Shown here: piece after piece, positions 1-64,000 of the stretch
Numbering within the stretch: the first letter of the stretch is position 1
Layout: each line of letters begins with the position of its first letter
Assembly (NCBI RefSeq): GCF_016406145.1
Contig: NZ_CP066306.1
Coordinates: 1,364,001-1,428,000 of the forward strand
Length of the DNA: 64,000 bases
DNA from: Pseudomonas putida
GTDB taxonomy: Bacteria > Pseudomonadota > Gammaproteobacteria > Pseudomonadales > Pseudomonadaceae
Reading direction: 5' to 3'
Notes under the pieces: model-generated
Told to the model about the DNA's origin: nothing
Database searches by the model: none
What the model saw: the letters and a program-made list of their open reading frames with translations, nothing else
Translations under genes and position numbers: made by a program

Positions 1-942
1 ATCGATGGTACGGCCATGGCCCAGACCTTTGGTGCACTGGCCCTGGGGCTGGCGCGCTACCAGGCCGACCTGCCGTTCGCTGGCGTGCTAGCCAACCGTG
101 TCGGCAGCCTGCGCCATGCGCAGTTGCTCGAAGGTAGCCTGACCGAAGGCCTGCGCTGGTACGGCGGGCTGTCGCGCGAGCGCGGTATCGAGCTGCCCAG
201 CCGCCACTTGGGGTTGGTTCAGGCCAGCGAGCTGAATGACCTGGATGCGCGCCTGGACGCTGCCGCCCAAGCACTGGGCAGCAGCTGCGATGCCGCATTG
301 CCGCCGCCGGTGGCATTCGCCGCGCCGGACGTACCGTCCTGCACCGCCTCGCTGGCGGGTGTGCGCATTGGCATCGCCCGGGACGAAGCGTTTGCCTTCA
401 CCTACGGCGCCAACCTCGACCTGCTGCGCAACCTGGGCGCACAGCTGGCGTTCTTCTCGCCGCTGCACGACCGCGAGCTGCCCGTCGTGGACAGCCTGTA
501 CCTGCCGGGCGGCTACCCTGAGCTGCATCACCATGCGCTGGCCGCCAACGCACCGATGTGCGCCGCGATCCGTGCGCACCACGGGGCAGGCAAGCCGTTG
601 CTGGCCGAGTGCGGCGGCATGCTTTACCTGCTCGATGCCCTGACCGATGTGGCCGGTGAGCGTGCAGCGCTACTTGGCCTGCTGCCCGGCGAGGCGACCA
701 TGCAGAAACGCCTGGCGGCGCTGGCCCTGCAGGCTGTGGAACTGCCCGAAGGCACCCTGCGCGGCCACACCTACCACCACTCGCTGACCAGCACCGAACT
801 GCAGCCCATTGCCCGCGGCCTGAGCCCCAACGGCGGGCGCGGCAACGAGGCGGTCTATCGCCTTGGGCGGCTCACTGCATCCTATGTGCACTTCTATTTC
901 CCCTCCAACCCTGAGGCGGCGGCAGCGCTGTTGCGGCCATGA
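1..942 (+). CDS. cobB: Cobyrinate a,c-diamide synthase, 5'-truncated by the window edge
   Basis: ATP- and glutamine-dependent amidation of the a and c side chains of cobyrinic acid. The frame is open from base 1, so the N-terminal dethiobiotin-synthetase-like ATPase part with its P-loop lies outside the window; 313 residues are visible. The remainder carries a class I glutamine amidotransferase domain: the nucleophile motif ECGGM near base 610, and a late HTYHHS stretch followed by SYVHFYFPSN that fits the end of this family. Its stop overlaps the bluB start (ATGA at 939-942), so it is the upstream member of the cobalamin operon seen here. Family assignment is firm; the true start cannot be given. 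Confidence 0.93.
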   Translation: MDGTAMAQTFGALALGLARYQADLPFAGVLANRVGSLRHAQLLEGSLTEGLRWYGGLSRERGIELPSRHLGLVQASELNDLDARLDAAAQALGSSCDAALPPPVAFAAPDVPSCTASLAGVRIGIARDEAFAFTYGANLDLLRNLGAQLAFFSPLHDRELPVVDSLYLPGGYPELHHHALAANAPMCAAIRAHHGAGKPLLAECGGMLYLLDALTDVAGERAALLGLLPGEATMQKRLAALALQAVELPEGTLRGHTYHHSLTSTELQPIARGLSPNGGRGNEAVYRLGRLTASYVHFYFPSNPEAAAALLRP

Positions 943-1589
943 GCGAGCACGCCTTCAGTGATGCCGAACGCGCGGCCGTCTACCGGGCAATCGGCGAGCG
1001 CCGCGACATGCGCCACTTCGCCGGCGGCAGCGTTGCGCCTGAAGTGCTCGGCCGCCTGCTCGCTGCCGCGCACCAGGCCCCCAGCGTTGGCCTGATGCAG
1101 CCTTGGCGTTTCATTCGCATCAGTCAGAGTGAGCTGCGCGGGCGTATTCAGGCGTTGGTGGAGGAGGAGCGGGTGCGCACTGCACACGCCTTGGGCGAGC
1201 GCACCGGCGATTTCATGAAGCTCAAGGTAGAAGGCATCAACGACTGCGCCGAAGTGTTGGTGGCGGCGTTGATGGATAACCGCGAGCCTCACATTTTCGG
1301 CCGCCGGACCTTGCCCGAAATGGACCTCGCCTCGCTCGCCTGCGCTATTCAGAACCTGTGGCTGGCGGCCCGCGCTGAAGGGCTGGGGCTGGGCTGGGTC
1401 TCGCTGTTCGACCCACAGGCACTGGCCGCGCTGCTGGGGATGCCTGCCGGTGCCAAACCGGTGGCGGTGCTGTGCCTGGGGCCTGTCGCCGAATTCTATC
1501 CGGCACCCATGCTGGTGATGGAAAACTGGGCCGAAGCACGGCCCCTGAGCGACATGCTCTATGAAAACCAATGGGGAGAGCGCCCATGA
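939..1589 (+). CDS. bluB: 5,6-dimethylbenzimidazole synthase
   Basis: BluB is a flavin-destructase of the nitroreductase fold that cleaves FMNH2 with oxygen to give 5,6-dimethylbenzimidazole, the lower ligand of B12. The 216-residue protein has the usual family length. It shows the N-terminal RRDMRHF motif, the [13 protein letters not shown] flavin-binding segment and the late [10 protein letters not shown] stretch typical of BluB rather than of general nitroreductases. Start and stop both overlap neighbours (ATGA at 939-942 and 1586-1589), so translation is probably coupled along the operon. Its presence means the lower ligand is made by the oxygen-dependent route, feeding CobT downstream. 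Confidence 0.93.
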
Positions 1590-2494
1590 GCGTCGCCTTG
1601 CTGACCGTGGCCGGCGTGGCCCTGGATGCATTGTTCGGCGAGCCGCAGCGGCGCCATCCGCTGGTGGCCTTCGGTAACCTGGCGTCGAGCCTGGAGCAGC
1701 GCCTGAATGCCGGTGGGCGCGGTTGGCGCAGCCATGGCGTGAGTGCCTGGTTCCTGGCAGTGGTGCCCTTGACTCTGGTGGCGCTGATTCTCTCCTGGCT
1801 GCCCTATATTGGCTGGCTGGTAGACGTGCTGGCGCTGTATTGCGCGCTGGGCCTGCGCAGCCTTGGCGAGCATGTGCTGCCGGTAGCCAGTGCCTTGCGC
1901 CAGGGTGATCTGGAGGAGGCGAGGCGCCGCGTCGGTTACCTGGTCAGCCGCGAGACCCGCGAGCTCGATGAGCCGGCCGTGGCCAGGGCCGCAACCGAAT
2001 CGGTGCTGGAGAACGGCAGCGATGCGGTGTTCGCCGCGCTGTTCTGGTTCATCGTGGCCGGCGCTCCGGGCGTGGTCCTGTACCGCCTGAGCAATACTCT
2101 GGATGCCATGTGGGGCTACCGCAATGAACGTTTTGAACGCTTCGGGTGGTGCGCGGCGCGCATCGACGATGTACTCAACTATGTTCCCGCAAGGCTGGTG
2201 GCACTGACCTACGCCTTGCTCGGCAAAACCCGCCTGGCCCTGGCCTGCTGGCGCAACCAGGGGCCGTTGTGGGACAGCCCCAACGCCGGGCCGGTGATGG
2301 CGGCCGGTGCCGGTGCGCTGGGTGTCGAACTCGGTGGCCCGGCGGTGTATCACGGCGAGCTGCACGAGCGCCCGCGCCTGGGCGAAGGGCCGATGGCCGA
2401 TGCCGGTGCCATCGAGCGCGGCTGGGCCCTGGTGCAGCGTGGCGTGTGGTTGTGGTTGCTGGTGATCTGCGTGGGAGCCTACTGCAATGCTTGA
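1586..2494 (+). CDS. cbiB: Adenosylcobinamide-phosphate synthase
   Basis: Integral membrane enzyme that attaches aminopropanol (phosphate) to adenosylcobyric acid. The 302-residue protein has the family N-terminus ([17 protein letters not shown]), several hydrophobic segments around residues 45-90 and 150-170, the [11 protein letters not shown] motif and the C-terminal [19 protein letters not shown] stretch. The ATG at 1586 was chosen over an in-frame ATG at 1571 because it makes a four-base overlap with the bluB stop and has GGGGAGAG just upstream. Called cobD in the Pseudomonas denitrificans naming scheme. Confidence 0.94.
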
Positions 2495-3479
2495 ACATGG
2501 CGGCCGACTGCTCAAGGCAGTACGGCAATACGGGATTGCACGGGAGGACTGGCTCGACCTGTCCAGCGGTATTGCGCCGTGGGCTTACCCGGTGCCGCCG
2601 ATCCCGGCGCACGCCTGGGCGCGACTGCCCGAGACCGAAGACGGTCTCGAAGAGGCGGCCCGACAGTATTACGGTGTTGGCCAGTTGCTGCCGGTAGCGG
2701 GCTCGCAAGCAGCGATCCAGGCCCTGCCGCATCTGCGCCCGAGCGGTCGCGTGGGGGTGCTGTCGCCGTGTTATGCCGAGCATCCGCAGGCCTGGCAACG
2801 GGCCAGGCATCAGCTGATCGAGCTGGATGAAAGCCTGGTCGAGGCGTATCTGGACAGCCTCGATGTGCTGGTGCTGGTCAACCCGAACAACCCGACCGGT
2901 CATCGCGTGCCCCCCAACCGCCTGCTTGCATGGCATGCCCGCTTGGCCGAGCGTGGCGGCTGGTTGGTGGTCGATGAAGCCTTCATGGACAACACGCCCG
3001 AGCACAGCGTGGTCGGTTGTGCCGACCGGCCGGGGCTGATTGTGCTGCGCTCGTTCGGCAAGTTCTTTGGCCTGGCGGGTGTGCGGCTGGGCTGCGTGGC
3101 GGCCGAACTGCCGTTGTTGCGGCGCCTGGCCGACCTGCTTGGCCCATGGACCGTCAGCGGCCCGACCCGGGTGCTGGCCCAGGCGTGTTTCGCCAACCTG
3201 GCAGCGCACCCGCTGCAGATCGAGCGCTGTGCCCACGCCAGCCAACGGCTTGCCACGCTGCTGGAAAGCACCGGCCTGACACCCGCGGGTGGTTGCGACC
3301 TGTTCCAGTACGTACGCTGTGAGCACGCAGCGCACTTGCATGACTTTCTTGCCCGCCGCGGCATCCTGGTGCGCCTGTTCGAACAGCCACCTGCCGTGCG
3401 CCTGGGCCTGCCCGCCAGCGCCGCTGAAGAGCAGCGCCTGGCCCAGGCCCTGGCCGATTATCAGAAGGAAACGGCATGA
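2487..3479 (+). CDS. cobD: L-threonine-O-3-phosphate decarboxylase (PLP enzyme)
   Basis: Makes (R)-1-amino-2-propanol phosphate for the nucleotide loop of cobalamin. It is a 330-residue fold-type I aminotransferase-like protein with the VNPNNPTG motif, VVDEAF (aspartate for the pyridine nitrogen) and [14 protein letters not shown], whose lysine (about residue 192) should bind PLP. It overlaps cbiB by 8 bp and cobQ by 4 bp, and CbiB uses its product. Older Pseudomonas annotation calls this gene cobC, which can be confused with the phosphatase further down. Confidence 0.93.
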
Positions 3480-4930
3480 CCACCCTCATGGTGCAAGGCA
3501 CCACCTCCGATGCCGGCAAGAGCACGCTGGTTACCGCCCTGTGCCGTTGGCTGCTGCGCCAGGGGGTGGCCGTGGTGCCGTTCAAACCGCAGAACATGGC
3601 ACTCAACAGCGCGGTGACTGCCGACGGCGGCGAGATCGGTCGCGCCCAGGCGGTGCAGGCCCAGGCTTGCCGGCTGGCGCCGCACACCGACATGAACCCG
3701 GTGCTGCTCAAGCCCAACAGTGACACCGGCGCCCAGGTCATCATCCATGGCCGCGCGGTCACCAGCATGAACGCGGTGGCCTATCACGACTACAAGGCTA
3801 TCGCCATGCAGGCGGTGCTGGCTTCCCATCAGCGCCTCAGTGGCGAGTACCCGGTGGTGATGGTCGAAGGTGCGGGCTCGCCTGCCGAGATCAACCTGCG
3901 TGCGGGTGACATCGCCAACATGGGTTTTGCCGAAGCGGTCGACTGCCCGGTGATTCTGGTTGCCGACATCAATCGCGGCGGCGTCTTCGCCCACCTGGTC
4001 GGTACCCTGGAACTGCTGTCGCCGACCGAGCAGGCCCGGGTCAAGGGCTTCGTCATCAACCGTTTCCGTGGCGACATCGCCCTGCTGCAGCCAGGCCTGG
4101 ACTGGCTGGAGCAGCGCACGGGCAAGCCGGTGTTGGGTGTGCTGCCTTATGTCACCGACCTGCACCTGGAGGCCGAAGACGGCATCGATGTACGCCAGGG
4201 GGCCAAGGATGAGCGCGTGCTCAAGGTGATCGTGCCGGTGCTGCCGCGCATCAGCAACCACACCGACTTCGACCCGTTGCGCCTGCACCCCCAGGTGGAC
4301 CTGCAGTTCATCGGCCCTGGCCAGCCGATTCCGCCTGCCGACCTGATCATCCTGCCTGGCTCCAAAAGCGTGCGTGGCGATCTGGCGCAACTGCGCGAGC
4401 GCGGTTGGGACACCGCCATCGCCCGGCACCTGCGCTACGGCGGTAAGCTCATCGGTATCTGTGGTGGCCTGCAGATGCTGGGCCGTGAGGTGCATGATCC
4501 GCTCGGCCTCGAGGGGCCTGCCGGGTCCAGCCCGGGGCTGGGCCTGCTCGATTACGCCACGGTGCTTGAGGCCCAGAAGCAGTTGCGCAACGTGGCGGGG
4601 GCTTTGAGCCTCGAACAGTCGCCCGTGGCCGGTTACGAGATCCATGCCGGCGTCACGCAAGGCCCTGCGCTGCAGCGCCCTGCCGTGCAACTGGCCGATG
4701 GCCGCAGCGACGGCGCCATCAGTGCCGACGGGCAGATCCTCGCCACTTACCTGCATGGCCTGTTCGAAGGCAGCCAGTCGTGCGCAGCGCTGCTGCGCTG
4801 GGCGGGCCTGGCGGACGTGCAGCAGATCGATTATGAGGCCCTGCGCGAGCGGGATATCGAGCGCCTGGCCGACCTGGTGGAAAAGCACCTGGACACCGCG
4901 CATCTGCGAAAACTTTGTGGGGTCGCCTGA
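3476..4930 (+). CDS. cobQ: Cobyric acid synthase, glutamine-hydrolysing
   Basis: Amidates the b, d, e and g carboxylates of adenosylcobyrinic acid a,c-diamide. The 484-residue protein has an N-terminal dethiobiotin-synthetase-like ATPase with P-loop [10 protein letters not shown] near residues 8-17, and a C-terminal class I glutamine amidotransferase domain with nucleophile Cys at about residue 329 (GICGGLQM) and a late TYLHGLFE histidine motif. It starts in a four-base overlap with cobD. One base separates its stop from the cobU ATG. Confidence 0.96.
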
Positions 4931-4931
4931 C

Positions 4932-5453
4932 ATGCGCAACCTGATCCTCGGCGGTGCCCGCTCGGGCAAGAGCCGCCTGGCCGAGCAATTGGCAGCCGAC
5001 AGCGGCCTGCCGGTGACCTATATCGCCACCAGCGAACCCCTGGATGGCGAAATGAACGAACGGGTACGCCTGCACCGCCAGCGCCGGCCAAGCGATTGGG
5101 CGCTGATCGAAGAGCCGCTCGCCCTGGCTGGCGTGCTGCGTGCCGAAGCGGCTGAGGGGCGCTGCCTGCTGGTGGACTGCCTGACCCTGTGGCTGACCAA
5201 TCTGCTGATGCTCGATGACGTTCAGCGCCTGGCCCAAGAGCGCGATGCATTGCTCGACTGCCTGGTGCAATTGCCCGGCGTGATCATTCTGGTCAGCAAT
5301 GAAACCGGCCTGGGCGTAGTGCCCATGGGCGAGCTGACCCGGCGCTATGTCGACCAGGCCGGCTGGCTGCACCAGGCCGTCGCCGAACGTTGCCAGCGGG
5401 TGGTATTCACCGTCGCCGGCCTGCCCCTGATGCTCAAAGGACCTGCTCTATGA
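4932..5453 (+). CDS. cobU: Adenosylcobinamide kinase / adenosylcobinamide-phosphate guanylyltransferase
   Basis: Bifunctional enzyme that activates adenosylcobinamide to the GDP form (cobP in P. denitrificans naming). The 173-residue product begins with a P-loop GGARSGKS at residues 7-14. [11 protein letters not shown] contains His48, in the place of the histidine that carries GMP in the Salmonella enzyme. [14 protein letters not shown] and [11 protein letters not shown] are further family signatures. The ATG at 4932 was chosen because the P-loop must be N-terminal; a longer open frame upstream lies inside cobQ. It overlaps cobT by 4 bp (5450-5453). Confidence 0.96.
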
Positions 5454-6505
5454 ACCCGACCTGGTGGCGTGACGCCTGCCAACCTCTCGATACCGCCGCC
5501 ATGGACCAGGCCCGCGCCCGTCAACAGCAGCTGACCAAACCTGCCGGATCGCTCGGCCAGCTGGAAGCCCTGGCAGTGCACCTGGCCGGGCTGCAGGGGG
5601 TTGAACGACCGAACCTGGATCAGGTCGCCATCACTATTTTCGCCGGTGATCATGGCGTGGTCGAGGAGGGTATTTCGGCCTATCCGCAGGCGGTGACCGG
5701 GCAGATGCTGCGCAATTTCGTCGGCGGCGGCGCGGCGATCAGCGTGCTGGCGCGCCAACTGCAGGCAAGCCTGGAAGTGGTCGATCTCGGCACCATCGAC
5801 CCACATCTGGAATTGCCGGGTGTTCGCCACCTGCGCCTGGGGAGCGGTACCGCCAACTTCGCCCGCCAGCCGGCGATGACCGAGGTGCAGCTGCGCTCAG
5901 CCCTGCAAGCCGGCCGAGACAGCGTCCTGCGCGCTGCCCAGAGCGGCGCGCAGCTGTTCATCGGTGGCGAGATGGGCATCGGCAACACCACGGCTGCTGC
6001 GGCGCTGGCCAGCACGCTGCTGGGCTGCCCGGCGCGCGAGCTGAGTGGCCCGGGCACTGGCCTGGACACCGCTGGCGTACGCCACAAGGCTGAAGTGATC
6101 GAGCGTGCCCTGGTGCTGCATGGCCTGCGTGCCGACGACCCGCTGCAGGCGCTGGGCTGTGTGGGTGGTTTTGAGATCGCCGCTCTGGCCGGCGCCTATC
6201 TGGCCTGTGCACAGCAGGGCATTGCAGTGCTGGTGGACGGTTTCATCTGCAGCGTCGCCGCGCTGGTAGCCGTGCGCCTCAACCCGCAGTGCCGGGCCTG
6301 GTTGCTGTTTGCCCACCAAGGTGCCGAGCCAGGGCACAAGGCGTTGCTCGATGCCTTGCAGGCCGAGCCGCTGCTGGCCCTGGGTCTGCGCCTGGGCGAG
6401 GGCAGCGGTGCGGCGCTGGCGGTGCCACTGTTGCGCCTGGCCTGCGTGCTGCACGGGCAGATGGCGACCTTTGCCGAAGCAGCCGTAGCGGACCGCCCGG
6501 TATGA
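5450..6505 (+). CDS. cobT: Nicotinate-nucleotide--dimethylbenzimidazole phosphoribosyltransferase
   Basis: Transfers phosphoribose from nicotinate mononucleotide to dimethylbenzimidazole to give alpha-ribazole phosphate. The protein has 351 residues, the usual length. Signatures are the N-terminal [43 protein letters not shown] and [11 protein letters not shown], the last holding the glutamate that acts as general base in CobT. The start is fixed by the ATGA overlap with cobU; a longer in-frame extension reaches back into cobU and is unlikely. It uses the BluB product and feeds CobC and CobS. Confidence 0.96.
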
Positions 6506-7071
6506 TCCTCGACTTGCTGCGCCACGGCGAAACCGAACAGGGTGGCGGCTTGCGCGGCAGCCTGGACGATGCTCTCACCGAGCTGGGCTGGGCGCAGATG
6601 CGCAGTGCCTTGGGTGATCGCGCCGCTTGGGACGTACTGGTCAGCTCACCCTTGCAGCGCTGTGCGCGGTTTGCCGATGAGCTGGGTGAACGGCTGGGTT
6701 TGATGGTGCAGCGCGAGGCCGATCTGCAAGAGTTGCATTTCGGTGAGTGGGAAGGGCGCAGCGCCTTGCAGATCATGCAGACGCAAGCGGATGAGCTCGG
6801 GCGTTTCTGGGCCGATCCTTACAGCTACACGCCGCCCGGCGGTGAGGCCGTCAGTGCCTTCGCTGAGCGGGTGCTGGGTGCTGTCGCCCGCCTGCACCAG
6901 CAGCATGCCGGCAAGCGGGTGTTGCTGGTCACCCACGGTGGCGTCATGCGCTTGCTGTTGGCACGTGCCCGTGGTCTGCCCAAAGAGCAATTGCTGCAGG
7001 TCGAAGTGGGGCACGGCGCGCTGATGGGCCTGCGGCTGCATGAAGATGGGCAACTGGAAGAGGTGGGCTGA
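6502..7071 (+). CDS. cobC: Alpha-ribazole-5'-phosphate phosphatase (histidine phosphatase family)
   Basis: A 189-residue phosphoglycerate-mutase-like phosphatase with the catalytic LLRHGET motif (His8), a second arginine in [21 protein letters not shown], and the second histidine in [13 protein letters not shown]. It should remove the phosphate from alpha-ribazole phosphate or from adenosylcobalamin phosphate. ATGA overlap with cobT fixes the start. The family has many members of other function, so the specific role rests on its place between cobT and cobS. Confidence 0.9.
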
Positions 7072-7072
7072 G

Positions 7073-7807
7073 ATGCTGCCGTTCTGGATTGCCCTGCAGT
7101 TCCTCAGCAGCCTGCCGGTACGCTTGTCGGGGATGCCCGAACCACGCGAAATGGGGCGCTCACTGCTGTGCTACCCACTGGTCGGCCTGCTGTTCGGCCT
7201 GCTGCTGTGGCTTGCCAGCCATCTGTTGCAAGGCGCGCCGGCACCTTTGCACGCGGCGTTGCTGTTGACGCTGTGGGTACTGCTCAGCGGTGCGCTGCAC
7301 CTGGACGGCCTGGCAGACAGTGCTGATGCCTGGCTAGGTGGGTTCGGCGATCGCGAGCGTACGCTCAAGATCATGAAGGATCCGCGCAGCGGGCCGATTG
7401 CGGTGGTGACCCTGGTGCTGGTGTTGCTGCTCAAGTTCTGTGCGTTGTGGGTGCTGGTCGAGCGCGGCGCAGGTGCGCTGCTGGTGCTGGCGCCGGTGGT
7501 GGGGCGTGCGGCGATGCTTGGCCTGTTCCTTGGTACGCCCTACGTGCGCCCGGGCGGCCTGGGGCAGGCGCTGGCCGAGCACCTGCCGCGCCAGACTGCT
7601 GGCTGGGTGCTGCTGGGCAGTCTGCTGCTGTGCCTGCTGCTGGGCGGCTGGAGCGCGATCTGGCCGATGGCGCTGGCGCTTGGCGTGTTCTTGTGGTTGC
7701 GACGATTGATGTGTCAGCGGTTGGGCGGGACAACCGGCGATACTGCCGGGGCGATGCTGGAGTTGCTGGAGCTCACCGTGGTGTTGGGGCTGGCGTTAGC
7801 GACTTGA
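7073..7807 (+). CDS. cobS: Adenosylcobinamide-GDP ribazoletransferase (cobalamin synthase)
   Basis: Polytopic membrane enzyme that joins adenosylcobinamide-GDP and alpha-ribazole in the last assembly step. The 244-residue protein has the family start LPFWIALQFLSSLPV, the metal-binding GALHLDGLADSADAWLGG near residue 80, KIMKDPRSGPIAVV, and four to six hydrophobic helices. It starts one base after the cobC stop and is the last gene of the operon; no clear terminator follows before the marR promoter region. Confidence 0.95.
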   Translation: MLPFWIALQFLSSLPVRLSGMPEPREMGRSLLCYPLVGLLFGLLLWLASHLLQGAPAPLHAALLLTLWVLLSGALHLDGLADSADAWLGGFGDRERTLKIMKDPRSGPIAVVTLVLVLLLKFCALWVLVERGAGALLVLAPVVGRAAMLGLFLGTPYVRPGGLGQALAEHLPRQTAGWVLLGSLLLCLLLGGWSAIWPMALALGVFLWLRRLMCQRLGGTTGDTAGAMLELLELTVVLGLALAT

Positions 7808-7834
7808 GTGGCTGCTTGGCACAATTGAAACTTC

Positions 7835-7870
7835 TTGCAACATCCATAGTGCGGGTATATACACGTAATC
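7835..7870 (+). promoter_or_regulatory. Predicted promoter and operator of the marR-type gene, possibly leaderless
   Basis: TTGCAA (7835-7840) and TATACA (7858-7863) are separated by 17 bp. An imperfect palindrome, GCGGGTATATACACGT (7851-7866), covers the -10 box and shares the GGGTATATAC core with the palindrome before the next gene. The implied start of transcription is at about 7870, one base before the ATG, and no Shine-Dalgarno sequence is present. The regulator probably represses itself here (inference). Confidence 0.55.
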
Positions 7871-8275
7871 ATGTTGACCAGTGAATGCATCTGCACCCAT
7901 CTGCGTCGCGCCGCCCGTGGGGTGAGCCGGCATTACGACGAAGCCCTCGTTGGTTTTGGCATTAATGTCGCCCAGTTTTCCCTGCTGCGCCATCTGCAGC
8001 GCCTCGACCGGCCGAGTATCACCACCCTGGCTGAAGCCATGGGCCTGGAGCGTAGCACCCTTGGCCGCAACCTGAGGGTGCTGGAGGCCGAAGGCTTGGT
8101 GGCCTTGGCTGAGGGGGACGACCAGCGCAACCGTGTTGTGCTGTTGACGGACGCGGGGGCGAGCCGCCTGCAAGCAGCTTACCCAGCCTGGGAGCTGGCA
8201 CAGCAGGCGTTGGTGCAGCGATTGGGTGAAGGGCAGCGCGACCAGTTGGTGCGCTTGCTGGCGCAACTGGCTTGA
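7871..8275 (+). CDS. MarR-family transcriptional regulator
   Basis: A 134-residue winged-helix regulator. Features are an N-terminal helix with a cysteine pair (CICTHLRRAARG), the recognition segment around LAEAMGLERSTLGRNLRVLEAEGL (residues about 54-78) and the wing with DDQRNRVVLLTDAG. No Shine-Dalgarno lies upstream of the ATG at 7871, but the N-terminal sequence fits the family, so this start is kept. It probably controls itself and the adjacent MFS gene through the two related palindromes; the ligand is unknown. Confidence 0.88.
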   Translation: MLTSECICTHLRRAARGVSRHYDEALVGFGINVAQFSLLRHLQRLDRPSITTLAEAMGLERSTLGRNLRVLEAEGLVALAEGDDQRNRVVLLTDAGASRLQAAYPAWELAQQALVQRLGEGQRDQLVRLLAQLA

Positions 8276-8291
8276 TCCAGTTTGATTCAAA

Positions 8292-8307
8292 GCGGGTATA
8301 TACCCGC
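8292..8307 (+). promoter_or_regulatory. Perfect 16-bp palindrome, candidate MarR operator before the MFS gene
   Basis: GCGGGTATATACCCGC is self-complementary over all 16 bases and lies 31 bp before the MFS start codon. It matches the site covering the -10 of the marR promoter (GCGGGTATATACACGT) at 14 of 16 positions. A TTGATC at 8272-8277 could be the -35 box of a promoter whose -10 lies in the palindrome. Confidence 0.7.
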
Positions 8308-8338
8308 ATAACCTTATGATGTGCTGGAGATAACGACA

Positions 8339-9541
8339 ATGACTTCGGTTTGGCGAACCAGCGGGTGGGTACTGGCGGGGGCGGCGTTGATCTTGGCGTT
8401 GTCCCTCGGTGTCCGGCACGGTTTCGGCTTGTTCCTGGCGCCGATGAGTGCCGATTTCGGTTGGGGCCGTGAGGTATTCGCGTTCGCCATCGCCCTGCAG
8501 AACCTGATCTGGGGGTTGGCGCAGCCGTTTGCCGGCGCGTTGGCCGACCGCTTGGGCGCGGCGCGGGTGGTCATCATCGGCGGCATTTTGTATACCGCCG
8601 GTTTGCTGCTGATGAGTACGGCCGACTCGGCCTGGTCGCTGTCACTCAGTGCCGGTCTGCTGATTGGTATCGGCCTGTCGGGCACCTCGTTCTCGGTCAT
8701 TCTGGGCGTGGTCGGCCGGGCGGTACCGGCTGAAAAACGCAGCATGGCCATGGGCATTGCCAGCGCAGCAGGCTCGTTCGGCCAGTTTGCCATGCTGCCC
8801 GGCACTCTGGGCCTGATCGAATGGCTTGGCTGGTCGGCAGCGCTGCTGGTGCTTGGCCTGCTGGTGGCATTGATCGTGCCCTTTGTCGGGCTGCTGCGTG
8901 ACCGCCCGTTGCCTGCCCACGGTGGCGAACAGACGTTGGGCCAGGCGTTGCATGAAGCCTGCTCGCACTCTGGTTTCTGGCTGCTGGCGCTGGGCTTTTT
9001 CGTCTGCGGCTTCCAGGTGGTATTCATCGGCGTGCACTTGCCAGCCTATCTGGTCGACCAGCACCTGGCGGCAACCACCGGTACTACCGTGCTAGCGCTG
9101 GTCGGGCTGTTCAACATCGTAGGTACCTATACGGCGGGCTGGCTGGGTGGACGCATGTCCAAGCCGCGGCTGCTCACGGCGTTGTACCTGTTGCGTGCGA
9201 TAGTGATCGTGCTGTTCCTCTGGGCACCGGTGACCCAGTTCAGCGCCTATCTGTTCGGCATTGCCATGGGCCTGCTGTGGCTTTCGACCGTACCGTTGAC
9301 CAACGGCACCGTGGCCACGCTATTTGGTGTGCGTAACCTGTCGATGCTGGGCGGCATTGTCTTCCTGTTCCATCAGCTGGGTGCCTTCCTCGGCGGTTGG
9401 CTTGGGGGTGTGGTGTACGACCGTACCGGCAATTACGATCTTGTCTGGCAGATTTCGATATTGCTCAGTCTGCTGGCTGCAGCACTCAATTGGCCGGTGA
9501 GTGAGCGGCCTGTTGCCCGTCTGCAGGCCCGCGCGGCATGA
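8339..9541 (+). CDS. MFS transporter
   Basis: A 400-residue major facilitator superfamily protein with about 12 hydrophobic segments. The loop 2-3 region reads GALADRLGAARVVIIGG, a recognisable MFS signature. The ATG at 8339 is preferred over an in-frame GTG at 8321 because GGAGATAA lies at a proper distance before it. The family includes monocarboxylate (oxalate/formate antiporter-like) and drug carriers, and sequence alone does not give the substrate. It lies downstream of a MarR gene and a palindromic operator and overlaps the next small gene by 4 bp. Confidence 0.85.
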   Translation: MTSVWRTSGWVLAGAALILALSLGVRHGFGLFLAPMSADFGWGREVFAFAIALQNLIWGLAQPFAGALADRLGAARVVIIGGILYTAGLLLMSTADSAWSLSLSAGLLIGIGLSGTSFSVILGVVGRAVPAEKRSMAMGIASAAGSFGQFAMLPGTLGLIEWLGWSAALLVLGLLVALIVPFVGLLRDRPLPAHGGEQTLGQALHEACSHSGFWLLALGFFVCGFQVVFIGVHLPAYLVDQHLAATTGTTVLALVGLFNIVGTYTAGWLGGRMSKPRLLTALYLLRAIVIVLFLWAPVTQFSAYLFGIAMGLLWLSTVPLTNGTVATLFGVRNLSMLGGIVFLFHQLGAFLGGWLGGVVYDRTGNYDLVWQISILLSLLAAALNWPVSERPVARLQARAA

Positions 9542-9660
9542 ACCGCTACCTGGCTGGCGGGTTGCTGGCCCTGGGGGGCGCGCTGCTGCTGGTGCTGGCG
9601 TGGTGGGGCTGGCATCGGGGCGGTATGGCCCTCATGCAACTGGGCATGGGTGTTTGTTAA
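9538..9660 (+). CDS. 40-residue single-pass membrane peptide coupled to the MFS gene
   Basis: ATG at 9538 overlaps the MFS stop (ATGA), and the frame stops with TAA at 9658-9660. The peptide starts [20 protein letters not shown], runs on through WWGW and ends [10 protein letters not shown], so one hydrophobic helix makes up most of it. The overlap suggests translational coupling with the transporter, perhaps as a small accessory subunit; that role is inference. I do not recognise a family. Confidence 0.55.
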
Positions 9661-9706
9661 GCGCTACTCTGCAAGTTCGAGGATCGTCTTGCATAGGAGT
9701 CTTTTG

Positions 9707-10258
9707 ATGCGTGCATATGGGTTGATGATGCCGTTGCTGGTTATGTTCGCTGCCGGTTCTGCCTGGGCGGCGGATTGCCCGGCATTGCTGCAGGGCAGCC
9801 TGCCGGAGTTGCGTGGCAAGGGTGAGGTCGACCTTTGCCAGCGTTTTGGCGGCAAGCCGTTGGTGGTGATCAACACAGCCAGTTATTGCGGGTTTGCGCC
9901 GCAGTTCGAGGGGCTCGAGAGTACCTACAAAGAGTACAACGAGCAGGGGCTGGAAATGCTCGGCGTACCGTCCAACGATTTCAAGCAGGAAGATGCCGAC
10001 AGCGAGAAGACGGCCAAGGTCTGTTATGCCAATTATGGCGTGACGTTCACCATGACCAAGACCCAGTCGGTACGGGGCAAAGATGCGATCCCGCTGTTCG
10101 TGGGGCTGGCGGAGCAGAGCAGTGCTCCGAAGTGGAATTTTTACAAGTACGTGGTTGACCGCAAGGGCAAGGTGATTGCCAACTTCTCCAGCCTGACCAA
10201 GCCGGATGATCCTGAGTTCAAGGCGGCGATCGAGAAGGCGATTGCATCGCAGCCATAA
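9707..10258 (+). CDS. Glutathione-peroxidase-family protein, exported
   Basis: A 183-residue thiol peroxidase with an N-terminal signal peptide ([14 protein letters not shown], cleavage near residue 21), so it should act in the periplasm. The catalytic cysteine, Cys61, is in [16 protein letters not shown]; the family's glutamine-containing region appears as [11 protein letters not shown], and the tryptophan motif as [15 protein letters not shown] at 9695-9700 supports the ATG at 9707. It uses cysteine, not selenocysteine. Many bacterial members use thioredoxin instead of glutathione, so the electron donor is uncertain. It converges with fadL across a long hairpin. Confidence 0.88.
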
Positions 10259-10297
10259 CCCCGCGCTCTTGTTTTTGCTTTGCTTGTGATTTGCAGC

Positions 10298-10381
10298 CAT
10301 CGCCGGCAAGCCAGCTCCCACAGGGGCCGCGCAGACCTCAAGAACTGCGCGGCCCCTGTGGGAGCTGGCTTGCCGGCGATG
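10298..10381. repeat. REP-type inverted repeat with 37-bp perfect arms
   Basis: Arms at 10298-10334 and 10345-10381 are perfectly complementary around a 10-base loop. They contain the motif GCCGGCAAGCCAGCTCCCAC, typical of extragenic palindromes in this species group. It lies between two convergent genes and could also stop transcription or protect mRNA ends in both directions. A related element with a G variant is at 33631-33720. Confidence 0.85.
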
Positions 10382-10455
10382 GGCTGCGTAGCAGCCCTGA
10401 TTAAGCTAACTGACTGGCATCAGCCACAAGGGCGGCGTTCACACAGCCGTACGTA

Positions 10456-11721
10456 TCAGAAGCGGTAGGTGAGGGAGGCACCCACACCGTGAGCGCTGTT
10501 CTCGTACTTGGCCTGGTAGCTGCCTTTGCTGGCGCTGACCTGGTTGACCTTGGTGTCTTCCTCCCACAGGTAGGAGTAGGCCACGTCGATGGTCATGTCG
10601 TCGTTCGGGCTCCAGCCCGCACCCAGGCTGAACACCTTGCGATCGCCGGTCGGGATGCGTGGTGAACGGTCGTGGTTGTTGGTTGGCGACTGGTCGACGG
10701 TAAAGCCGGTGCGCAGCACCCACTCCTTGTTCACCTTGTAGGACGCGCCAATGGCGTGGGCCCAGGTGTCATGCCAGTTCTGCTCTTCGCTGATGGTCTC
10801 GAACGCCGAACCTGCCAGCGGTGCCGGAACATCGTTCTGCACGGTGATGTCTTCCAGGCGGCTCCAGCGGGTCCAGGTGCTGCCCGCGTAGAGGGTCCAT
10901 TGGTCGTCGAGCTCATGGGTGACCGAAAGGTCGACCGATTCCGGTGTCTTGATCTTAAGGCTGGCGTCGAACTTGTCGCCGTTGAAGGGGCCGATCAATG
11001 GTGTGCTGACACGGGTCTTGCCTTCGAGCTTGTAGTCGACCATGGAGTGGTAGGTCAGGCCTACGCGGGTGCGGTCTGTGGCTTGCACCAGGATACCGAT
11101 GTTGTAACCGATGGCGGTATCGTCGCCCTTGATCTTCACTTCACCGTCATTGCTGCCCGGGGTGAACGGGTTGATCAGGCTCGAGCCCAGTTCGCCCTTG
11201 ATGCGGTTGATGGTCGGGCCGAAACCGATCGAAACTTTATCGTTGAAGGCGTAGCTGACGGTGGGCTGGAAGGTGACGACTTCGACGTGGCTCTTTTTAC
11301 CCCAGTAGCGCGCGGCATCGTCGCTACCGTAGTCGGTTACCAGGCCAAACGGTACATAAACGCCGAAACCGACGCTCCAGTGATCATCGATGGGTTTGAC
11401 GTAGTAACCCATCGGCACGCCGACTACAGGCACCATGTCACCATCGGTTTCCCCCCCGAGGTTGCTTCCAGGGCCCGAGATATCGGTTTTGGCGATGACG
11501 GCTGCGCCGCCCACGGTGAACTGTTCGCGCTTGAGGCGTGACATGCCTGCCGGGTTGCCAAACACGGTACTGGCATCTTCGGCAGAAGAAGAACGTCCCG
11601 CGAAACCTGTCCCCATGCTGCTGATGCTCTGTTCATTGAGGGCAAAGCCGGCAGCGAACAGATGGCTGGAAGCGAAAGCCACGGCCAAGCCGAGGGAGGT
11701 TTTGAGCATTACTTTTTTCAT
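10456..11721 (-). CDS. fadL: FadL-family outer membrane long-chain fatty acid transporter
   Basis: A 421-residue outer membrane beta-barrel of the OmpP1/FadL family. It has a signal peptide (MKKVMLKTSLGLAVAFASS), and the mature N-terminus AGFALNEQSISSMGTGFAG forms the plug region conserved in FadL. GNPAGMSRL follows, and the last residue is phenylalanine as in many barrel proteins. The start at 11721 is supported by AAGGAG about 8 bases upstream; a longer frame would put the signal peptide inside the protein. It takes up long-chain fatty acids or other hydrophobic substrates. Confidence 0.9.
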   Translation of the reverse strand: MKKVMLKTSLGLAVAFASSHLFAAGFALNEQSISSMGTGFAGRSSSAEDASTVFGNPAGMSRLKREQFTVGGAAVIAKTDISGPGSNLGGETDGDMVPVVGVPMGYYVKPIDDHWSVGFGVYVPFGLVTDYGSDDAARYWGKKSHVEVVTFQPTVSYAFNDKVSIGFGPTINRIKGELGSSLINPFTPGSNDGEVKIKGDDTAIGYNIGILVQATDRTRVGLTYHSMVDYKLEGKTRVSTPLIGPFNGDKFDASLKIKTPESVDLSVTHELDDQWTLYAGSTWTRWSRLEDITVQNDVPAPLAGSAFETISEEQNWHDTWAHAIGASYKVNKEWVLRTGFTVDQSPTNNHDRSPRIPTGDRKVFSLGAGWSPNDDMTIDVAYSYLWEEDTKVNQVSASKGSYQAKYENSAHGVGASLTYRF

Positions 11722-11867
11722 TATTAGAAACTCCTTGGGATCTCCGGGGCGAAAAGCTACCAACAATTCACGCGCCGCGCCATAGCCTGTATCGCAGGAG
11801 ATAGAGCGGTTTTGTAGGACAATCCGACCAAAATTCCATTTTTTCCGGCAATGCTGTAGGACGTTTC

Positions 11868-12350
11868 TTAAGATGCCTGCGGCAATTTCTGAGCAATACA
11901 CAGATGCCAGGCCTGAGTGAAGTCGCGCAGACGACCTTGGGGGTGAAAAATCTGGCGCCAGATTCGCGCCTGGCCTAGCAGGTCGTCAACGGCAGGCAGG
12001 GGTGTGGCTTGAGCCTCGATCAGCATCCAGGCAATGGCGGTGGAGTAGCGCAGGTTGACTGCCAGTTCCAGGTGCGGGCCGCCCAGGAAGGCATGCTGGC
12101 TCGCCAGGCCGCGAACCAGGCTGGCCAGCTCAGGGTCACGGGCGAGAAAATCGTCCCAGACCGCCCGATGGCGATGCTCGCCAATACGGTACAGGCCATG
12201 GCCGCGGCGATCATGCAACGCCGAACCGAGTGCCGACTGGCTGGCCGCGATGCCCAGCAAAAGGGCTTCGGCACTGGCGCAATGACGATTGAGGTAGACC
12301 AAGGTTGGTCGAATCACATACTGACACAATTCATTCGCCGCAATACCCAT
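11868..12350 (-). CDS. Hypothetical protein, possibly a degenerate lysozyme-like protein
   Basis: A 160-residue soluble protein. The line-up AEALLLGIAASQSALG, GHGLYRI, WDDFLARDPEL, NLRYSTAIAWM and LPAVDDLLGQARIWRQ resembles, from memory, a family of phage-linked lysozyme-like proteins whose motifs read LLGTAxQES, GLYQMEP and NLxYATAMAR. In that alignment the catalytic glutamate of QES is replaced by SQS, so an active muralytic enzyme is unlikely. The resemblance is inferred and has not been tested by search. It lies upstream of fadL on the same strand with about 150 bp between. Confidence 0.5.
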   Translation of the reverse strand: MGIAANELCQYVIRPTLVYLNRHCASAEALLLGIAASQSALGSALHDRRGHGLYRIGEHRHRAVWDDFLARDPELASLVRGLASQHAFLGGPHLELAVNLRYSTAIAWMLIEAQATPLPAVDDLLGQARIWRQIFHPQGRLRDFTQAWHLCIAQKLPQAS

Positions 12351-12598
12351 GATGCCCTCGAGCAGTAAGGGGCCGACGGGCGTGGGAGCTTGGCAGCTGG
12401 TGAGTGATCAGGCCCGCCGGAAGCGGCAAGGGCCGCTCGAGTTGAAGTGTAGTGTGATAATCGTGGTGTAAAGGGCTGTTTTTAAATCGATTGCTGCCTG
12501 ACGTTCGGCGCTATATGCCCTGCGGCAATTAGGCCAAGAACGATCAGGTAGCTTACCGTTTACTGCATTCAACAGCTGAATGCTACGGTATTCGCCGC

Positions 12599-12823
12599 TC
12601 ACGCAGTGAGCGACTGGCGCGTCCGGGCAATGACGGCCTGCAGCGGTTCCGAGCGGCTGTACTGTTCTGGGTACAGGCGTTCGGTGTGGCAGGCAACGCC
12701 GTGCTCGTCCACCAGGGTGAAGCTGAAGTTGCCCTTGCGTGGGGCAGTGATAAGGCACTTCAACGGCGAGAAGGCCTGGGAAAGGGTGCCAATGGCAGCC
12801 TGAATTTGATGATGAGTTTGCAT
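12599..12823 (-). CDS. Small conserved protein (DUF3509/DUF1652-like)
   Basis: A 74-residue protein starting MQTHHQIQAAIGTLSQAF. The layout (helix, strand CLITAPRKGNFSFTLVDEHG, then ERLYPEQYSR and a C-terminal helix AVIARTRQSL) resembles small Pseudomonas proteins of the DUF3509/DUF1652 type, which have no known function. AGGAAC lies about 12 bases before the ATG. Longer frames upstream read through low-quality sequence and are not supported. Confidence 0.55.
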   Translation of the reverse strand: MQTHHQIQAAIGTLSQAFSPLKCLITAPRKGNFSFTLVDEHGVACHTERLYPEQYSRSEPLQAVIARTRQSLTA

Positions 12824-13776
12824 ATTGTTGGATGTTCCTGCTTTAAACACGGGGATTATGATCCGTGCATGATAGAAACGTTCCAGTGACGCCTTTATTA
12901 AGGGACGAACGAACCTGACTGGAACAGGGCAGCCAGAGGGGGCGCAATCATAAAGTGGGCGCTTGGGCTGACTGGTAGGTACTTCAGAGGGCAGGCAGCA
13001 TGCCGGGGCCAAGGTTCTAGGCCATCGGTATGGAATCCTGATCAATCTGTCACGTGATTCGTGCTGAACAGCGCAAGGCTGGTGAGTGAATCATCGAAAG
13101 GGCCGGTCCTGGTTTCAGCAGTGTTGCTCTTGGGGGGAGCAGGCCTGCAAGGACGCTTCTGGCCAGAATTGACTTTCAGCTTGGTACTAACGAGGCGCAC
13201 CTTACCGGAAGCTTGGGTACTTTGCAAGCTTTGTCACATTTCTTCAGGTAAGCCGTGCAGTATGGCGTTTCTTTTGCGTTGTGTGAAGAGGGGGCAAATG
13301 GCCCACAACCGGCTGGATGTACCAATTTCGTGCATTCAAATGCAGGTTTTCGGTGCACTTGTTCACATACGAGGCGTGACTTGTAACAGCTTGGCGACAC
13401 CCCCCGCTAAGCCTGCCAATGCCTTGACTGGTACCTTAAGTCAATGAAAAAAAACACTATTTTTTGCTGGTGAAAAAATCGTCAGTTTGACTGCAAGCCC
13501 CGTTTCACGCGGGTTTGCGGGGTGGTTTGGGGGGTTGTCCACCGAGTTATCCACAGGAACTGTGGATTGTCCCGAGCGCTTGCTCTAGGACGGTAGTGCC
13601 AGCAAATTACAGAACTGTCCGACAATCATCAGGCAGCGGCAGACCCGCCGGTCATCCACTTGGGAACGTCAAGAAAAGATCATCGAAATTTCTTTCCGGA
13701 CTCAGAAAATCGTCGGGCCACGACATGAAAAAAAGGGTAGAGTGACGCGCCTTTCGAATTGCCTTCTCTGTTTGTC
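12824..13776. other. About 950 bp without a convincing gene
   Basis: No frame here has family features or a good start. Visible elements are an A-rich run (13444-13476), a GC hairpin around CCCCG...CGGGG near 13498-13522, and a consensus DnaA-type nonamer TTATCCACA (13547-13555). The nonamer partly overlaps an inverted repeat TCCACAG-GAA-CTGTGGA. A regulatory RNA or a long leader for the following gene is possible but not shown. Confidence 0.5.
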
Positions 13777-14139
13777 ATGAAATTTCGCGGTAAATCCCCC
13801 ACCGAACCCGCTGTTTCTTCATCAGCCCCTTCGTCCAAAGGCTTTTCATTGAAAGTGGCCCTATGGCTGCTGGACAACCCGCGCCTGGGCGAGAAGCCTC
13901 AGGTCAAGCATCTGGCCGGACGCCTGCTCAAACAGCCGGCTCGGGAGGGCGTGGTAGTGGCCCAGAGCCGGTTGGGGCAGATGCTCTGCCGCGATTGCGG
14001 CAATTCCCGTGACAGGCGCATCGGTCATGAACTGCTGCGCCAGGCGGCGCGCGCCGGCGACCGCCGTGCGCAACTGGAGTATGCGCGGCTCTGCCAGGCC
14101 AGTGAGCCTGGGCAGGCGCAGGAACAAACGGACTGTTAA
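13777..14139 (+). CDS. Small Sel1-repeat-like protein
   Basis: A 120-residue protein with a polar N-terminus and a helical second half. VAQSRLGQMLCRDCG, GHELLRQAARAGDRRAQLEYARL resembles one or two TPR-like Sel1 repeats (paired helices with GxxxLxxAAxxGxxxAQ). Role unknown. The ATG at 13777 has no good Shine-Dalgarno; an in-frame TTG at 13759 is an alternative. It lies 37 bp upstream of rmuC on the same strand. Confidence 0.6.
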   Translation: MKFRGKSPTEPAVSSSAPSSKGFSLKVALWLLDNPRLGEKPQVKHLAGRLLKQPAREGVVVAQSRLGQMLCRDCGNSRDRRIGHELLRQAARAGDRRAQLEYARLCQASEPGQAQEQTDC

Positions 14140-14176
14140 GCTGCACCTCATTTGCGACAGACTGTTCGGGGTAAGC

Positions 14177-15664
14177 ATGGCAGTGGATCTGACCAGCATT
14201 GTGCTGGGCTTGGTGGCAGGCGCCTTGCCTTGCCTTGTTTGGGTCATGCATGTGCAGCGCCGCCAGGCTGCCCGCCAAGGCGAGCGGGCCTTGCTAGAAG
14301 AGCGCCTCAATGGGGCCCTGCTGGCGCAGGCGGGCCTACAGGCGCAACTGGATGCCAGCCGGGACGAGGTCAGTGACCTGAGCGAAGCCAACACGCTCAA
14401 GCAGGCCCAACTGGCCGCCCAGGGCCGCGAACTCGAGCTGCTGCAGATTGACCGCGACAATGCCCGTGACGCCGCCCACGCCTGGCACCTCGAGCGCGTC
14501 AACCGGGAAGCTGAACTGCGTCGCCTGGAGGCCCAGGCAGCACGCCTGGAAGCTGAGCTGCGTGAGCAGCAGGATAGCCATCAGCAGCGCCTTGAAGACC
14601 TGCAGGAAGCCCGCGATACCCTGCGTGCGCAGTTCGCCGAGCTGGCCACGAAGATCTTCGACGAACGCGAGCAGCGTTTTGCCCAGACCAGCCAGCAGCA
14701 CCTGGGTCAGTTGCTCGACCCGCTCAAGGAGCGCATCCAGGCCTTCGAAAAGCGTGTCGAGGAAAGCTACCAGCAGGAAGCCCGTGAGCGCTTTTCGCTG
14801 GGCAAGGAACTGGAGCGCCTGCAGCAACTCAACCTGCGCCTGTCCGACGAAGCCACCAACCTTACCCAGGCGCTCAAGGGCCAGAAAACCCAGGGCAACT
14901 GGGGTGAGTTGATTCTCGAACGTGTGCTGGAGCATGCCGGGCTGGAAAAGGGCCGCGAGTACCAGACCCAGGTCAGCCTCAAGAGCGCCGATGGCGAGCG
15001 CTTCCAGCCAGACGTACTGATCATGTTGCCGGGTGACAAGCAGGTGGTGGTCGATGCCAAGGTCAGCCTCACTGCCTACCAGCAGTTCGTCAGCAGCAAT
15101 GATGAAAGCGCGCTCAAGCAGCACGTACAGTCGCTGCGCAGCCACGTGAAAGGGCTGTCGAGCAAGGACTACAGCCGCCTGGAAGGCCTGCACAGCCTGG
15201 ATTTCGTGCTGTTGTTCGTGCCCATCGAGGCCGCGTTCTCGGCAGCCCTGCAGGCCGAGCCGAACCTGTTCCAGGAGGCCTTCGACCGGCAGATCGTGAT
15301 CGTCAGCCCGACCACTTTGCTCGCTACCCTGAGGGTCATCGACAGCTTATGGAAGCAAGAACGCCAGGGGCAGAACGCCCGCGAGATCGCCGAACGCGCC
15401 GGTTGGCTGTATGACAAGTTCGTGCTGTTCATCCAGGACCTTGACGAGCTGGGCAATCGCCTGCAGCAGGTCGACAAGGCCTATGCCGCAGCGCGCAACA
15501 AACTCTGTGAAGGGCGTGGCAATCTGGTCAGCCGCAGTGAGCAGCTCAAGCTGCTCGGCGCCCGTGCCAGCAAGAGCCTGCCGGCCGACTTGCTGGAGCG
15601 GGCGCTGACGGATGAAAGGTTGCCGGACGAGGCGGTTACTGAACCAGGCTCAGATGGCGATTGA
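14177..15664 (+). CDS. rmuC: DNA recombination protein RmuC
   Basis: A 495-residue protein with an N-terminal membrane helix (SIVLGLVAGALPCLVWVMHV), a coiled-coil region (about residues 30-185, rich in E, Q, R and L) and the C-terminal RmuC nuclease-like domain (GNWGELILERVLEHAGL, QPDVLIMLPGDKQVVVDAKVSL, DFVLLFVPIEAAF, VSPTTLLATLRVI). RmuC limits inversions at short repeats in E. coli. The ATG at 14177 follows GGGGTAA. The 3' end overlaps the convergent kinase gene by 29 bp. Confidence 0.94.
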   Translation: MAVDLTSIVLGLVAGALPCLVWVMHVQRRQAARQGERALLEERLNGALLAQAGLQAQLDASRDEVSDLSEANTLKQAQLAAQGRELELLQIDRDNARDAAHAWHLERVNREAELRRLEAQAARLEAELREQQDSHQQRLEDLQEARDTLRAQFAELATKIFDEREQRFAQTSQQHLGQLLDPLKERIQAFEKRVEESYQQEARERFSLGKELERLQQLNLRLSDEATNLTQALKGQKTQGNWGELILERVLEHAGLEKGREYQTQVSLKSADGERFQPDVLIMLPGDKQVVVDAKVSLTAYQQFVSSNDESALKQHVQSLRSHVKGLSSKDYSRLEGLHSLDFVLLFVPIEAAFSAALQAEPNLFQEAFDRQIVIVSPTTLLATLRVIDSLWKQERQGQNAREIAERAGWLYDKFVLFIQDLDELGNRLQQVDKAYAAARNKLCEGRGNLVSRSEQLKLLGARASKSLPADLLERALTDERLPDEAVTEPGSDGD

Positions 15665-18600
15665 GCAGTGCGCGCAAGGCCGCGGGCTTGACCGGCTTGG
15701 CCAGGTAATCGAGGCCGGCGGCATGAACCGTGGCCAAGGTTTCCTTGCTGCCGTCGGCGCTGATCACCACCCCAGGCACCGGCTCGCCCAGGCGGGCGCG
15801 TAGCCAGCCCATCAGCCCGGTTCCGGTTTCGCCGTCATCCAGGTGATAGTCCACCAGCGCCAGATGCGGGCGCATGCCCTGCGCCAGCAATGCCTCGCAG
15901 TCGGCGCGGTTGCGCGCTGTCCACACCTGGCAGCCCCAACGGCTGAGCAGGCTGTTCATGCCGATCAGGATGCTGTCTTCGTTGTCGATGCACAGTACCT
16001 GTAGCCCGGCCAGGGGCTGGCTGACTTGCTCCACCGGCGCGCTCGGCGCGGTTACCGCCTGGCGGGCGATCGGTACGTTGACGCGGAACACGGTGCCTTT
16101 GCCGGGCCATGAGCGCACCTGCAGCGTGTGGCCGAGCACCCGGCACAGGCCATCGGCAATCGCCAGGCCCAGCCCCAGGCCCTTTTCGGCGCGGGTCTGG
16201 TGGCTGTCCAGGCGCTTGAATTCCTGGAAGATGACCTGCAGCTTGTCGTCGGCGATGCCCGGGCCGCGGTCCCAGACTTCCAGCCACAGCTGTTCGCCCT
16301 GGCGCCGGGCGCCCAGCAGGATCGGGCTCTTGCCGTAACGCAGCGCATTGGTAAGGAAGTTCTGCAGCACCCTGCGCAACAGTTTCATGTCACTGTCGAT
16401 GCGCAGGCGGCTACCGCGCAGGCGGAACTCCAGCCCCTTCTCGGCGGCCAGGACCTTGAACTCGGCACCCAGCGTATCGAACAGCTCGTTCAGGGCAAAC
16501 GGCTTGGTGTCCGGGGTGATCTTGCCGTTTTCCAGGCGCGAGATATCCAGCAGGTCGCTGATCAGCTCTTCGGCCGAGCGCAGCGAGCTGTCCATGTGCT
16601 GCACCAACTGTTGGGCCTCGTCGTTCATGCCCTCGGCCTGCTGCGACAAGGCGGCGGAGAACAGCCGCGCGGCGTTGAGCGGTTGCATCAGGTCATGGCT
16701 GACCGCTGCCAGGAAGCGGGTCTTGGACTTGCTGACCGCTTCGGCCTGGCTTTTGGCCTCCGACAGGGCCTGGTTCAGTTGCGACAGCTCGTGGGTGCGT
16801 TCGGCCACCCGTTGTTCAAGGCGCTCGTTGGCATCGCGCAACGCCTGTTCGGCCTCGCGGAACGGGGTGATGTCGGTGAAGCTCATGACAAAACCGCCCC
16901 CGGGCATCGGGTTGCCGATCAGCTCAATCACCCGGCCATTGGGGAACAGCCGCTCGGACGAATGCGCACGGCCTTGGCGCATCCAGTGCAGGCGCCGCGC
17001 CACATGCACCTGTGCCTCGCCAGGGCCGCACAGGCCGCGTTCAGCGTTGTAGCGGATGATGTCGGCGATCGGCCGGCCCACGCTGATCAATCCGTCGGGG
17101 TAGTTGAACAGCTCCAGGTAGCGGCGGTTCCAGGCCACCAGATGCAGGTTCTGGTCGACCACACTGATGCCCTGGTTGATGTTCTCGATGGCGCCTTGTA
17201 GCAGCGCGCGGTTGAACTGCAGCACTTCGCTGGCTTCGTCGGCGATTCGCACGACGTCTTCAAGCTGCATGTCGCGGCCTTCGATGGCCGCTTTGACCAC
17301 TGCGCGGGTCGAGGAGCTGCCGAGCACCCCGGCGAGCAGGCGCTCGGTGTGTTCGATCCAGTCGCCGTCAGCGTTCTGGTTGGGGTTGAAGCCTTTGCCC
17401 TGGCGATAGGCAAAGCGGATGAAGCTTTGCCGGGCACGTTCCTCACCGACAAAGCGTGAGGCCAGCGTCAGCAGGTCATCGATTTGCACCGCCAGCAGCG
17501 GTTTGCCGTTGGGGCGGGCACTGGTCTGCTGGCCGATGAAGCGCCCGGCCTGCCAGTGTTCCGACACGCGCGTGCGTGACAGCATCGAGACCCAGGCGAA
17601 CAAGGTGAAGTTGCCCGCCAGTGACAGCACCACCCCCTGTGTGAGCGGCGTGATCGGCAGGCCCAGCGGGTTGCCGTGCAGCCACGCCAGGCCCGGGAAC
17701 AGCTGCAGCGACCAGCCCAGGCTGTGGGCGGCGATCGGCAGCACCAGGGTGTAGAACCACAGGAAGATACCCGCTGCGAGGCCGGCGAACACGCCACGGC
17801 GGTTGGCTTGCTTCCAGTACAGCGCACCGAGCATGGCTGGAGTGAGTTGAGTCACGGCGGCGAAGGCAATCTGGCCGATGGTTGCAAGGCTCGCGGTAGA
17901 GCCAAGCAGGCGATAGCTGACATAGGCCAGCAGCAGGATGACCACGATGGTCACCCGGCGCACCGACAGCATCCAGTGGCGGAATACCTCGAAGGGCCGC
18001 TCGGCGTTATTGCGGCGCAACAGCCACGGCAGCAGCATGTCATTGGAAACCATGGTCGACAACGCCACGGCCTCGACGATGACCATGCCGGTGGCGGCTG
18101 AGGCACCGCCGATGAAGGCCAGCAAGGCCAGGCTCGGGTGCGCTTCGGCCAACGGCAGGCTGATCACGAAGGAGTCGGAAATCACCGCACCTGGCAGCAG
18201 CATTTGCCCGGCCAAGGCAATGGGCACCACGAACAGCGCGGCCAGGGCCAGGTACATCGGGAACACCCAGCGCGCCAGGCGCATGTCCTGTGGCTCGATG
18301 TTCTCCACCACGGTCACGTGGAACTGCCGGGGCAGGCAGATGATCGCCATCATCGCCACGGCGGTCTGCACCACCATCGATGGCCAGTTGATCGTCTCCT
18401 GCCAGTAGCTGTCCAGCAGCACCGACTGGCGTGCCTGGGTGAACAGGTCGTCAAACCCGTCGTAAAGGTTGAACACCACGAACACGCCGACGGCGAGGAA
18501 GGCCAGCAACTTGATCAGCGACTCGAACGCGATGGCAAGGACCATGCCGCGGTGGTGTTCGGTCACGTCGAGGCTGCGCGTGCCAAAGACGATGGCGAAC

Positions 18601-19112
18601 AGCGCCAGTACCAGCGACACCACCAGCGCGGTGTCCTGTACGCGGGTGCCGGTGGCGTCGGCATTCGCGCCGATCAGCAGGTTGACACCGAGCACGATGC
18701 CTTTGAGCTGCAAAGCGATGTAGGGCAGCACCCCGACCAGGCAGATCAGCGCCACCACTACGGCCAGGGTCTGCGACTTGCCGTAGCGCGCAGCGATGAA
18801 GTCGGCGATCGAGGTGATGTTCTGCTGCTTGCTGATCAGCACCATCTTCTGCAGCACCCAGGGTGCGAAGATCAGCAGCAGGATCGGGCCCAGGTAGATC
18901 GGCAGGAACGCCCAAAGTTGCTCGGCCGCCTGGCCGACCGCACCGAAGAAAGTCCAGCTGGTGCAGTACACCGCCAGTGACAGGCTATACACCCAGGCGC
19001 GCAGCCGAGGCGGCAATGGTGTGCTGCGGCGGTCGCCGTAGAAGGCGATGGCGAACATGACGGCCATGTAGGCCAGGGCGACCAGGGCGATCAGCCCGCT
19101 GGACAACGACAT
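15636..19112 (-). CDS. mxtR: Sodium/solute symporter-hybrid histidine kinase, MxtR/CrbS type
   Basis: A 1158-residue fusion. Residues 1 to about 500 form a sodium:solute symporter (SSS) domain with 12-13 helices. A PAS region follows (QGISVVDQNLHLVAWN, FNYPDG), then a coiled coil, a HisKA domain with phospho-acceptor FLAAVSHDLMQPLNAAR, a HATPase (QNFLTNALRYGKSP, WDRGPGIADD, GLGLGLAIADGL) and a C-terminal receiver (LALVDYHLDDGETG). This architecture matches MxtR (PA3271) and CrbS, which act with ErdR/CrbR to control acetate use (acs). The partner regulator gene is not in this window. CGGAG before the ATG supports the start. Confidence 0.9.
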   Translation of the reverse strand: MSLSSGLIALVALAYMAVMFAIAFYGDRRSTPLPPRLRAWVYSLSLAVYCTSWTFFGAVGQAAEQLWAFLPIYLGPILLLIFAPWVLQKMVLISKQQNITSIADFIAARYGKSQTLAVVVALICLVGVLPYIALQLKGIVLGVNLLIGANADATGTRVQDTALVVSLVLALFAIVFGTRSLDVTEHHRGMVLAIAFESLIKLLAFLAVGVFVVFNLYDGFDDLFTQARQSVLLDSYWQETINWPSMVVQTAVAMMAIICLPRQFHVTVVENIEPQDMRLARWVFPMYLALAALFVVPIALAGQMLLPGAVISDSFVISLPLAEAHPSLALLAFIGGASAATGMVIVEAVALSTMVSNDMLLPWLLRRNNAERPFEVFRHWMLSVRRVTIVVILLLAYVSYRLLGSTASLATIGQIAFAAVTQLTPAMLGALYWKQANRRGVFAGLAAGIFLWFYTLVLPIAAHSLGWSLQLFPGLAWLHGNPLGLPITPLTQGVVLSLAGNFTLFAWVSMLSRTRVSEHWQAGRFIGQQTSARPNGKPLLAVQIDDLLTLASRFVGEERARQSFIRFAYRQGKGFNPNQNADGDWIEHTERLLAGVLGSSSTRAVVKAAIEGRDMQLEDVVRIADEASEVLQFNRALLQGAIENINQGISVVDQNLHLVAWNRRYLELFNYPDGLISVGRPIADIIRYNAERGLCGPGEAQVHVARRLHWMRQGRAHSSERLFPNGRVIELIGNPMPGGGFVMSFTDITPFREAEQALRDANERLEQRVAERTHELSQLNQALSEAKSQAEAVSKSKTRFLAAVSHDLMQPLNAARLFSAALSQQAEGMNDEAQQLVQHMDSSLRSAEELISDLLDISRLENGKITPDTKPFALNELFDTLGAEFKVLAAEKGLEFRLRGSRLRIDSDMKLLRRVLQNFLTNALRYGKSPILLGARRQGEQLWLEVWDRGPGIADDKLQVIFQEFKRLDSHQTRAEKGLGLGLAIADGLCRVLGHTLQVRSWPGKGTVFRVNVPIARQAVTAPSAPVEQVSQPLAGLQVLCIDNEDSILIGMNSLLSRWGCQVWTARNRADCEALLAQGMRPHLALVDYHLDDGETGTGLMGWLRARLGEPVPGVVISADGSKETLATVHAAGLDYLAKPVKPAALRALLNRHLSLVQ

Positions 19113-19256
19113 GAAGACTCCGGAGCAAAAAAAGTAACGCGGTCCCGATCAGTCAGTCTGGCACGCAGGCGGGGGTTCGTCAGCGCCGACGATGGTCGCA
19201 GTGGCGCGTCGTCGCAGGCCAGGGCACATGAACCTTTGCCGATGCCCGGCATCGCC

Positions 19257-19994
19257 TCACGAAATATCGATCTGGTAGCGGAAGCCTTCTGCTGCTGCCT
19301 GGGAAACGCGGTACTCCAGCGGGTTGCGGTCGTAACCCAGGGCCGTGCGCTGAATGACCACCACGGGCGCACCTTCCCTGATTGCCAGGTGGCCGGCACT
19401 GGCGGAATCGGCAGTACCGACTGTCAGTGTTTCCTTGGCCGAGGCTACGCACTGGCCACAGTGGGACTCGTAGAAAGGGTAGAGCAGGTCGCCGAAGGCG
19501 TCTGCATCAATATCCAGCAGGGCCATGAAACGCGCAGCCGGTAGCCAGATCTGCTCATGGAACAGCGGGCGGCCATCTACCAGGCGCAGGCGCTCGAGCC
19601 AGATGACCTGTTCTGCGTTGTCCAGCCCGAGGCCTGCGCTGACTTCAGCCGGCGGCTCGCGCAACTGCCTGTCCAGTATGCGGCTGATCGGCACCAGGCG
19701 CTGGCCGGTCGAATCCACCTGTCGGAAAAACCGAAACAGTGAACCCTCGAAGTCAGGGCGTCTCACGAAGGTGCCTCGGCCCTGGCTGCGCAACAACAGA
19801 CCTTCATTGACCAAGGTGTCGACCGCCTTGCGCACAGTGCCGATGGCGACACCGTAGAGGCGGGTCAGCTCCGTTTCAGTAGGTATCGGTGCACCCGGTA
19901 GCCATTGCCCGGCGGCGATCCTGGCGAGGATTTCTTCCCGTACTTGCTGATAAAGCGGTAGGCGCGGGTCTTGTCCGAGAATCCCGTTACTCAT
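19257..19994 (-). CDS. GntR-family (UTRA/HutC type) transcriptional regulator
   Basis: A 245-residue regulator with an N-terminal winged helix (LPLYQQVREEILARIAAGQW, TETELTRLYGVAIGTVRKAV, GRGTFV) and a C-terminal UTRA effector domain with FHEQIWLPAARF and VVIQRTALGYDRNPLEYRVS. It is transcribed away from the amidohydrolase and transporter genes, and a 22-bp palindrome lies between, so it is probably their local repressor. An in-frame extension to 20027 is possible, but ATG 19994 gives the usual N-terminus. Confidence 0.88.
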   Translation of the reverse strand: MSNGILGQDPRLPLYQQVREEILARIAAGQWLPGAPIPTETELTRLYGVAIGTVRKAVDTLVNEGLLLRSQGRGTFVRRPDFEGSLFRFFRQVDSTGQRLVPISRILDRQLREPPAEVSAGLGLDNAEQVIWLERLRLVDGRPLFHEQIWLPAARFMALLDIDADAFGDLLYPFYESHCGQCVASAKETLTVGTADSASAGHLAIREGAPVVVIQRTALGYDRNPLEYRVSQAAAEGFRYQIDIS

Positions 19995-20049
19995 TGTGCG
20001 AAGGGTCCATGGCTGATGAGTTGGCACTACTTTACCACCCGGGGCTCGA

Positions 20050-20099
20050 TTGACAGAGTCGGTCGACTGAAGATATGGTCATATATTCATATATATGAC
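20050..20099 (+). promoter_or_regulatory. Promoter and 22-bp palindromic operator in the GntR/amidohydrolase divergent region
   Basis: TTGACA (20050-20055) and TATGGT (20074-20079) with an 18-bp spacer point toward the amidohydrolase. An inverted repeat with perfect 9-bp arms, GTCATATAT (20078-20086) and ATATATGAC (20091-20099), covers the likely transcription start. AT-rich palindromes at divergent promoters are typical binding sites of HutC-type GntR regulators; this is inference. Confidence 0.65.
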
Positions 20100-20160
20100 T
20101 GCATGTTTGTATAACAACACAGCGCTTCAGCTGCCATAACAATCGACCAGGGTTCGCTTC

Positions 20161-20994
20161 ATGACCAACCCCTTTCTGCCCGCCATCACCGGCGTCGATA
20201 CCCATGCCCATATCTTTCGCCAAGACTTGCCGATGGTGGCCAACCGTCGCTATAGCCCGCACTACGATGCACTGATCGAACAGTACCTCGATCACCTGGA
20301 TCAGCACGGCCTGTCCCATGGCGTCCTCATCCAGCCCAGTTTTCTGGGTACCGACAACAGCTTCATGGTCCAGGCCCTGCGCCGTTTTCCTGAGCGCCTG
20401 CGCGCTGTGGCGGTCGTCGATGCGACGGTCAGCGATCAGCAGCTGGATGCGCTGGGTGACGTTGGGGTGGTGGGCATCCGCCTGAACCTGATCGGCAAGC
20501 ACCTGGCAGACTATGCCGGGCCCGAGTGGACCGCATTGTTCAAACGCCTGGCTGCGCGCGGCTGGCAGGTGGAAATCCAGCGTGGTTTCGATGACCTGGC
20601 ATTGATCGTGCCGGCGATCCTCGCCTGTGGCGTGGATGTGGTGGTCGATCATTTTGGTCTGCCTGGCGAAGGGATCGACCCGCGAAAGGACAGCCACCGC
20701 ACCTTCCTTCACCTGCTCGGCGAACCGAAGCTGTGGCTGAAACTGTCTGCCGGTTATCGCAGCCAGACCGATCTGGCCAAAGCGCAGGTACTGCTGGCGC
20801 GGATACGGCAAGCGGCGGGTGGCCTGGATCGCTTGCTGTGGGGTAGCGACTGGCCCAATACCCAGTTCGAATGCCAGACCAGCTACGCCGATCAGTATGC
20901 CTTCTTCGAAGCGCTGCTCCCCGATGCGGGCGAGCGTGCCCAGGTGCTGAGAATCAACCCGGCGAAGCTGTTCGGCTTCGACCGTTCGCGCTGA
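20161..20994 (+). CDS. Amidohydrolase-family (PDC lactonase-like) hydrolase
   Basis: A 277-residue TIM-barrel protein of the amidohydrolase-2 family (COG3618). It shows the metal-site start GVDTHAHIF, HGVLIQPSFLGTDNSF, GIRLNLIGKHLADY, VVVDHFGLP and the C-terminal LLWGSDWPNTQF. Members include 2-pyrone-4,6-dicarboxylate lactonase and sugar lactonases. The substrate cannot be told from sequence. It probably forms a two-gene operon with the downstream transporter (32 bp apart), controlled by the divergent GntR gene, and so likely acts on the imported compound. Confidence 0.82.
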   Translation: MTNPFLPAITGVDTHAHIFRQDLPMVANRRYSPHYDALIEQYLDHLDQHGLSHGVLIQPSFLGTDNSFMVQALRRFPERLRAVAVVDATVSDQQLDALGDVGVVGIRLNLIGKHLADYAGPEWTALFKRLAARGWQVEIQRGFDDLALIVPAILACGVDVVVDHFGLPGEGIDPRKDSHRTFLHLLGEPKLWLKLSAGYRSQTDLAKAQVLLARIRQAAGGLDRLLWGSDWPNTQFECQTSYADQYAFFEALLPDAGERAQVLRINPAKLFGFDRSR

Positions 20995-21003
20995 TACTTA
21001 CAC

Positions 21004-21016
21004 AATAACAACAGGA
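21004..21016 (+). promoter_or_regulatory. Hfq/Crc catabolite-repression motif at the transporter ribosome binding site
   Basis: AATAACAA (21004-21011) fits the AANAANAA pattern bound by Hfq/Crc in pseudomonads. It is followed within two bases by AGGA (21013-21016), the ribosome binding site of the transporter. Translation of the transporter may therefore be repressed when preferred carbon sources are present (inference from established Pseudomonas biology). Confidence 0.5.
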
Positions 21017-21026
21017 CACTTTCAAC

Positions 21027-22328
21027 ATGATGAGCATGCTCGTCGTCGCGGCCATCGTCGTCGCCGTGGCCCTCGGTTACAAGACCAAGATCAACATCGG
21101 CCTTTTCGCCATCGCCTTTGCCTATCTGATCGGTTGTTTCGGTATGGGCCTGAGCCCTTCGGAGGTCATCGGCCTGTGGCCGCTCAAGATCTTCTTCGTG
21201 ATCTTCTCGGTCTGCCTGTTCTATAGCTTCGCCACGGTCAATGGCACCTTGGAGAAGCTGGCCGAGCACCTTATCTACCGCTGCCGGGCAGTGCCGCAGT
21301 TGTTGCCGTTCGCCGTGTTCTTCGCCGCCACCGTGATCGCCGCGATGGGGGCGGGGTACTACACCGTGCTGGCGTTCATGGCGCCGATTACCCTGCTGCT
21401 GTGCGAGCGTACCCGCATGAGCCTGATCGTCGGCGGCATGGCCGTGAACTATGGCGCGCTCAGCGGGGCCAACTTCATGTCCAGCCAGAGCGGCATCATC
21501 TTCCGTGGGCTGATGACCAACGCCGGCGTGAGTGACAACCAGGCCTTCATCAACGCTGCCGGTATCTTCGTCAGCACCTTGGTCATCCCATTGCTGGTGA
21601 TCGGGGTATTCGTCTTCCTTACCGGCCATGGCCGCGCGTTGAAGGCTTCGGCCGTTGCTGTTGATGCGCCAGCGGCGCTCAACAGCCAGCAGCGAACCAC
21701 GTTGTGGCTGACCCTGGCGATGATGCTGATGGTACTGGCTGCGCCTGTGGCCAGCATCGCCCTGCCGGGCAATGCCACGGTAGCCTTCATCAACGCCAAG
21801 GTGGATATCGGCCTGATCGCCAGCCTGTTCTCGGTGATCGCCCTGTTGCTCAAGCTCGGTGACGAACGCAAGGCCATGGCGACCGTGCCCTGGGGCACGC
21901 TGATCATGATCTGTGGTGTGGGCATGCTGATTTCCGTGGCGATCAAGGCCGGCACCATCGACATCCTCGCCTCCTGGATCGGCACCAGCATCCCGCCAAT
22001 CATGGTGCCGGTGGTATTCGGTGCGGTGGCGGCATTCATGTCCATCTTCTCCAGCACCCTGGGCGTCGTGACGCCGGCCCTGTTCCCCATGGTGCTGCCG
22101 ATTGCACAGAGCATGGGTATCGAGCCCATGATCCTGTTCATTGCCATCGTTGCGGGTGCGCAAGCCACCTCGATCTCGCCGTTCTCCTCCGGCGGCAGCC
22201 TGATTCTGGGCTCCTGCAACAATGAGCAGAGCCGCACGTCGCTGTTCCCGCAGTTGCTGTTCAAGGCGGCGCCCATCGGCTTCGTGGCGGCGCTGGCGTT
22301 CAATGTGCTGCTGACCTTCGTGCTCTGA
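21027..22328 (+). CDS. Ion-transporter-superfamily carrier, MatC/dicarboxylate-carrier-like
   Basis: A 433-residue membrane protein with about 11-12 helices in two halves. It starts with a MatC-like N-terminal domain (YKTKINIGLFAIAFAYLIG) and has the paired re-entrant-type segments MGAGYYTVLAFMAP and SSTLGVVTPALFPMVLPIA, with TSISPFSSGGSLILG near the C-terminus. These fit malonate/C4-dicarboxylate-type carriers. Together with the upstream lactonase-like enzyme it suggests uptake of a carboxylate whose ring or amide is opened inside the cell. The start could also be the next codon, ATG 21030. Confidence 0.78.
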   Translation: MMSMLVVAAIVVAVALGYKTKINIGLFAIAFAYLIGCFGMGLSPSEVIGLWPLKIFFVIFSVCLFYSFATVNGTLEKLAEHLIYRCRAVPQLLPFAVFFAATVIAAMGAGYYTVLAFMAPITLLLCERTRMSLIVGGMAVNYGALSGANFMSSQSGIIFRGLMTNAGVSDNQAFINAAGIFVSTLVIPLLVIGVFVFLTGHGRALKASAVAVDAPAALNSQQRTTLWLTLAMMLMVLAAPVASIALPGNATVAFINAKVDIGLIASLFSVIALLLKLGDERKAMATVPWGTLIMICGVGMLISVAIKAGTIDILASWIGTSIPPIMVPVVFGAVAAFMSIFSSTLGVVTPALFPMVLPIAQSMGIEPMILFIAIVAGAQATSISPFSSGGSLILGSCNNEQSRTSLFPQLLFKAAPIGFVAALAFNVLLTFVL

Positions 22329-22337
22329 CGTTCAAAA

Positions 22338-22378
22338 GCATGAAAAAAACCGCAGCCTGGCTGCGGTTTTTTCATGCC
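22338..22378. terminator. Bidirectional intrinsic terminator
   Basis: GCATGAAAAAAACCGCAG pairs with CTGCGGTTTTTTCATGC around a short loop. A-run and T-run flank the stem so that it can end both the transporter operon and the convergent chemoreceptor gene. Confidence 0.9.
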
Positions 22379-22392
22379 TGTCGTTGCAGTGA

Positions 22393-24312
22393 CTAGAACC
22401 GGAACCGGCTGATCATCTGCTGCAACTGCCCACCCAGGCGCGCCAGCTCGACACTGGAGGCGGACGTCTGCTGGCTGGCCTGCGCCGTCTGCTCGGAAAT
22501 ATCTCTCACCGTCACCACGCTACGGCTGATCTCTTCGGCCACCGCGCTCTGCTGCTCGGACGCCGCAGCAATCTGCTGGTTCATCGATTGAATCCCCGAA
22601 ACGCGTTGGGTTATGCCTTCCAGCGCTACCCCGGCTTCACGCACCAGCGCCACGCTGCTCTGGGTCAGGCTCTGGCTTTCGTCCATCAGTTCGCTCACTG
22701 AACGGGTGCCTTCCTCCAGGCTACCGATGGCCGACTCGATCTCCAGGGTCGACGCCTGGGTACGCTGCGCCAGGCTGCGCACTTCATCGGCCACCACGGC
22801 AAAGCCACGGCCAGCCTCGCCAGCGCGGGCTGCTTCGATCGCAGCATTGAGCGCCAGCAGGTTGGTCTGCTCCGCCACTGCCTTGATAACGTCCATGACC
22901 TTGCCGATACGCTGGCTCTCGTTGCGTAGCGCGCCCATGGCTTGGCCTGTGGCGTCCACCTGGTTGGCCAGCCGGCCGATCTGCGCGACGGCGCGGTTGG
23001 CCACACTTTCCCCTTCGCGTGCTTCCTCGTCCGTGGCACTGGCGGCCTGCGAGGCCTCACCGGCATTGCGCGCCACTTCGTGTACGGTGGCGGCCATTTC
23101 CTGCATGGCCGTGGCAACCTGATCGGTTTCCACTTTCTGGCTGCTGGCGCCGGCGCTGGTCTGCTCGGTGATGGCCGAGAGTTCTTCGGTGGCACTGGCA
23201 ATCTGCGAAATACCGTCGCGCACCTGCGCGATCAAATCGCGCAGGTTGCCGGTCATGCCCTGCAAGGCATTCTGCAACTGGCCGACTTCGTCGCGGCGGT
23301 GGCTGTGCGGTTGCTCGCTGAGGTCTCCGGCGGCTACCTGCTGCATGGCACGCAAGGCCTGCTGCAGCGGAGCGCTTATCTGGCGGGCGATGATGAGCGC
23401 GGCGAAGATGCCCATGAGCAGCGCCAGCAGCGTGGTGAAGATCTGCAGGTTCTTGGCGAACTGGCTATCACTGACCACCGACACTGCCTGGGCGTCGAGC
23501 AGTTCACCGATCAGGCCTGTGAGTGTGTTTATGTCGCTGGCCATGGCGTTGCGGCACTCGACCAGCTTGCTCACTTCACCACGGAAAGCTTCGACCGCCT
23601 CGGCATAGGCGCGAACCTGTTGGTTCAGGGTGCTGAACTGTGCGTCGAAGCTGCCATTGAAACGCGCCACCAGGCCTGGCAGCTCGTTCACCGTGGTGGC
23701 GATCTGTGCGTTCATCAGTTTTTCGGTGTCGGCGTTGGTGTTACCGGTGTAGCCGCGTACGTGGTAGCGAAGCAGGATCAGGTTCTCGCGGATCTGGTTG
23801 ATCGCTTCGCTGCGTACAACGCGTTGCTCGGCATCGGGCAGGGCGCGTACCTGGGTGCGAATGGTCTCGATGCTGGCGAACGAACGGGTGGCAAGGGCGC
23901 CCATTTCCTTTTGTGCAGCGCGCATTTTCTGGTACGACTGGAAGCTCTGCGCCTGGTTGGCGGCATACCCGCGAAGGGTCTGCTCGGCCTTGTCGATCAA
24001 CGCCAGGCTCTGTGGCTTGACCAAGGTCCCGCGCAGCTTCGCCAGCGGCGTCTGGAACGCTTCAAGCGCGCCCTGTAACGCCTTGCCTTCGTTTTCTGCG
24101 CCATTGGCGATGGCGTGGCGCAGGCGCGCCTCACGCAGGTCGCCCAAGGCATCGTTGAGGCGCGACACCTCACTGACCACCTCGCTGCGGCGTACCAGGC
24201 TGCCCATGCCTTCCCAGCTGATCAGCGACTGGAGCAAGGTCAGGCCCAGCACCAGGCCGAAACCGAGGAAGAGTTTGTGGGCGATCCTGAGGTCGCCTAT
24301 CCAGGTAAGCAT
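22393..24312 (-). CDS. Methyl-accepting chemotaxis protein with a helical bimodular (HBM) sensor domain
   Basis: A 639-residue chemoreceptor. It has a first membrane helix ([18 protein letters not shown]) and an all-helical periplasmic domain of about 250 residues (about 35-285), which fits the HBM class known from McpS of P. putida. A second membrane helix ([19 protein letters not shown]), HAMP and the signalling hairpin with [19 protein letters not shown] follow. McpS itself, a TCA-intermediate receptor of the same length, sits at another locus in KT2440, so this ligand is unknown. Start 24312 is supported by AAGGAG; 23 upstream in-frame codons are excluded. Confidence 0.9.
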
Positions 24313-24578
24313 GCTGCTGAGCTCCTTTTCTTGTGCGTTGGAGGAGACCGGAGGTCCATTCCTTCTGTTAGATACAGTCATCTATATGTTTAATCGGCAG
24401 ATGTAACAAAATCTGAACACTGATATCAAGAAGATTGGCGTCAAAATGCCATCATTTGGCGCGGCGGGCGGTGTGCCGGCGTGCCTGGCTTGCCAGTAGC
24501 AGGCGTTCCCGTGCAAATTTGTGGCTTATTGCGGCCTGCGTGCCTCAAATGACAAAAGCCCCTCAGGGAACAAGGACG

Positions 24579-26456
24579 ATGAGTCATTCCTCGCAATTCA
24601 CCTTGCTCGGCAAGCGGCGCTTCCTGCCGTTTTTCATCACTCAGTCGCTGGGTGCCTTCAACGACAACCTGTTCAAGCAGTCGCTGATCCTGGCGATCCT
24701 GTTCAAGCTCAGCCTTGGCGACGGGGACCGCTCGATCTGGGTCAATCTCTGCGCGCTGCTGTTCATCCTGCCGTTCTTCCTGTTTTCGGCTCTGGGCGGG
24801 CAGTTTGGCGAGAAGTTCGCCAAGGACGCCTTGATCCGCGCGATCAAGCTGGCCGAAATTGCCATCATGGCCATCGGCGCGCTCGGCTTCGTCAGCGATA
24901 ACCTGCTGCTGATGCTGGTGGCGCTGTTCGGCATGGGCACTCATTCGGCGCTGTTCGGCCCGGTGAAGTATTCGATCCTGCCCCAGGCCCTGCGTGAAGA
25001 AGAGTTGGTGGGTGGCAACGGCCTGGTGGAGATGGGCACCTTCCTCGCCATTCTCGCCGGCACCATCGGCGCCGGGGTGATGATGGCCAGCGACAGCTAT
25101 GCCACGGTGGTGGCGGGCGGGGTGGTGGGCACCGCAGTGCTGGGTTACTTGGCCAGCCGCTGGATCCCGCGTGCGGCGGCCGTGTCACCGCAAATGCCAC
25201 TGGACTGGAACATCTTCAAGCAGTCGTGGGTGATCCTGCGCATGGGGCTGGGGCAACCGCCGGCAGTGTCGCGTTCTATCGTCGGCAACTCGTGGTTCTG
25301 GTTCGTCGGCGCCATTTACCTGACCCAGATCCCGGCCTATGCCAAGGACTGGCTGCATGGTGACGGCACGGTGGTGACCCTAGTGCTGACCCTGTTCTCT
25401 GTGGGTATCGCCCTGGGCTCGTTATTGTGTGAGCGGCTCAGTGGGCGCAAGGTCGAGATCGGCCTGGTGCCCTTCGGTTCGTTCGGCCTGACGTTGTTCG
25501 GGCTGCTCTGGTGGTGGCACTCCGGTGATGTGCCGGCCGGCGCAGCACCGCATGACTGGCTGACCCTGCTGGGCATGAGCCAGGCCTGGTGGATCCTGTT
25601 GTCGATCGTCGGCCTTGGGGTATTCGGCGGCTTCTATATCGTGCCGCTGTATGCGCTGATCCAGGCGCGCACCGCCGAGGACCAGCGTGCCCGGGTGATC
25701 GCGGCCAACAATATTCTCAATGCCTTGTTCATGGTGGTGTCGGCGCTCCTCACCATCGTCCTGCTGGGCCTTGCGGACCTGAGCATCCCGCAACTGTTCC
25801 TGGTGGTGTCGCTGCTCAATATCCTGGTCAACGCTTATATCTTCAGGATCGTGCCTGAGTTCACCATGCGCTTTTTGATCTGGTTGTTGAGCCACTCGAT
25901 GTACCGCGTGGAGCATCGCGACCTCGAACGCATCCCCGACGAAGGCGCAGCGCTGCTGGTGTGCAACCATGTGTCATTCGTTGACGCGCTGCTGCTCGGC
26001 GGGGCGATCCGCCGCCCGATCCGGTTCGTGATGTACTACAAGATCTACAACCTGCCGGTGCTCAATTTCGTGTTCCGCACCGCAGGTGCCATCCCGATTG
26101 CCGGGCGCAATGAGGACCAGGCCACTTACGAGCGCGCGTTCGCCCGTATCGCCGAGTACCTGGCGGCGGGGGAGGTGGTGTGCATTTTCCCGGAAGGCAA
26201 GCTGACCGGCGATGGCGAGATCGATGTGTTCCGCGGTGGTGTCAGCCGCATTCTTCAAGAAACCCCGGTGCCGGTGATTCCCTTGGCGCTGCAGGGGCTG
26301 TGGGGCAGCTTCTTCAGCCGCGATCCGGGCAAGGGGTTCTTCAAGCGCTTGTGGTCGCGGGTGACCATCGTCGCCGGAGCTTCCATCCCGGTGGAGGTGG
26401 CGCAGCCTGAGTTGCTGCGCGAGCAGGTCAGCCGCTTGCGCGGCGACCTGCGTTAG
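24579..26456 (+). CDS. MFS transporter fused to a PlsC-type acyltransferase (LplT-Aas-like, no ligase domain)
   Basis: A 625-residue fusion. Residues 1 to about 420 form an LplT-like MFS carrier (SLGAFNDNLFKQSLILAIL, GTHSALFGPVKYSILPQAL). Residues about 430-625 form a 1-acylglycerophosphate-type acyltransferase with NHVSFVD (the NHx4D motif), FPEGKLTGDGEIDVFRGG and VPVIPLAL. E. coli has separate LplT and Aas; Aas also has an AMP-binding acyl-ACP synthetase domain, which is absent here. Likely role: import of lysophospholipids across the inner membrane and their re-acylation. AAGGA precedes ATG 24579. Confidence 0.87.
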   Translation: MSHSSQFTLLGKRRFLPFFITQSLGAFNDNLFKQSLILAILFKLSLGDGDRSIWVNLCALLFILPFFLFSALGGQFGEKFAKDALIRAIKLAEIAIMAIGALGFVSDNLLLMLVALFGMGTHSALFGPVKYSILPQALREEELVGGNGLVEMGTFLAILAGTIGAGVMMASDSYATVVAGGVVGTAVLGYLASRWIPRAAAVSPQMPLDWNIFKQSWVILRMGLGQPPAVSRSIVGNSWFWFVGAIYLTQIPAYAKDWLHGDGTVVTLVLTLFSVGIALGSLLCERLSGRKVEIGLVPFGSFGLTLFGLLWWWHSGDVPAGAAPHDWLTLLGMSQAWWILLSIVGLGVFGGFYIVPLYALIQARTAEDQRARVIAANNILNALFMVVSALLTIVLLGLADLSIPQLFLVVSLLNILVNAYIFRIVPEFTMRFLIWLLSHSMYRVEHRDLERIPDEGAALLVCNHVSFVDALLLGGAIRRPIRFVMYYKIYNLPVLNFVFRTAGAIPIAGRNEDQATYERAFARIAEYLAAGEVVCIFPEGKLTGDGEIDVFRGGVSRILQETPVPVIPLALQGLWGSFFSRDPGKGFFKRLWSRVTIVAGASIPVEVAQPELLREQVSRLRGDLR

Positions 26457-26466
26457 GCGTAAGCCG

Positions 26467-26784
26467 TCAGCTGGCGCTGACTTTCAGGCCGATCAGGCCG
26501 GTAACGATCAGCGCCACACTGACCAGCCGCACCAGGGCCATGGATTCACCGAACAGGATGATCCCGGCGATCACTGTGCCGACGGCACCAACGCCGGTCC
26601 AGATGGCATAGGCGGTACCCAGCGGCAGCTCTTTCATGGCCAGGCCCAGCAGGCCCAGGCTGATGACCATGGCGCCGACGGTAAGCACGGTGGGAAGCGG
26701 GCGGGTGAAACCGTCAGTGTATTTGAGGCCGACAGCCCAGCCGACTTCGAACAGGCCGGCGAAGAACAGGATGATCCAGGACAT
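26467..26784 (-). CDS. gdx: Guanidinium exporter, small multidrug resistance family
   Basis: A 105-residue, four-helix SMR protein of the Gdx/SugE subtype. It has the essential glutamate Glu13 in [20 protein letters not shown] and the Gdx-type helix 2-3 region [21 protein letters not shown]. Gdx exports guanidinium in exchange for protons, usually as an antiparallel dimer. The upstream guanidine-II riboswitch supports Gdx rather than a general multidrug function. It converges on the MFS-acyltransferase gene with 10 bp between. Confidence 0.92.
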
Positions 26785-26810
26785 GAGTGAGTCTCCATCG
26801 TTTCAATGAT

Positions 26811-26859
26811 GGGGCCGTCCCCGGAGTGGTCACGCAGTGCGTCGTGAGGTCGTCCTCAC
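26811..26859 (-). ncRNA. Guanidine-II (mini-ykkC) riboswitch
   Basis: Read on the minus strand, two short hairpins have ACGR loops: GTGAGG-ACGA-CCTCAC (26859-26844), then GGGG-ACGG-CCCC (26822-26811), separated by 21 bases. That is the defining structure of the mini-ykkC/guanidine-II class. The second hairpin ends 14 bases before the GGAGA ribosome binding site of gdx (about 26793-26797), fitting translational control by guanidine. Confidence 0.9.
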
Positions 26860-26874
26860 CGTGGGCATGATAGT

Positions 26875-26969
26875 GCAGCTGCAAGCTGCAAGCAGTACGG
26901 CGTCGTGTTGGGCGCCGCGGTACCGCTTTTGATTTTTCTTGCAGCTTGCAGCTTGCAGCTCCAAGCTGC
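26875..26969. repeat. Inverted pair of CAAGCTG heptad arrays (array A)
   Basis: Left array GCAGCTGCAAGCTGCAAGC (26875-26893); the right array at 26939-26969 carries the complementary GCAGCTTGCAGCTTGCAGCT. The two can fold into a long imperfect hairpin with a GC-rich loop. The right arm ends at the rdgC stop. Similar arrays lie at 49742-49834 and 57136-57246. Confidence 0.7.
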
Positions 26970-26970
26970 G

Positions 26971-27891
26971 TCAGACCCCTTGCGGAATCTCTTCGCCGCC
27001 CAGCGCTTCGAACAGCACCGGCAGGAATTCGCTGAAGGTCATCATCATCAGCAGGAAGCTGGCATCGAACTGCTGCGCCGCTTCATCGCCGCCATCCTGT
27101 TCGGCCTGCTCCTGCAGCAACTCCTCGAACTTCAGGCGCTTGATCACCATCTTGTCGTCGAGCACGAAAGACAGCTTGTCCTGCCAGGCCAGGGCCAGTT
27201 GGGTAACCACTTTGCCGGTGCTCAGGTGCAGCTGGATTTCCTCGCCGGTCAGATCCTGGCGTTTGCAACGCACGATACCGCCATCTTCAGCGGTGTCGCG
27301 CAACTCGCACTCATCCAGCACATAGAAACCTTCGGCAGCCTGTTGCGACTTGACCCAGTCGGTCATGGTCGCGGTCGGCGCGATCTTCACCGTGGCAGGG
27401 CGCACCGGCAGCGAGCCCATCACCTCACGCAGGGTCGACAGCAGGTCTTCGGCGCGCTTGGCGCTGGCCGAGTTGACCAGGATCATGCCCAGGCGCGGGG
27501 CGATGGCGGCAAAGATCATCGAGCGGCGGATGAACGCGCGTGGCAAGAAGGCCTGGATGATCTCGTCCTTGATCTGGTCGCGTTCCTTTTTATAGACCTT
27601 GCGCATCTGCTCGGTCTCGATCTCTTCGACCTTCTCTTTGACAGCATCGTTTACGACGCTGCTTGGCAGGATGCGTTCTTCCTTGCGCGCGGCAATCAGC
27701 AGGAACTCGCCGCTGACGTGCACCAGGGGAGCGTCTTCGCCTTTGCCGAACGGCGCGACGAAACCATAAGTGGTCAGCTCCTGGCTGGCGCAGGGGCGGG
27801 CCGGCTTGCTGGCCAGGGCGGCCTCCAGTGCTTCAGCCTCGAACGGGACATCCTGGGTCAGGCGGTAGGTCAGCAGGTTCTTGAACCACAT
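26971..27891 (-). CDS. rdgC: Recombination-associated protein RdgC
   Basis: A 306-residue protein, the normal length for pseudomonad RdgC. RdgC forms a ring-shaped dimer around duplex DNA and modulates RecA. Signatures are the start [14 protein letters not shown], the central [36 protein letters not shown], and the acidic C-terminus with [21 protein letters not shown]. Start 27891 was preferred over a frame 36 bases longer because MWFKN is the conserved N-terminus. Confidence 0.95.
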
Positions 27892-28057
27892 GAGGGTTAG
27901 TCTCTCCTTAATGCATAAGGGGGGCATTATTCTCCGTGCAGCCGTTCCAGGCCAGCCCTGTCATTGGGCCAGCAGCCATATAAAAGAAAGAAACCGTAGA
28001 CGGCGCTAGGTCTTTGAAAGGCCTGAGAATTTTTTTTAGAAAAGTTGAAAAATGTGC

Positions 28058-28086
28058 TTGCCAGGGTGGCGGTCCATCCGTAGAAT
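28058..28086 (+). promoter_or_regulatory. tRNA promoter, first copy
   Basis: TTGCCA (28058-28063), 17-bp spacer, TAGAAT (28081-28086), then a GC-rich discriminator GCGCGCC of the kind linked to stringent control of stable RNA. Confidence 0.75.
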
Positions 28087-28106
28087 GCGCGCCACACCGA
28101 GACGAA

Positions 28107-28182
28107 GGGTGATTAGCTCAGCCGGGAGAGCATCTGCCTTACAAGCAGAGGGTCGGCGGTTCGATCCCGTCATCACCCACCA
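28107..28182 (+). tRNA. tRNA-Val (TAC), copy 1
   Basis: 76 nt. Acceptor strands GGGTGAT and ATCACCC, discriminator A and an encoded CCA end. Anticodon loop CTTACAA gives anticodon TAC between stems TCTGC and GCAGA; the T loop is GGTTCGATCCC. It is co-transcribed with the following tRNA-Asp. Confidence 0.97.
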
Positions 28183-28195
28183 CTCGATGTATAGC

Positions 28196-28272
28196 GCAGC
28201 GGTAGTTCAGTCGGTTAGAATACCGGCCTGTCACGCCGGGGGTCGCGGGTTCGAGTCCCGTCCGCTGCGCCA
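28196..28272 (+). tRNA. tRNA-Asp (GTC), copy 1
   Basis: 77 nt with encoded CCA. Acceptor GCAGCGG/CCGCTGC, anticodon stem CCGGC/GCCGG, loop CTGTCAC, anticodon GTC. It is 13 bases downstream of tRNA-Val. Confidence 0.97.
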
Positions 28273-28316
28273 TATTCCACTTCCAGGGCCCACTGAACAC
28301 CCGGAAGTAACAAAAG

Positions 28317-28341
28317 AAGCGACCTTAGGGTCGCTTTTTTT
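28317..28341 (+). terminator. Intrinsic terminator after the first tRNA unit
   Basis: AAGCGACC-TTAG-GGTCGCTT followed by a T run. Confidence 0.9.
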
Positions 28342-28394
28342 GTTTGTGCTGTTTGAATCTTTTCGATTTTTTTTAAAAAAAACAGCCCAACGAC

Positions 28395-28423
28395 TTGCCA
28401 CGCTTGCGCTTGCTCCGTAGAAT
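28395..28423 (+). promoter_or_regulatory. tRNA promoter, second copy
   Basis: TTGCCA (28395-28400), 17 bp, TAGAAT (28418-28423). The -10 and discriminator match the first promoter, but the spacer sequence differs. The duplicated block therefore starts near the -10 box, and this copy has an independently similar -35. Confidence 0.75.
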
Positions 28424-28443
28424 GCGCGCCTCACCGAGACGAA

Positions 28444-28519
28444 GGGTGATTAGCTCAGCCGGGAGAGCATCTGCCTTACAAGCAGAGGGTCGGCGGTTCG
28501 ATCCCGTCATCACCCACCA
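28444..28519 (+). tRNA. tRNA-Val (TAC), copy 2
   Basis: Identical over its 76 nt to the copy at 28107-28182, including the encoded CCA. Confidence 0.97.
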
Positions 28520-28532
28520 CTCGATGAATAGC

Positions 28533-28609
28533 GCAGCGGTAGTTCAGTCGGTTAGAATACCGGCCTGTCACGCCGGGGGTCGCGGGTTCGAGTCCCGTCC
28601 GCTGCGCCA
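28533..28609 (+). tRNA. tRNA-Asp (GTC), copy 2
   Basis: Identical over its 77 nt to the copy at 28196-28272; same 13-base spacing after tRNA-Val. Confidence 0.97.
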
Positions 28610-28652
28610 TATTCCACTTCCAGGGCCCACTGAACACCCGGAAGTAACAAAA

Positions 28653-28677
28653 AAGCGACCTTAGGGTCGCTTTTTTT
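28653..28677 (+). terminator. Intrinsic terminator after the second tRNA unit
   Basis: Same AAGCGACC-TTAG-GGTCGCTT stem and T run as the first unit; it also faces the end of the convergent map gene. Confidence 0.9.
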
Positions 28678-28694
28678 GTGTCTGCGCCGTGCGC

Positions 28695-29471
28695 TCAACC
28701 CACGTGCTCTTCCTTGCGTAGCGTCAGCACCTCGACCCCATCCTCGGTCACCGCGACGGTATGTTCCCACTGCGCCGACAGCGTGTGGTCACGGGTAATC
28801 ACCGTCCACCCGTCCTTCAAGGTCCGCGTGCCACGCCCGCCCTGGTTGATCATCGGCTCGATGGTAAACACCATGCCCGGCTTCAGCTTCATCCCCATGC
28901 CGCGCTGGCCGTAATGCAGCACCTCTGGCCCTTCATGCATTTGCTGGCCAATGCCATGGCCGCAGTACTCGCGCACCACGTTGTAGCCCGCCGCCTCGGC
29001 ATGGACCTGGACGGCGTGGCCGATGTCGCCAAGCGTCGCCCCCGGGCGCACCTGCTCAATCCCCTTCCACAAAGCCTCATAGGTGGTGTCGACCAGGCGC
29101 CGTGCCTCATCGCTGACCGGGCCCAGGCAATACATTTTCGACGAGTCGGCGATGTAGCCGCCTTGTTCCAGCGTGATGTCGACGTTGATGATCGACCCTT
29201 CACTCAACACCTCATCGGCCTTGGGCATGCCGTGGCAGACCACGTGGTCCACCGAGGTATTGAGCGCGTAGGGGAAACCGTACTGGCCCTTGCTCGCCGG
29301 GCGTGCCTTGAGGGTCTCGACGATGAAAGCCTCGGCACGGTCGTTGATCTGCATCGTGGTCACGCCGGGGCGGATGAAGGTGTCGAGGTCGGCGAAGACC
29401 TGGGCCAGTAAACGGCCGGCGTTGCGCATCAGGTCGAGTTGGGCGGGGGTCTTGAGGATCACCTGGGACAT
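28695..29471 (-). CDS. map: Methionine aminopeptidase, type I
   Basis: A 258-residue cytosolic metalloprotease that removes initiator methionine. All five metal ligands are visible: two aspartates in INVDITLEQGGYIADSSK, the histidine of YCGHGIGQQMHEGP, and the glutamates of FTIEPM and QWEHTVAV. Pseudomonads usually carry another map next to rpsB. This copy lies beside tRNA genes and the nitrate genes, so it is probably the second paralogue. Confidence 0.93.
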   Translation of the reverse strand: MSQVILKTPAQLDLMRNAGRLLAQVFADLDTFIRPGVTTMQINDRAEAFIVETLKARPASKGQYGFPYALNTSVDHVVCHGMPKADEVLSEGSIINVDITLEQGGYIADSSKMYCLGPVSDEARRLVDTTYEALWKGIEQVRPGATLGDIGHAVQVHAEAAGYNVVREYCGHGIGQQMHEGPEVLHYGQRGMGMKLKPGMVFTIEPMINQGGRGTRTLKDGWTVITRDHTLSAQWEHTVAVTEDGVEVLTLRKEEHVG

Positions 29472-29602
29472 GTGGGTGCAAAGTAGCTCTGAGGCGGAAA
29501 GCTTTCAGCATAGCGCCATGGGGCGCCCGGCTGCCACCTGATGGTGCGTCGATCACCGTTTTGGGGCTGCTGTGCCGCCGTTCGCGGCACGTAGCCCCCG
29601 CA

Positions 29603-29646
29603 TGTAGGAGCGGCCTTGTGCCGCGAAAGGGCCGCAAAGCGGCCCC
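29603..29646. repeat. REP element, GTAGGAGCGGCC family
   Basis: TGTAGGAGCGGCCTTGTG followed by CCGCGAAA and the small hairpin GGGCCGC-AAA-GCGGCCC. Other copies are at 45556-45620, 57912-57998 and 62221-62335. It lies just before the nasA promoter. Confidence 0.8.
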
Positions 29647-29656
29647 AGGGCACAGC

Positions 29657-29672
29657 TGGCCCAACAATTGCT
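29657..29672 (+). promoter_or_regulatory. Sigma-54 promoter of nasA
   Basis: TGGCCCAACAATTGCT fits the consensus TGGCACN5TTGCW with one mismatch. GG and GC have the exact -24/-12 spacing, which places the transcript start near 29683. NtrC-dependent expression under nitrogen limitation is expected (inference). Confidence 0.8.
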
Positions 29673-29688
29673 GAAAGACCTCCATCAA

Positions 29689-29779
29689 GGCCGTCAACGT
29701 CGACCGCCTTCAACCCTTCACGACAAAGGCGCCGTGTTGCCCTCGCTTGCCAAGCAAGCCGGGGCAGCCGGCGCCTTTT
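29689..29779 (+). promoter_or_regulatory. ANTAR-type antitermination leader of nasA
   Basis: Hairpin 1: GGCCGTC/GACCGCC arms (29689-29708, one C-C mismatch) with hexaloop AACGTC. Hairpin 2: CACGAC/GCCGTG arms (29719-29736, one A-C mismatch) with hexaloop AAAGGC. Both loops have A at position 1 and G at position 4, the signature of RNAs bound by ANTAR proteins such as NasT/NasR. The 5' arm of a following terminator (29725-29734 pairing with 29769-29778, then TTTT) overlaps hairpin 2, so stabilising hairpin 2 would prevent termination. The terminator stem is interrupted by inner hairpins and its T run is short. Confidence 0.75.
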
Positions 29780-29804
29780 GCGTTTGCACCAGGAGACCCG
29801 CCCC

Positions 29805-32800
29805 ATGGCCAGCACCGAAGTACGCAGCGTCTGCCCCTATTGCGGCGTAGGCTGCGGCATCGTCATGAGCGTGGCCGACGGCAAGGTCAACAAGATCAGC
29901 GGTGACAAGCAGCACCCGAGCAACTTCGGCCGTCTGTGCACCAAAGGCCTCACCGCGCACCTGCCCCTGACCGCTGCCGGGCGCATGGAAAGTGCCTTTG
30001 TGCGCCAGCAACGCGACCATGAACCGGCGCGCAGCAGCATGGACCAGGCCATCACCCAGGCTGCCGAGCGCCTGCGCGGCATCATCGACCAGCATGGCCC
30101 GGACGCCGTAGCGCTTTACGTCTCCGGGCAGATGTCGCTGGAGGCCCAGTACCTGGCCAACAAACTGGCCAAGGGCTTTATCCGCACGCGCCACATCGAG
30201 TCCAATTCCCGGCTGTGCATGGCCAGCGCCGGCAGTGGCTACAAACTCTCGCTGGGTGCCGATGGCCCGCCCGGCAGCTACCAGGACTTCGAGCGTGCCG
30301 ATGTGTTCCTGGTGATCGGTGCCAACATGGCCGACTGCCACCCCATTCTCTTCCTGCGTCTGCTCGAGCGGGTAAAGGCGGGGGCGAAACTGATCGTTGT
30401 CGATCCGCGGCGCACCGCCACCGCCGACAAGGCCGACCTGTTCCTGCAAGTGCGCCCCGGTAGCGACCTGGCCCTGCTCAACGGCCTGCTGCATCTGCTG
30501 CACCGCAATGGCCAGACAAACCCTGCTTTCATTGCTCGCCACACCGAGGGCTGGGAGGCGCTGGCAGCCTTCCTCGAGGACTACGCGCCTGAACGCGTCG
30601 CCGCCATCACCGGCCTTGCAGAAGATGAAATCCGCCAGGCTGCCGCGTTGATCGGCAGCGCGGGTGAGTGGATGAGCTGCTGGACCATGGGCCTGAACCA
30701 GAGCGTGCACGGCACCTGGCATACCAATGCGATCTGCAACCTGCACCTGGCCACCGGCGCCATCTGCCGCCCCGGCAGTGGGCCGTTCTCGCTGACCGGC
30801 CAGCCCAATGCCATGGGGGGCCGTGAAATGGGCTACATGGGGCCGGGGCTGCCGGGCCAACGCTCTGCGCTGGTCGACGCCGACCGTAGTTTTGTCGAAG
30901 CGCAATGGGGCCTGGCCCACGGCAGTCTGCGTGCAGAAAGCGGCGAGGGCACGGTAGCGCTGTTCGAGCAGATGAAAACGGGTGAAGTGAAGGCCTGCTG
31001 GATCATCTGCAGCAACCCGGTGGCCAGCGTTGCCAACCGCCAGCAGGTGATCGACGGCCTGCGCCAGGCGCAACTTGTGATTACCCAGGATGCCTTTCTC
31101 GACACCGAAACCAACCCCTACGCCGACATTCTCCTGCCCGCCGCACTCTGGGCTGAAGGTGAGGGCGTGATGATCAACAGCGAACGCAACCTCACACTGA
31201 TGCCTCGCGCCGTGGCAGCACCGGGCCAGAGCTTGCCGGACTGGCAGATCATCGCTCGGGTCGCCTGTGCCATGGGTTATGCCGAAGCCTTCGATTACCC
31301 CGACGCCGAAGCGGTGTATGACGAAATCCGCCGCTTCTACAACCCGCTCACCGGCTACGACCTGCGTGGGGTCGGCTACGCGCAACTGCGCGACAAGCCA
31401 CACCAGTGGCCTTGCGCGCCGGGCCGCGTGGACGACCGCAGCCCGGTGCGTTACATCGATGAAGGCGCACCCTCGTCCCTGGTGTTCCCTACAGCCAGTG
31501 GCAAGGCCCGCTTCTTCGCCCGGCCCTGGCTGCCCGCGCCGGAGCTGCCGGACGCCGATTACCCGCTGGTGCTCAATACCGGCCGCGTGCAACACCAATG
31601 GCATACCCTGACCAAGACCGGCAAGGTGCCGGCGCTGAACAGGCTGGAGCCCGGCCCCTTTGTCGAACTCCATCCCGAGGATGCCGCACGGCTGGGCATC
31701 CAGGACAAGGACCAGGTGGCGATCCGCTCGCGCCGTGGCCGGGCCGTGCTGCCGGCGCGGGTCAGCGACCGGGTCATGCCGGGCAACTGCTTCGCGCCGT
31801 TCCACTGGAACGATGTGATCGGCGAGCACCTGGCAATCAATGCCGTGACCTGCGATGCGGTCGACCCGCTGTCGCTGCAGCCTGCCCTCAAGCACTGTGC
31901 CGTGGCCCTTGAGCGGGTTGCCGGCGAACGCATCGATGCCCTCGACCTTGGCACCACCACCCTTGCCCCGGAGCCTGCCCGCGTGCTGCTGGCCATGCCC
32001 CCCGGCCCGCCCCGACATCAGGTGTTGTGGGCCTCGCAGACCGGCAATGGCGAGGCGCTGGCCGAGCGCTGCGCAGAGCGTTTGCACGGCGCAGGGCTGC
32101 AGGTACAGCTCAGTTGCATGGAGGCGGTCAGCCCAAGCCAGCTGCAAGGTGCTGCCAGTGTGCTGCTGATTGCCAGCACCTTCGGCGATGGTGATGCGCC
32201 CGACAGCGCCACCGCGTTCTGGCGGGCGCTGCAGGGCGAGGAGGGCGCCCACTGCGCCGAGCTGCCTTATGCCGTGCTGGCCCTGGGCGACTCCAGTTAC
32301 GCCCAGTTCTGTGGGTTTGGTCGCAAGCTCGACCAGCGCCTGGCCGAATTGGGGGGGCGCCGCCTGCTGCCGCGCGTCGATTGCGAACCGGATTTCGATG
32401 AGGCCTTTGCCGCTTGGCTCGACGCGCTGTTGCCTGAGCTGGGCAGCGCTGCCGTGGCGCTACCGGTCAACGAGCCCGCACTCGCTGCGCCCTACAGCAA
32501 GCAACGGCCGTGGGCGGCCACCCTGCTGGAAAACAACTTGCTCAGTGGCCCCGGGTCAAGCAAGGAAACCCGCCAGCTGGTGTTCGACCTTCCAGGCAGC
32601 GGCTTCACCTATGCAGCGGGCGATGCGCTGGGCGTGTGGCCCCGCAACTGCCCGGCGCTGGTGGAGGAATTGCTGGCGCTCATGCAGCAGGACGGCCAGG
32701 CCCAGGTCGAACTCAAGGGCCAGCCGCCCATGCCGTTGGCTCAGGCCTTGGCGTCGCACCTGGAAATTGCCAGGGTCACCCCACAGCAACTGCAGGTGTT

Positions 32801-33578
32801 CAGCCTGCAGGCTGAGGACCTGCGGCACCTGTTGCAGCCTGAACGCAAGGCCGCACTGCAGGACTGGCTGTGGGGCCGGCAGTTGGTTGACGTTCTGCGC
32901 GCGTTCCCACAGGACCTTCCGCTGGCAACCTGGCTCGACCTGCTCAAACCCTTGCAACCGCGGCTGTACTCGATCAGCTCAAGCCCATTGGCCCACCCTG
33001 GCCAGGTGCATTTGACCGTCTCTACCGTGCGTTATGGCCAGCGAAAAGGGGTGTGCTCAAGCTTCCTCGCTGACCGGGGGCAGGCTGTAAAGGTGGCGAT
33101 CTTCCCCCAGGCCTCCAGGCATTTCCGCCTGCCTGATGACGATGATGTACCGCTGATCATGATTGGCCCCGGTACAGGCATCGCACCGTTTCGTGCGTTC
33201 CTCGAAGAGCGTGAAGCGCGGGGTGCAAAAGGGGAAAACTGGCTGTTCTTCGGCGAGCAATATGCAGCCACCGACTTTTACTACCAGGAGCAGTTGCAGG
33301 CCTGGCAAGCGAGCGGACACCTGCGCCTGGATACAGCGTTTTCCCGCGACCAGGCAGAAAAAATCTATGTGCAGCAGCGGATGCGTGAGCAGGGCGCGCA
33401 GGTGTGGCAGTGGCTGGAGGCGGGGGCGTACTTCTATGTCTGTGGTGATGCTCAGCGCATGGCCAAGGATGTGGATGCGGTGCTGCGCGAGATTATTGCC
33501 GAGCATGGGGGCGTGGATGCCGATGCGTATGTGCAGGCGTTGAGCAAGGCCAAGCGTTATCGGCGCGACGTTTACTGA
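29805..33578 (+). CDS. nasA: Assimilatory nitrate reductase fused to a CysJ-like flavin reductase
   Basis: A 1257-residue cytoplasmic fusion. An N-terminal [4Fe-4S] site (Cys10, Cys13, Cys17, Cys45) and a molybdopterin-guanine-dinucleotide oxidoreductase domain run to about residue 720. A flavodoxin domain ([14 protein letters not shown]) starts near residue 738. An FAD domain follows from about 900 ([14 protein letters not shown]), with a NAD(P)H site [16 protein letters not shown] near 1117 and a C-terminal RYRRDVY like CysJ. Electrons could thus run from NADPH through FAD, FMN and FeS to Mo in a single chain, replacing a separate electron-transfer subunit. AGGAG precedes ATG 29805. It belongs with nirBD downstream. 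Confidence 0.93.
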
Positions 33579-33630
33579 AGTGCTCCAGGATGGGGAGCAA
33601 TGCACCTTGAATGTGCATGGTTTGGGCTGG

Positions 33631-33720
33631 CCCTATCGCCGGCAAGCCGGCTCCTGCAAGGGCTCCGCTGCTCTCGATCCCTGTGCTGCACCTGTGGGAG
33701 CCGGCTTGCCGGCGATAGGG
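33631..33720. repeat. REP pair, GCCGGCAAGCC family
   Basis: Arms of 24 bp (33631-33654 and 33697-33720) are perfectly complementary around a 42-base centre. Related to the element at 10298-10381. It lies between nasA and the nirB promoter and may end or stabilise the nasA transcript. Confidence 0.85.
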
Positions 33721-33739
33721 CCGGAACAGGCAACATAAC

Positions 33740-33755
33740 TGGCACATTCCGTGCT
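33740..33755 (+). promoter_or_regulatory. Sigma-54 promoter of nirB
   Basis: TGGCACATTCCGTGCT has a perfect -24 element (TGGCAC) and TGC at the -12 position with correct spacing. Predicted transcript start is near 33766, about 15 bases before the first leader hairpin. Confidence 0.8.
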
Positions 33756-33780
33756 TTATCTCCAACACAACAAGCCCCAC

Positions 33781-33864
33781 TGATCAACGGCGATCAACCG
33801 GGGGCACACCGTGATGAATACAGGCAAAGGCGCCTGGAGCTTCGGCTCCAGGCGCTTTTTTTTT
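33781..33864 (+). promoter_or_regulatory. ANTAR-type antitermination leader and terminator of nirB
   Basis: Hairpin 1: TGATC-AACGGC-GATCA (33781-33796). Hairpin 2: CAGGC-AAAGGC-GCCTG (33821-33836). Both hexaloops have the A1/G4 pattern, and the stems are perfect. A strong terminator follows: GCGCCTGGAGC-TTCG-GCTCCAGGCGC (33830-33855) plus nine T. Its 5' arm shares bases 33830-33836 with hairpin 2, so the two structures are mutually exclusive. This is the layout of NasT/NasR-type nitrate-controlled antitermination. Confidence 0.88.
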
Positions 33865-33880
33865 GATCGAGGATCGGCTT

Positions 33881-36433
33881 ATGAAGGCAACAGCGAGCAG
33901 CGGGCAACGAGAGCGACTGGTCATCGTCGGCAACGGCATGGTGGGCCACCATTGCGTCGAGCAACTGGTCGAGCGCGGCGCGCTGGCGCGCTTTGAGCTG
34001 CGCGTGTTCGGCGAGGAGCGCCAGCGCGCCTACGACCGCGTGCACCTGTCTGAATACTTCAGCGGCAGCTGTGCCGAAACCCTGGCCCTGTGCGAGCAGG
34101 GTTTCTATGGCGCCAACGGGGTGCACCTGCACCTGGGTGAAGCGGTGCTGCAAATCGACCGCGAGCGCTGTGAGGTGGTTACCGCCGAAGGCCGCTACGG
34201 GTATGACCATCTGATCCTGGCCACCGGCTCCTACCCCTTCGTGCCCCCGATCGAGGGTTCCAGCGGCAACGCGCGACTGGTCTATCGCAACCTCGATGAC
34301 CTCGACGCCATACGCGCCGCTGCCGTTGATGCCACCCGCGGAGTAGTGGTTGGCGGCGGTCTGCTGGGCCTTGAGGCGGCCAATGCCCTCAAGTCCCTGG
34401 GCCTTCAAGCGCACGTGGTGGAGTTCGCCCCACGGCTGATGCCGGTGCAGCTGGATGCTGAAGGCGGCGCCGCGCTCAAGGCGCAGATCGAAGCCCTGGG
34501 TGTAGGCGTGCATCTGTCACGAGCCACCCAGTCGATCAGCGATGGTGAGGCCTACCGTTACCGGATGAATTTCGACGGTGGCGAACACCTGGAAACCGAC
34601 CTGGTCGTGTTCTCTGCCGGCATCCGCCCGCAGGACGCCCTGGGCCGTGCCTGCGGCCTGGAGATCGCCGCGCGCGGTGGCGTGGTGATCGACAATCACT
34701 GCCGCTCCAGCGACCCACGCATCTTCGCTATCGGTGAATGCGCCTCGTGGAACGGCAGCGTGTTCGGCCTGGTTGCTCCGGGCTACAGCATGGCGCGCAA
34801 CCTGGCGGCGCTGTTGTTGGGCGAGGCGGCCGGGGAATTCACCGGGGCCGACATGTCGACCAAGCTCAAGCTGCTGGGCGTCGATGTCGGCTCCATCGGC
34901 GACGCCCATGGCGCCACGCCCGGCTCGCGCAGCTACCGCTTCATCGACGAGGCCAACGCCGCCTATCGCCGGCTGGTGGTCGATGCCAGCGGCAAGCACG
35001 TGCTCGGTGCGGTGCTGGTGGGCGACAACAGCTACTACGACACACTGCTGCAATACGCCCAGAACGGCATCGCCCTGCCTGCCGACCCGGCGGCGCTGAT
35101 CTTGCCGCAAGGCGGTGGCGCACCGGCCCTGGGCGCCGATGCGCTGCCTGACAGCGCGACCATCTGCTCGTGCCACAACGTCAGCAAGGGCGCAGTGTGC
35201 GCAGCGATCGACAGTGGTTGCGCCGACCTTGCCGCGGTCAAAGGCTGCACCAAGGCGGCCACCGGCTGTGGTGGCTGCGCGGCGCTGCTCAAGCAAGTGT
35301 TCGAGCATGAACTCACCGCCCGTGGCGTGACCGTGGACAAGAGCCTGTGCGAGCACTTCGCCTACACCCGCCAGGAGCTTTACGGGCTGGTGCGGGTGGG
35401 GGGCATACGCACCTTCAACGATTTGCTGGCGCGCCATGGCAAGGGCCATGTCGGCTGCGACATCTGCAAGCCGGCGGTGGGCAACATCCTCGCTTCGTGC
35501 TGGAACCAGCCGATCATGGACCCAGCGCTGGTGCCGCTGCAGGACACCAACGACACCTTCATGGCCAACATGCAGAAAAACGGTACCTACTCGGTGGTGC
35601 CGCGCATTCCCGGCGGTGAAATCACCCCGGACAAACTGATCGTGATCGGCCAGGTGGCCAAGAAGTACGATCTTTACACCAAGATCACCGGCGGCCAGCG
35701 CATCGACCTGTTCGGCGCCCAGTTGCACGAGCTGCCGCTGATCTGGGGCGAGCTGATCGAGGCCGGCTTCGAGACTGGCCACGCGTACGGCAAATCGACC
35801 CGCACGGTGAAGTCCTGCGTAGGCAGCACCTGGTGCCGCTACGGTGTGCAGGACAGCGTAGCCATGGCGCTGCGCCTGGAGGATCGCTACAAGGGCCTGC
35901 GCAGCCCGCACAAGCTCAAGTTCGCGGTCTCTGGCTGCACCCGCGAATGTGCCGAGGCGCAAAGCAAGGACATCGGCGTGATCGCCACCGACAAAGGCTG
36001 GAACCTCTACGTCTGTGGCAATGGCGGCATGCGCCCACGGCATGCCGAACTGTTCGCCACCGATCTGGACGATGAGACCCTGGTGCGCCTGATCGACCGC
36101 GTGCTGATGTTCTACATCCGCACCGCCGACAAGTTGCAGCGCACGTCGGTATGGCGCGAAAGCCTGGACGGCGGCCTGGACTACCTCAAGCAGGTGATCC
36201 TCGACGACAGCCTGGGCCTGGCTGCCGAGCTGGAAGCGCAGATGCAGCATGTGGTCGAGCAGTACGAATGCGAATGGGCCAACGCCCTCAACGACCCGGA
36301 AAAGCTCAAGCGCTTCCGTACGTTCGTCAACGATCGACGCGCCGACCCGGACGTGCACTTCGTCCGCGAGCGTGAACAGCGTCGCCCCGCTGCACCCCTG
36401 CACCTGATCCCTACCATTGAGGAGGCTGTGTGA
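33881..36433 (+). CDS. nirB: Assimilatory nitrite reductase [NAD(P)H], large subunit
   Basis: An 850-residue cytoplasmic enzyme that reduces nitrite to ammonium with six electrons. Order: FAD/NAD(P) disulphide-reductase-like domain (VIVGNGMVGHHCVEQL, VFSAGIRPQDALG), BFD-like [2Fe-2S] segment (TICSCHNVSKGAVC, TKAATGCGGCAALL), and the sirohaem/[4Fe-4S] region with CVGSTWCRYG and SGCTRECAEAQSKDIGVI. ATG 33881 with GAGGAT upstream lies just after the leader terminator. It overlaps nirD by one base. Confidence 0.96.
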   Translation: MKATASSGQRERLVIVGNGMVGHHCVEQLVERGALARFELRVFGEERQRAYDRVHLSEYFSGSCAETLALCEQGFYGANGVHLHLGEAVLQIDRERCEVVTAEGRYGYDHLILATGSYPFVPPIEGSSGNARLVYRNLDDLDAIRAAAVDATRGVVVGGGLLGLEAANALKSLGLQAHVVEFAPRLMPVQLDAEGGAALKAQIEALGVGVHLSRATQSISDGEAYRYRMNFDGGEHLETDLVVFSAGIRPQDALGRACGLEIAARGGVVIDNHCRSSDPRIFAIGECASWNGSVFGLVAPGYSMARNLAALLLGEAAGEFTGADMSTKLKLLGVDVGSIGDAHGATPGSRSYRFIDEANAAYRRLVVDASGKHVLGAVLVGDNSYYDTLLQYAQNGIALPADPAALILPQGGGAPALGADALPDSATICSCHNVSKGAVCAAIDSGCADLAAVKGCTKAATGCGGCAALLKQVFEHELTARGVTVDKSLCEHFAYTRQELYGLVRVGGIRTFNDLLARHGKGHVGCDICKPAVGNILASCWNQPIMDPALVPLQDTNDTFMANMQKNGTYSVVPRIPGGEITPDKLIVIGQVAKKYDLYTKITGGQRIDLFGAQLHELPLIWGELIEAGFETGHAYGKSTRTVKSCVGSTWCRYGVQDSVAMALRLEDRYKGLRSPHKLKFAVSGCTRECAEAQSKDIGVIATDKGWNLYVCGNGGMRPRHAELFATDLDDETLVRLIDRVLMFYIRTADKLQRTSVWRESLDGGLDYLKQVILDDSLGLAAELEAQMQHVVEQYECEWANALNDPEKLKRFRTFVNDRRADPDVHFVREREQRRPAAPLHLIPTIEEAV

Positions 36434-36795
36434 TGAACCTGTCCAATGCTGCTGTGGCAAAGCAACCCAACTGGCAAGCGGTCTGCAACACCGATGACCT
36501 GGTCGCCGACTCTGGTGTGGTGGTGTGGCTCGATGGCACCCAGGTCGCCTTGTTCTACCTGCCTGGGCAGGTGCAGAGCCTGTACGCGGTCGACAACCGC
36601 GACCCACGCTCTGGAGCCAACATCATTGGCCGCGGGCTGGTGGGCAGCCTGCAAGGCGAGCTGGTGGTGGCAGCACCGCTGTACAAACAGCACTTCAGCC
36701 TGCACAGCGGTGCGTGCCTGGAAGATCCGGGCCAGCAGTTACGTGTCTGGCCGGTACGAATGAGCGGGGATGCTGTGGAAGTGGCAGTGGCCTGA
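36433..36795 (+). CDS. nirD: Nitrite reductase small subunit
   Basis: A 120-residue Rieske-like fold protein that partners NirB. Features are WQAVCNTDDLVADSGVVVWL and YAVDNRDPRSGANIIGRGLVG; as in other NirD proteins, the Rieske cysteine and histidine cluster ligands are absent. The start ATG shares its A with the nirB stop (TGATG), and GGAGG lies 8 bases upstream, so translation is likely coupled. A GTG one codon earlier is also possible. Confidence 0.94.
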   Translation: MNLSNAAVAKQPNWQAVCNTDDLVADSGVVVWLDGTQVALFYLPGQVQSLYAVDNRDPRSGANIIGRGLVGSLQGELVVAAPLYKQHFSLHSGACLEDPGQQLRVWPVRMSGDAVEVAVA

Positions 36796-37244
36796 TCCCG
36801 GCTCTTACCTGTCTCTTGCGCTTGCTCTTGCTTTGCTTTTGCTTTTGCTTCTAAGCGCGCGATAGCTCAGGCGCCGCCGATTGCGACTTCAGGAGGCCGA
36901 GCGCAGGTCTTGCGGAGGGAGGTGACGGGCATGGATGCCCGTCAAGCGCTGCGGCCCATGGATGGGCCGTCAGCGCGGTCCTCCCGGGAGCAAGGCCGGA
37001 GCGAGGGAACCCCGGAGCGCAGCGTAGGGGCCGGATGATGGGAGCCGACGGTTTTGGTTACTTTGGCCACGACCAAAGTAACCCGCCGTAATGGCGGAAA
37101 GGTGAATCAGCGCCTCCATGGCGAATGGATATTCACCCGATCTGAAAGCCGCAAGCCGCAAGCCGCAAGCCGCAAGCTGCCAGCAGCAGCCGCCAGCAGC
37201 GCGACCCGGATACGCCACAGGTGGCGATGCGGTAAGCTTGGCGC
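36796..37244. repeat. Gene-free region with a multi-hairpin intergenic element
   Basis: A pyrimidine-rich stretch of TTGCTT units (36815-36852) is followed by four inverted repeats: GACGGGCAT-GG-ATGCCCGTC (36924-36943), GGCCCAT-GG-ATGGGCC with outer GCGCTG/CAGCGC arms (36946-36976), GGTTACTTTGG-N6-CCAAAGTAACC (37056-37083) and CGCC-N5-GGCG. It ends with four GCCGCAA heptads (about 37147-37180). The first two hairpins share the CATGGATG centre. It looks like a dispersed Pseudomonas intergenic repeat; no gene is supported. Confidence 0.65.
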
Positions 37245-38177
37245 ATGAACCTCGACACCCGCATCAAGTACCGCCACCTGCTGTGCTTCCTGGAGATTGC
37301 CCGGCAGGGCAGCCTGGCCAGGGCCGCCGACATTCTGGCGATCAGCCAGCCGGCAATTTCCAAAACCCTCAAGGAGCTTGAAGACCTGCTCGAGACGCGC
37401 TTGTTCGAGCGCAGCCGCCAGGGCGTCGAGCTGACCCCGGCCGGAACTCGCTTCATGCATTACGCCGGGCCCAGCGTACAGGCCCTGCGCGACGGCGTGA
37501 GCAGCTTGCGCGGTGAAGCGCGCGCACCGTCGCAGGTGCGCATCGGCGTGCTGTCCACCGTCGAAGGCCTGCTGATGCCCGAGGTGCTGTGCCGCCTGCA
37601 TCAACGCCATGAGGCGTTGTTGATCAGCGTGGTGACCGGCGCCAGTGCACAGTTGCTCGGGCAGTTGCGCCTGGGCGAACTGGAACTGGTGGTCGGGCGC
37701 ATGACCGATAGCCCGCAGATCCAGGGTTTGTCGTTCGAACATCTGTACAGCGAGTCGATGGCTTTGGTCGTGCGCCCAGGTCACCCATTGCTGGCCAACA
37801 TGCAAGTAGACCGAGCCCGCGTTGGCCGTTATCCACTGGTGCTCCCACCACCGGGCACTACCATTCGCCAGCACGCCGACAGCCTGTTCGTGCAATGCGG
37901 CATTCAACTGCCGGCACAGCGCCTTGAGACCCTTTCACTGGCCTTGAGCCGGCGCTACCTGCTGGGCAGTGATGCCGTGTGGGTGGCGCCGCGTGATGCG
38001 GTGCTGCTTGACCTGCGTCGCGGCGAACTTGCCGAGCTTGATCTGGGGGTGCGGGAACCGGGCGGGTCTGTGGGCATCTGCCGCAATGCCGCGTTGGCGC
38101 TGAGCCTGCCGGGGCAGTGGGTGTGCGATGTGTTGCGGGAAGTGGCGGGGCAATATCGCGAGCGGTTGTACCCGTAA
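37245..38177 (+). CDS. LysR-family regulator, PcaQ-like
   Basis: A 310-residue LysR regulator. The N-terminal winged helix (RIKYRHLLCFLEIARQGSLARAADILAISQPAISKTLKELE) resembles the PcaQ/GbpR subgroup more than typical LysR proteins. The effector domain has RIGVLSTVEGLLMPEVLCRL and a GASAQLLGQLRLGELELVVGR stretch. Homologues control aromatic or sugar uptake genes next to them, but no such gene is adjacent here, so the target is unknown. The ATG at 37245 lacks a clear ribosome binding site. Confidence 0.8.
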   Translation: MNLDTRIKYRHLLCFLEIARQGSLARAADILAISQPAISKTLKELEDLLETRLFERSRQGVELTPAGTRFMHYAGPSVQALRDGVSSLRGEARAPSQVRIGVLSTVEGLLMPEVLCRLHQRHEALLISVVTGASAQLLGQLRLGELELVVGRMTDSPQIQGLSFEHLYSESMALVVRPGHPLLANMQVDRARVGRYPLVLPPPGTTIRQHADSLFVQCGIQLPAQRLETLSLALSRRYLLGSDAVWVAPRDAVLLDLRRGELAELDLGVREPGGSVGICRNAALALSLPGQWVCDVLREVAGQYRERLYP

Positions 38178-38240
38178 GCTTCGTTGTAGGCGAGCGTTCC
38201 TGGCCCAGAAACGCTCGTGTGGTTCATGCCCAAACTGTTC

Positions 38241-39572
38241 TCAAGCGGTTCGCAAGGACACCGCGATCACCGAAGGAACAGTTGAGCCTCGCGCCTCTTC
38301 GTCACGGCCATTGATCAACAAGCGCTTATTGCCTGGATCGAGCGTGACCGTCGATTTAGATGTATAGAAGCCGTCGTCTGGTGGTTGAGCGCCCACCTGG
38401 CCATAACCGAAGGGAGGGACGAAGCGGGTGTCAAACTTGCCAGCCGAGGTCAAGCTAAAGGCAAGCATATAAGTGTAGAAACTACCGTAACCGACCAGGC
38501 CATCGCCTGTCTCTACTCCTGCATACCAACCGCCCGGCTGGTCAAATTTCAACGCTTCGCCGCCGTTGAACTCTTTGGCCGGCATGCCCGAATAGTCGAT
38601 TCGGTAAACAGTCGGGTGGCTGATTTCTTCATCGAGGTCGTACAGTTCCCCGTAAAAAGTGATCCGGTTAGCAACGCGGTCTACGGAAAAACCATTATTG
38701 ATGATCCAGGGATCGGACCAGTGGTGGCCATTTTTGCCAAAGGCATTATCCACTTTCCCTTCGGTGGTCAAGGCTGTGGTAACGCTATACGCATCGTCCT
38801 CCCGCACCAGATACCAGGCCAATACAAGGTGCTGCGCACCTGAGGGGGGCGTGAAACTGGCAATGCCGTCGATGATGTGTGAGTCGGTCTGGGGAATCAG
38901 CTTGCTGACGTCAAGGAAGCCACCGACGCCAAAATCCTCGCGCAATGCGCCGTTACTGTTCAGCCCAATCACCACCGGTTCGAATATCTGCGGCCCGCGA
39001 CGCAAAGCTGTGACGAAAATGCGGTCTTTCGCCAATGCCAGGTGCTCCAGCAGCAAATCTCCATCGATCAAGTCGTGGGTATCTACGTAACCTTTGCCCT
39101 CCCCGAATGTCAGGTCCGGTTGCCCCTTGGCACTCAGTTTCCAAAGGTGGCTGGCTGATTGCCCCTTCATCAGAACAGCAATCAGCAAATTGCCCTCATC
39201 ATCCTCCACGATGCTTTCGATGGACTTGTAGGCAGCGCTGGCAGTTTTGTTGAAATCGAAGATTCCATCGTTGTTGAAACTATTATCCAGCATGCCGTCG
39301 TCTTTCAGGCAAGCCACGAAAACCTTGGCGTCCTCTGTGTTGGGGTTGTAACTTTCACCAATTACATAACTGCGGCCACCGCTGACCATGCTTTTGATGA
39401 TTGCAGTGCTGTCGGCCCGTGACCCGGCGATTTTTTCAAGGATGTGGGCAAGCCCATCGATGCCGTAGTCACGATCGATGGGGGCCTTCGGCAACTCAAC
39501 GGATGTGCAGGCCAAGCTTGGGGATTCACGGGATTCACGGGTTGAACGGACACGCTTTCGTGAAATGTTCAT
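38241..39572 (-). CDS. Delta-60 repeat (beta-propeller-like) protein
   Basis: A 443-residue protein with repeats spaced by about 50-60 residues whose signature is D-x-x-F-G-x-x-G: DNSFNNDGIF, DLTFGEGKG, REDFGVGGF, DNAFGKNGHH, DTRFVPPFGYG. These are delta-60/DUF5122-type repeats, which probably fold as a propeller. No signal peptide is seen. GC content is visibly lower than in the neighbours and no partner gene is beside it, which suggests an accessory gene. Function unknown. Confidence 0.72.
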   Translation of the reverse strand: MNISRKRVRSTRESRESPSLACTSVELPKAPIDRDYGIDGLAHILEKIAGSRADSTAIIKSMVSGGRSYVIGESYNPNTEDAKVFVACLKDDGMLDNSFNNDGIFDFNKTASAAYKSIESIVEDDEGNLLIAVLMKGQSASHLWKLSAKGQPDLTFGEGKGYVDTHDLIDGDLLLEHLALAKDRIFVTALRRGPQIFEPVVIGLNSNGALREDFGVGGFLDVSKLIPQTDSHIIDGIASFTPPSGAQHLVLAWYLVREDDAYSVTTALTTEGKVDNAFGKNGHHWSDPWIINNGFSVDRVANRITFYGELYDLDEEISHPTVYRIDYSGMPAKEFNGGEALKFDQPGGWYAGVETGDGLVGYGSFYTYMLAFSLTSAGKFDTRFVPPFGYGQVGAQPPDDGFYTSKSTVTLDPGNKRLLINGRDEEARGSTVPSVIAVSLRTA

Positions 39573-39909
39573 GACTCTTCCTTGGTAATGAGTAAACGCA
39601 GGGCCGTGCGGCTTACGTCGTTGTCAGCCATTGCGCGTCGGATGCTCATTGGAATCCAGGCTCAAGTCGGGCGCTACTGGCAGAAATGCCAGGGTGGGGC
39701 TGGTTGCTGGCAGAGCCAGTTTTGCCGGGGCGCTGGCTGTGCGTGTGGCCAATACTGGCCAAAGGCCCGTAAGGTTGTGTGCCAGCGCGTTGTCGAGTGA
39801 ACTTACTCCATGAAACCCGCTCTTATGCCGGTAGCCATTGGTAATGGCCGCCTGATAAGCTCGCGGCTTTACCCTGATTGCCCACATGGCGCATGAACAA
39901 GGAAATAGC
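39573..39909. other. 337-bp intergenic region
   Basis: No supported gene. Contains GC-rich short repeats built on CTGGCAG/GCCAG (39678-39735) that can form several small hairpins, and the ribosome binding site AAGGAAAT before the FKBP gene. Confidence 0.4.
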
Positions 39910-40674
39910 ATGAAACAGCATCGTTTGGCGGCTGCGGTTGCCCTGGTAGGCCTGGTACTGGCTGGCTGTGATCAACAAGCCAGCAGCCCCGAGCTGAAAA
40001 CTCCGGCACAGAAAGCCTCCTACGGTATCGGCCTGAACATGGGCAAGAGCCTGGCTCAGGAAGGCATGGAAGACCTTGATTCCAAAGCCGTTGCCCTCGG
40101 CATCGAAGACGCCGTTGGCAAGAAAGAACAGCGCATCAAGGACGAAGAGTTGGTAGAAGCCTTCACCTCGCTGCAGAAGCGCGCCGAGGAGCGCCTGGCC
40201 AAGGCCAGCGAAGAAGCCGCCTCCGCCGGCAAGAAGTTCCTCGAAGAAAACGCCAAGAAGCCAGGCGTGGTCACCACCGCTTCGGGCCTGCAGTACGAAG
40301 TGGTCAAGAAGGCCGACGGCCCACAGCCCAAACCGACCGACGTGGTCACTGTCCACTACGAAGGCAAGCTGATCGATGGCAAGGTGTTCGACAGCTCGGT
40401 AGAGCGTGGCAGCCCGATCGACCTGCCGGTCAGCGGTGTCATCCCAGGCTGGGTTGAAGGCCTGCAACTGATGCACGTTGGCGAGAAGTACAAACTGTTC
40501 ATCCCGGCTGAGCTGGCCTATGGCGCACAGAGCCCAAGCCCGCTGATCCCGGCCAACTCGGTCCTGGTGTTCGACCTGGAACTGATCGCCATCAAAGACC
40601 CGGCCCAGCTGCAGGGCGACGCGCCTGAAGCTCAGGCACCTGCCGAAGCTCCGGCTGAAGCACCAGCCAAGTAA
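39910..40674 (+). CDS. FKBP-type peptidyl-prolyl isomerase, lipoprotein
   Basis: A 254-residue FkpA/Mip-like chaperone-isomerase. It has a lipoprotein signal with lipobox LAGC (Cys17 or so), an N-terminal dimerisation helix region (TPAQKASYGIGLNMGKSLAQ to about residue 120), and a C-terminal FKBP domain (DVVTVHYEGKLIDGKVFDSS, VIPGWVEGLQLM, IPAELAYGAQ, LVFDLELI). The tail is rich in Ala, Pro and Glu. The +2 residue after the lipidated Cys is Asp, which in enterics favours inner-membrane retention; the rule is less strict in pseudomonads. The gene ends before a GC hairpin. Confidence 0.92.
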   Translation: MKQHRLAAAVALVGLVLAGCDQQASSPELKTPAQKASYGIGLNMGKSLAQEGMEDLDSKAVALGIEDAVGKKEQRIKDEELVEAFTSLQKRAEERLAKASEEAASAGKKFLEENAKKPGVVTTASGLQYEVVKKADGPQPKPTDVVTVHYEGKLIDGKVFDSSVERGSPIDLPVSGVIPGWVEGLQLMHVGEKYKLFIPAELAYGAQSPSPLIPANSVLVFDLELIAIKDPAQLQGDAPEAQAPAEAPAEAPAK

Positions 40675-40690
40675 TACTGGTTGGGAATGC

Positions 40691-40716
40691 ACAACGCCCC
40701 GTCTAAACGGGGCGTT
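40691..40716 (+). terminator. Hairpin terminator after the FKBP gene
   Basis: ACAACGCCCCGT-CTAA-ACGGGGCGTTGT; only a short T tract follows. Confidence 0.7.
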
Positions 40717-40908
40717 GTCGTTTGTGCATCAGGCATCGGGCCGAACCTCGTGGGCAGGAGGCTGTCCGAGAAAGGGCAGTGTGAAGAAGCAGGAGGCTTC
40801 TGACGCAAATCGTTCGCGGTTCTGAAACGACTGTGTAAAAAACGCCCGATCTGACCGGGGCCCTTGCTTTACAGGCACCTGCCGTCAGAAAATTCGCCCT
40901 GTTCACAA

Positions 40909-40935
40909 GGTTATCCACAATAAATGTGGATAACC
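40909..40935. promoter_or_regulatory. Inverted pair of consensus DnaA-box nonamers
   Basis: GGTTATCCACA-ATAAA-TGTGGATAACC: two perfect TTATCCACA nonamers in opposite orientation, 20 bp before the YkvA-family gene. DnaA-dependent control of that gene or titration of DnaA is possible; a hairpin role is an alternative. Confidence 0.55.
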
Positions 40936-40954
40936 TCTCCCTGCTGGAGGCTAC

Positions 40955-41395
40955 ATGAGCGCACCCTGGAATTTCGCCCGCTTCCTGCCCTTGGCCGAGC
41001 GCCTGCTGAGCCGTGGCCGCCTGCCGGCTTTGCTGTTCGCCGTGGCCCGCAAAGGCCCGCGCCTGGGCCAGTTGCGTGAAGACATCAAGCTTTTGCAGTC
41101 GTTGTGCCTGGCCTGGTGGCGTGGCGAGTACCGGGCGATCAGCCCCAAGGCACTGGTGACCATCGTCGCCGGCCTGCTGTACTTCGTCAGCCCCATCGAT
41201 GCGATCCCCGACTGGCTGTTGGGTGTAGGCTTTCTCGATGATATCGCCGTGCTCGGCTGGGTGCTGAAGACCGTCTCCGATGAGCTGGCACGGTTCAAGG
41301 CCTGGCGCGACAGCCAGGCACCCGAGCGCCTGCGCGTGGTCGAGCGCTTGCCCGACACCCCTGAAGCTTTGCGCCTGGAGCGTAAAACGCACTGA
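40955..41395 (+). CDS. YkvA/DUF1232-family membrane protein
   Basis: A 146-residue protein with the family core LVTIVAGLLYFVSPIDAIPDWLLGVGFLDDIAVLGWVL, a hydrophobic hairpin. Function is unknown in the family. GGAGG precedes ATG 40955. The inverted DnaA-box pair lies in its promoter region. Confidence 0.82.
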   Translation: MSAPWNFARFLPLAERLLSRGRLPALLFAVARKGPRLGQLREDIKLLQSLCLAWWRGEYRAISPKALVTIVAGLLYFVSPIDAIPDWLLGVGFLDDIAVLGWVLKTVSDELARFKAWRDSQAPERLRVVERLPDTPEALRLERKTH

Positions 41396-41432
41396 AACCG
41401 AGCAGATCCCCACAGACCCCCGGGCTTGGTAA

Positions 41433-41478
41433 TATAATTGGCATAAGGGTTATGCCTACGGATTACATGCGGTAATCC
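41433..41478 (+). promoter_or_regulatory. Promoter and two palindromes before the XRE gene
   Basis: Perfect TATAAT (41433-41438) with no clear -35. It is followed by GGCATAA-GGG-TTATGCC (41440-41456) and GGATTAC-ATGCG-GTAATCC (41460-41478). Both inverted repeats lie between the -10 box and the start codon, fitting autorepression by the XRE protein. Confidence 0.6.
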
Positions 41479-41495
41479 TACGTAAGGGGGTTGTA

Positions 41496-41834
41496 ATGGG
41501 TATTCAGGTCATTAGCCGGGACGGTCAGCCCGAGTACGCAGTCGTTCCCTGGGAGCAGTATCAGGCGCTGCTCAAGGCGGCCGGTCAGGCGCCTGCCGAG
41601 GCGCTTGGCGAAACCAACGATCACAGTGCGACAAGTGCCAGTTTGCCCGCCTTCAGCGAAGTGGCGCAGCTGCGTCAGGCCAAAGGCATCGCACCAGAGC
41701 AATTGGCGCGAAATGTGGGTGTCAGCCCCGCCTACCTGGCGATGATCGAGTCGGGTGAACGCCAGCCGGATGCGGCGATCCGCCGTGCCCTGGCCTGGCA
41801 CTTGGGTGTGGCGGGCTGGAGCGAGCCGTCATGA
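41496..41834 (+). CDS. XRE-family regulator with a Phd/antitoxin-like N-terminus
   Basis: A 112-residue protein. The N-terminus MGIQVISRDGQPEYAVVPWE followed by QYQALL resembles the start of Phd/YefM-type antitoxins. The second half is a Cro/CI helix-turn-helix (VAQLRQAKGIAPEQLARNVG, VSPAYLAMIESGERQPD). AAGGGGG precedes ATG 41496. It overlaps the next gene by 4 bp. The pairing resembles an antitoxin operon, but the partner is not a known toxin. Confidence 0.78.
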   Translation: MGIQVISRDGQPEYAVVPWEQYQALLKAAGQAPAEALGETNDHSATSASLPAFSEVAQLRQAKGIAPEQLARNVGVSPAYLAMIESGERQPDAAIRRALAWHLGVAGWSEPS

Positions 41835-42199
41835 GCCAGGTCAGGATCAGTCGTCAGCATTGGCAAAGCTTGCTGGATGAGCTTGACCTGGCCCGCCGTC
41901 AACGGCATTTGCTGACTTACCGCGCGCTGATCGAGCGTTTGCAATTGCCCAGCCCGGCCATGCAGACGCTGACTGCGGCGCTTGAATACCTGGCGGTGCT
42001 CGATGCCCGTGCCGAGCAGCCGCTGCGCAGCTCGCTGGTGATCAGCCAGGGCGCCAGCCGCCTGCCGCGTACCGGTTTCTTCGAATGCGTGGAGCGCCTT
42101 GGGCGCTTCTCCGGGCCGGTCGACGGCATGGAGGCAGCGTCGTGGCATGCTTCGGAAGTGGTGCGGGTATTTGAGTATGCCTACCCGGAGATTGCCTGA
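41831..42199 (+). CDS. Conserved hypothetical protein, coupled to the XRE gene
   Basis: A 122-residue soluble protein, helical at the N-terminus (HWQSLLDELDLARRQRHLLTYRALIERLQLPSPAMQTLTAAL) and mixed later (RSSLVISQGASRLPRTGFFECVERLGRF). Its length, coupling (ATGA at 41831-41834) and tail suggest a partner of the upstream regulator. I recognise no family. A strong terminator follows. Confidence 0.7.
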   Translation: MSQVRISRQHWQSLLDELDLARRQRHLLTYRALIERLQLPSPAMQTLTAALEYLAVLDARAEQPLRSSLVISQGASRLPRTGFFECVERLGRFSGPVDGMEAASWHASEVVRVFEYAYPEIA

Positions 42200-42279
42200 C
42201 AGGCTGATGATGGCGCCGTGGTTGGCGGTCGCAGGCCGATAGAGCTGCCCCGCCAAACTTCCAACAACGCCATATTCCG

Positions 42280-42325
42280 GAAACAGAAAGGGCCGGGCAC
42301 TGAGGTGCCCGGCCCTTTCTGTTTC
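42280..42325. terminator. Bidirectional terminator with a 21-bp perfect stem
   Basis: Arms 42280-42300 and 42305-42325 pair perfectly around TGAG; the centre is GGGCCGGGCAC/GTGCCCGGCCC and A/T-rich ends flank both sides. It separates the XRE operon from convergent prc. Confidence 0.92.
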
Positions 42326-42342
42326 ACATCAGCGCTGACTGA

Positions 42343-44424
42343 TTACTGCTTGGCCACCTTGGTGCTGGCACTCAGGTAGTCGATCAGGATGCGACCCGTC
42401 TCGGACAGATAAGCGTCGTCTTCGGGCTTGGTGTTTTCATCCTCGGTCGGCAGGGCGTCCTCGTCCTCTTTCTTCAGTTCCTTCAGCGGCTCTTCACCCT
42501 TGGCCTTGCGGCGGATGTTTTCCAGCGCCAGCTGTTTGGCCTCGATCTCATCATGGCGGGCACGGCGGTCCTGCTCGTTGAGGCTGACGGTCTTCTCGTT
42601 CATCAGCTTCTGGGTCAGTGCCAGGCGGTCACGGATATAGGTGAACTCCGCGTCCTTGTCGCTGCGCGCTTCATGCTGGGCCTTGAGCTGCGCCAGGAAG
42701 GGCTTGAACGGGTCGGCCGCCGGCTTGACCACCGGGCGGATGGTGTCCCACGGCATGGCCTCGGGCAGGGCGCTTTCACCGATTTCCTTGGTGTCGATGA
42801 TCGACGGGTAATCGATGTCTGGCAGTACGCCCTGATGCTGGGTGCTCTGCCCGGACACCCGGTAGAACTTGGCCAGGGTCAGTTTCAGCTCGCCATGGTT
42901 GAGCGGCTGGATGGTTTGCACGGTGCCCTTGCCGAAGGTCTGGCCGCCTATGATCAGGGCGCGGTGGTAATCCTGCATGGCGCCTGCGAAGATTTCCGAG
43001 GCCGAGGCCGAGAGGCGGTTGACCAGCAGTACCAAGGGGCCTTTGTAGAAGGCGCCAGGATTTTCGTCTTCTAGCACGTCAACCCGGCCATCGCTGTTGC
43101 GAACCAGAACCGTGGGGCCCTTCTCGATGAACAGGCTGGTCAGCTCGGTGGCTTCCTGCAGGGAACCGCCGCCGTTGTTGCGCAGGTCGATGACCACGCC
43201 GTCGACTTTTTCCTTTTGCAGTTCGGTGAGCAGCTTTTTCACGTCGCGCGTGGTGCTCTTGTACTCAGGGTCCCCGGCCCGGTAAGCCTTGAAGTCCAGA
43301 TAGAAGGCAGGGATTTCAATGATGCCCAGCTTGTAGTCACGGCCAGCCTGCTTGAGCTTGAGCACCGACTTCTTGGCCGCCTGCTCTTCGAGCTTGACCG
43401 CCTCACGGGTGATCGACACCACTTTGCTGGTCTGGTCGCTCGGGGCATTGCTGGCCGGGATGATTTCCAGGCGCACAACCGAGCCTTTCGGGCCACGAAT
43501 CAGCTTGACCACTTCGTCCAGGCGCCAGCCGACCACGTCGACCATTTCTTTGTTGCCTTGGGCGACGCCGATGATCTTGTCGGCCGGGGCCACCTGCTTG
43601 GTCTTGGCCGCAGGGCCCGCTGGCACCAGACGCACGATCTTGACCTGATCATTGTCGCTCTGCAGCACCGCGCCGATGCCTTCGAGCGACAGGCTCATGT
43701 TGATGTCGAAGTTCTCGGCGTTGTCCGGCGACAGGTAGTTGGTGTGCGGGTCGTAGGACTGGGCGAAGGTATTGATGTAGGCCTGGAAGATGTCTTCGGC
43801 ACGGGTCTGGTCCAGGCGCGACAGCTGGTTCTTGTAACGCTTGGTCAGGGTTTCCTGAATCTGCTTGGGCTCTTTGCCGGCGATCTTCTGGCGCAGCACC
43901 TCGTCCTTGACGCGCTTGCGCCACAGGTCGTCCAGCTCGGCCTGGTTCTTCAGCCACGGAGCGTCCTTGCGGTCGATCAGCAAGGTTTCCTTGGCGGTGA
44001 AGTCCATCTTGTCGACGCCCTTGTTCAGCTCGGCCAGGGCGAAGTCCAGGCGTTGCTTGACGCGGTCCAGGTAGCGCTTGTAGATGGTGAAGCCAGGGTC
44101 GAGGTTGCCGCTTTTGAGGAAGTCGTCGAACTGCCTCTTCCACTTGTCGAACTCGGCGATGTCGGCCGCAGTGAAGTAGCTGCGCGCTGGGTCGAGCAGC
44201 TTGATGTAGCTGTCGTAGATGATCACCGAACGGGCGTCATCGAGCGGCGGCTTGCTGTAATGGTGACGTTTGAGCAACTCAACCACGTTGAGGCTGGCGA
44301 CGATTTCGTCACGGTCCGGCTGCAGGCTGTCCCATTTGTTGGCGGCCGCCGCATTGCCGCCGAGCGTGAGGCTGCCCAGGCCGATCATCAGGGCCAGGGC
44401 GGTGCTTGGGAGGAAATGCTTCAT
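42343..44424 (-). CDS. prc: Tail-specific (carboxy-terminal processing) periplasmic protease
   Basis: A 693-residue protease with a signal peptide (STALALMIGLGSLTLGGNAAA), an N-terminal helical domain, a PDZ domain (LEGIGAVLQSDNDQVKIVRL, DKIIGVAQG), and a catalytic S41 core with Ser in RLSASASEIFAGAMQDY and Lys in GQTFGKGTVQTIQPL. Prc trims periplasmic proteins and peptidoglycan hydrolases. The start at 44424 gives an N-terminal signal peptide; an in-frame ATG at 44457 would add 11 residues, and neither has a strong Shine-Dalgarno. Divergent from the quinone reductase gene. Confidence 0.93.
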   Translation of the reverse strand: MKHFLPSTALALMIGLGSLTLGGNAAAANKWDSLQPDRDEIVASLNVVELLKRHHYSKPPLDDARSVIIYDSYIKLLDPARSYFTAADIAEFDKWKRQFDDFLKSGNLDPGFTIYKRYLDRVKQRLDFALAELNKGVDKMDFTAKETLLIDRKDAPWLKNQAELDDLWRKRVKDEVLRQKIAGKEPKQIQETLTKRYKNQLSRLDQTRAEDIFQAYINTFAQSYDPHTNYLSPDNAENFDINMSLSLEGIGAVLQSDNDQVKIVRLVPAGPAAKTKQVAPADKIIGVAQGNKEMVDVVGWRLDEVVKLIRGPKGSVVRLEIIPASNAPSDQTSKVVSITREAVKLEEQAAKKSVLKLKQAGRDYKLGIIEIPAFYLDFKAYRAGDPEYKSTTRDVKKLLTELQKEKVDGVVIDLRNNGGGSLQEATELTSLFIEKGPTVLVRNSDGRVDVLEDENPGAFYKGPLVLLVNRLSASASEIFAGAMQDYHRALIIGGQTFGKGTVQTIQPLNHGELKLTLAKFYRVSGQSTQHQGVLPDIDYPSIIDTKEIGESALPEAMPWDTIRPVVKPAADPFKPFLAQLKAQHEARSDKDAEFTYIRDRLALTQKLMNEKTVSLNEQDRRARHDEIEAKQLALENIRRKAKGEEPLKELKKEDEDALPTEDENTKPEDDAYLSETGRILIDYLSASTKVAKQ

Positions 44425-44566
44425 GCTGATTCGACGTGGAGGCAATTGATCACGCATAGTAGGCCGTCTTTTCCGTTGCCGGTTCCATGGAGCCGGACAA
44501 ATACTGCAAAAAGCCAGGGGCGTGGATACCCCAGGCTCAGTCATGTCAATCAACTATGGAGGCACT

Positions 44567-45529
44567 GTGAAGGCATTGCAAGGCGAAGACGGACATGTGG
44601 AGTGGGTCGAGGCCGAGCGCCCGGCCCTGGATGCCGGCCAGGTACGCATTCGCGTGGCTGCGGCGGGCCTGAACCGGGCCGATCTGTTGCAAATGAAGGG
44701 TCTTTATCCGCCACCACCCGGTGCCAGCCCATACATGGGCCTGGAATGCGCCGGGGTAGTGGAAGAAGTGGGGCCGGGCGCCGACTGGCGGGTAGGCGAC
44801 CGAGTGTGCGCGCTGCTGGCCAGCGGGGCCATGGCCGAGGAAGTGGTGGTCGATGCCCGCCATGTGCTGCCGGTGCCCGAGGGCCTGAGCCTGCACGAGG
44901 CAGCAGCACTGCCCGAGGTCTACGCCACCGCGTGGTTGAACATTTTCCAGCTCGGTGCGGTGAAGGCCGGCGAGAAGGTGCTGGTACACGCCGGTGCCAG
45001 CGGTGTCGGCTCGGCAGCCATTCAGTTGTGCAAGGCGTTCGGCAACCCGGTGTACGTCAGCGTTGGTTCGCAGGAGCGCCTGGCGTACTGCCAGGCCCTG
45101 GGCGCTACGGGCGGAGTGGTGCGCAACGAAAACCTGGAAGCGCTGGAGGGCATGGGCCCGTTCGACGTGATTCTTGACCCGGTGGGCGCCAGTTACGGGC
45201 AGCTCAACCTCAAGCTGCTGGCACGCGACGGGCGTTGGGTGATCATCGGCCTGATGGGCGGGCGCACGGTTGAACTGGACCTGGCGCAGGTGCTGGGCAA
45301 GCGCCTGGAAATCACCGGTTCCACCTTGCGCAACCGTGACGACGGGTTCAAGGCCGAGCTGTTGCGCGAGCTGCAGCAGCAGGTGTGGCCGCTGTTTACC
45401 GAAAAGCGCTTGTCGCCGCAGTTGGTGGACACCTACCCGGTCGAGTTCGCCCAGGCAGCGTATGCCGAGCTTGAGAGCAATCAGGTGTCGGGCAAGCTGG
45501 TGATGGTGATCGACGCTAGCCTGGCGTGA
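44567..45529 (+). CDS. NAD(P)H-quinone oxidoreductase, PIG3/zinc-free MDR family
   Basis: A medium-chain dehydrogenase/reductase of the PIG3-type quinone reductases, 320 residues from the GTG at 44567. Features are GLNRADLLQMKGLYPPPPGASPYMGLECAG and the NADPH-binding HAGASGVGSAAIQLCKAFG; zinc ligands are absent. The GTG start is chosen because TGGAGG lies just before it and VKALQG fits the family start; an in-frame ATG at 44543 has no ribosome binding site. Confidence 0.85.
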   Translation: MKALQGEDGHVEWVEAERPALDAGQVRIRVAAAGLNRADLLQMKGLYPPPPGASPYMGLECAGVVEEVGPGADWRVGDRVCALLASGAMAEEVVVDARHVLPVPEGLSLHEAAALPEVYATAWLNIFQLGAVKAGEKVLVHAGASGVGSAAIQLCKAFGNPVYVSVGSQERLAYCQALGATGGVVRNENLEALEGMGPFDVILDPVGASYGQLNLKLLARDGRWVIIGLMGGRTVELDLAQVLGKRLEITGSTLRNRDDGFKAELLRELQQQVWPLFTEKRLSPQLVDTYPVEFAQAAYAELESNQVSGKLVMVIDASLA

Positions 45530-45555
45530 GATTGCCGGGGCTGCGTTGCAGCCCA

Positions 45556-45620
45556 TCGCGACACAAGGCCGCTCCTACCGTAGGAGCGGCCTTGTGTCGC
45601 GAAAGGGGCGCAAAGCGCCC
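45556..45620. repeat. REP pair, GTAGGAGCGGCC family
   Basis: Arms of 22 bp (45556-45577 and 45581-45602) are perfectly complementary around CCG. The CGCAAAGCGCC hairpin follows. It lies between the convergent quinone reductase and HAD genes. Confidence 0.85.
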
Positions 45621-45629
45621 CCATGGCCC

Positions 45630-46283
45630 TCAAGACCAGCTCAGTATCGGCCAGCCATTCTTCTCGGCATGCTCGCGCAACACCGCATCCGGGTTCACCA
45701 CATGCGGATGATCCACCTTCAGCAACAACGGCAGGTCGTTGCGCGAATCGGAATAGAAGCTCGCCCCCTCCAGGTTCTCCTGCTCCTGGTCCAGCCATTC
45801 CAGCAGGCGGGTGATCTTGCCCTCCCGGTAAGTCAGCACCCCATGAGTCTTCCCGGTATACACCCCGTTCACAGCCTCCAGCTCGATCGCCAGGTACTCG
45901 TCCACCCCTAACCGCGCCGCAATCGGCCCGACCAGGTGAGTGCCCGAGGCGGAAATGATCAGGATGCGGTCGCCACGCTTGCGATGTTCGGCGATGCAGC
46001 GGCAGGCATCACCGAAAATGATCGGCTCGATGACGTCTTCCACCCATGGTTCGACCAGGTGCTCGACCTCTTCCAGCGTACGCCCGGCAATCGGTTCCAG
46101 GCTGAAGGCCATGTACTCTTCCATCTGCAAGTGGCCTTTGCCGTAGGCCTCCATCAGGGCATGGTCGCGGCGCAGGAACTCCTTGCCGTCGACCCAGCCC
46201 AGCCTTGCCATCTGCTCGCTCCACAGCGACGCGCAGTCACCATGGATCAGGGTTTCGTCGAGATCGAAAATTGCCAGTGCCAT
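45630..46283 (-). CDS. HAD-IB phosphatase (SerB-like), last gene of the importer operon
   Basis: A 217-residue haloacid-dehalogenase phosphatase. Motif I is FDLDETLIHGD (Asp7 nucleophile), motif II ISASGTHLVGPIA, motif III lysine around EGKITRLL, and motif IV SDSRNDLPLL. SerB-like enzymes act on phosphoserine, phosphorylethanolamine and similar monoesters. The start at 46283 is 13 bases after the ATPase stop, so it is the downstream end of the operon. Its substrate may be the monoester released by the phosphodiesterase-like enzyme (inference). Confidence 0.85.
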   Translation of the reverse strand: MALAIFDLDETLIHGDCASLWSEQMARLGWVDGKEFLRRDHALMEAYGKGHLQMEEYMAFSLEPIAGRTLEEVEHLVEPWVEDVIEPIIFGDACRCIAEHRKRGDRILIISASGTHLVGPIAARLGVDEYLAIELEAVNGVYTGKTHGVLTYREGKITRLLEWLDQEQENLEGASFYSDSRNDLPLLLKVDHPHVVNPDAVLREHAEKNGWPILSWS

Positions 46284-46296
46284 GCGTTGAATCTCC

Positions 46297-47286
46297 TTAG
46301 GCCACTTCCCGTAGCGCCGTGGGGTCGATCGACAAGGATACCCGCTGGCCGTCCGCGTGCAGGTCGGCCGATGAGCGATTGAGCACATCCACCACCAGCT
46401 CCACTTCACGTACCCGTACCCGGTAGCGGATCACATTGCCGAGCAGGCTGTGACTGCGCACTTCCCCGTCCAGTTCGCCATTGCGGCTCAAGGTGATCGA
46501 CTCGGGGCGAATCGCCAGGCGGTTGGCCACCGGGCGTTGCAGCAGGCGGCTGGCACTGTCCGGGTCGAGCAGGTTGTAGTTGCCGATGAAACCGGCGGCA
46601 AACAGGTCCACCGGGGCCGTGTACAGGGTTTCGGCGTCGCCGCTCTGCACGATGCGCCCCTGGTTCATCAGGAAGATGCGATCAGACATCGTCAGCGCCT
46701 CTTCCTGGTCATGGGTAACGAAGATGGTGGTCAGCCCCAGTTCGCGCTGGATGGCGCGGATCTGCTCGCGCAGGTGCTTGCGAATACGCGCATCCAGCGC
46801 CGACAGCGGCTCGTCGAGCAGCAGCAGGCGCGGGCGGGTGACCAGCGAGCGGGCCAGGGCCACACGCTGGCACTGGCCGCCGGACAGCTGGTGCGGGTAG
46901 CGCCCGGCAAAACTGCCCAGTTCCACCAGTTCCAGCGCCTCGCGCACGCGTACTTGAATGTCACTGGCCTTGACCTTCTGCATGCGCAGGCCAAAGGCGA
47001 CATTCTGCTCCACTGTCATGTTGGGGAACAGCGCATAGCTCTGGAACACCATGCCGATGCCGCGCTTTTGCGGGCTCAGCGGCACGATGTCCTGGCCGTC
47101 GAGCAGAATCTGCCCGCCGTCCACCGGGGTCAGCCCGGCGATGCAGCGCAGCAGGGTGGACTTGCCGCAGCCGGAAGGGCCGAGCAAGGTGACGAATTCG
47201 CCGCGCTCGATCTGGCAGTCGATATTTTCGAACACGGGGGTGCCGGCATAGCGTTTGTGCAGTTTCTGTACGCTGACGAAGCTCAT
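46297..47286 (-). CDS. ABC importer ATPase (PhnT/PotA-like)
   Basis: A 329-residue ATP-binding subunit: Walker A GPSGCGKST, signature LSGGQCQRVALARSL, Walker B LLLLDEPLSALD, switch His in FVTHDQEEAL, and a C-terminal TOBE-like domain (LAIRPESITLSRNGELDGEV). It overlaps no gene but starts one base after the second permease stop. It belongs to the Fe/polyamine/phosphonate class of importers with separate permeases. A PhnR-like regulator at the other end of the operon favours an organophosphorus substrate. Confidence 0.9.
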   Translation of the reverse strand: MSFVSVQKLHKRYAGTPVFENIDCQIERGEFVTLLGPSGCGKSTLLRCIAGLTPVDGGQILLDGQDIVPLSPQKRGIGMVFQSYALFPNMTVEQNVAFGLRMQKVKASDIQVRVREALELVELGSFAGRYPHQLSGGQCQRVALARSLVTRPRLLLLDEPLSALDARIRKHLREQIRAIQRELGLTTIFVTHDQEEALTMSDRIFLMNQGRIVQSGDAETLYTAPVDLFAAGFIGNYNLLDPDSASRLLQRPVANRLAIRPESITLSRNGELDGEVRSHSLLGNVIRYRVRVREVELVVDVLNRSSADLHADGQRVSLSIDPTALREVA

Positions 47287-47287
47287 G

Positions 47288-48094
47288 TCAGGTCTTGTCC
47301 TTGTTCAGGCGGTTGGCGACCCAGGTCAGTACCAGCACGAAGGCGAAGTACGAGATCACCAGCGCGCTGTTGAAGTGGCCGCTGCTGTTGCGCATGTTGT
47401 TCAGGTACACCTGCAGGGTCTCGTAACGCGTGCCGACCAGCAGGTTGGCGAACACGAACTCGCCGAACAGGAACGAGAACGACAGCAGCAGCGCCACCAT
47501 CAGGCCTTTGCGCAGGTTGGGCAGCACCACCAGGAATGCCGCCTGCCAGGTGCTGGCGCCGAGCAACTGGGCGGCGTCCATCAGGTCGCGCAGGTTGATC
47601 GCCTGCAGGTTGTTGGTGATCGCCCGGTACATGAACGGCAGGGCGATGGTGAAGTAGCAGCCGATCAGGATCCACGGCGTGCCGACCATGGCCATAGGGC
47701 CGCTGCCGTAAAGCTGCAGCAGGCCCACCGAGGACACCACCGGCGGTACCGCGAACGGCAGCAGGATGAGGATGTTCATCAGCGCGTCGAGCTTGGGGAA
47801 GTGGTAGTGCACCACGAACAGCAGCGGCAGGATCAGCACCACCGACAGCAGCAGTGCGCCCACGCATACCAGCAGCGACTGGCCGAAGGCCGCGAGAAAG
47901 CGCGGCTCGCCCCACAGCGCCACGTACCACTTGAGGGTCAGGCCGCTGGGCAGCAGGCTGGCTGACCAGCTGGTGGCCAGCGAGTAGAGCAGGGTGCCGG
48001 CCAGTGGTAGCAGCAGAATGAGAAACAGCAGGTACACCACAGCGCGGTGGTAGAGGCTGCCGGCGCTGGGCCTGGTTGAGCGGTTAGCGTGCAT
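47288..48094 (-). CDS. ABC importer inner-membrane permease
   Basis: A 268-residue permease with about six helices and the EAA-type loop LMDAAQLLGASTWQAAFLVVLPNLRKGL. It overlaps the other permease by 11 bp and precedes the ATPase by one base. The two permeases should form a heterodimer. Confidence 0.9.
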   Translation of the reverse strand: MHANRSTRPSAGSLYHRAVVYLLFLILLLPLAGTLLYSLATSWSASLLPSGLTLKWYVALWGEPRFLAAFGQSLLVCVGALLLSVVLILPLLFVVHYHFPKLDALMNILILLPFAVPPVVSSVGLLQLYGSGPMAMVGTPWILIGCYFTIALPFMYRAITNNLQAINLRDLMDAAQLLGASTWQAAFLVVLPNLRKGLMVALLLSFSFLFGEFVFANLLVGTRYETLQVYLNNMRNSSGHFNSALVISYFAFVLVLTWVANRLNKDKT

Positions 48095-48923
48095 GGTAGC
48101 TCCGTTTCAGCAGCCATTGATGGACGACCGTGACCACCGTCATCAAGCCCACCAGCACCATGGCCAGCGCGCTGGCCAGGTTGGGGTCCAGGCTGATGTC
48201 ACCGGCCACCAGGCCGGCGATGCGGATCGGCAGCACGTTGAAGTTGCCGGTGGTCAGGGCATACACCGTGGCATACGCGCCCAGGGCATTGGCCAGCAGA
48301 ATCACGAAGGTGCCGAGCAGAGCCGGGGTCAGCACCGGCAGGCCGATGTGCCGCCAGTATTGCCAGTGGCTGGCGCCCAGCAACGCGGCCGATTCGCGCC
48401 AGTCTTCGCGCAGGGCATCGAAGGCCGGGTAGAGCAACAGTACGCCCAGGGGGATCTGGAAGTAGGTGTAGACCAGGATCAGGCCGCTTTTGGAGTAGAT
48501 GCTGAAGTCTTCCAGCAGGCCAACCTGCTTGAGCAGCAGGGTCAGCGCCCCGTTGAAACCGAGCAGGATGATGAACGCGAAGGCCAGCGGCACGCCGGCG
48601 AAATTGCTGGTCATGTTGGCGAAAGCGCTGACGAAATCGCGCAGGCGCGAATCCACCTGGCGCAGCGAGTAAGCACCGAGGGTGGCGATGATGATGCCGA
48701 ACAGGCTCGACCAGAAGCTGATTTCCAGGCTGCGTTGCAATGCCTGCAGGTAGAACTTCGAGGCGAACACCTTGCTGAAGTTGGCCAGCCCCCAGCCTGC
48801 TTCCGACTGCACGCTGTTGATGGCCACCCATGCCAGCGGGGCGATCTGGAAGATGATGAAGAAGACAGCAAACGGCAGCAGGCAGAGCAGGGCCAGGTAG
48901 CGCCCGCGGGCGCCGGCATTCAC
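48084..48923 (-). CDS. ABC importer inner-membrane permease
   Basis: A 279-residue permease with six helices and an EAA loop (WRESAALLGASHWQYWRHIGLPVLTPALLGTFVILL). A GTG start at 48923 was chosen: it overlaps the stop of the upstream hydrolase gene (GTGA) and leaves the usual short N-terminus before LLCLLPFAVFFIIF. Longer frames would run into the hydrolase gene. Confidence 0.88.
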   Translation of the reverse strand: MNAGARGRYLALLCLLPFAVFFIIFQIAPLAWVAINSVQSEAGWGLANFSKVFASKFYLQALQRSLEISFWSSLFGIIIATLGAYSLRQVDSRLRDFVSAFANMTSNFAGVPLAFAFIILLGFNGALTLLLKQVGLLEDFSIYSKSGLILVYTYFQIPLGVLLLYPAFDALREDWRESAALLGASHWQYWRHIGLPVLTPALLGTFVILLANALGAYATVYALTTGNFNVLPIRIAGLVAGDISLDPNLASALAMVLVGLMTVVTVVHQWLLKRSYHAR

Positions 48924-49726
48924 TTGAGCAACTCCCGGCAGACGGTTTTGTCGTGGGCAGCGCCAAGCAACTCGCAGATAGTGCCACACAGCTCGGTTTG
49001 CAGCGGCTTGGCGGCCGGGTCGAGGCTGAAGGCGTCGCCAAACACGAACAGCGGCACTTCGCGCTCTTCGGCCAGCAGGCCGTTGTGCGAACGGTCATTG
49101 TTCATGCCGTGGTCGGCGGTGACCAGTACCTGGTAGCCCTCTTCGAGCCAGCGCGGCAGGTAGTCGGCCAACAGGATGTCGGCGCTGCGCGCAGCGTTGC
49201 GGTACTGGCTGCTGTCCAGGCCGTGGCGGTGGCCGGTGTCGTCGATGCTCATCGGGTGCACCAGCAAAAAGTTCGGCGCATGGCGGCGGCGCAGGTATTC
49301 GGCGTCGGCCAGCAGGTGCGAGTCGGGGTAGCGGTCGTCCCAATAGAACAGGCCGTGCTGGATCGGCAGCTTCGGCGCGTGGGTATGGCGGTCGCGCTGC
49401 GGGTCGAAGGGCGAGCGGTTGTACAACTCGCTCATCCAGTGATAAGCCGCCGCAGCCGTGCCCAGGTTGGCCTCGCGGGCGTAGTGGAACACACTGCGCT
49501 GGTTGGACAGGCGGTTGATGTTGTTGTGCACGATACCGCTGTCGATCGGCGCCACGCCGGTGAGGATGCACTCGTACAGCGGCCGGGACAGCGACGGCAG
49601 CTCGCATTCCACGCGGTACAGCGCGGCACGGTCGGCTTCGACGTAAGCGTGCAGGTGGCCCATGGCGTGATGCGCGACCTGGTGGTTGAGGCCGTCGAGC
49701 AGGACCAGGATGACGTTGTGTTGCAT
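48920..49726 (-). CDS. Alkaline-phosphatase-superfamily phosphodiesterase/hydrolase, cytoplasmic
   Basis: A 268-residue metal-dependent hydrolase of the type I phosphodiesterase/PhnA superfamily (PF01663-like). Metal and active-site motifs: LVLLDGLNHQ (Asp11), PSLSRPLYECILTG with a likely nucleophilic Ser, GIVHNNINR, SIDDTGHRHG and VTADHGMNND. No signal peptide or membrane helix, so it should act in the cytosol. It lies between the binding-protein gene and the permeases and overlaps the first permease by 4 bp, so it probably works on the imported substrate. Phosphonoacetate hydrolase is one relative, but at about 400 residues it is longer. Confidence 0.83.
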   Translation of the reverse strand: MQHNVILVLLDGLNHQVAHHAMGHLHAYVEADRAALYRVECELPSLSRPLYECILTGVAPIDSGIVHNNINRLSNQRSVFHYAREANLGTAAAAYHWMSELYNRSPFDPQRDRHTHAPKLPIQHGLFYWDDRYPDSHLLADAEYLRRRHAPNFLLVHPMSIDDTGHRHGLDSSQYRNAARSADILLADYLPRWLEEGYQVLVTADHGMNNDRSHNGLLAEEREVPLFVFGDAFSLDPAAKPLQTELCGTICELLGAAHDKTVCRELLK

Positions 49727-49741
49727 GGTGGCTCCCAGTGG

Positions 49742-49834
49742 AGCTGCAAGCTTCAAGCTACAAGCTGCAAGAAGAAGCCGGCATGTCGATCACCTGCTTG
49801 TACCTGCAGCTTGCAGCTTGAAACTTGAAGCTTC
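49742..49834. repeat. Inverted pair of CAAGCTG heptad arrays (array B)
   Basis: Left array 49742-49771 (units CTGCAAG, CTTCAAG, CTACAAG); the complementary right array 49804-49834 starts CTGCAGCTTGCAGCTTGAAA. Together they can form a long hairpin inside the transporter operon, between the binding-protein and hydrolase genes, where it could cut downstream expression. Confidence 0.7.
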
Positions 49835-49835
49835 T

Positions 49836-50900
49836 TCATTCCATCTCGATGATGACTTGCTCCTGCCACATCTGCGGCAGCTTTTTCGAGGTCGCTTCCC
49901 ACACCTCGGGGTTCTTGATCGGCTGTGCAGCGCCGTACTGCTCGTTGGGCAGCAGCTTGGCCTGCACGTCTGCGGGCAGTTTCAGGTGCTCGGCGCGGAT
50001 CGGCCGGGCATGCCCCTTGGCCAGGTTGATCTGCCCGGCATCGCTGAAGATGTACTCACGCGCAAGCTTCGCTGCATTGGGGTTTTTGGCGTATTTGTTG
50101 ATGATGGTGGTGTAGCCGGAGATGACCGACCCGTCCGACGGGATCAGCACTTCGAAGCGTTTCGGGTCGATCTGGTCGCGGTAGCTCAGGCCATTGAAGT
50201 CCCATACCACGCCCACTTCGACCTCGCCTTTCTCCAGGGTCTGGATGGTCGGGTTGGCAAGCGACAGGCGCTTCTGCTGGGCCAGCTTGGTGAAGAGATG
50301 AAGGCCCGGGGCGACGTTGCCCTCATCGCCCTTGTAGGCGATGGCTGCGGCCAGCACGCCGTTGGCGGCCTGGGCCGCAGTACTGACATCGCCGATGGCG
50401 ACCTTGTACTTGCCTTTTTCCAGGTCGTGCCAGGTTTTAGGGCGTTCTTCTTCCTTCACCAGGTCCTTGTTGATGATGAAGGCGATGGTGCCGGTATAGG
50501 CCAGCGCCCAGTGACCATCCTTGTCCTTGGCCCAGTCCGGCACCTGGTCCCAGGTGCTCGGCTTGTACGGCTGGCTCACGCCCTTGGCCACGGCAATCGG
50601 GCCGAAGGCGGCACCGACGTCACCGATATCGGCGCTGGCGTTGTCCTTCTCGGCATCGAACTTGGCGATTTCCTGGGCCGAGCTCATGTCGGTGTCGGTG
50701 TGCTTGAGGCCGTACTTGCTGGCCAGGTCTTCCCAGGTGCCTTTCCAGTTGGCCCAGGCATCGGGCATGCCCACGCTGTTGATCGTGCCTTCTTTGCGGG
50801 CAGCGTCTTCCAGGGCCTTGAGGTCGGTGCCGGCGGCCATGGCCGAGGTACACAGGGCCATGGCCGAACCGAGCAGTGACGCCATGAACAACTTTTTCAT
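49836..50900 (-). CDS. Periplasmic substrate-binding protein of the importer
   Basis: A 354-residue extracellular solute-binding protein with a signal peptide (MKKLFMASLLGSAMALCTSA, cleavage after AMA). The binding domain has ALEDAARKEGTINSVGMPD and GDVGAAFGPIAVAKGV, and WDFNGLSYRDQ late. It is related to Fe(III)/2-aminoethylphosphonate/polyamine binding proteins. AAAGGAGC lies before the ATG. High expression relative to the rest of the operon is expected, since an inverted repeat array follows the gene. Confidence 0.9.
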   Translation of the reverse strand: MKKLFMASLLGSAMALCTSAMAAGTDLKALEDAARKEGTINSVGMPDAWANWKGTWEDLASKYGLKHTDTDMSSAQEIAKFDAEKDNASADIGDVGAAFGPIAVAKGVSQPYKPSTWDQVPDWAKDKDGHWALAYTGTIAFIINKDLVKEEERPKTWHDLEKGKYKVAIGDVSTAAQAANGVLAAAIAYKGDEGNVAPGLHLFTKLAQQKRLSLANPTIQTLEKGEVEVGVVWDFNGLSYRDQIDPKRFEVLIPSDGSVISGYTTIINKYAKNPNAAKLAREYIFSDAGQINLAKGHARPIRAEHLKLPADVQAKLLPNEQYGAAQPIKNPEVWEATSKKLPQMWQEQVIIEME

Positions 50901-50967
50901 CCGAAGCTCCTTTGGGTGGGTGCCTTGCGCGATCGTTGTTATGAGTGAAGCCTTGCTTGGCGAACCT

Positions 50968-50981
50968 TTGGTCTAGGTCAG
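50968..50981. promoter_or_regulatory. Candidate PhnR-type operator before the importer operon
   Basis: TTGGTCTAGGTCAG, imperfectly palindromic around CTAG. It agrees with the perfect palindrome at 51214-51227 in 10 of 14 positions. It lies about 70 bp upstream of the binding-protein gene. Confidence 0.5.
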
Positions 50982-51213
50982 CAAACCTTGCGCCAAGGTA
51001 GGCCGGTTGCGTGACAATTTGATGTAAGGGAAGGGTTGAAGCAGGTGCTGCCATCTCCTGCGAATACAGCGTAGACCAGATCGCAAGCCCCGATTCCCAA
51101 GGCCTGGCCCGAATCTGGCAGTGCTCTGATGAAGTGTGTACAGCTGCTTTGTCACAGCATGTTCATCAGCCCTGCCTAGGCTTGCACTATTCTCCAAGTG
51201 CCCTGTTCTGGGG

Positions 51214-51227
51214 CTGGACTAGTCCAG
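51214..51227. promoter_or_regulatory. Perfect 14-bp palindrome before the PhnR-like gene
   Basis: CTGGACTAGTCCAG lies 14 bp before the GntR start codon, overlapping the leader; autoregulation is likely. Confidence 0.6.
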
Positions 51228-51241
51228 ATAGGTAACCCTTG

Positions 51242-51955
51242 ATGCAGTCGACGCCACCGCGTGCGGTAACAGCCATCTGCCATGCCTTGCAGGAGCAGAT
51301 CGAGCACGGCCTGCTGGCACCGGGCGGCAAGCTGCCGGCCGAGCGCAAACTCAGCGAGGTGTTCGATACCACGCGGATCACCCTGCGCGAGGCCCTGGTG
51401 CAACTGGAAGCCCAAGGGCTGATCTACCGCGAAGAGCGGCGCGGCTGGTTCGTCGCCCCCGAGCGGCTGACCTACGACCTGATCGAGCGTAGCCACTTTC
51501 ACGCGATGGTGCGGGACCAGGGGCGGGAGGCCAGTACCGAACTGCTTTCGGCCCGGTTGCAACCGGCATCGGCGGCCATTTGCGCGCGTCTGCACCTGCC
51601 GGCGCTGTCCAGCGTGATACGCATCTGCCGGTTGCGGCGTATCGATGGGCGGGCGGTGCTGTATGCCGAGCACTACCTCAACCCGCGCTACTTCCCCGAC
51701 ATCCTCGAACATGACCTTGCGCAGTCGTTGACCGAGATTTATGGGCGGGTCTATGGCATCCGCTATGGGCAGGTATGCTTTGAAATCCTGCCCACGGCGT
51801 TACCCTTGGCTGCGGCCGCAGCCTTGAAAGTGTCCACCGGCAGCCCGGGGCTGCATATCACCCGGGTCAACAGTGACCAGCATGGGCACCTGATCGACTG
51901 TGACCTTGAGTATTGGCGGCATGATGCGATCCGCATCCGCGCCCAGGCGGGATAA
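51242..51955 (+). CDS. GntR/UTRA regulator, PhnR-like
   Basis: A 237-residue regulator. The winged helix has LPAERKLSEVFDTTRITLREAL, and the linker ERRGWFVAPERLTYD with SHFHAMVRDQGRE. The effector domain ends with NSDQHGHLIDCDLEYWRHD. These stretches closely match what I recall of PhnR, the regulator of the Salmonella 2-aminoethylphosphonate phn genes (DTTRITIRES, RRGWFVTPERL, YDQHGRVLDFDIEYWRHDS). It is divergent from the importer operon. AGGTAA precedes ATG 51242; a TTG one codon earlier is less likely. Confidence 0.85.
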   Translation: MQSTPPRAVTAICHALQEQIEHGLLAPGGKLPAERKLSEVFDTTRITLREALVQLEAQGLIYREERRGWFVAPERLTYDLIERSHFHAMVRDQGREASTELLSARLQPASAAICARLHLPALSSVIRICRLRRIDGRAVLYAEHYLNPRYFPDILEHDLAQSLTEIYGRVYGIRYGQVCFEILPTALPLAAAAALKVSTGSPGLHITRVNSDQHGHLIDCDLEYWRHDAIRIRAQAG

Positions 51956-51983
51956 GGGCTGCTGTGCAGCCCATCGCTGGGGC

Positions 51984-54140
51984 CTAATCGGCAGTCCCGC
52001 CGGCTTCTGCCATCGCGCCGCCGCCCGCCGTCACCACCTGCACCGACAAGCGTGGCGTCGCCAGGTCCAGCCCTGCTGCATCCAGTTGGCGCTTCAAAGC
52101 CAGGTTGAACGCCCGCGACACTTCCCATTGCTTGATGGGTGCGGTCTTGAAGCGCGCCCGCAGAATCGCCGAACCAGACTCGAAACTTTCCACCCCTTGC
52201 AGCTCAAGGGGTGACCAGATATTGCGGCGCATCAGTGGATCGTTGCGCAGTTTCTGTCCCACTTCGCGGATCAGCGTGATGGCCTGGTCGATGTTCATGC
52301 TGTGCGGGATGGCAACACGGAAGATCGCATAGCCGAACTCGCGCGAGTAGTTCTTGATGCTCTTGATCTCGCTGAACGGGATGGTATGCACGATGCCATC
52401 GATGTCGCGCAGGCGCACGGTGCGGATGGTCAGGCCTTCGACGGTGCCCAGGTGGCCGCCCACATCGACATAGTCGTCGATGGCCAGGGAGTCTTCGATG
52501 ATGATGAACAGGCCCGTGATCAGGTCGGCCACCAGCGACTGCGCGCCAAAACCGATGGCCAGGCCGATCACACCGGCACCGGCCAGCAGCGGCGTGACGT
52601 TCATGCCCATGTTGGCCAGGGCGACGATCAGCGCAATGATGAAGATCACCACGAACATCACGTTGCGGATCAGCGGCATCATGGTTTGCGCCCGGGCATT
52701 GGCAAGGCCCCGGCGTGAACGCACCAGTGCGTGGTGCACGGCCGTGTCGGCCAGTATCCACACCAGCCAGGCGACAATCAGCGTGCCGGCCAGGCCCAGC
52801 AGGCGCAGGCTGACTTCATGGCCCTCACCTTCGGCGAAGCTGATCATCGACTGGCCCCAAACGCGCAGCCCCAGTTCGATGAACACCAGCCAGATGAACA
52901 GGTGCACCAGCACATAACCGAAGTTGCGCAGGCGCTCTGTGTATACCGCCTGCCGCTTGTTGGCGCGCTTGGGGTTGGCGGCGTGGCGGCGCACCAGGCC
53001 ATTGAGCACCATGCACACCACCACCAGCACCGTGCACATCAGTGACTGGCGCAGCGCGGTGCTGGTGTCGCCGGCCGACACGAAAGTGGCGAACAGCGAG
53101 ATCGCCACCAGGATCATCGCCGGTATGTACCAGAAGCTGCCGAGGATTTCGATGGTGTCGCTCAGGGTGCGCCGGGTCAGGCGCCGCGACAGGGGCTGGT
53201 TGCGGATCAGGTGGGCGATCGGGCGGCGGAAACGCAGGATGAACAGCCCGGTGCACAGCGCGGCAATCACATTGGCCAGGGTGGCCAGGGCGTGCGCCAG
53301 GTGTGTACCAAGGGCGACGGTCAGGCGCGGGTCGCTCATCGCTTCGCCAAAGGCGGCGAAGCTGCCGATCAGCCACAGCGGCCGAAATGCCTGGTGGCGC
53401 AGGATGTGCAGCGCGCGGTGGCGGTGCGGGCCGTCGAGCAGCGAGAAGGCGATCACGCAGATGGCTGAGAAGCAGGTGCCCACCACCAGCGCATAGGCCA
53501 ACACCATGGCCATGGACTTGCCGAGCGAGGAGGGCAGGGCAAAGCTCAGGTACACCGTGAACACCAGCGCCACCAGCCACGGCCCCAGCTTGCGCAGGGC
53601 GAAGCGCACCAGGTCCCAGGTGCGCGGGTGCTGCGGCAACTCCTCTGTCAGGCCGAAGCGCACACGCACCCGGTGGCCGATCCAGTTGAATGCATAGGCC
53701 AGCAGGCTCCACACGGCGATGATCGCGGCAAAGCCGAACAGGATCGCCGGCCACTGGTGCACGGGCACCACCAGTTCAGCCAGCTCCGCCTGGGCCTGGT
53801 CGATTTCCAGCGCCCACCGCTGGAACGGGCTGGCGTCGCCGCTGAACTGCTTCTCGAAATCATGCAGCGCACCGCCGATCAGGCCCAGCACGCCCTGTTC
53901 GGCGGTAGGTTGCGACTGCTTGGTGGCGTCACGCAGCTTTTTCAGGTCGGCCAGCAGCTTGGCGCGTTGCTGGTCGTTCTCCAGGTTCTTGATCACCTCG
54001 TCCAGCGATTTGCCCAAGGGCTCGGTGGCTTCTGGCTGGGCCGGCGCACTGGAGCCAAGCAGGCCAGGCAGGCCGGCGGCTTGTACCGGGGAGATGAACA
54101 GAAACAGCAGCAGGGCAAGGCAACGCAGGAGGGCTGGCAC
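51984..54140 (-). CDS. MscS-family mechanosensitive channel, YbiO-like
   Basis: A 718-residue channel with a signal peptide (CLALLLFLFISPVQA), a periplasmic helical region with charged residues (about 35-110), about ten membrane helices, and the MscS core. The pore helix and gate region read NVTPLLAGAGVIGLAIGFGAQSLVADLITG, followed by the beta domain IDDYVDVGGHLGTVEGL and TVRLRDIDGIVHTIPFSEIK. The length and layout fit YbiO-type channels. It protects against hypo-osmotic shock. Confidence 0.9.
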   Translation of the reverse strand: MPALLRCLALLLFLFISPVQAAGLPGLLGSSAPAQPEATEPLGKSLDEVIKNLENDQQRAKLLADLKKLRDATKQSQPTAEQGVLGLIGGALHDFEKQFSGDASPFQRWALEIDQAQAELAELVVPVHQWPAILFGFAAIIAVWSLLAYAFNWIGHRVRVRFGLTEELPQHPRTWDLVRFALRKLGPWLVALVFTVYLSFALPSSLGKSMAMVLAYALVVGTCFSAICVIAFSLLDGPHRHRALHILRHQAFRPLWLIGSFAAFGEAMSDPRLTVALGTHLAHALATLANVIAALCTGLFILRFRRPIAHLIRNQPLSRRLTRRTLSDTIEILGSFWYIPAMILVAISLFATFVSAGDTSTALRQSLMCTVLVVVCMVLNGLVRRHAANPKRANKRQAVYTERLRNFGYVLVHLFIWLVFIELGLRVWGQSMISFAEGEGHEVSLRLLGLAGTLIVAWLVWILADTAVHHALVRSRRGLANARAQTMMPLIRNVMFVVIFIIALIVALANMGMNVTPLLAGAGVIGLAIGFGAQSLVADLITGLFIIIEDSLAIDDYVDVGGHLGTVEGLTIRTVRLRDIDGIVHTIPFSEIKSIKNYSREFGYAIFRVAIPHSMNIDQAITLIREVGQKLRNDPLMRRNIWSPLELQGVESFESGSAILRARFKTAPIKQWEVSRAFNLALKRQLDAAGLDLATPRLSVQVVTAGGGAMAEAGGTAD

Positions 54141-54184
54141 CGGGAAATCTACCTCAGGTCAAACGATTGGCCGAGTGTAGAGGT

Positions 54185-54352
54185 TTATGTGGGGAGTTTC
54201 TCCAGGATCTTCCAGCAGGTGAGGCCGAAGATGCCCAAGGTGCCGATCCACATCATCAGCACACCGACGTCGCGCTCACGCAGGCTGAAGCCGATGGTCA
54301 GCAGCATCAGGAAACCGAACACGGGGACGAACAGGGACAGGAAAGGGGACAT
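54185..54352 (-). CDS. 55-residue two-helix membrane protein
   Basis: ATG at 54352 with AAGGATCG upstream; TAA at 54185-54187. The peptide runs MSPFLSLFVPVFGFLMLLTI, GFSLRERDVGVLMMWIGTLG, IFGLTCWKILEKLPT: two hydrophobic segments around a charged SLRERD turn. It lies 44 bp upstream of the MscS gene on the same strand and could be co-expressed with it. No family recognised. Confidence 0.6.
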   Translation of the reverse strand: MSPFLSLFVPVFGFLMLLTIGFSLRERDVGVLMMWIGTLGIFGLTCWKILEKLPT

Positions 54353-54564
54353 GACGGGCGATCCTTCTGCACGTGCGGGGGGATGCTTTAAGCATAGTGG
54401 CTAGCTGGCGAAGCGGAATGACTTGTATCACATAATGTTTAATCGGTGGGGTTAAAAGTTCATATTTCCTACGCGTCTATCAGACCAGTTTCCTACACAG
54501 GAATGCATCCCTTGGCCGATATAAGATTCACCACGGCGTGTGGGGGTTTTTAGAAGGTTCGACG

Positions 54565-54996
54565 ATGAGTGCAAAATCAGTACGCAACAGTTTATCGTTG
54601 TTGGCGGTGGCAGGGTTGAGCATTACTGCCCATGCCGAGAATAACTTGGCAACGGTGATTGTCGATAATAAAACAAGTGCCGCAGCCAGTTACACCTATG
54701 AGCACATGTCGGGTACGTCACAGCCGGTCATGGGTGAAGTGAATGCCCGCCAGAACAGAGTGTTTTTAGTTACAAGCTTTGCTGATTCAATTTCGGGCAT
54801 GCGCTTTGTGTACGCATCCGGTAGTAAAAAGTGTCGTTTCTCCGTATCGCATACTGCGCCACCACCACGCTATATACCCACCTGGAAAAAGGATGCTGTT
54901 TCGATCGGGTCATCGCGCGCAACTTGTACGGTGAAGATGGAAAGGATAGGAACGCAAATGCCTTATCACTACACGGTGAGGTTCACTATTCAATGA
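54565..54996 (+). CDS. Small secreted protein of unknown function
   Basis: A 143-residue protein with a signal peptide (SLSLLAVAGLSITAHA, cleavage near residue 22). The mature part is rich in Ser, Thr and Tyr with two cysteines that could form a disulphide (KKCRFSV and RATCTVK), and has a beta-like pattern. GC content is clearly lower than in neighbouring genes. ATG 54565 is used rather than upstream frames because it places the signal peptide at the N-terminus. Not recognised. Confidence 0.65.
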   Translation: MSAKSVRNSLSLLAVAGLSITAHAENNLATVIVDNKTSAAASYTYEHMSGTSQPVMGEVNARQNRVFLVTSFADSISGMRFVYASGSKKCRFSVSHTAPPPRYIPTWKKDAVSIGSSRATCTVKMERIGTQMPYHYTVRFTIQ

Positions 54997-55048
54997 ACCT
55001 CGCGGGGCGCCAGTGAAGGTGCCCCTCGATGAGCACCGAGGAACGCCC

Positions 55049-55786
55049 ATGAAAATTTTCAGCGTTAATGCCACGCCTGTCGTACGCCAGGAAAACATTC
55101 TGCTACCGCCCACAAAGTCGGAGGAGGGTACTGCACAACCAGGGTGCAAGGTGAGTTTGTCTGATGAGGCCCTTAACGACGCCAGAAACAAGGACGAGGT
55201 TCGAGCACTTCATGCACGGATCTATGGAACACCGTCGCTCGGGGATCGAATCAGTTATAGCTATCGAACACGGGGAGAAGAAAAATTCAAGAATGAGCCG
55301 CCTCCAGAAAATTACACGCCTGAACAGGCTGAACGCCACCGGCAAGCCCTGGATTATCTGGTAGGTATCGAAAAGCTCTCAGGGGTGGAGACTCAGTTTG
55401 AGGAAAACCCGTTTTGGGGGTTGGACCGCGCTCATCTAGTGGCAATCGAGCAGGATGAAAACAGTTATACCGAAGTGGAACGTTATGCGGCAGCTAGAGC
55501 AAAAACAGCATTGGACAATATTTTCTTCACACGTCTCAGCGACCATGCCTATAACACAGGCGACCTAAGACCCGTGTTCAAGGGATATCTTGAGTATCTG
55601 GATAACTTGACCGACGTCGAACGCCTCAATTTTCCAGCCGATGAACGTGAACGGGTAGCCGGTCTTTTAGCTCGTGCGCAAAGCGAATCTGGCAGCCTCC
55701 CCGAAGGCTTCTCCCTCTGGCAATACATGAACTGGGCCCCTGAAGGCCGCCTCGACCTCGAAGCGCTGCTGAACCCCGCGTCTTAG
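55049..55786 (+). CDS. Hypothetical protein, accessory
   Basis: A 245-residue soluble, mostly helical acidic protein with VSLSDEALNDARNKDEVRAL, NYTPEQAERHRQALDYLVG and LTDVERLNFPADERERVAGL. No signal peptide. GAGGAACG lies before ATG 55049. It lies 52 bp after the secreted-protein gene and shares its low GC, so the pair was probably acquired together. Function unknown. Confidence 0.65.
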   Translation: MKIFSVNATPVVRQENILLPPTKSEEGTAQPGCKVSLSDEALNDARNKDEVRALHARIYGTPSLGDRISYSYRTRGEEKFKNEPPPENYTPEQAERHRQALDYLVGIEKLSGVETQFEENPFWGLDRAHLVAIEQDENSYTEVERYAAARAKTALDNIFFTRLSDHAYNTGDLRPVFKGYLEYLDNLTDVERLNFPADERERVAGLLARAQSESGSLPEGFSLWQYMNWAPEGRLDLEALLNPAS

Positions 55787-55794
55787 TCGGCAAC

Positions 55795-55819
55795 GCCCGC
55801 CCCCACTGAAGGGGCGGGC
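55795..55819. terminator. GC hairpin between convergent genes
   Basis: GCCCGCCCC-N7-GGGGCGGGC lies between the accessory gene and apeB; T tracts are weak on both sides. Confidence 0.6.
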
Positions 55820-55830
55820 ACTGCCGGCGG

Positions 55831-57120
55831 TCAGGGCAGTTCGCGGCTGCGGTAGAACGCGGTCAATACCTTCACCAGGTGCGCCAGATCATGGCTGCCG
55901 CACAGCTCACGGATCGAGTGCATGGCAAAGGTCGGCAGGCCGATATCGACCGTGCGCACGCCCAGGTGGCTAGCGGTGATCGGACCGATGGTCGAGCCGC
56001 AACCCATGTCGCTGCGCACCACGAAGCTCTGCACCGGCACTTCTTCGGCCATGCACAGGTGGCGGAAGAAGCCCGCGGTTTCGCTGTTGGTAGCGTAGCG
56101 CTGGTTGTTGTTGACCTTGATCACCGGCCCTGCATTGAGCTTGGGCCCGTGGTTGCCGTCATGCTTGTCGGCGTAGTTGGGGTGCACCCCGTGGGCATTG
56201 TCGGCCGAGACCATGAGCGAACGCTGGATGGTGCGCACATAAGTGTCGCCGTCCGGCAGCAGGCGCTGCAGGGTCTGCTCGAGCATCGGGCCGTCGGCGC
56301 CACAGGCCGAGCAGCTGCCGACTTCTTCGTGGTCGTTGCACACCAGCACACAGGTTTCGTCACTGTCAGCGGCCAGCAGCGCCTGCAGGCCGGCGTAGCA
56401 CGACAGCAGGTTGTCCAGGCGCGCCCCGGCGATGAAGTCACTGTTCAGGCCGATCAGTGCGGCGTCCTGGGTATCGTAGAAGCTCAGCTCGTAGTCCAGC
56501 ACCACGTCGGCGTTGAGCTGGTGTTCACGGGCAAGCTGCTCGGTGAGCAGGGCGCGGAAGTCGATGCGCTCATCGCCGGCCACCTGGGCCAGGATCGGCG
56601 GCAGTTCGTTCTGCGGGTTGATCTGCCAGCCTTCGTTGGCGGTGCGGTTGAGGTGGATCGCCAGGTTGGGAATGATAGCGATCGGCAGCTTGAAGTCGAT
56701 CAGCTGGCTTTCGACCTTGCCATCACGCCGGAAGGTCACGCGGCCGGCCAGCGACAGGTCACGGTCGAACCACGGCGCCAGCAGGGCGCCGCCGTAGACT
56801 TCCACACCCAACTGCAGGAAACCCTGGCGCTGCAGCTCCGGCTGCGGCTTGACCCGCAGGCACGGGCTGTCGGTGTGCGCACCGACCATGCGAATGCCAC
56901 CCTGCAGCGGCGCTTGTTTGCCCAGGTTGATGGCGATGATCGAAGAGTCGTTGCGGGTGACGTAGTAGCGGCCGCCAGGCACCGTGGCCCAACTGTCACG
57001 CTCGTCCAGGCGCTGGTAGCCGGCCGCCTCCAGGCGCAGGGCCAGGCTGGCGGTGGCGTGGAAGGGCGTAGGGGAGGCCTTGAGAAAATCGATCAGGCCG
57101 GTGTTCAGTGCTTCGCGCAT
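55831..57120 (-). CDS. apeB: M18-family aspartyl/general aminopeptidase
   Basis: A 429-residue zinc aminopeptidase. Signatures: [14 protein letters not shown] (metal His and Asp), [22 protein letters not shown] (metal and general-base glutamates), [17 protein letters not shown] and the C-terminal [19 protein letters not shown]. AspA/ApeB enzymes are cytosolic dodecamers. An array of heptad repeats lies upstream, before rluA ends. Confidence 0.94.
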
Positions 57121-57135
57121 AACTCACTCCAATTC

Positions 57136-57246
57136 GAGCTTCAAGCCGCAAGCTGCAAGCTTCAAGCAAGAGCAGGCCGCGTAGCAAGCTGCAACGCGGT
57201 CTGTTCTGGCTTTTCTTGCAGCTTGTCGCTTGAAGCTTGCAGCTTA
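57136..57246. repeat. Inverted pair of CAAGCTG heptad arrays (array C)
   Basis: Left 57136-57168 (GCTTCAAGCCGCAAGCTGCA and on), right 57215-57246 with the complement (TTGCAGCTTGTCGCTTGAAG and on). The right arm overlaps the rluA stop. The centre contains more CAAGCTGCAA units. Confidence 0.7.
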
Positions 57247-57879
57247 AAAAGGTGCAGGGCACTCGAACTTCAGCCGCTCCCCGGAAACCGGGTGGGTGAA
57301 GCTCAACATTGCCGCATGCAGGCACAACCGCTCATGTGCCGCCAGTGCCTCGGGGTTGGCATACAAACGGTCACCGAGCAGCGGGTGCCCGATCGACAGC
57401 ATGTGCACGCGCAACTGGTGCGAACGGCCGGTGATCGGCGTCAACTCAACCCGGCAGTGGTCGCCGCAACGCTCGAGGATGCGCCAGAAGGTCAGGGCGT
57501 GTTTGCCTTGCTCGTGGTCCACCACATGGCGTGGCTTGGTGGGCGGGTCATAGCGCAGGGGCAGGTCGATGCTGCCGCTGTCCAGCGCCGGCTGGCCCCA
57601 GCACAGGGCGGTGTAGGCCTTCTCGGTCTCGCGGTCGTGGAACTGGCGCGACAGCTCGCGGTGGCTGTCGGCATCGCGGGCCAGCAGGATGATGCCGGAG
57701 GTTTCCCAGTCCAGGCGGTGGACGATCAGCGCATCCGGGTAGCCGTTTTCCTGCAGGCGGGTGATCAGGCAGTCCTTGTTGTCATCGGCGCGGCCTGGCA
57801 CCGACAGCAGCAGGGTCGGCTTGTTGACCACCAGGATGGCGGCGTCTTCATGAAGGATCTGGACGTTCGACAGCGGCAT
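57244..57879 (-). CDS. rluA: Pseudouridine synthase, RluA family
   Basis: A 211-residue pseudouridine synthase with the catalytic aspartate motif HRLDWETSGI, KAYTALCWG, TPITGRSHQLRVHM and LLGDRLY. The short length without an S4 domain fits RluA, which modifies 23S rRNA U746 and tRNA U32. ATG 57879 was chosen because the conserved VQILHEDAAILVVNKP start follows; longer frames run through a REP element. Confidence 0.9.
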   Translation of the reverse strand: MPLSNVQILHEDAAILVVNKPTLLLSVPGRADDNKDCLITRLQENGYPDALIVHRLDWETSGIILLARDADSHRELSRQFHDRETEKAYTALCWGQPALDSGSIDLPLRYDPPTKPRHVVDHEQGKHALTFWRILERCGDHCRVELTPITGRSHQLRVHMLSIGHPLLGDRLYANPEALAAHERLCLHAAMLSFTHPVSGERLKFECPAPF

Positions 57880-57911
57880 TGCGGGTTCTCGGTCAAATCG
57901 GGGAAAACCAT

Positions 57912-57998
57912 TGGGGCCGCGTTGCGGCCCGATCCCGACACAAGGCCGCTCTCTGTAGGAGCGGCCTTGTGTCGCGAACGGGCTGCAAAGCAGCCCCA
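57912..57998. repeat. REP cluster, GTAGGAGCGGCC family
   Basis: GGGGCCGC-GTT-GCGGCCC, then GACACAAGGCCGCTC / GAGCGGCCTTGTGTC arms, then GGGCTGC-AAA-GCAGCCC. Located between rluA and minE. Confidence 0.8.
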
Positions 57999-58020
57999 AT
58001 GATCAAGCCAGTTCGCTGTA

Positions 58021-58275
58021 TCAGCGATCGGGCAGGGTGATGTTCAGCTCCAGGATCGAGCAACTGCCCTGGTTTTCCAGTTCGATGTGCACATCATCGC
58101 TGCCGATGTTCACATACTTGCGGATCACCTCGAGCAGCTCTTTCTGCAGTGCCGGCAGGTAGTCCGGTTCGCTGCGCTGGCCGCGCTCATGCGCCACGAT
58201 GATCTGTAGACGCTCTTTCGCCACCGACGCACTGGTCTGTTTCTGTCTGCCACGAAAGAAGTCAAAAAGGTTCAT
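58021..58275 (-). CDS. minE: Cell division topological specificity factor MinE
   Basis: An 84-residue MinE with N-terminal amphipathic [24 protein letters not shown] (membrane and MinD contact) and the topological domain [20 protein letters not shown]. It starts 3 bases after the minD stop. Confidence 0.96.
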
Positions 58276-58278
58276 GGT

Positions 58279-59091
58279 TTATTTGCTCCCGAAAATGCGC
58301 TCGAAGAATCCCTTCTTCTGTACATCGATGAAGCGCATCGGCTTCTCTTTGCCCAGCAGGCGGTCGACCGCATCGCTGTAGGCTTGGCCCGCATCGCTCT
58401 GATCATCGAGAATGACCGGGATACCTTGGTTGGACGCCTTGAGTACCGCCTGCGACTCCGGGATCACACCCTTGAGCTTGATCGACAGGATCTCTTCCAC
58501 GTCGGCCACGCTCAGCATTTCGCCCTTGACGACACGCTCGGGGTGGTAACGGGTGATCAGCAGGTGCTCCTTGATCGGCTCTTCGCCGTTTTCAGAGCGG
58601 CGCGACTTGCTCGACAGGATACCCAGCATACGGTCGGAGTCACGTACCGAAGACACTTCAGGGTTGGTCACGACGATGGCTTCGTCGGCGAAGTACATGG
58701 CCAGGTGCGCGCCTTTCTCGATACCCGCCGGCGAGTCGCAGATGACGTACTCGAACTGTTCTTTCAGGTCCATCAGTACCTTTTCGACGCCTTCCTGGGT
58801 CAGCGCGTCCTTGTCGCGGGTCTGGCTGGCGGCCAGCACGTACAGGTTCTCCAGGCGCTTGTCCTTGATCAGGGCCTGCTGCAGGTTGGCTTCACCGTTG
58901 ACCACGTTGACGAAGTCGTAAACCACGCGGCGCTCGCAGCCCATGATCAGGTCGAGGTTACGCAGCCCCACGTCGAAGTCGACGATGACCGTCTTGTGGC
59001 CGCGCAGAGCGAGGCCGGTGCCGATGGCGGCGCTGGTGGTGGTCTTGCCCACCCCCCCCTTGCCGGAAGTAACGACGAGAATCTTGGCCAA
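58279..59091 (-). CDS. minD: Septum-site-determining ATPase MinD
   Basis: A 270-residue ATPase with a deviant Walker A at residues 10-18 (GKGGVGKTT), VIVDFDVGLRNLDL, CDSPAGIEKGA, and a C-terminal amphipathic membrane-targeting helix (FFERIFGSK). It recruits MinC and oscillates with MinE. Second gene of minCDE; 99 bp after minC. Confidence 0.97.
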   Translation of the reverse strand: MAKILVVTSGKGGVGKTTTSAAIGTGLALRGHKTVIVDFDVGLRNLDLIMGCERRVVYDFVNVVNGEANLQQALIKDKRLENLYVLAASQTRDKDALTQEGVEKVLMDLKEQFEYVICDSPAGIEKGAHLAMYFADEAIVVTNPEVSSVRDSDRMLGILSSKSRRSENGEEPIKEHLLITRYHPERVVKGEMLSVADVEEILSIKLKGVIPESQAVLKASNQGIPVILDDQSDAGQAYSDAVDRLLGKEKPMRFIDVQKKGFFERIFGSK

Positions 59092-59190
59092 GGTGTTTCA
59101 CCCCTAAATAAGTCGGGACAGGCGTCCCAGCAAAATGCAAAAAACGGCAACAGGTAAAAAAGTTGCTCTAAAAATGACCGCAAGTATCCG

Positions 59191-59928
59191 TTAAAGACGG
59201 GTGATGTTCAACACGTCACCGGACAGGCTGACTTGCACGCCGCCGCCCCACAGCGGGTCGCGGCGCAGGTCCTCGCAGACCTTGTACTGACCAGCGATTG
59301 AGACCATTTCGGCGGTCATCTGCTGGCAGAAGATACGGGCCTTGGTGTTGCCTTTGATGCCGGCCAGGGCGCGGCCGCGCATGGCGCCGTACACATGGAT
59401 GTTGCCATCGGCAAGAAGTTCCGCACCCGGGCTGACTGAGGCTGTGACCACCAGGTCGCCACCCTGAGCATAGATCTGCTGGCCGCCACGCACAGGCGAG
59501 GTGATGATCCGGGTCGGGCGGATTTGCGGCTCTGCGGCGGGCGCCGGCTCGGGCTTTTTCACTTCCGGCTCCGGCTCCAGCGGCCGCTCACGGGCGCCGG
59601 AGGGCGGCAATACCGGCAGGTCGATGGCGATCGCGGCAGCGATGTCCTCGATGCGGCTGGCACGGATCGCCAGGGTCCGCAGGCCGTGGTGACGGCAGAT
59701 GCGCATCAGCCCGGGCAGGTCGATCGCCCCTTCGTCGGCCGGCAGCTTGTCCAGCGCCAGCACCAACGGTGTGTTGCTGAAAAAATTGGGGGCTTGGGCC
59801 ACTTTCGCCGCCAGCTGGCGGTCGAGGGCTTCAAGGTCGTTGCGCCCCAGCTCCAGCACAGTGATGGCGAGCATGCTGCCCTTGAGCTGGAACACGGAGG
59901 CGGTGTCGGGTGTGTGGTTTGGGCTCAT
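59191..59928 (-). CDS. minC: Septum formation inhibitor MinC
   Basis: A 245-residue inhibitor of FtsZ assembly: N-terminal domain ([30 protein letters not shown]), a Pro/Glu-rich linker (about residues 125-145) and a C-terminal beta-helix domain ([41 protein letters not shown]). ATG 59928 is chosen; the in-frame ATG at 59937 gives three more residues, and neither has a clear Shine-Dalgarno. It is divergent from lpxL. Confidence 0.95.
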
Positions 59929-59983
59929 GGTCTGCATAGACGGCTTGTTGCGAAAAAAGTGCCCTGACTTATAACGATAAGAC

Positions 59984-60000
59984 CGGTTGGCCGCAACCGG
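59984..60000. promoter_or_regulatory. Short inverted repeat between divergent minC and lpxL
   Basis: CCGGTTG-GCCG-CAACCGG lies at about 59983-60000. TAGAAT at about 60014-60019 could be the -10 of the lpxL promoter. The binding factor is unknown. Confidence 0.4.
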
Positions 60001-60048
60001 CGCCGATCCGATGTAGAATGCTCGGCCTTTGACTTACCGGAAGCTTCA

Positions 60049-60984
60049 ATGGAACGCCCGCGTTTTCGTCCCTATTTCCTTCACCCCAGGTTCTGGGGCC
60101 TGTGGCTGGGCCTGGGCCTGCTGTGGCTGGTGGTGCAATTGCCCTACCGCGCCCTGTTGTGGCTTGGCGCTGCCCTGGGCGCGCTGATGTACCGGGTGGC
60201 CGGTGAGCGCCGACGCATCGCTGCACGCAACCTGGAACTGTGTTTCCCCGAGATGTCCGTCGACGAACGGCGCCGTTTGCTGAAGGCGAATTTCGCCTCC
60301 ACCGGCATCGCTTTCTTCGAAATGGCCATGAGCTGGTGGTGGCCCAAGGCCAGGCTGGCGCGCCTGGCGCACATCGAGGGCCTCGAGCACCTGCAAGCCG
60401 CGCAACAGGCCGGGCAGGGCGCGATCCTCATGGCTGTGCATTTCACCACCCTGGAGATCGGCGCCGCGTTGCTGGGCCAGGTGCACACCATCGACGGCAT
60501 GTACCGCGAGCATGGCAATCCGCTGTTCGACTTCATCCAGCGCAGCGGCCGTGAGCGCCACAACCTCGATTCGCTGGCGGTGGAGCGTGAAGACGTGCGC
60601 GGCATGCTTAAACTGCTGCGCGCCGGCCGCGCCATCTGGTATGCGCCCGACCAGGACTACGGCGCCAAGCAGAGCCTGTTCGTGCCGTTGTTCGGCATCC
60701 AGGCGGCGACGGTTACCGCCACCACCAAGTTCGCCCGCCTGGGCAAGGCACAGGTCATTCCCTTCACCCAGAAGCGCCTGGAGGATGGCAGTGGCTATCG
60801 CCTGGTGATCCACCCGCCGCTGGAGAGCTTCCCCGGTGAAAGCGAAGAGGCCGATTGCCTGCGCATCAACCAGTGGATCGAAGGCGTGTTGCGCGAGTGC
60901 CCCGAGCAATACCTGTGGGCGCACCGGCGCTTCAAGTCGCGGCCTGAAGGTGCGCCGCGGCTGTATGAAAAGAAAAAACGCTGA
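60049..60984 (+). CDS. lpxL: Lipid A secondary acyltransferase (LpxL/HtrB family)
   Basis: A 311-residue inner-membrane acyltransferase that adds a secondary acyl chain to Kdo2-lipid IVA or to the lipid A precursor. It has an N-terminal membrane helix (GLWLGLGLLWLVVQLP), the HxxxxE catalytic motif AVHFTTLEIG (His131, Glu136), GMYREHGNPLFDFIQ, and WYAPDQDYG. Pseudomonads have two such paralogues (htrB1/htrB2), and which one this is cannot be decided here. Confidence 0.92.
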   Translation: MERPRFRPYFLHPRFWGLWLGLGLLWLVVQLPYRALLWLGAALGALMYRVAGERRRIAARNLELCFPEMSVDERRRLLKANFASTGIAFFEMAMSWWWPKARLARLAHIEGLEHLQAAQQAGQGAILMAVHFTTLEIGAALLGQVHTIDGMYREHGNPLFDFIQRSGRERHNLDSLAVEREDVRGMLKLLRAGRAIWYAPDQDYGAKQSLFVPLFGIQAATVTATTKFARLGKAQVIPFTQKRLEDGSGYRLVIHPPLESFPGESEEADCLRINQWIEGVLRECPEQYLWAHRRFKSRPEGAPRLYEKKKR

Positions 60985-61050
60985 TCATGTGGGCGCCGGC
61001 CTGCCGGCGATGAGGCCAGCACTGGCAGTAAAAGATGCAGGGAGCAAGAC

Positions 61051-62199
61051 ATGGCCCCACCCCCCACCACCGGCCTGATCCTCTCTGGCGGCGGTGCCCG
61101 CGCCGCCTATCAGGTTGGCGTTCTGGCCGGCATCGCCGAGCTGCTGCCTGCCGGCGCTGCCAACCCCTTCCCGGTGATTGTCGGTACCTCGGCCGGCGCC
61201 ATCAATGCCGTGACCCTGGCCAGTGGCGCAATGCGCTTCAGCGAGGCGGTGCAACGGCTCACCACCTTCTGGCAGAACCTGGGCAGCCACCTGGTGTTGC
61301 GCAGCGACTGGCCCGGTGTAATCCGCCAGGCCAGCCGCTTTGTCGGCCACAGCCTGCTGGGGCTGGGTGGCCAGGCACCGGTTGCCCTGCTCGACAGCAG
61401 CCCGCTGCGCGGCTTGCTGCAGTCGCACATTGACCTCGATGGCATTACCCATGCCCTGGCCAGCGAGCAACTGCGCGCGGTGGCGGTTACCGCATTCGGC
61501 TACGAGTCTGGCCAGGCAGTGACCTTCTATCAGGGCCGCGGCACCATTGACGCCTGGCTACGCCACCGCCGCCTCGGCGTGCCCACGCCGTTGACCGTTG
61601 ACCACTTGTTGGCCAGCTCGGCTATCCCGCTGCTGTTCGCCCCGGTTCGGCTCGGCGACGAGTATTACGGCGACGGCGCGGTACGCCAGTCGGCGCCGAT
61701 CAGCCCGGCCCTGCACCTGGGGGCCAGCCGCGTGCTGGTGGTCGGCGTCAGCGGCAACCCGCAGCGGCCAGCGCCGCCGCTGCCGACCCAGCGCGTGTTC
61801 AGTGGCCATCAGCCAAGCCTGGCGCAGATCGCTGGGCATATGCTTAACAGCACGTTCATCGACAGCCTGGAAGGCGATATCGAGCTGTTGCAGCGTTTGA
61901 ACCACCTCAGCCGCCTGCTGCCGGCCCACCTGGATGCGCGACGCCTGGGCCTGGCGCCGATCGAGGTGCTGGTGGTGGCGCCCAGCCAGCCGCTGGACGA
62001 AATTGCCGCGCGGCATCGGCGCGAGCTGCCGGCGGCGCTGCGCTTGTTCCTGCGCGGGCCGGGGGCGACGCGGACCAGCGGGGCTGGGGTGTTGAGCTAC
62101 TTGCTGTTCGAAGCCAGCTATTGCAGCGAGCTGATCGAGCTGGGGCGGCGGGATGCGCTGGCCAAGCGGCGGGAGCTGGAGCAGTTTCTGGGGGTGTAA
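61051..62199 (+). CDS. Patatin-like phospholipase
   Basis: A 382-residue cytosolic or membrane-linked lipid hydrolase. It has the oxyanion LILSGGGARAAYQVG, the nucleophile VGTSAGAI (Ser47) and the catalytic aspartate in YGDGAVRQ (DGA/G). It resembles RssA-type proteins extended at the C-terminus. GGGAGC precedes ATG 61051. It lies 66 bp after lpxL on the same strand. Confidence 0.9.
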   Translation: MAPPPTTGLILSGGGARAAYQVGVLAGIAELLPAGAANPFPVIVGTSAGAINAVTLASGAMRFSEAVQRLTTFWQNLGSHLVLRSDWPGVIRQASRFVGHSLLGLGGQAPVALLDSSPLRGLLQSHIDLDGITHALASEQLRAVAVTAFGYESGQAVTFYQGRGTIDAWLRHRRLGVPTPLTVDHLLASSAIPLLFAPVRLGDEYYGDGAVRQSAPISPALHLGASRVLVVGVSGNPQRPAPPLPTQRVFSGHQPSLAQIAGHMLNSTFIDSLEGDIELLQRLNHLSRLLPAHLDARRLGLAPIEVLVVAPSQPLDEIAARHRRELPAALRLFLRGPGATRTSGAGVLSYLLFEASYCSELIELGRRDALAKRRELEQFLGV

Positions 62200-62220
62200 C
62201 CGAACCTACGCGAACGGCGC

Positions 62221-62335
62221 GTAGGAGCGGCCTTGTGTCGCGAAAGGGCCGCAAAGCGGCCCCATCGATAGTTGCAGCGCCGCTGAAAACCTGGGGCCGC
62301 TGTGCGGCCCTTTCGCGACACGAGGCCGCTCCTAC
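62221..62335. repeat. REP pair, GTAGGAGCGGCC family
   Basis: Left copy 62221-62263, right inverted copy 62294-62335; each has the GTAGGAGCGGCC arm and the GGGCCGC hairpin. It separates convergent patatin and mlaA genes. Confidence 0.85.
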
Positions 62336-62356
62336 AGCGGTTGTGCAGGCAGTAAA

Positions 62357-63181
62357 TTATTCGGCAATCTGCAACTTGCGCGACTGGGTATACACATACC
62401 GAACCTTCTCGTACTCGAACGGCGAGTTGAGCTGGCCGTAGCGGAATTTGGTGGTGTAGCGCTTGTCCACCGCGCGCAGCAGGAAAATTTCCGGATGATC
62501 GGTGCTGACCTCGGCCATATTCAGGTAATTGATCGCCTGTTCGCCGGCGTAATCCACCACCACCCCGGTGGTATCGCGCAAGTTGGATGGCCCCAGTACC
62601 GGCAGCATGATGTACGGCCCATCAGGCACGCCATAGAACCCCAATGTCTGGCCAAAATCCTCGCTCTGGCGCGGCAGGCCCATCTTGGTCGCCGGGTCCC
62701 ATAGCCCACCCACACCGATGATGGTATTGAACATCAGCCGTGCGGTGATCTCTGCCGAACGCTTTGCCTTTAGCTGCAGCACGCTGTTGAACAGGTTCGG
62801 CACATCGCCCAGGTTATTGAAGAAATTGCTCACCCCGGTGCGCACGAACCTGGGTGTGACGTACTGGTAGCCATCCACCAGCGGCAGCAGCACCCACTGG
62901 TCCAGGCGGTAATTGAAGTGGTAGATGCGCCGGTTCAGCGACTCCAGCGGGTCGTATATGTTGAGCGCCGCCAGGGTGGAGCGCTCGAATTCGCGCTGGT
63001 CCAGGCCTGGGTTGAATTTCAGTTCGCGCAGCGGGTCGATGAAGCCGTCGGCTTCGGGGGCCAAGGGTTCGGCGGTTACCTGAGGGTCGGACTCGATCAC
63101 GCTGGTGCGCGGCGCGGTTTCCGCGGCCAGGGCATTGCCGGCAAACAGCAGGGCGGTGGCGAAGAGGAATTTGTTAACCAC
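62357..63181 (-). CDS. mlaA: MlaA/VacJ-family outer membrane lipid-asymmetry protein
   Basis: A 274-residue MlaA-family protein with NIYDPLESLNRRIYHFNYRLDQ, GVSNFFNNLGDVPNLFNSVLQ, ARLMFNTIIGVGGLWDPA, TLGFYGVPDGPYIMLPVLGPS. MlaA removes mislocalised phospholipids from the outer leaflet. The N-terminus KFLFATALLFAGNALAAETA is a signal peptide without a lipobox cysteine, unlike E. coli MlaA. GTG 63181 is the best start: it overlaps the upstream hydrolase stop by 8 bp. Confidence 0.9.
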   Translation of the reverse strand: MVNKFLFATALLFAGNALAAETAPRTSVIESDPQVTAEPLAPEADGFIDPLRELKFNPGLDQREFERSTLAALNIYDPLESLNRRIYHFNYRLDQWVLLPLVDGYQYVTPRFVRTGVSNFFNNLGDVPNLFNSVLQLKAKRSAEITARLMFNTIIGVGGLWDPATKMGLPRQSEDFGQTLGFYGVPDGPYIMLPVLGPSNLRDTTGVVVDYAGEQAINYLNMAEVSTDHPEIFLLRAVDKRYTTKFRYGQLNSPFEYEKVRYVYTQSRKLQIAE

Positions 63182-64000
63182 GGAAGAACTCCAGCATGGC
63201 GTCGCTGTTGACGCGGTAGTTGAGGTTGCCGCAATGGCCGCCATGGGGGTAAAGGGTCAGGCGCTCGCCGAACACCTTGCGCAGGAAGCCGATATCGCCC
63301 GGGCCGAGGATGACATCATCGGCATTGTGCATCACGGCGATTTTCGGGCTGTCGCGCAGGTAGTCCTCCAGCGCGTACAGGCTCACCTGGTTGACCAGTT
63401 GCAGGATGCTGTTGCCGTCGGTGCGGGCGCGCCACATCGGGATCACCTGCTCGGTCATGTAACAGTCGAAGTCGCACTGCAGGGCACGCTTGAAGAACGG
63501 CGTGAGGCTGCTGCCCTCGGTGATCGGGTACTTCGGCGGGATGATCAGGCCACGCCGGTTGATCAGGTCCGACGTGAAGGCGATATCGGCCGCCGAGAAG
63601 CGGAACGAGGTGCCGATCAGCATTGCCATCTGTTCGTTGGACAGGTGCTGACGCGACTGCTGGAAGTCATACAGCAGGGCCTCGTTGAGGTCGATGTAGC
63701 CCTTGTCCTGGAAATAGCGGGTGAGCTTTTCCAGCATAAGCTCATAGAACGTGGTGCTGCGGTCGATGCCTTTGACCTGGGTCTGCACCAGTTTGTCGAG
63801 GTTGTTGATCGAGGTGTACAGGTTGACCGGCGGGTTGAGCAGCAGCACACGCTTGAAGTTGAAGCTGCGACGGGTTTCATCCAGGTGGCTGACGAACGCC
63901 GCGTCCAGCGCGCCCAGGCTGTACCCGGTGAGGTAGTACTCGCTGATCGGCAGGCGCGGGTGCTGGGCACGTACGGCTTGCATCACCCGGTACATGTCTT
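63174..64000 (-). CDS. Alpha/beta-hydrolase-like protein, 5' end beyond the window
   Basis: At least 275 residues of a serine hydrolase; the start lies outside the window. Visible: nucleophile elbow LTGYSLGALDAAF (GxSxG), a late aspartate in MHNADDVILGPGD, and the final histidine HGGHCGNLNYR. It overlaps mlaA by 8 bp, so the two are co-transcribed. Substrate unknown; the pairing with MlaA hints at a lipid or envelope role. Confidence 0.8.
   Translation of the reverse strand, partial: DMYRVMQAVRAQHPRLPISEYYLTGYSLGALDAAFVSHLDETRRSFNFKRVLLLNPPVNLYTSINNLDKLVQTQVKGIDRSTTFYELMLEKLTRYFQDKGYIDLNEALLYDFQQSRQHLSNEQMAMLIGTSFRFSAADIAFTSDLINRRGLIIPPKYPITEGSSLTPFFKRALQCDFDCYMTEQVIPMWRARTDGNSILQLVNQVSLYALEDYLRDSPKIAVMHNADDVILGPGDIGFLRKVFGERLTLYPHGGHCGNLNYRVNSDAMLEFFRG

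Follow-up and report, generated by a model that had tools for sequence, protein, structure and literature searches.

The window, by which we mean the whole 64,000-nt stretch of Pseudomonas putida DNA that was analysed, carries nasA, which encodes a fusion of nitrate reductase with a CysJ-like reductase and ends at 33578, with nirB and nirD downstream (Table 1). Its NirB is 98% identical to that of P. putida HAI-2, the nearest named genome. The gap between nasA and nirB holds a sigma54-type promoter and a structured leader, and nasA has a leader of its own. Elsewhere in the window, a tRNA gene pair and its flanks occur in two tandem copies 337 bases apart (28107-28606), a Guanidine-II riboswitch lies on the minus strand at 26810-26861 (43.2 bits), and a partial match to the TwoAYGGAY RNA model is found shortly 3′ of nirD (36921-36980, 46.8 bits).

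Table 1. Features of the nasA-nirBD locus, in coordinates of the window
Feature	Position	Strand	Details and basis
Companion nasA leader (Rfam RF03032)	29658..29735	+	48.3 bits, above the gathering score of 43.2
NtrC-like enhancer TGCACCTTGAATGTGCA	33601..33617	+	One mismatch to the assumed consensus
sigma54-type promoter TGGCACATTCCGTGC	33740..33754	+	GG 33741-33742, GC 33753-33754; pattern and conservation
Predicted transcript start	33766	+	Placed from the -12 element
Basal helix GCCCC/GGGGC around hairpin 1	33774..33805	+	Folding; equivalent in relatives
Antiterminator hairpin 1, TGATC-AACGGC-GATCA	33781..33796	+	Hexaloop AACGGC; sequence read base by base
Antiterminator hairpin 2, CAGGC-AAAGGC-GCCTG	33821..33836	+	Hexaloop AAAGGC; sequence and alignments of relatives
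Intrinsic terminator, extended	33826..33859	+	11-bp core GCGCCTGGAGC-TTCG-GCTCCAGGCGC at 33830-33855, TTCG loop, T9 at 33856-33864; folding
nirB, nitrite reductase large subunit	33881..36433	+	TIGR02374, 1062 bits
nirD, nitrite reductase small subunit	36433..36795	+	Rieske_2, 121 bits

The original prediction described positions 33740 to 33864 as a textbook dual-hexaloop antiterminator leader, with two perfectly stemmed hairpins followed by an 11-bp, TTCG-capped terminator and nine Ts. Base for base, both hairpins read as described, and each loop carries A1 and G4 (adenosine at loop position 1, guanosine at position 4), as in relatives. Hairpin 2 overlaps the 5′ arm of the terminator, with which it shares the predicted seven bases, 33830-33836 (GCGCCTG), so that the two structures exclude each other. 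Pairing of an A-tract with the T-run, including one G-U pair, lengthens the terminator to 15 bp and absorbs the whole loop and 3′ arm of hairpin 2; the T-run ends 16 nt 5′ of the nirB ATG. The span holds as a leader from the transcript start to the T-run, but positions 33740-33765 are promoter DNA and probably untranscribed. Similarly, the structure, the loop rule and a NasT-type protein in the genome speak for an ANTAR-type dual-hexaloop antiterminator, but the 24-nt linker between the hairpins and the basal helix are not textbook.

Taken on its own, the terminator is predicted to have a stability of -28.2 kcal/mol, against -7.0 kcal/mol for hairpin 2, and when the transcript is folded step by step as it lengthens, hairpin 2 has fully formed at 33836 and is gone by 33852. 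Because the terminator is far more stable and displaces hairpin 2, termination would be the default, and hairpin 2 would need something holding it. The stretch 33740-33875 folds better than all 200 of its shuffles (z-score -5.85). A strict scan asked for a pair of A1/G4 hexaloop hairpins, each with a stem of 4 bp or more, and for overlap of the second with a terminator. On both strands of the window it found the nirB leader and no other site, and 20 random windows from a first-order Markov model gave no match. The same scan also misses the genuine nasA leader, whose stems are mismatched, and the nasT-transporter leader (L002, L003), and its silence is therefore weak evidence.

To place this leader among its relatives, we listed, from 149 Pseudomonas genomes, 89 nirB homologues that are nearly full-length and have 77% identity or more, together with their upstream DNA; two partial NirB rows of one genome (G094) and all NirB rows of a second lineage were dropped. 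All 89 leaders combine a sigma54-like element (two mismatches allowed in the promoter search), the hairpin 2 core and an overlapping terminator, the count for hairpin 2 not being independent in that its search pattern has A1 and G4 nearly built in. Hairpin 1, with an A1/G4 hexaloop on a stem of at least 3 bp, is present in 87, four of which have 3 bp only; the other two (L064, L065) keep hairpin 2 and the terminator and have no recognisable hairpin 1. Since it is missing from two leaders and reduced to 3 bp in four, hairpin 1 may not always be needed.

An independent test of the loop rule came from counting hexaloop hairpins of at least 5 bp between the transcript start and hairpin 2, with the loop left free. 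Hairpins with A1/G4 loops numbered 87, in 75 leaders, as against 1.5 in shuffles (maximum 5 in 50 shuffles), and those with other loops numbered 19, as against 18; these shuffles, like those for the basal helix, the NtrC-like site and the third hairpin below, ignore the relatedness of the genomes. We also aligned the leaders in two groups. Alignments A1 and A3 contain 23 of the 24 leaders L040-L063 (L063 being left out), and A2 and A4 contain 47 and 49, respectively, of the 65 leaders L064-L069 and L080-L138. Left out of both A2 and A4 were L064-L069, L081, L082, L084, L085, L090, L097, L098, L100, L112 and L130, and out of A2 additionally L093 and L134; several of these have no clear hairpin 1, an omission that favours invariance in A2 and A4. 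In the loop of hairpin 1, positions 1, 2 and 4 are invariant and positions 3 and 5 variable in both alignments. The loop of hairpin 2 shows the same pattern in A2 and is fixed throughout in A1. As far as the aligned sequences go, conservation follows the ANTAR loop rule, in which A1 and G4 are kept and other positions vary; hexaloops with A1 and G4 are how passages of PMC3369931 state it.

Upstream of the leader, GG-N10-GC at -24/-12 is accompanied by an NtrC-like site. The sigma54-type promoter places the transcript start probably near 33766, 15 nt 5′ of hairpin 1. Both patterns were matched to what we take to be the sigma54 and NtrC consensus sequences. Sigma54-type sites with at most one mismatch occur ten times on the two strands of the window, so the pattern alone is not rare, and the evidence lies in position and conservation. 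The best NtrC-like site of nasA has three mismatches, versus one at nirB. Among the 89 homologous upstream regions, 26 have an NtrC-like site with up to two mismatches (1.65 in shuffles) and 63 have one with up to three (18 in shuffles), leaving 26 regions with none. In a P. putida rpoN mutant, nirB and nirD are described as still rising on nitrogen limitation, less than in the wild type (a table of PMC7801951), so that sigma54 is not certain to be the sole route to nirB expression and others may exist.

A large imperfect REP-like palindrome (33628-33722) lies between the NtrC-like site and the sigma54-type promoter, and could alter enhancer spacing. Weak Rfam matches to mir-4874, isrG and mir-92 on this palindrome, and to Thr_leader on the nirB leader, were taken as chance or composition.

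The genome has a single ANTAR-domain match, a protein that also contains a receiver domain and whose gene adjoins an NMT1-like (NasS-type) gene and an MFS transporter gene. The gap between the ANTAR and transporter genes holds an RF03032 match of 74.5 bits, the transporter's own leader. Of the 149 Pseudomonas genomes, 132 have both ANTAR and NirB, 15 have neither and 2 (G051, G133) have just one of them, a concordance of 147/149 that is partly a proxy, as an ANTAR domain need not be NasT. RF03032 matches 131 of these genomes, 125 over the cut-off. Four genomes have ANTAR and no RF03032 match (G001, G018, G051, G147), and two have a match and no ANTAR hit (G003, E 0.007; G086, E 4e-8). In G086 neither an ANTAR protein nor NirB was detected, and its match is possibly a relic or belongs to another regulator. 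Of 229 genomes of the class, 73 have an ANTAR protein overall, against 10 of the 11 in which RF03032 matches at E 0.001; G249 is the exception, and three of the 11 are over the cut-off.

The nasA leader has the same hairpin 2 loop, AAAGGC, as had been predicted, on a stem with an A-C mismatch, and its hairpin 1 has a C-C mismatch. Its RF03032 match starts at the GG of nasA's own sigma54-type promoter. A covariance model made with 23 leaders, including that of the window, scores the window site at 80.1 bits and the nasA leader second (16.6 bits, E 0.042), with nothing else convincing in the same genome (next matches E 1.1 and worse). Further RF03032 matches in this genome (L004-L009, 16-24 bits) showed no dual hexaloop plus terminator by the strict scan, itself blind to L002 and L003.

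Linkers divide the leaders with hairpin 1. They measure 20-27 nt in the 24 leaders L040-L063; among the other 63, they measure 38-77 nt in 58 and 20-31 nt in five. For the eut RNAs of Enterococcus faecalis, natural linkers of 5-12 nt and failure at 14 nt are described (passages of PMC3369931), and a range of 2-25 nt has been used for ANTAR targets (passages of PMC8164766); the 24-nt linker in the window lies within this range, yet is longer than the 14 nt described as failing in E. faecalis. A second, basal helix carries hairpin 1 and shortens the gap to hairpin 2. Such a helix is predicted in 76 of the 87 leaders, whereas 200 shuffles averaged 45.9 and reached at most 57, and the arms of the helix differ yet match (GCCC/GGGC, GTCC/GGAC, CTCCG/CGGAG, ACCTGG/CCAGGT). 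RNAalifold returned three basal pairs in the short-linker group; one of them changes on both sides, and in 4 of the 23 leaders one is broken. For the long-linker group it returned hairpin 1, a middle hairpin of three pairs and hairpin 2, with no basal helix and no pair changed on both sides. Because the shuffle mean is high and the covariation slight, conservation of the basal helix is suggestive rather than proven.

Many leaders also have a third hairpin, GGC-N6-GYC, just 5′ of hairpin 2. Among the 59 leaders in which hairpin 2 is preceded by 80 nt or more, 38 have it; shuffled segments averaged 1.8 and gave 5 at most. Position 1 of its loop is a purine in all 38 (A in 21), and G4 is present in 37; the nirB leader of the window has no third hexaloop. 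Together with the basal helix, this hairpin may reconcile the long linkers with the E. faecalis limit. As a Paracoccus NasT oligomer is described as broadly consistent with a hexamer (passages of PMC3795266), we regard binding of more than two loops by NasT as conceivable.

Taking the locus as a whole, the nirBD leader is very probably a NasT/ANTAR antiterminator within a two-input switch, for which we infer NasT binding, the start site and the nitrate response. Under nitrogen limitation, phosphorylated NtrC would activate the sigma54-type promoter, and transcription would begin near 33766. If the second input works as in relatives, NasS would hold NasT when nitrate and nitrite are absent; the RNA would then pass through both hairpins, the terminator would displace hairpin 2, and transcription would stop in the T-run, yielding an RNA some 95 nt long. 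When nitrate or nitrite is present, freed NasT would grip the A1/G4 hexaloops of both hairpins, and hairpin 2, held in this way, would keep the 5′ arm of the terminator, letting polymerase continue into nirB and nirD. Such a switch would confirm, for a strain of the P. putida group, that nitrite reductase is made only under nitrogen shortage with nitrate available.

Could the terminator instead serve nasA alone, without antitermination of nirB? Transcripts reading through the end of nasA would meet it too, but a promoter-like site separates nasA from the hairpin, and the same leader precedes nirB in all 89 homologues. These include genomes such as G004, where the next upstream RF03032 leader points the opposite way, so that no upstream transcript is expected to end at the nirB-leader terminator; we consider this explanation very improbable. 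Attenuation by a translated leader peptide appears more improbable still. A frame starting at GTG 33811 or ATG 33814 does run through the terminator and stays open for 61 codons, but it passes the nirB start in another frame and stops at 33994-33996, with no end inside the leader. Moreover, the ATG is missing from many homologous leaders (among them L055, L057 and the A2 group with AAAAGAACAGGC), in which the hexaloops stay.

The transcript might also act mainly in trans, as a small RNA like the described P11 of P. aeruginosa, its leader role being secondary. The window leader has a weak similarity to P11 (RF00625): a short search scored it at 31.1 bits, where the gathering score is 70. Passages of PMC12080996 describe P11 as an sRNA that regulates the nitrogen assimilation operon of PA14; they also report that inherited avoidance of P. 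aeruginosa by Caenorhabditis elegans requires P11 and that P11 suffices for it. The elements in the window are nevertheless those of a cis antiterminator, with the T-run 16 nt from the nirB ATG, and P11 itself lies at most 400 nt 5′ of a second-lineage NirB gene at 27 of its 30 best-scoring places; we judge a mainly trans-acting role unlikely. The preferred reading remains the antiterminator leader, and if P11 is such a leader, its level would report nitrogen and nitrate status.

P11 and narK both bear on this reading. At E 0.1, the P11 model has matches in 102 of the 149 Pseudomonas genomes, and in 82 of them the score passes the cut-off; this search used stricter filters than the short one, and the window's genome gave no P11 match in it. 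At two of the 30 best places (G005, G066) the gene that follows is shorter and encodes a NirB-like flavoprotein with the domains Pyr_redox_2 and Rubredoxin_C; the remaining place outside the 27 is in G041. A middle A1/G4 hexaloop hairpin is present in all 29 rows listed from these 30 loci, 26 of which have all three hairpins by the strict scan. The two NirB lineages are about 36% identical; high-scoring P11 leaders precede the second, to which we infer that P. aeruginosa NirB belongs, and the window's NirB is in the other. Leaders of this kind stand before genes of two NirB lineages and, in G005 and G066, before a flavoprotein gene, and different genes seem to share the leader as a module. Against the narK model (RF03032), the window nirB leader scores 15.3 bits, below the gathering score of 43.2. 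That model probably contains untranscribed promoter DNA, since the nasA-leader match begins at the sigma54-type GG. Within the genus-wide picture that our comparison gives, the sequences of the P11 and narK entries make them look like leaders of the same kind as the nirB leader, with the promoter inside the model.

A broader proposal, which we hold to be possible but somewhat doubtful, is that Pseudomonas nirB leaders form an unrecognised class of multi-loop ANTAR RNA. Such a class would be marked by a third purine-1/G4 loop in many members and a conserved basal helix, and three loops could be held by NasT oligomers bigger than a dimer; the window's leader would be the minimal two-loop form, and P11 and narK would be reclassified as NasT antiterminators, the sigma54 promoter at the start of their models being an error. 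Possibly new are the third hexaloop in many leaders, the placing of hairpin 1 on a basal helix, and P11 and narK as the same kind of leader. Within one open library, outside which the key Pseudomonas papers lie, we found no publication reporting the third hexaloop or equating the Rfam narK family with ANTAR targets. Still, passages of PMC6759348 predict NasT-type hairpins in the narK leader of Bradyrhizobium, which puts a link between narK leaders and NasT already in print.

NasT control of the nirBD leader is itself already known and not new: both P. aeruginosa and P. putida are described as having it, and the window comes from the P. putida group. Romeo et al. in 2012 and Nie et al. in 2024 reportedly placed the nirBD leader RNA, NalA, under NasT in Pseudomonas, one of them in P. 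putida. As summarised in passages of a 2026 review (PMC12830290), which cites P. aeruginosa (2012) and P. putida (2024) work for nirBD control, transcription stops in NalA without NasT and NasT binding opens the leader; NasS holds NasT when nitrate is absent, and the nirBD promoter depends on sigma54 and NtrC. The same NasT/NalA account is given for P. aeruginosa nirBD in passages of PMC8092218.

Among known systems, the leader in the window resembles NalA in its gene, the NasS-NasT pair, the sigma54/NtrC promoter and the leader terminator, a likeness drawn from citing passages rather than from base-by-base comparison with the published P. putida leader. With the ANTAR dual-hexaloop RNAs targeted by EutV, NasR and AmiR, as described in passages of PMC3369931 and PMC8164766, it shares two short stems, A1/G4 hexaloops and a hairpin 2 that overlaps the terminator; it differs from them in its 24-nt linker and in the basal helix under hairpin 1. 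Like the window's leader, P11 has a sigma54-type promoter, hexaloops AACG.. and AAAGGC, a terminator and, usually, a position directly 5′ of nirB, but it adds the middle A1/G4 hexaloop hairpin, and the window's leader falls below its gathering line. The narK family shares the sigma54-type GG..GC and the dual hexaloop, with the nasA leader and the gap between nasT and the transporter above its cut-off; unlike the nirB leader, it has a shorter linker, 7 nt in L070.
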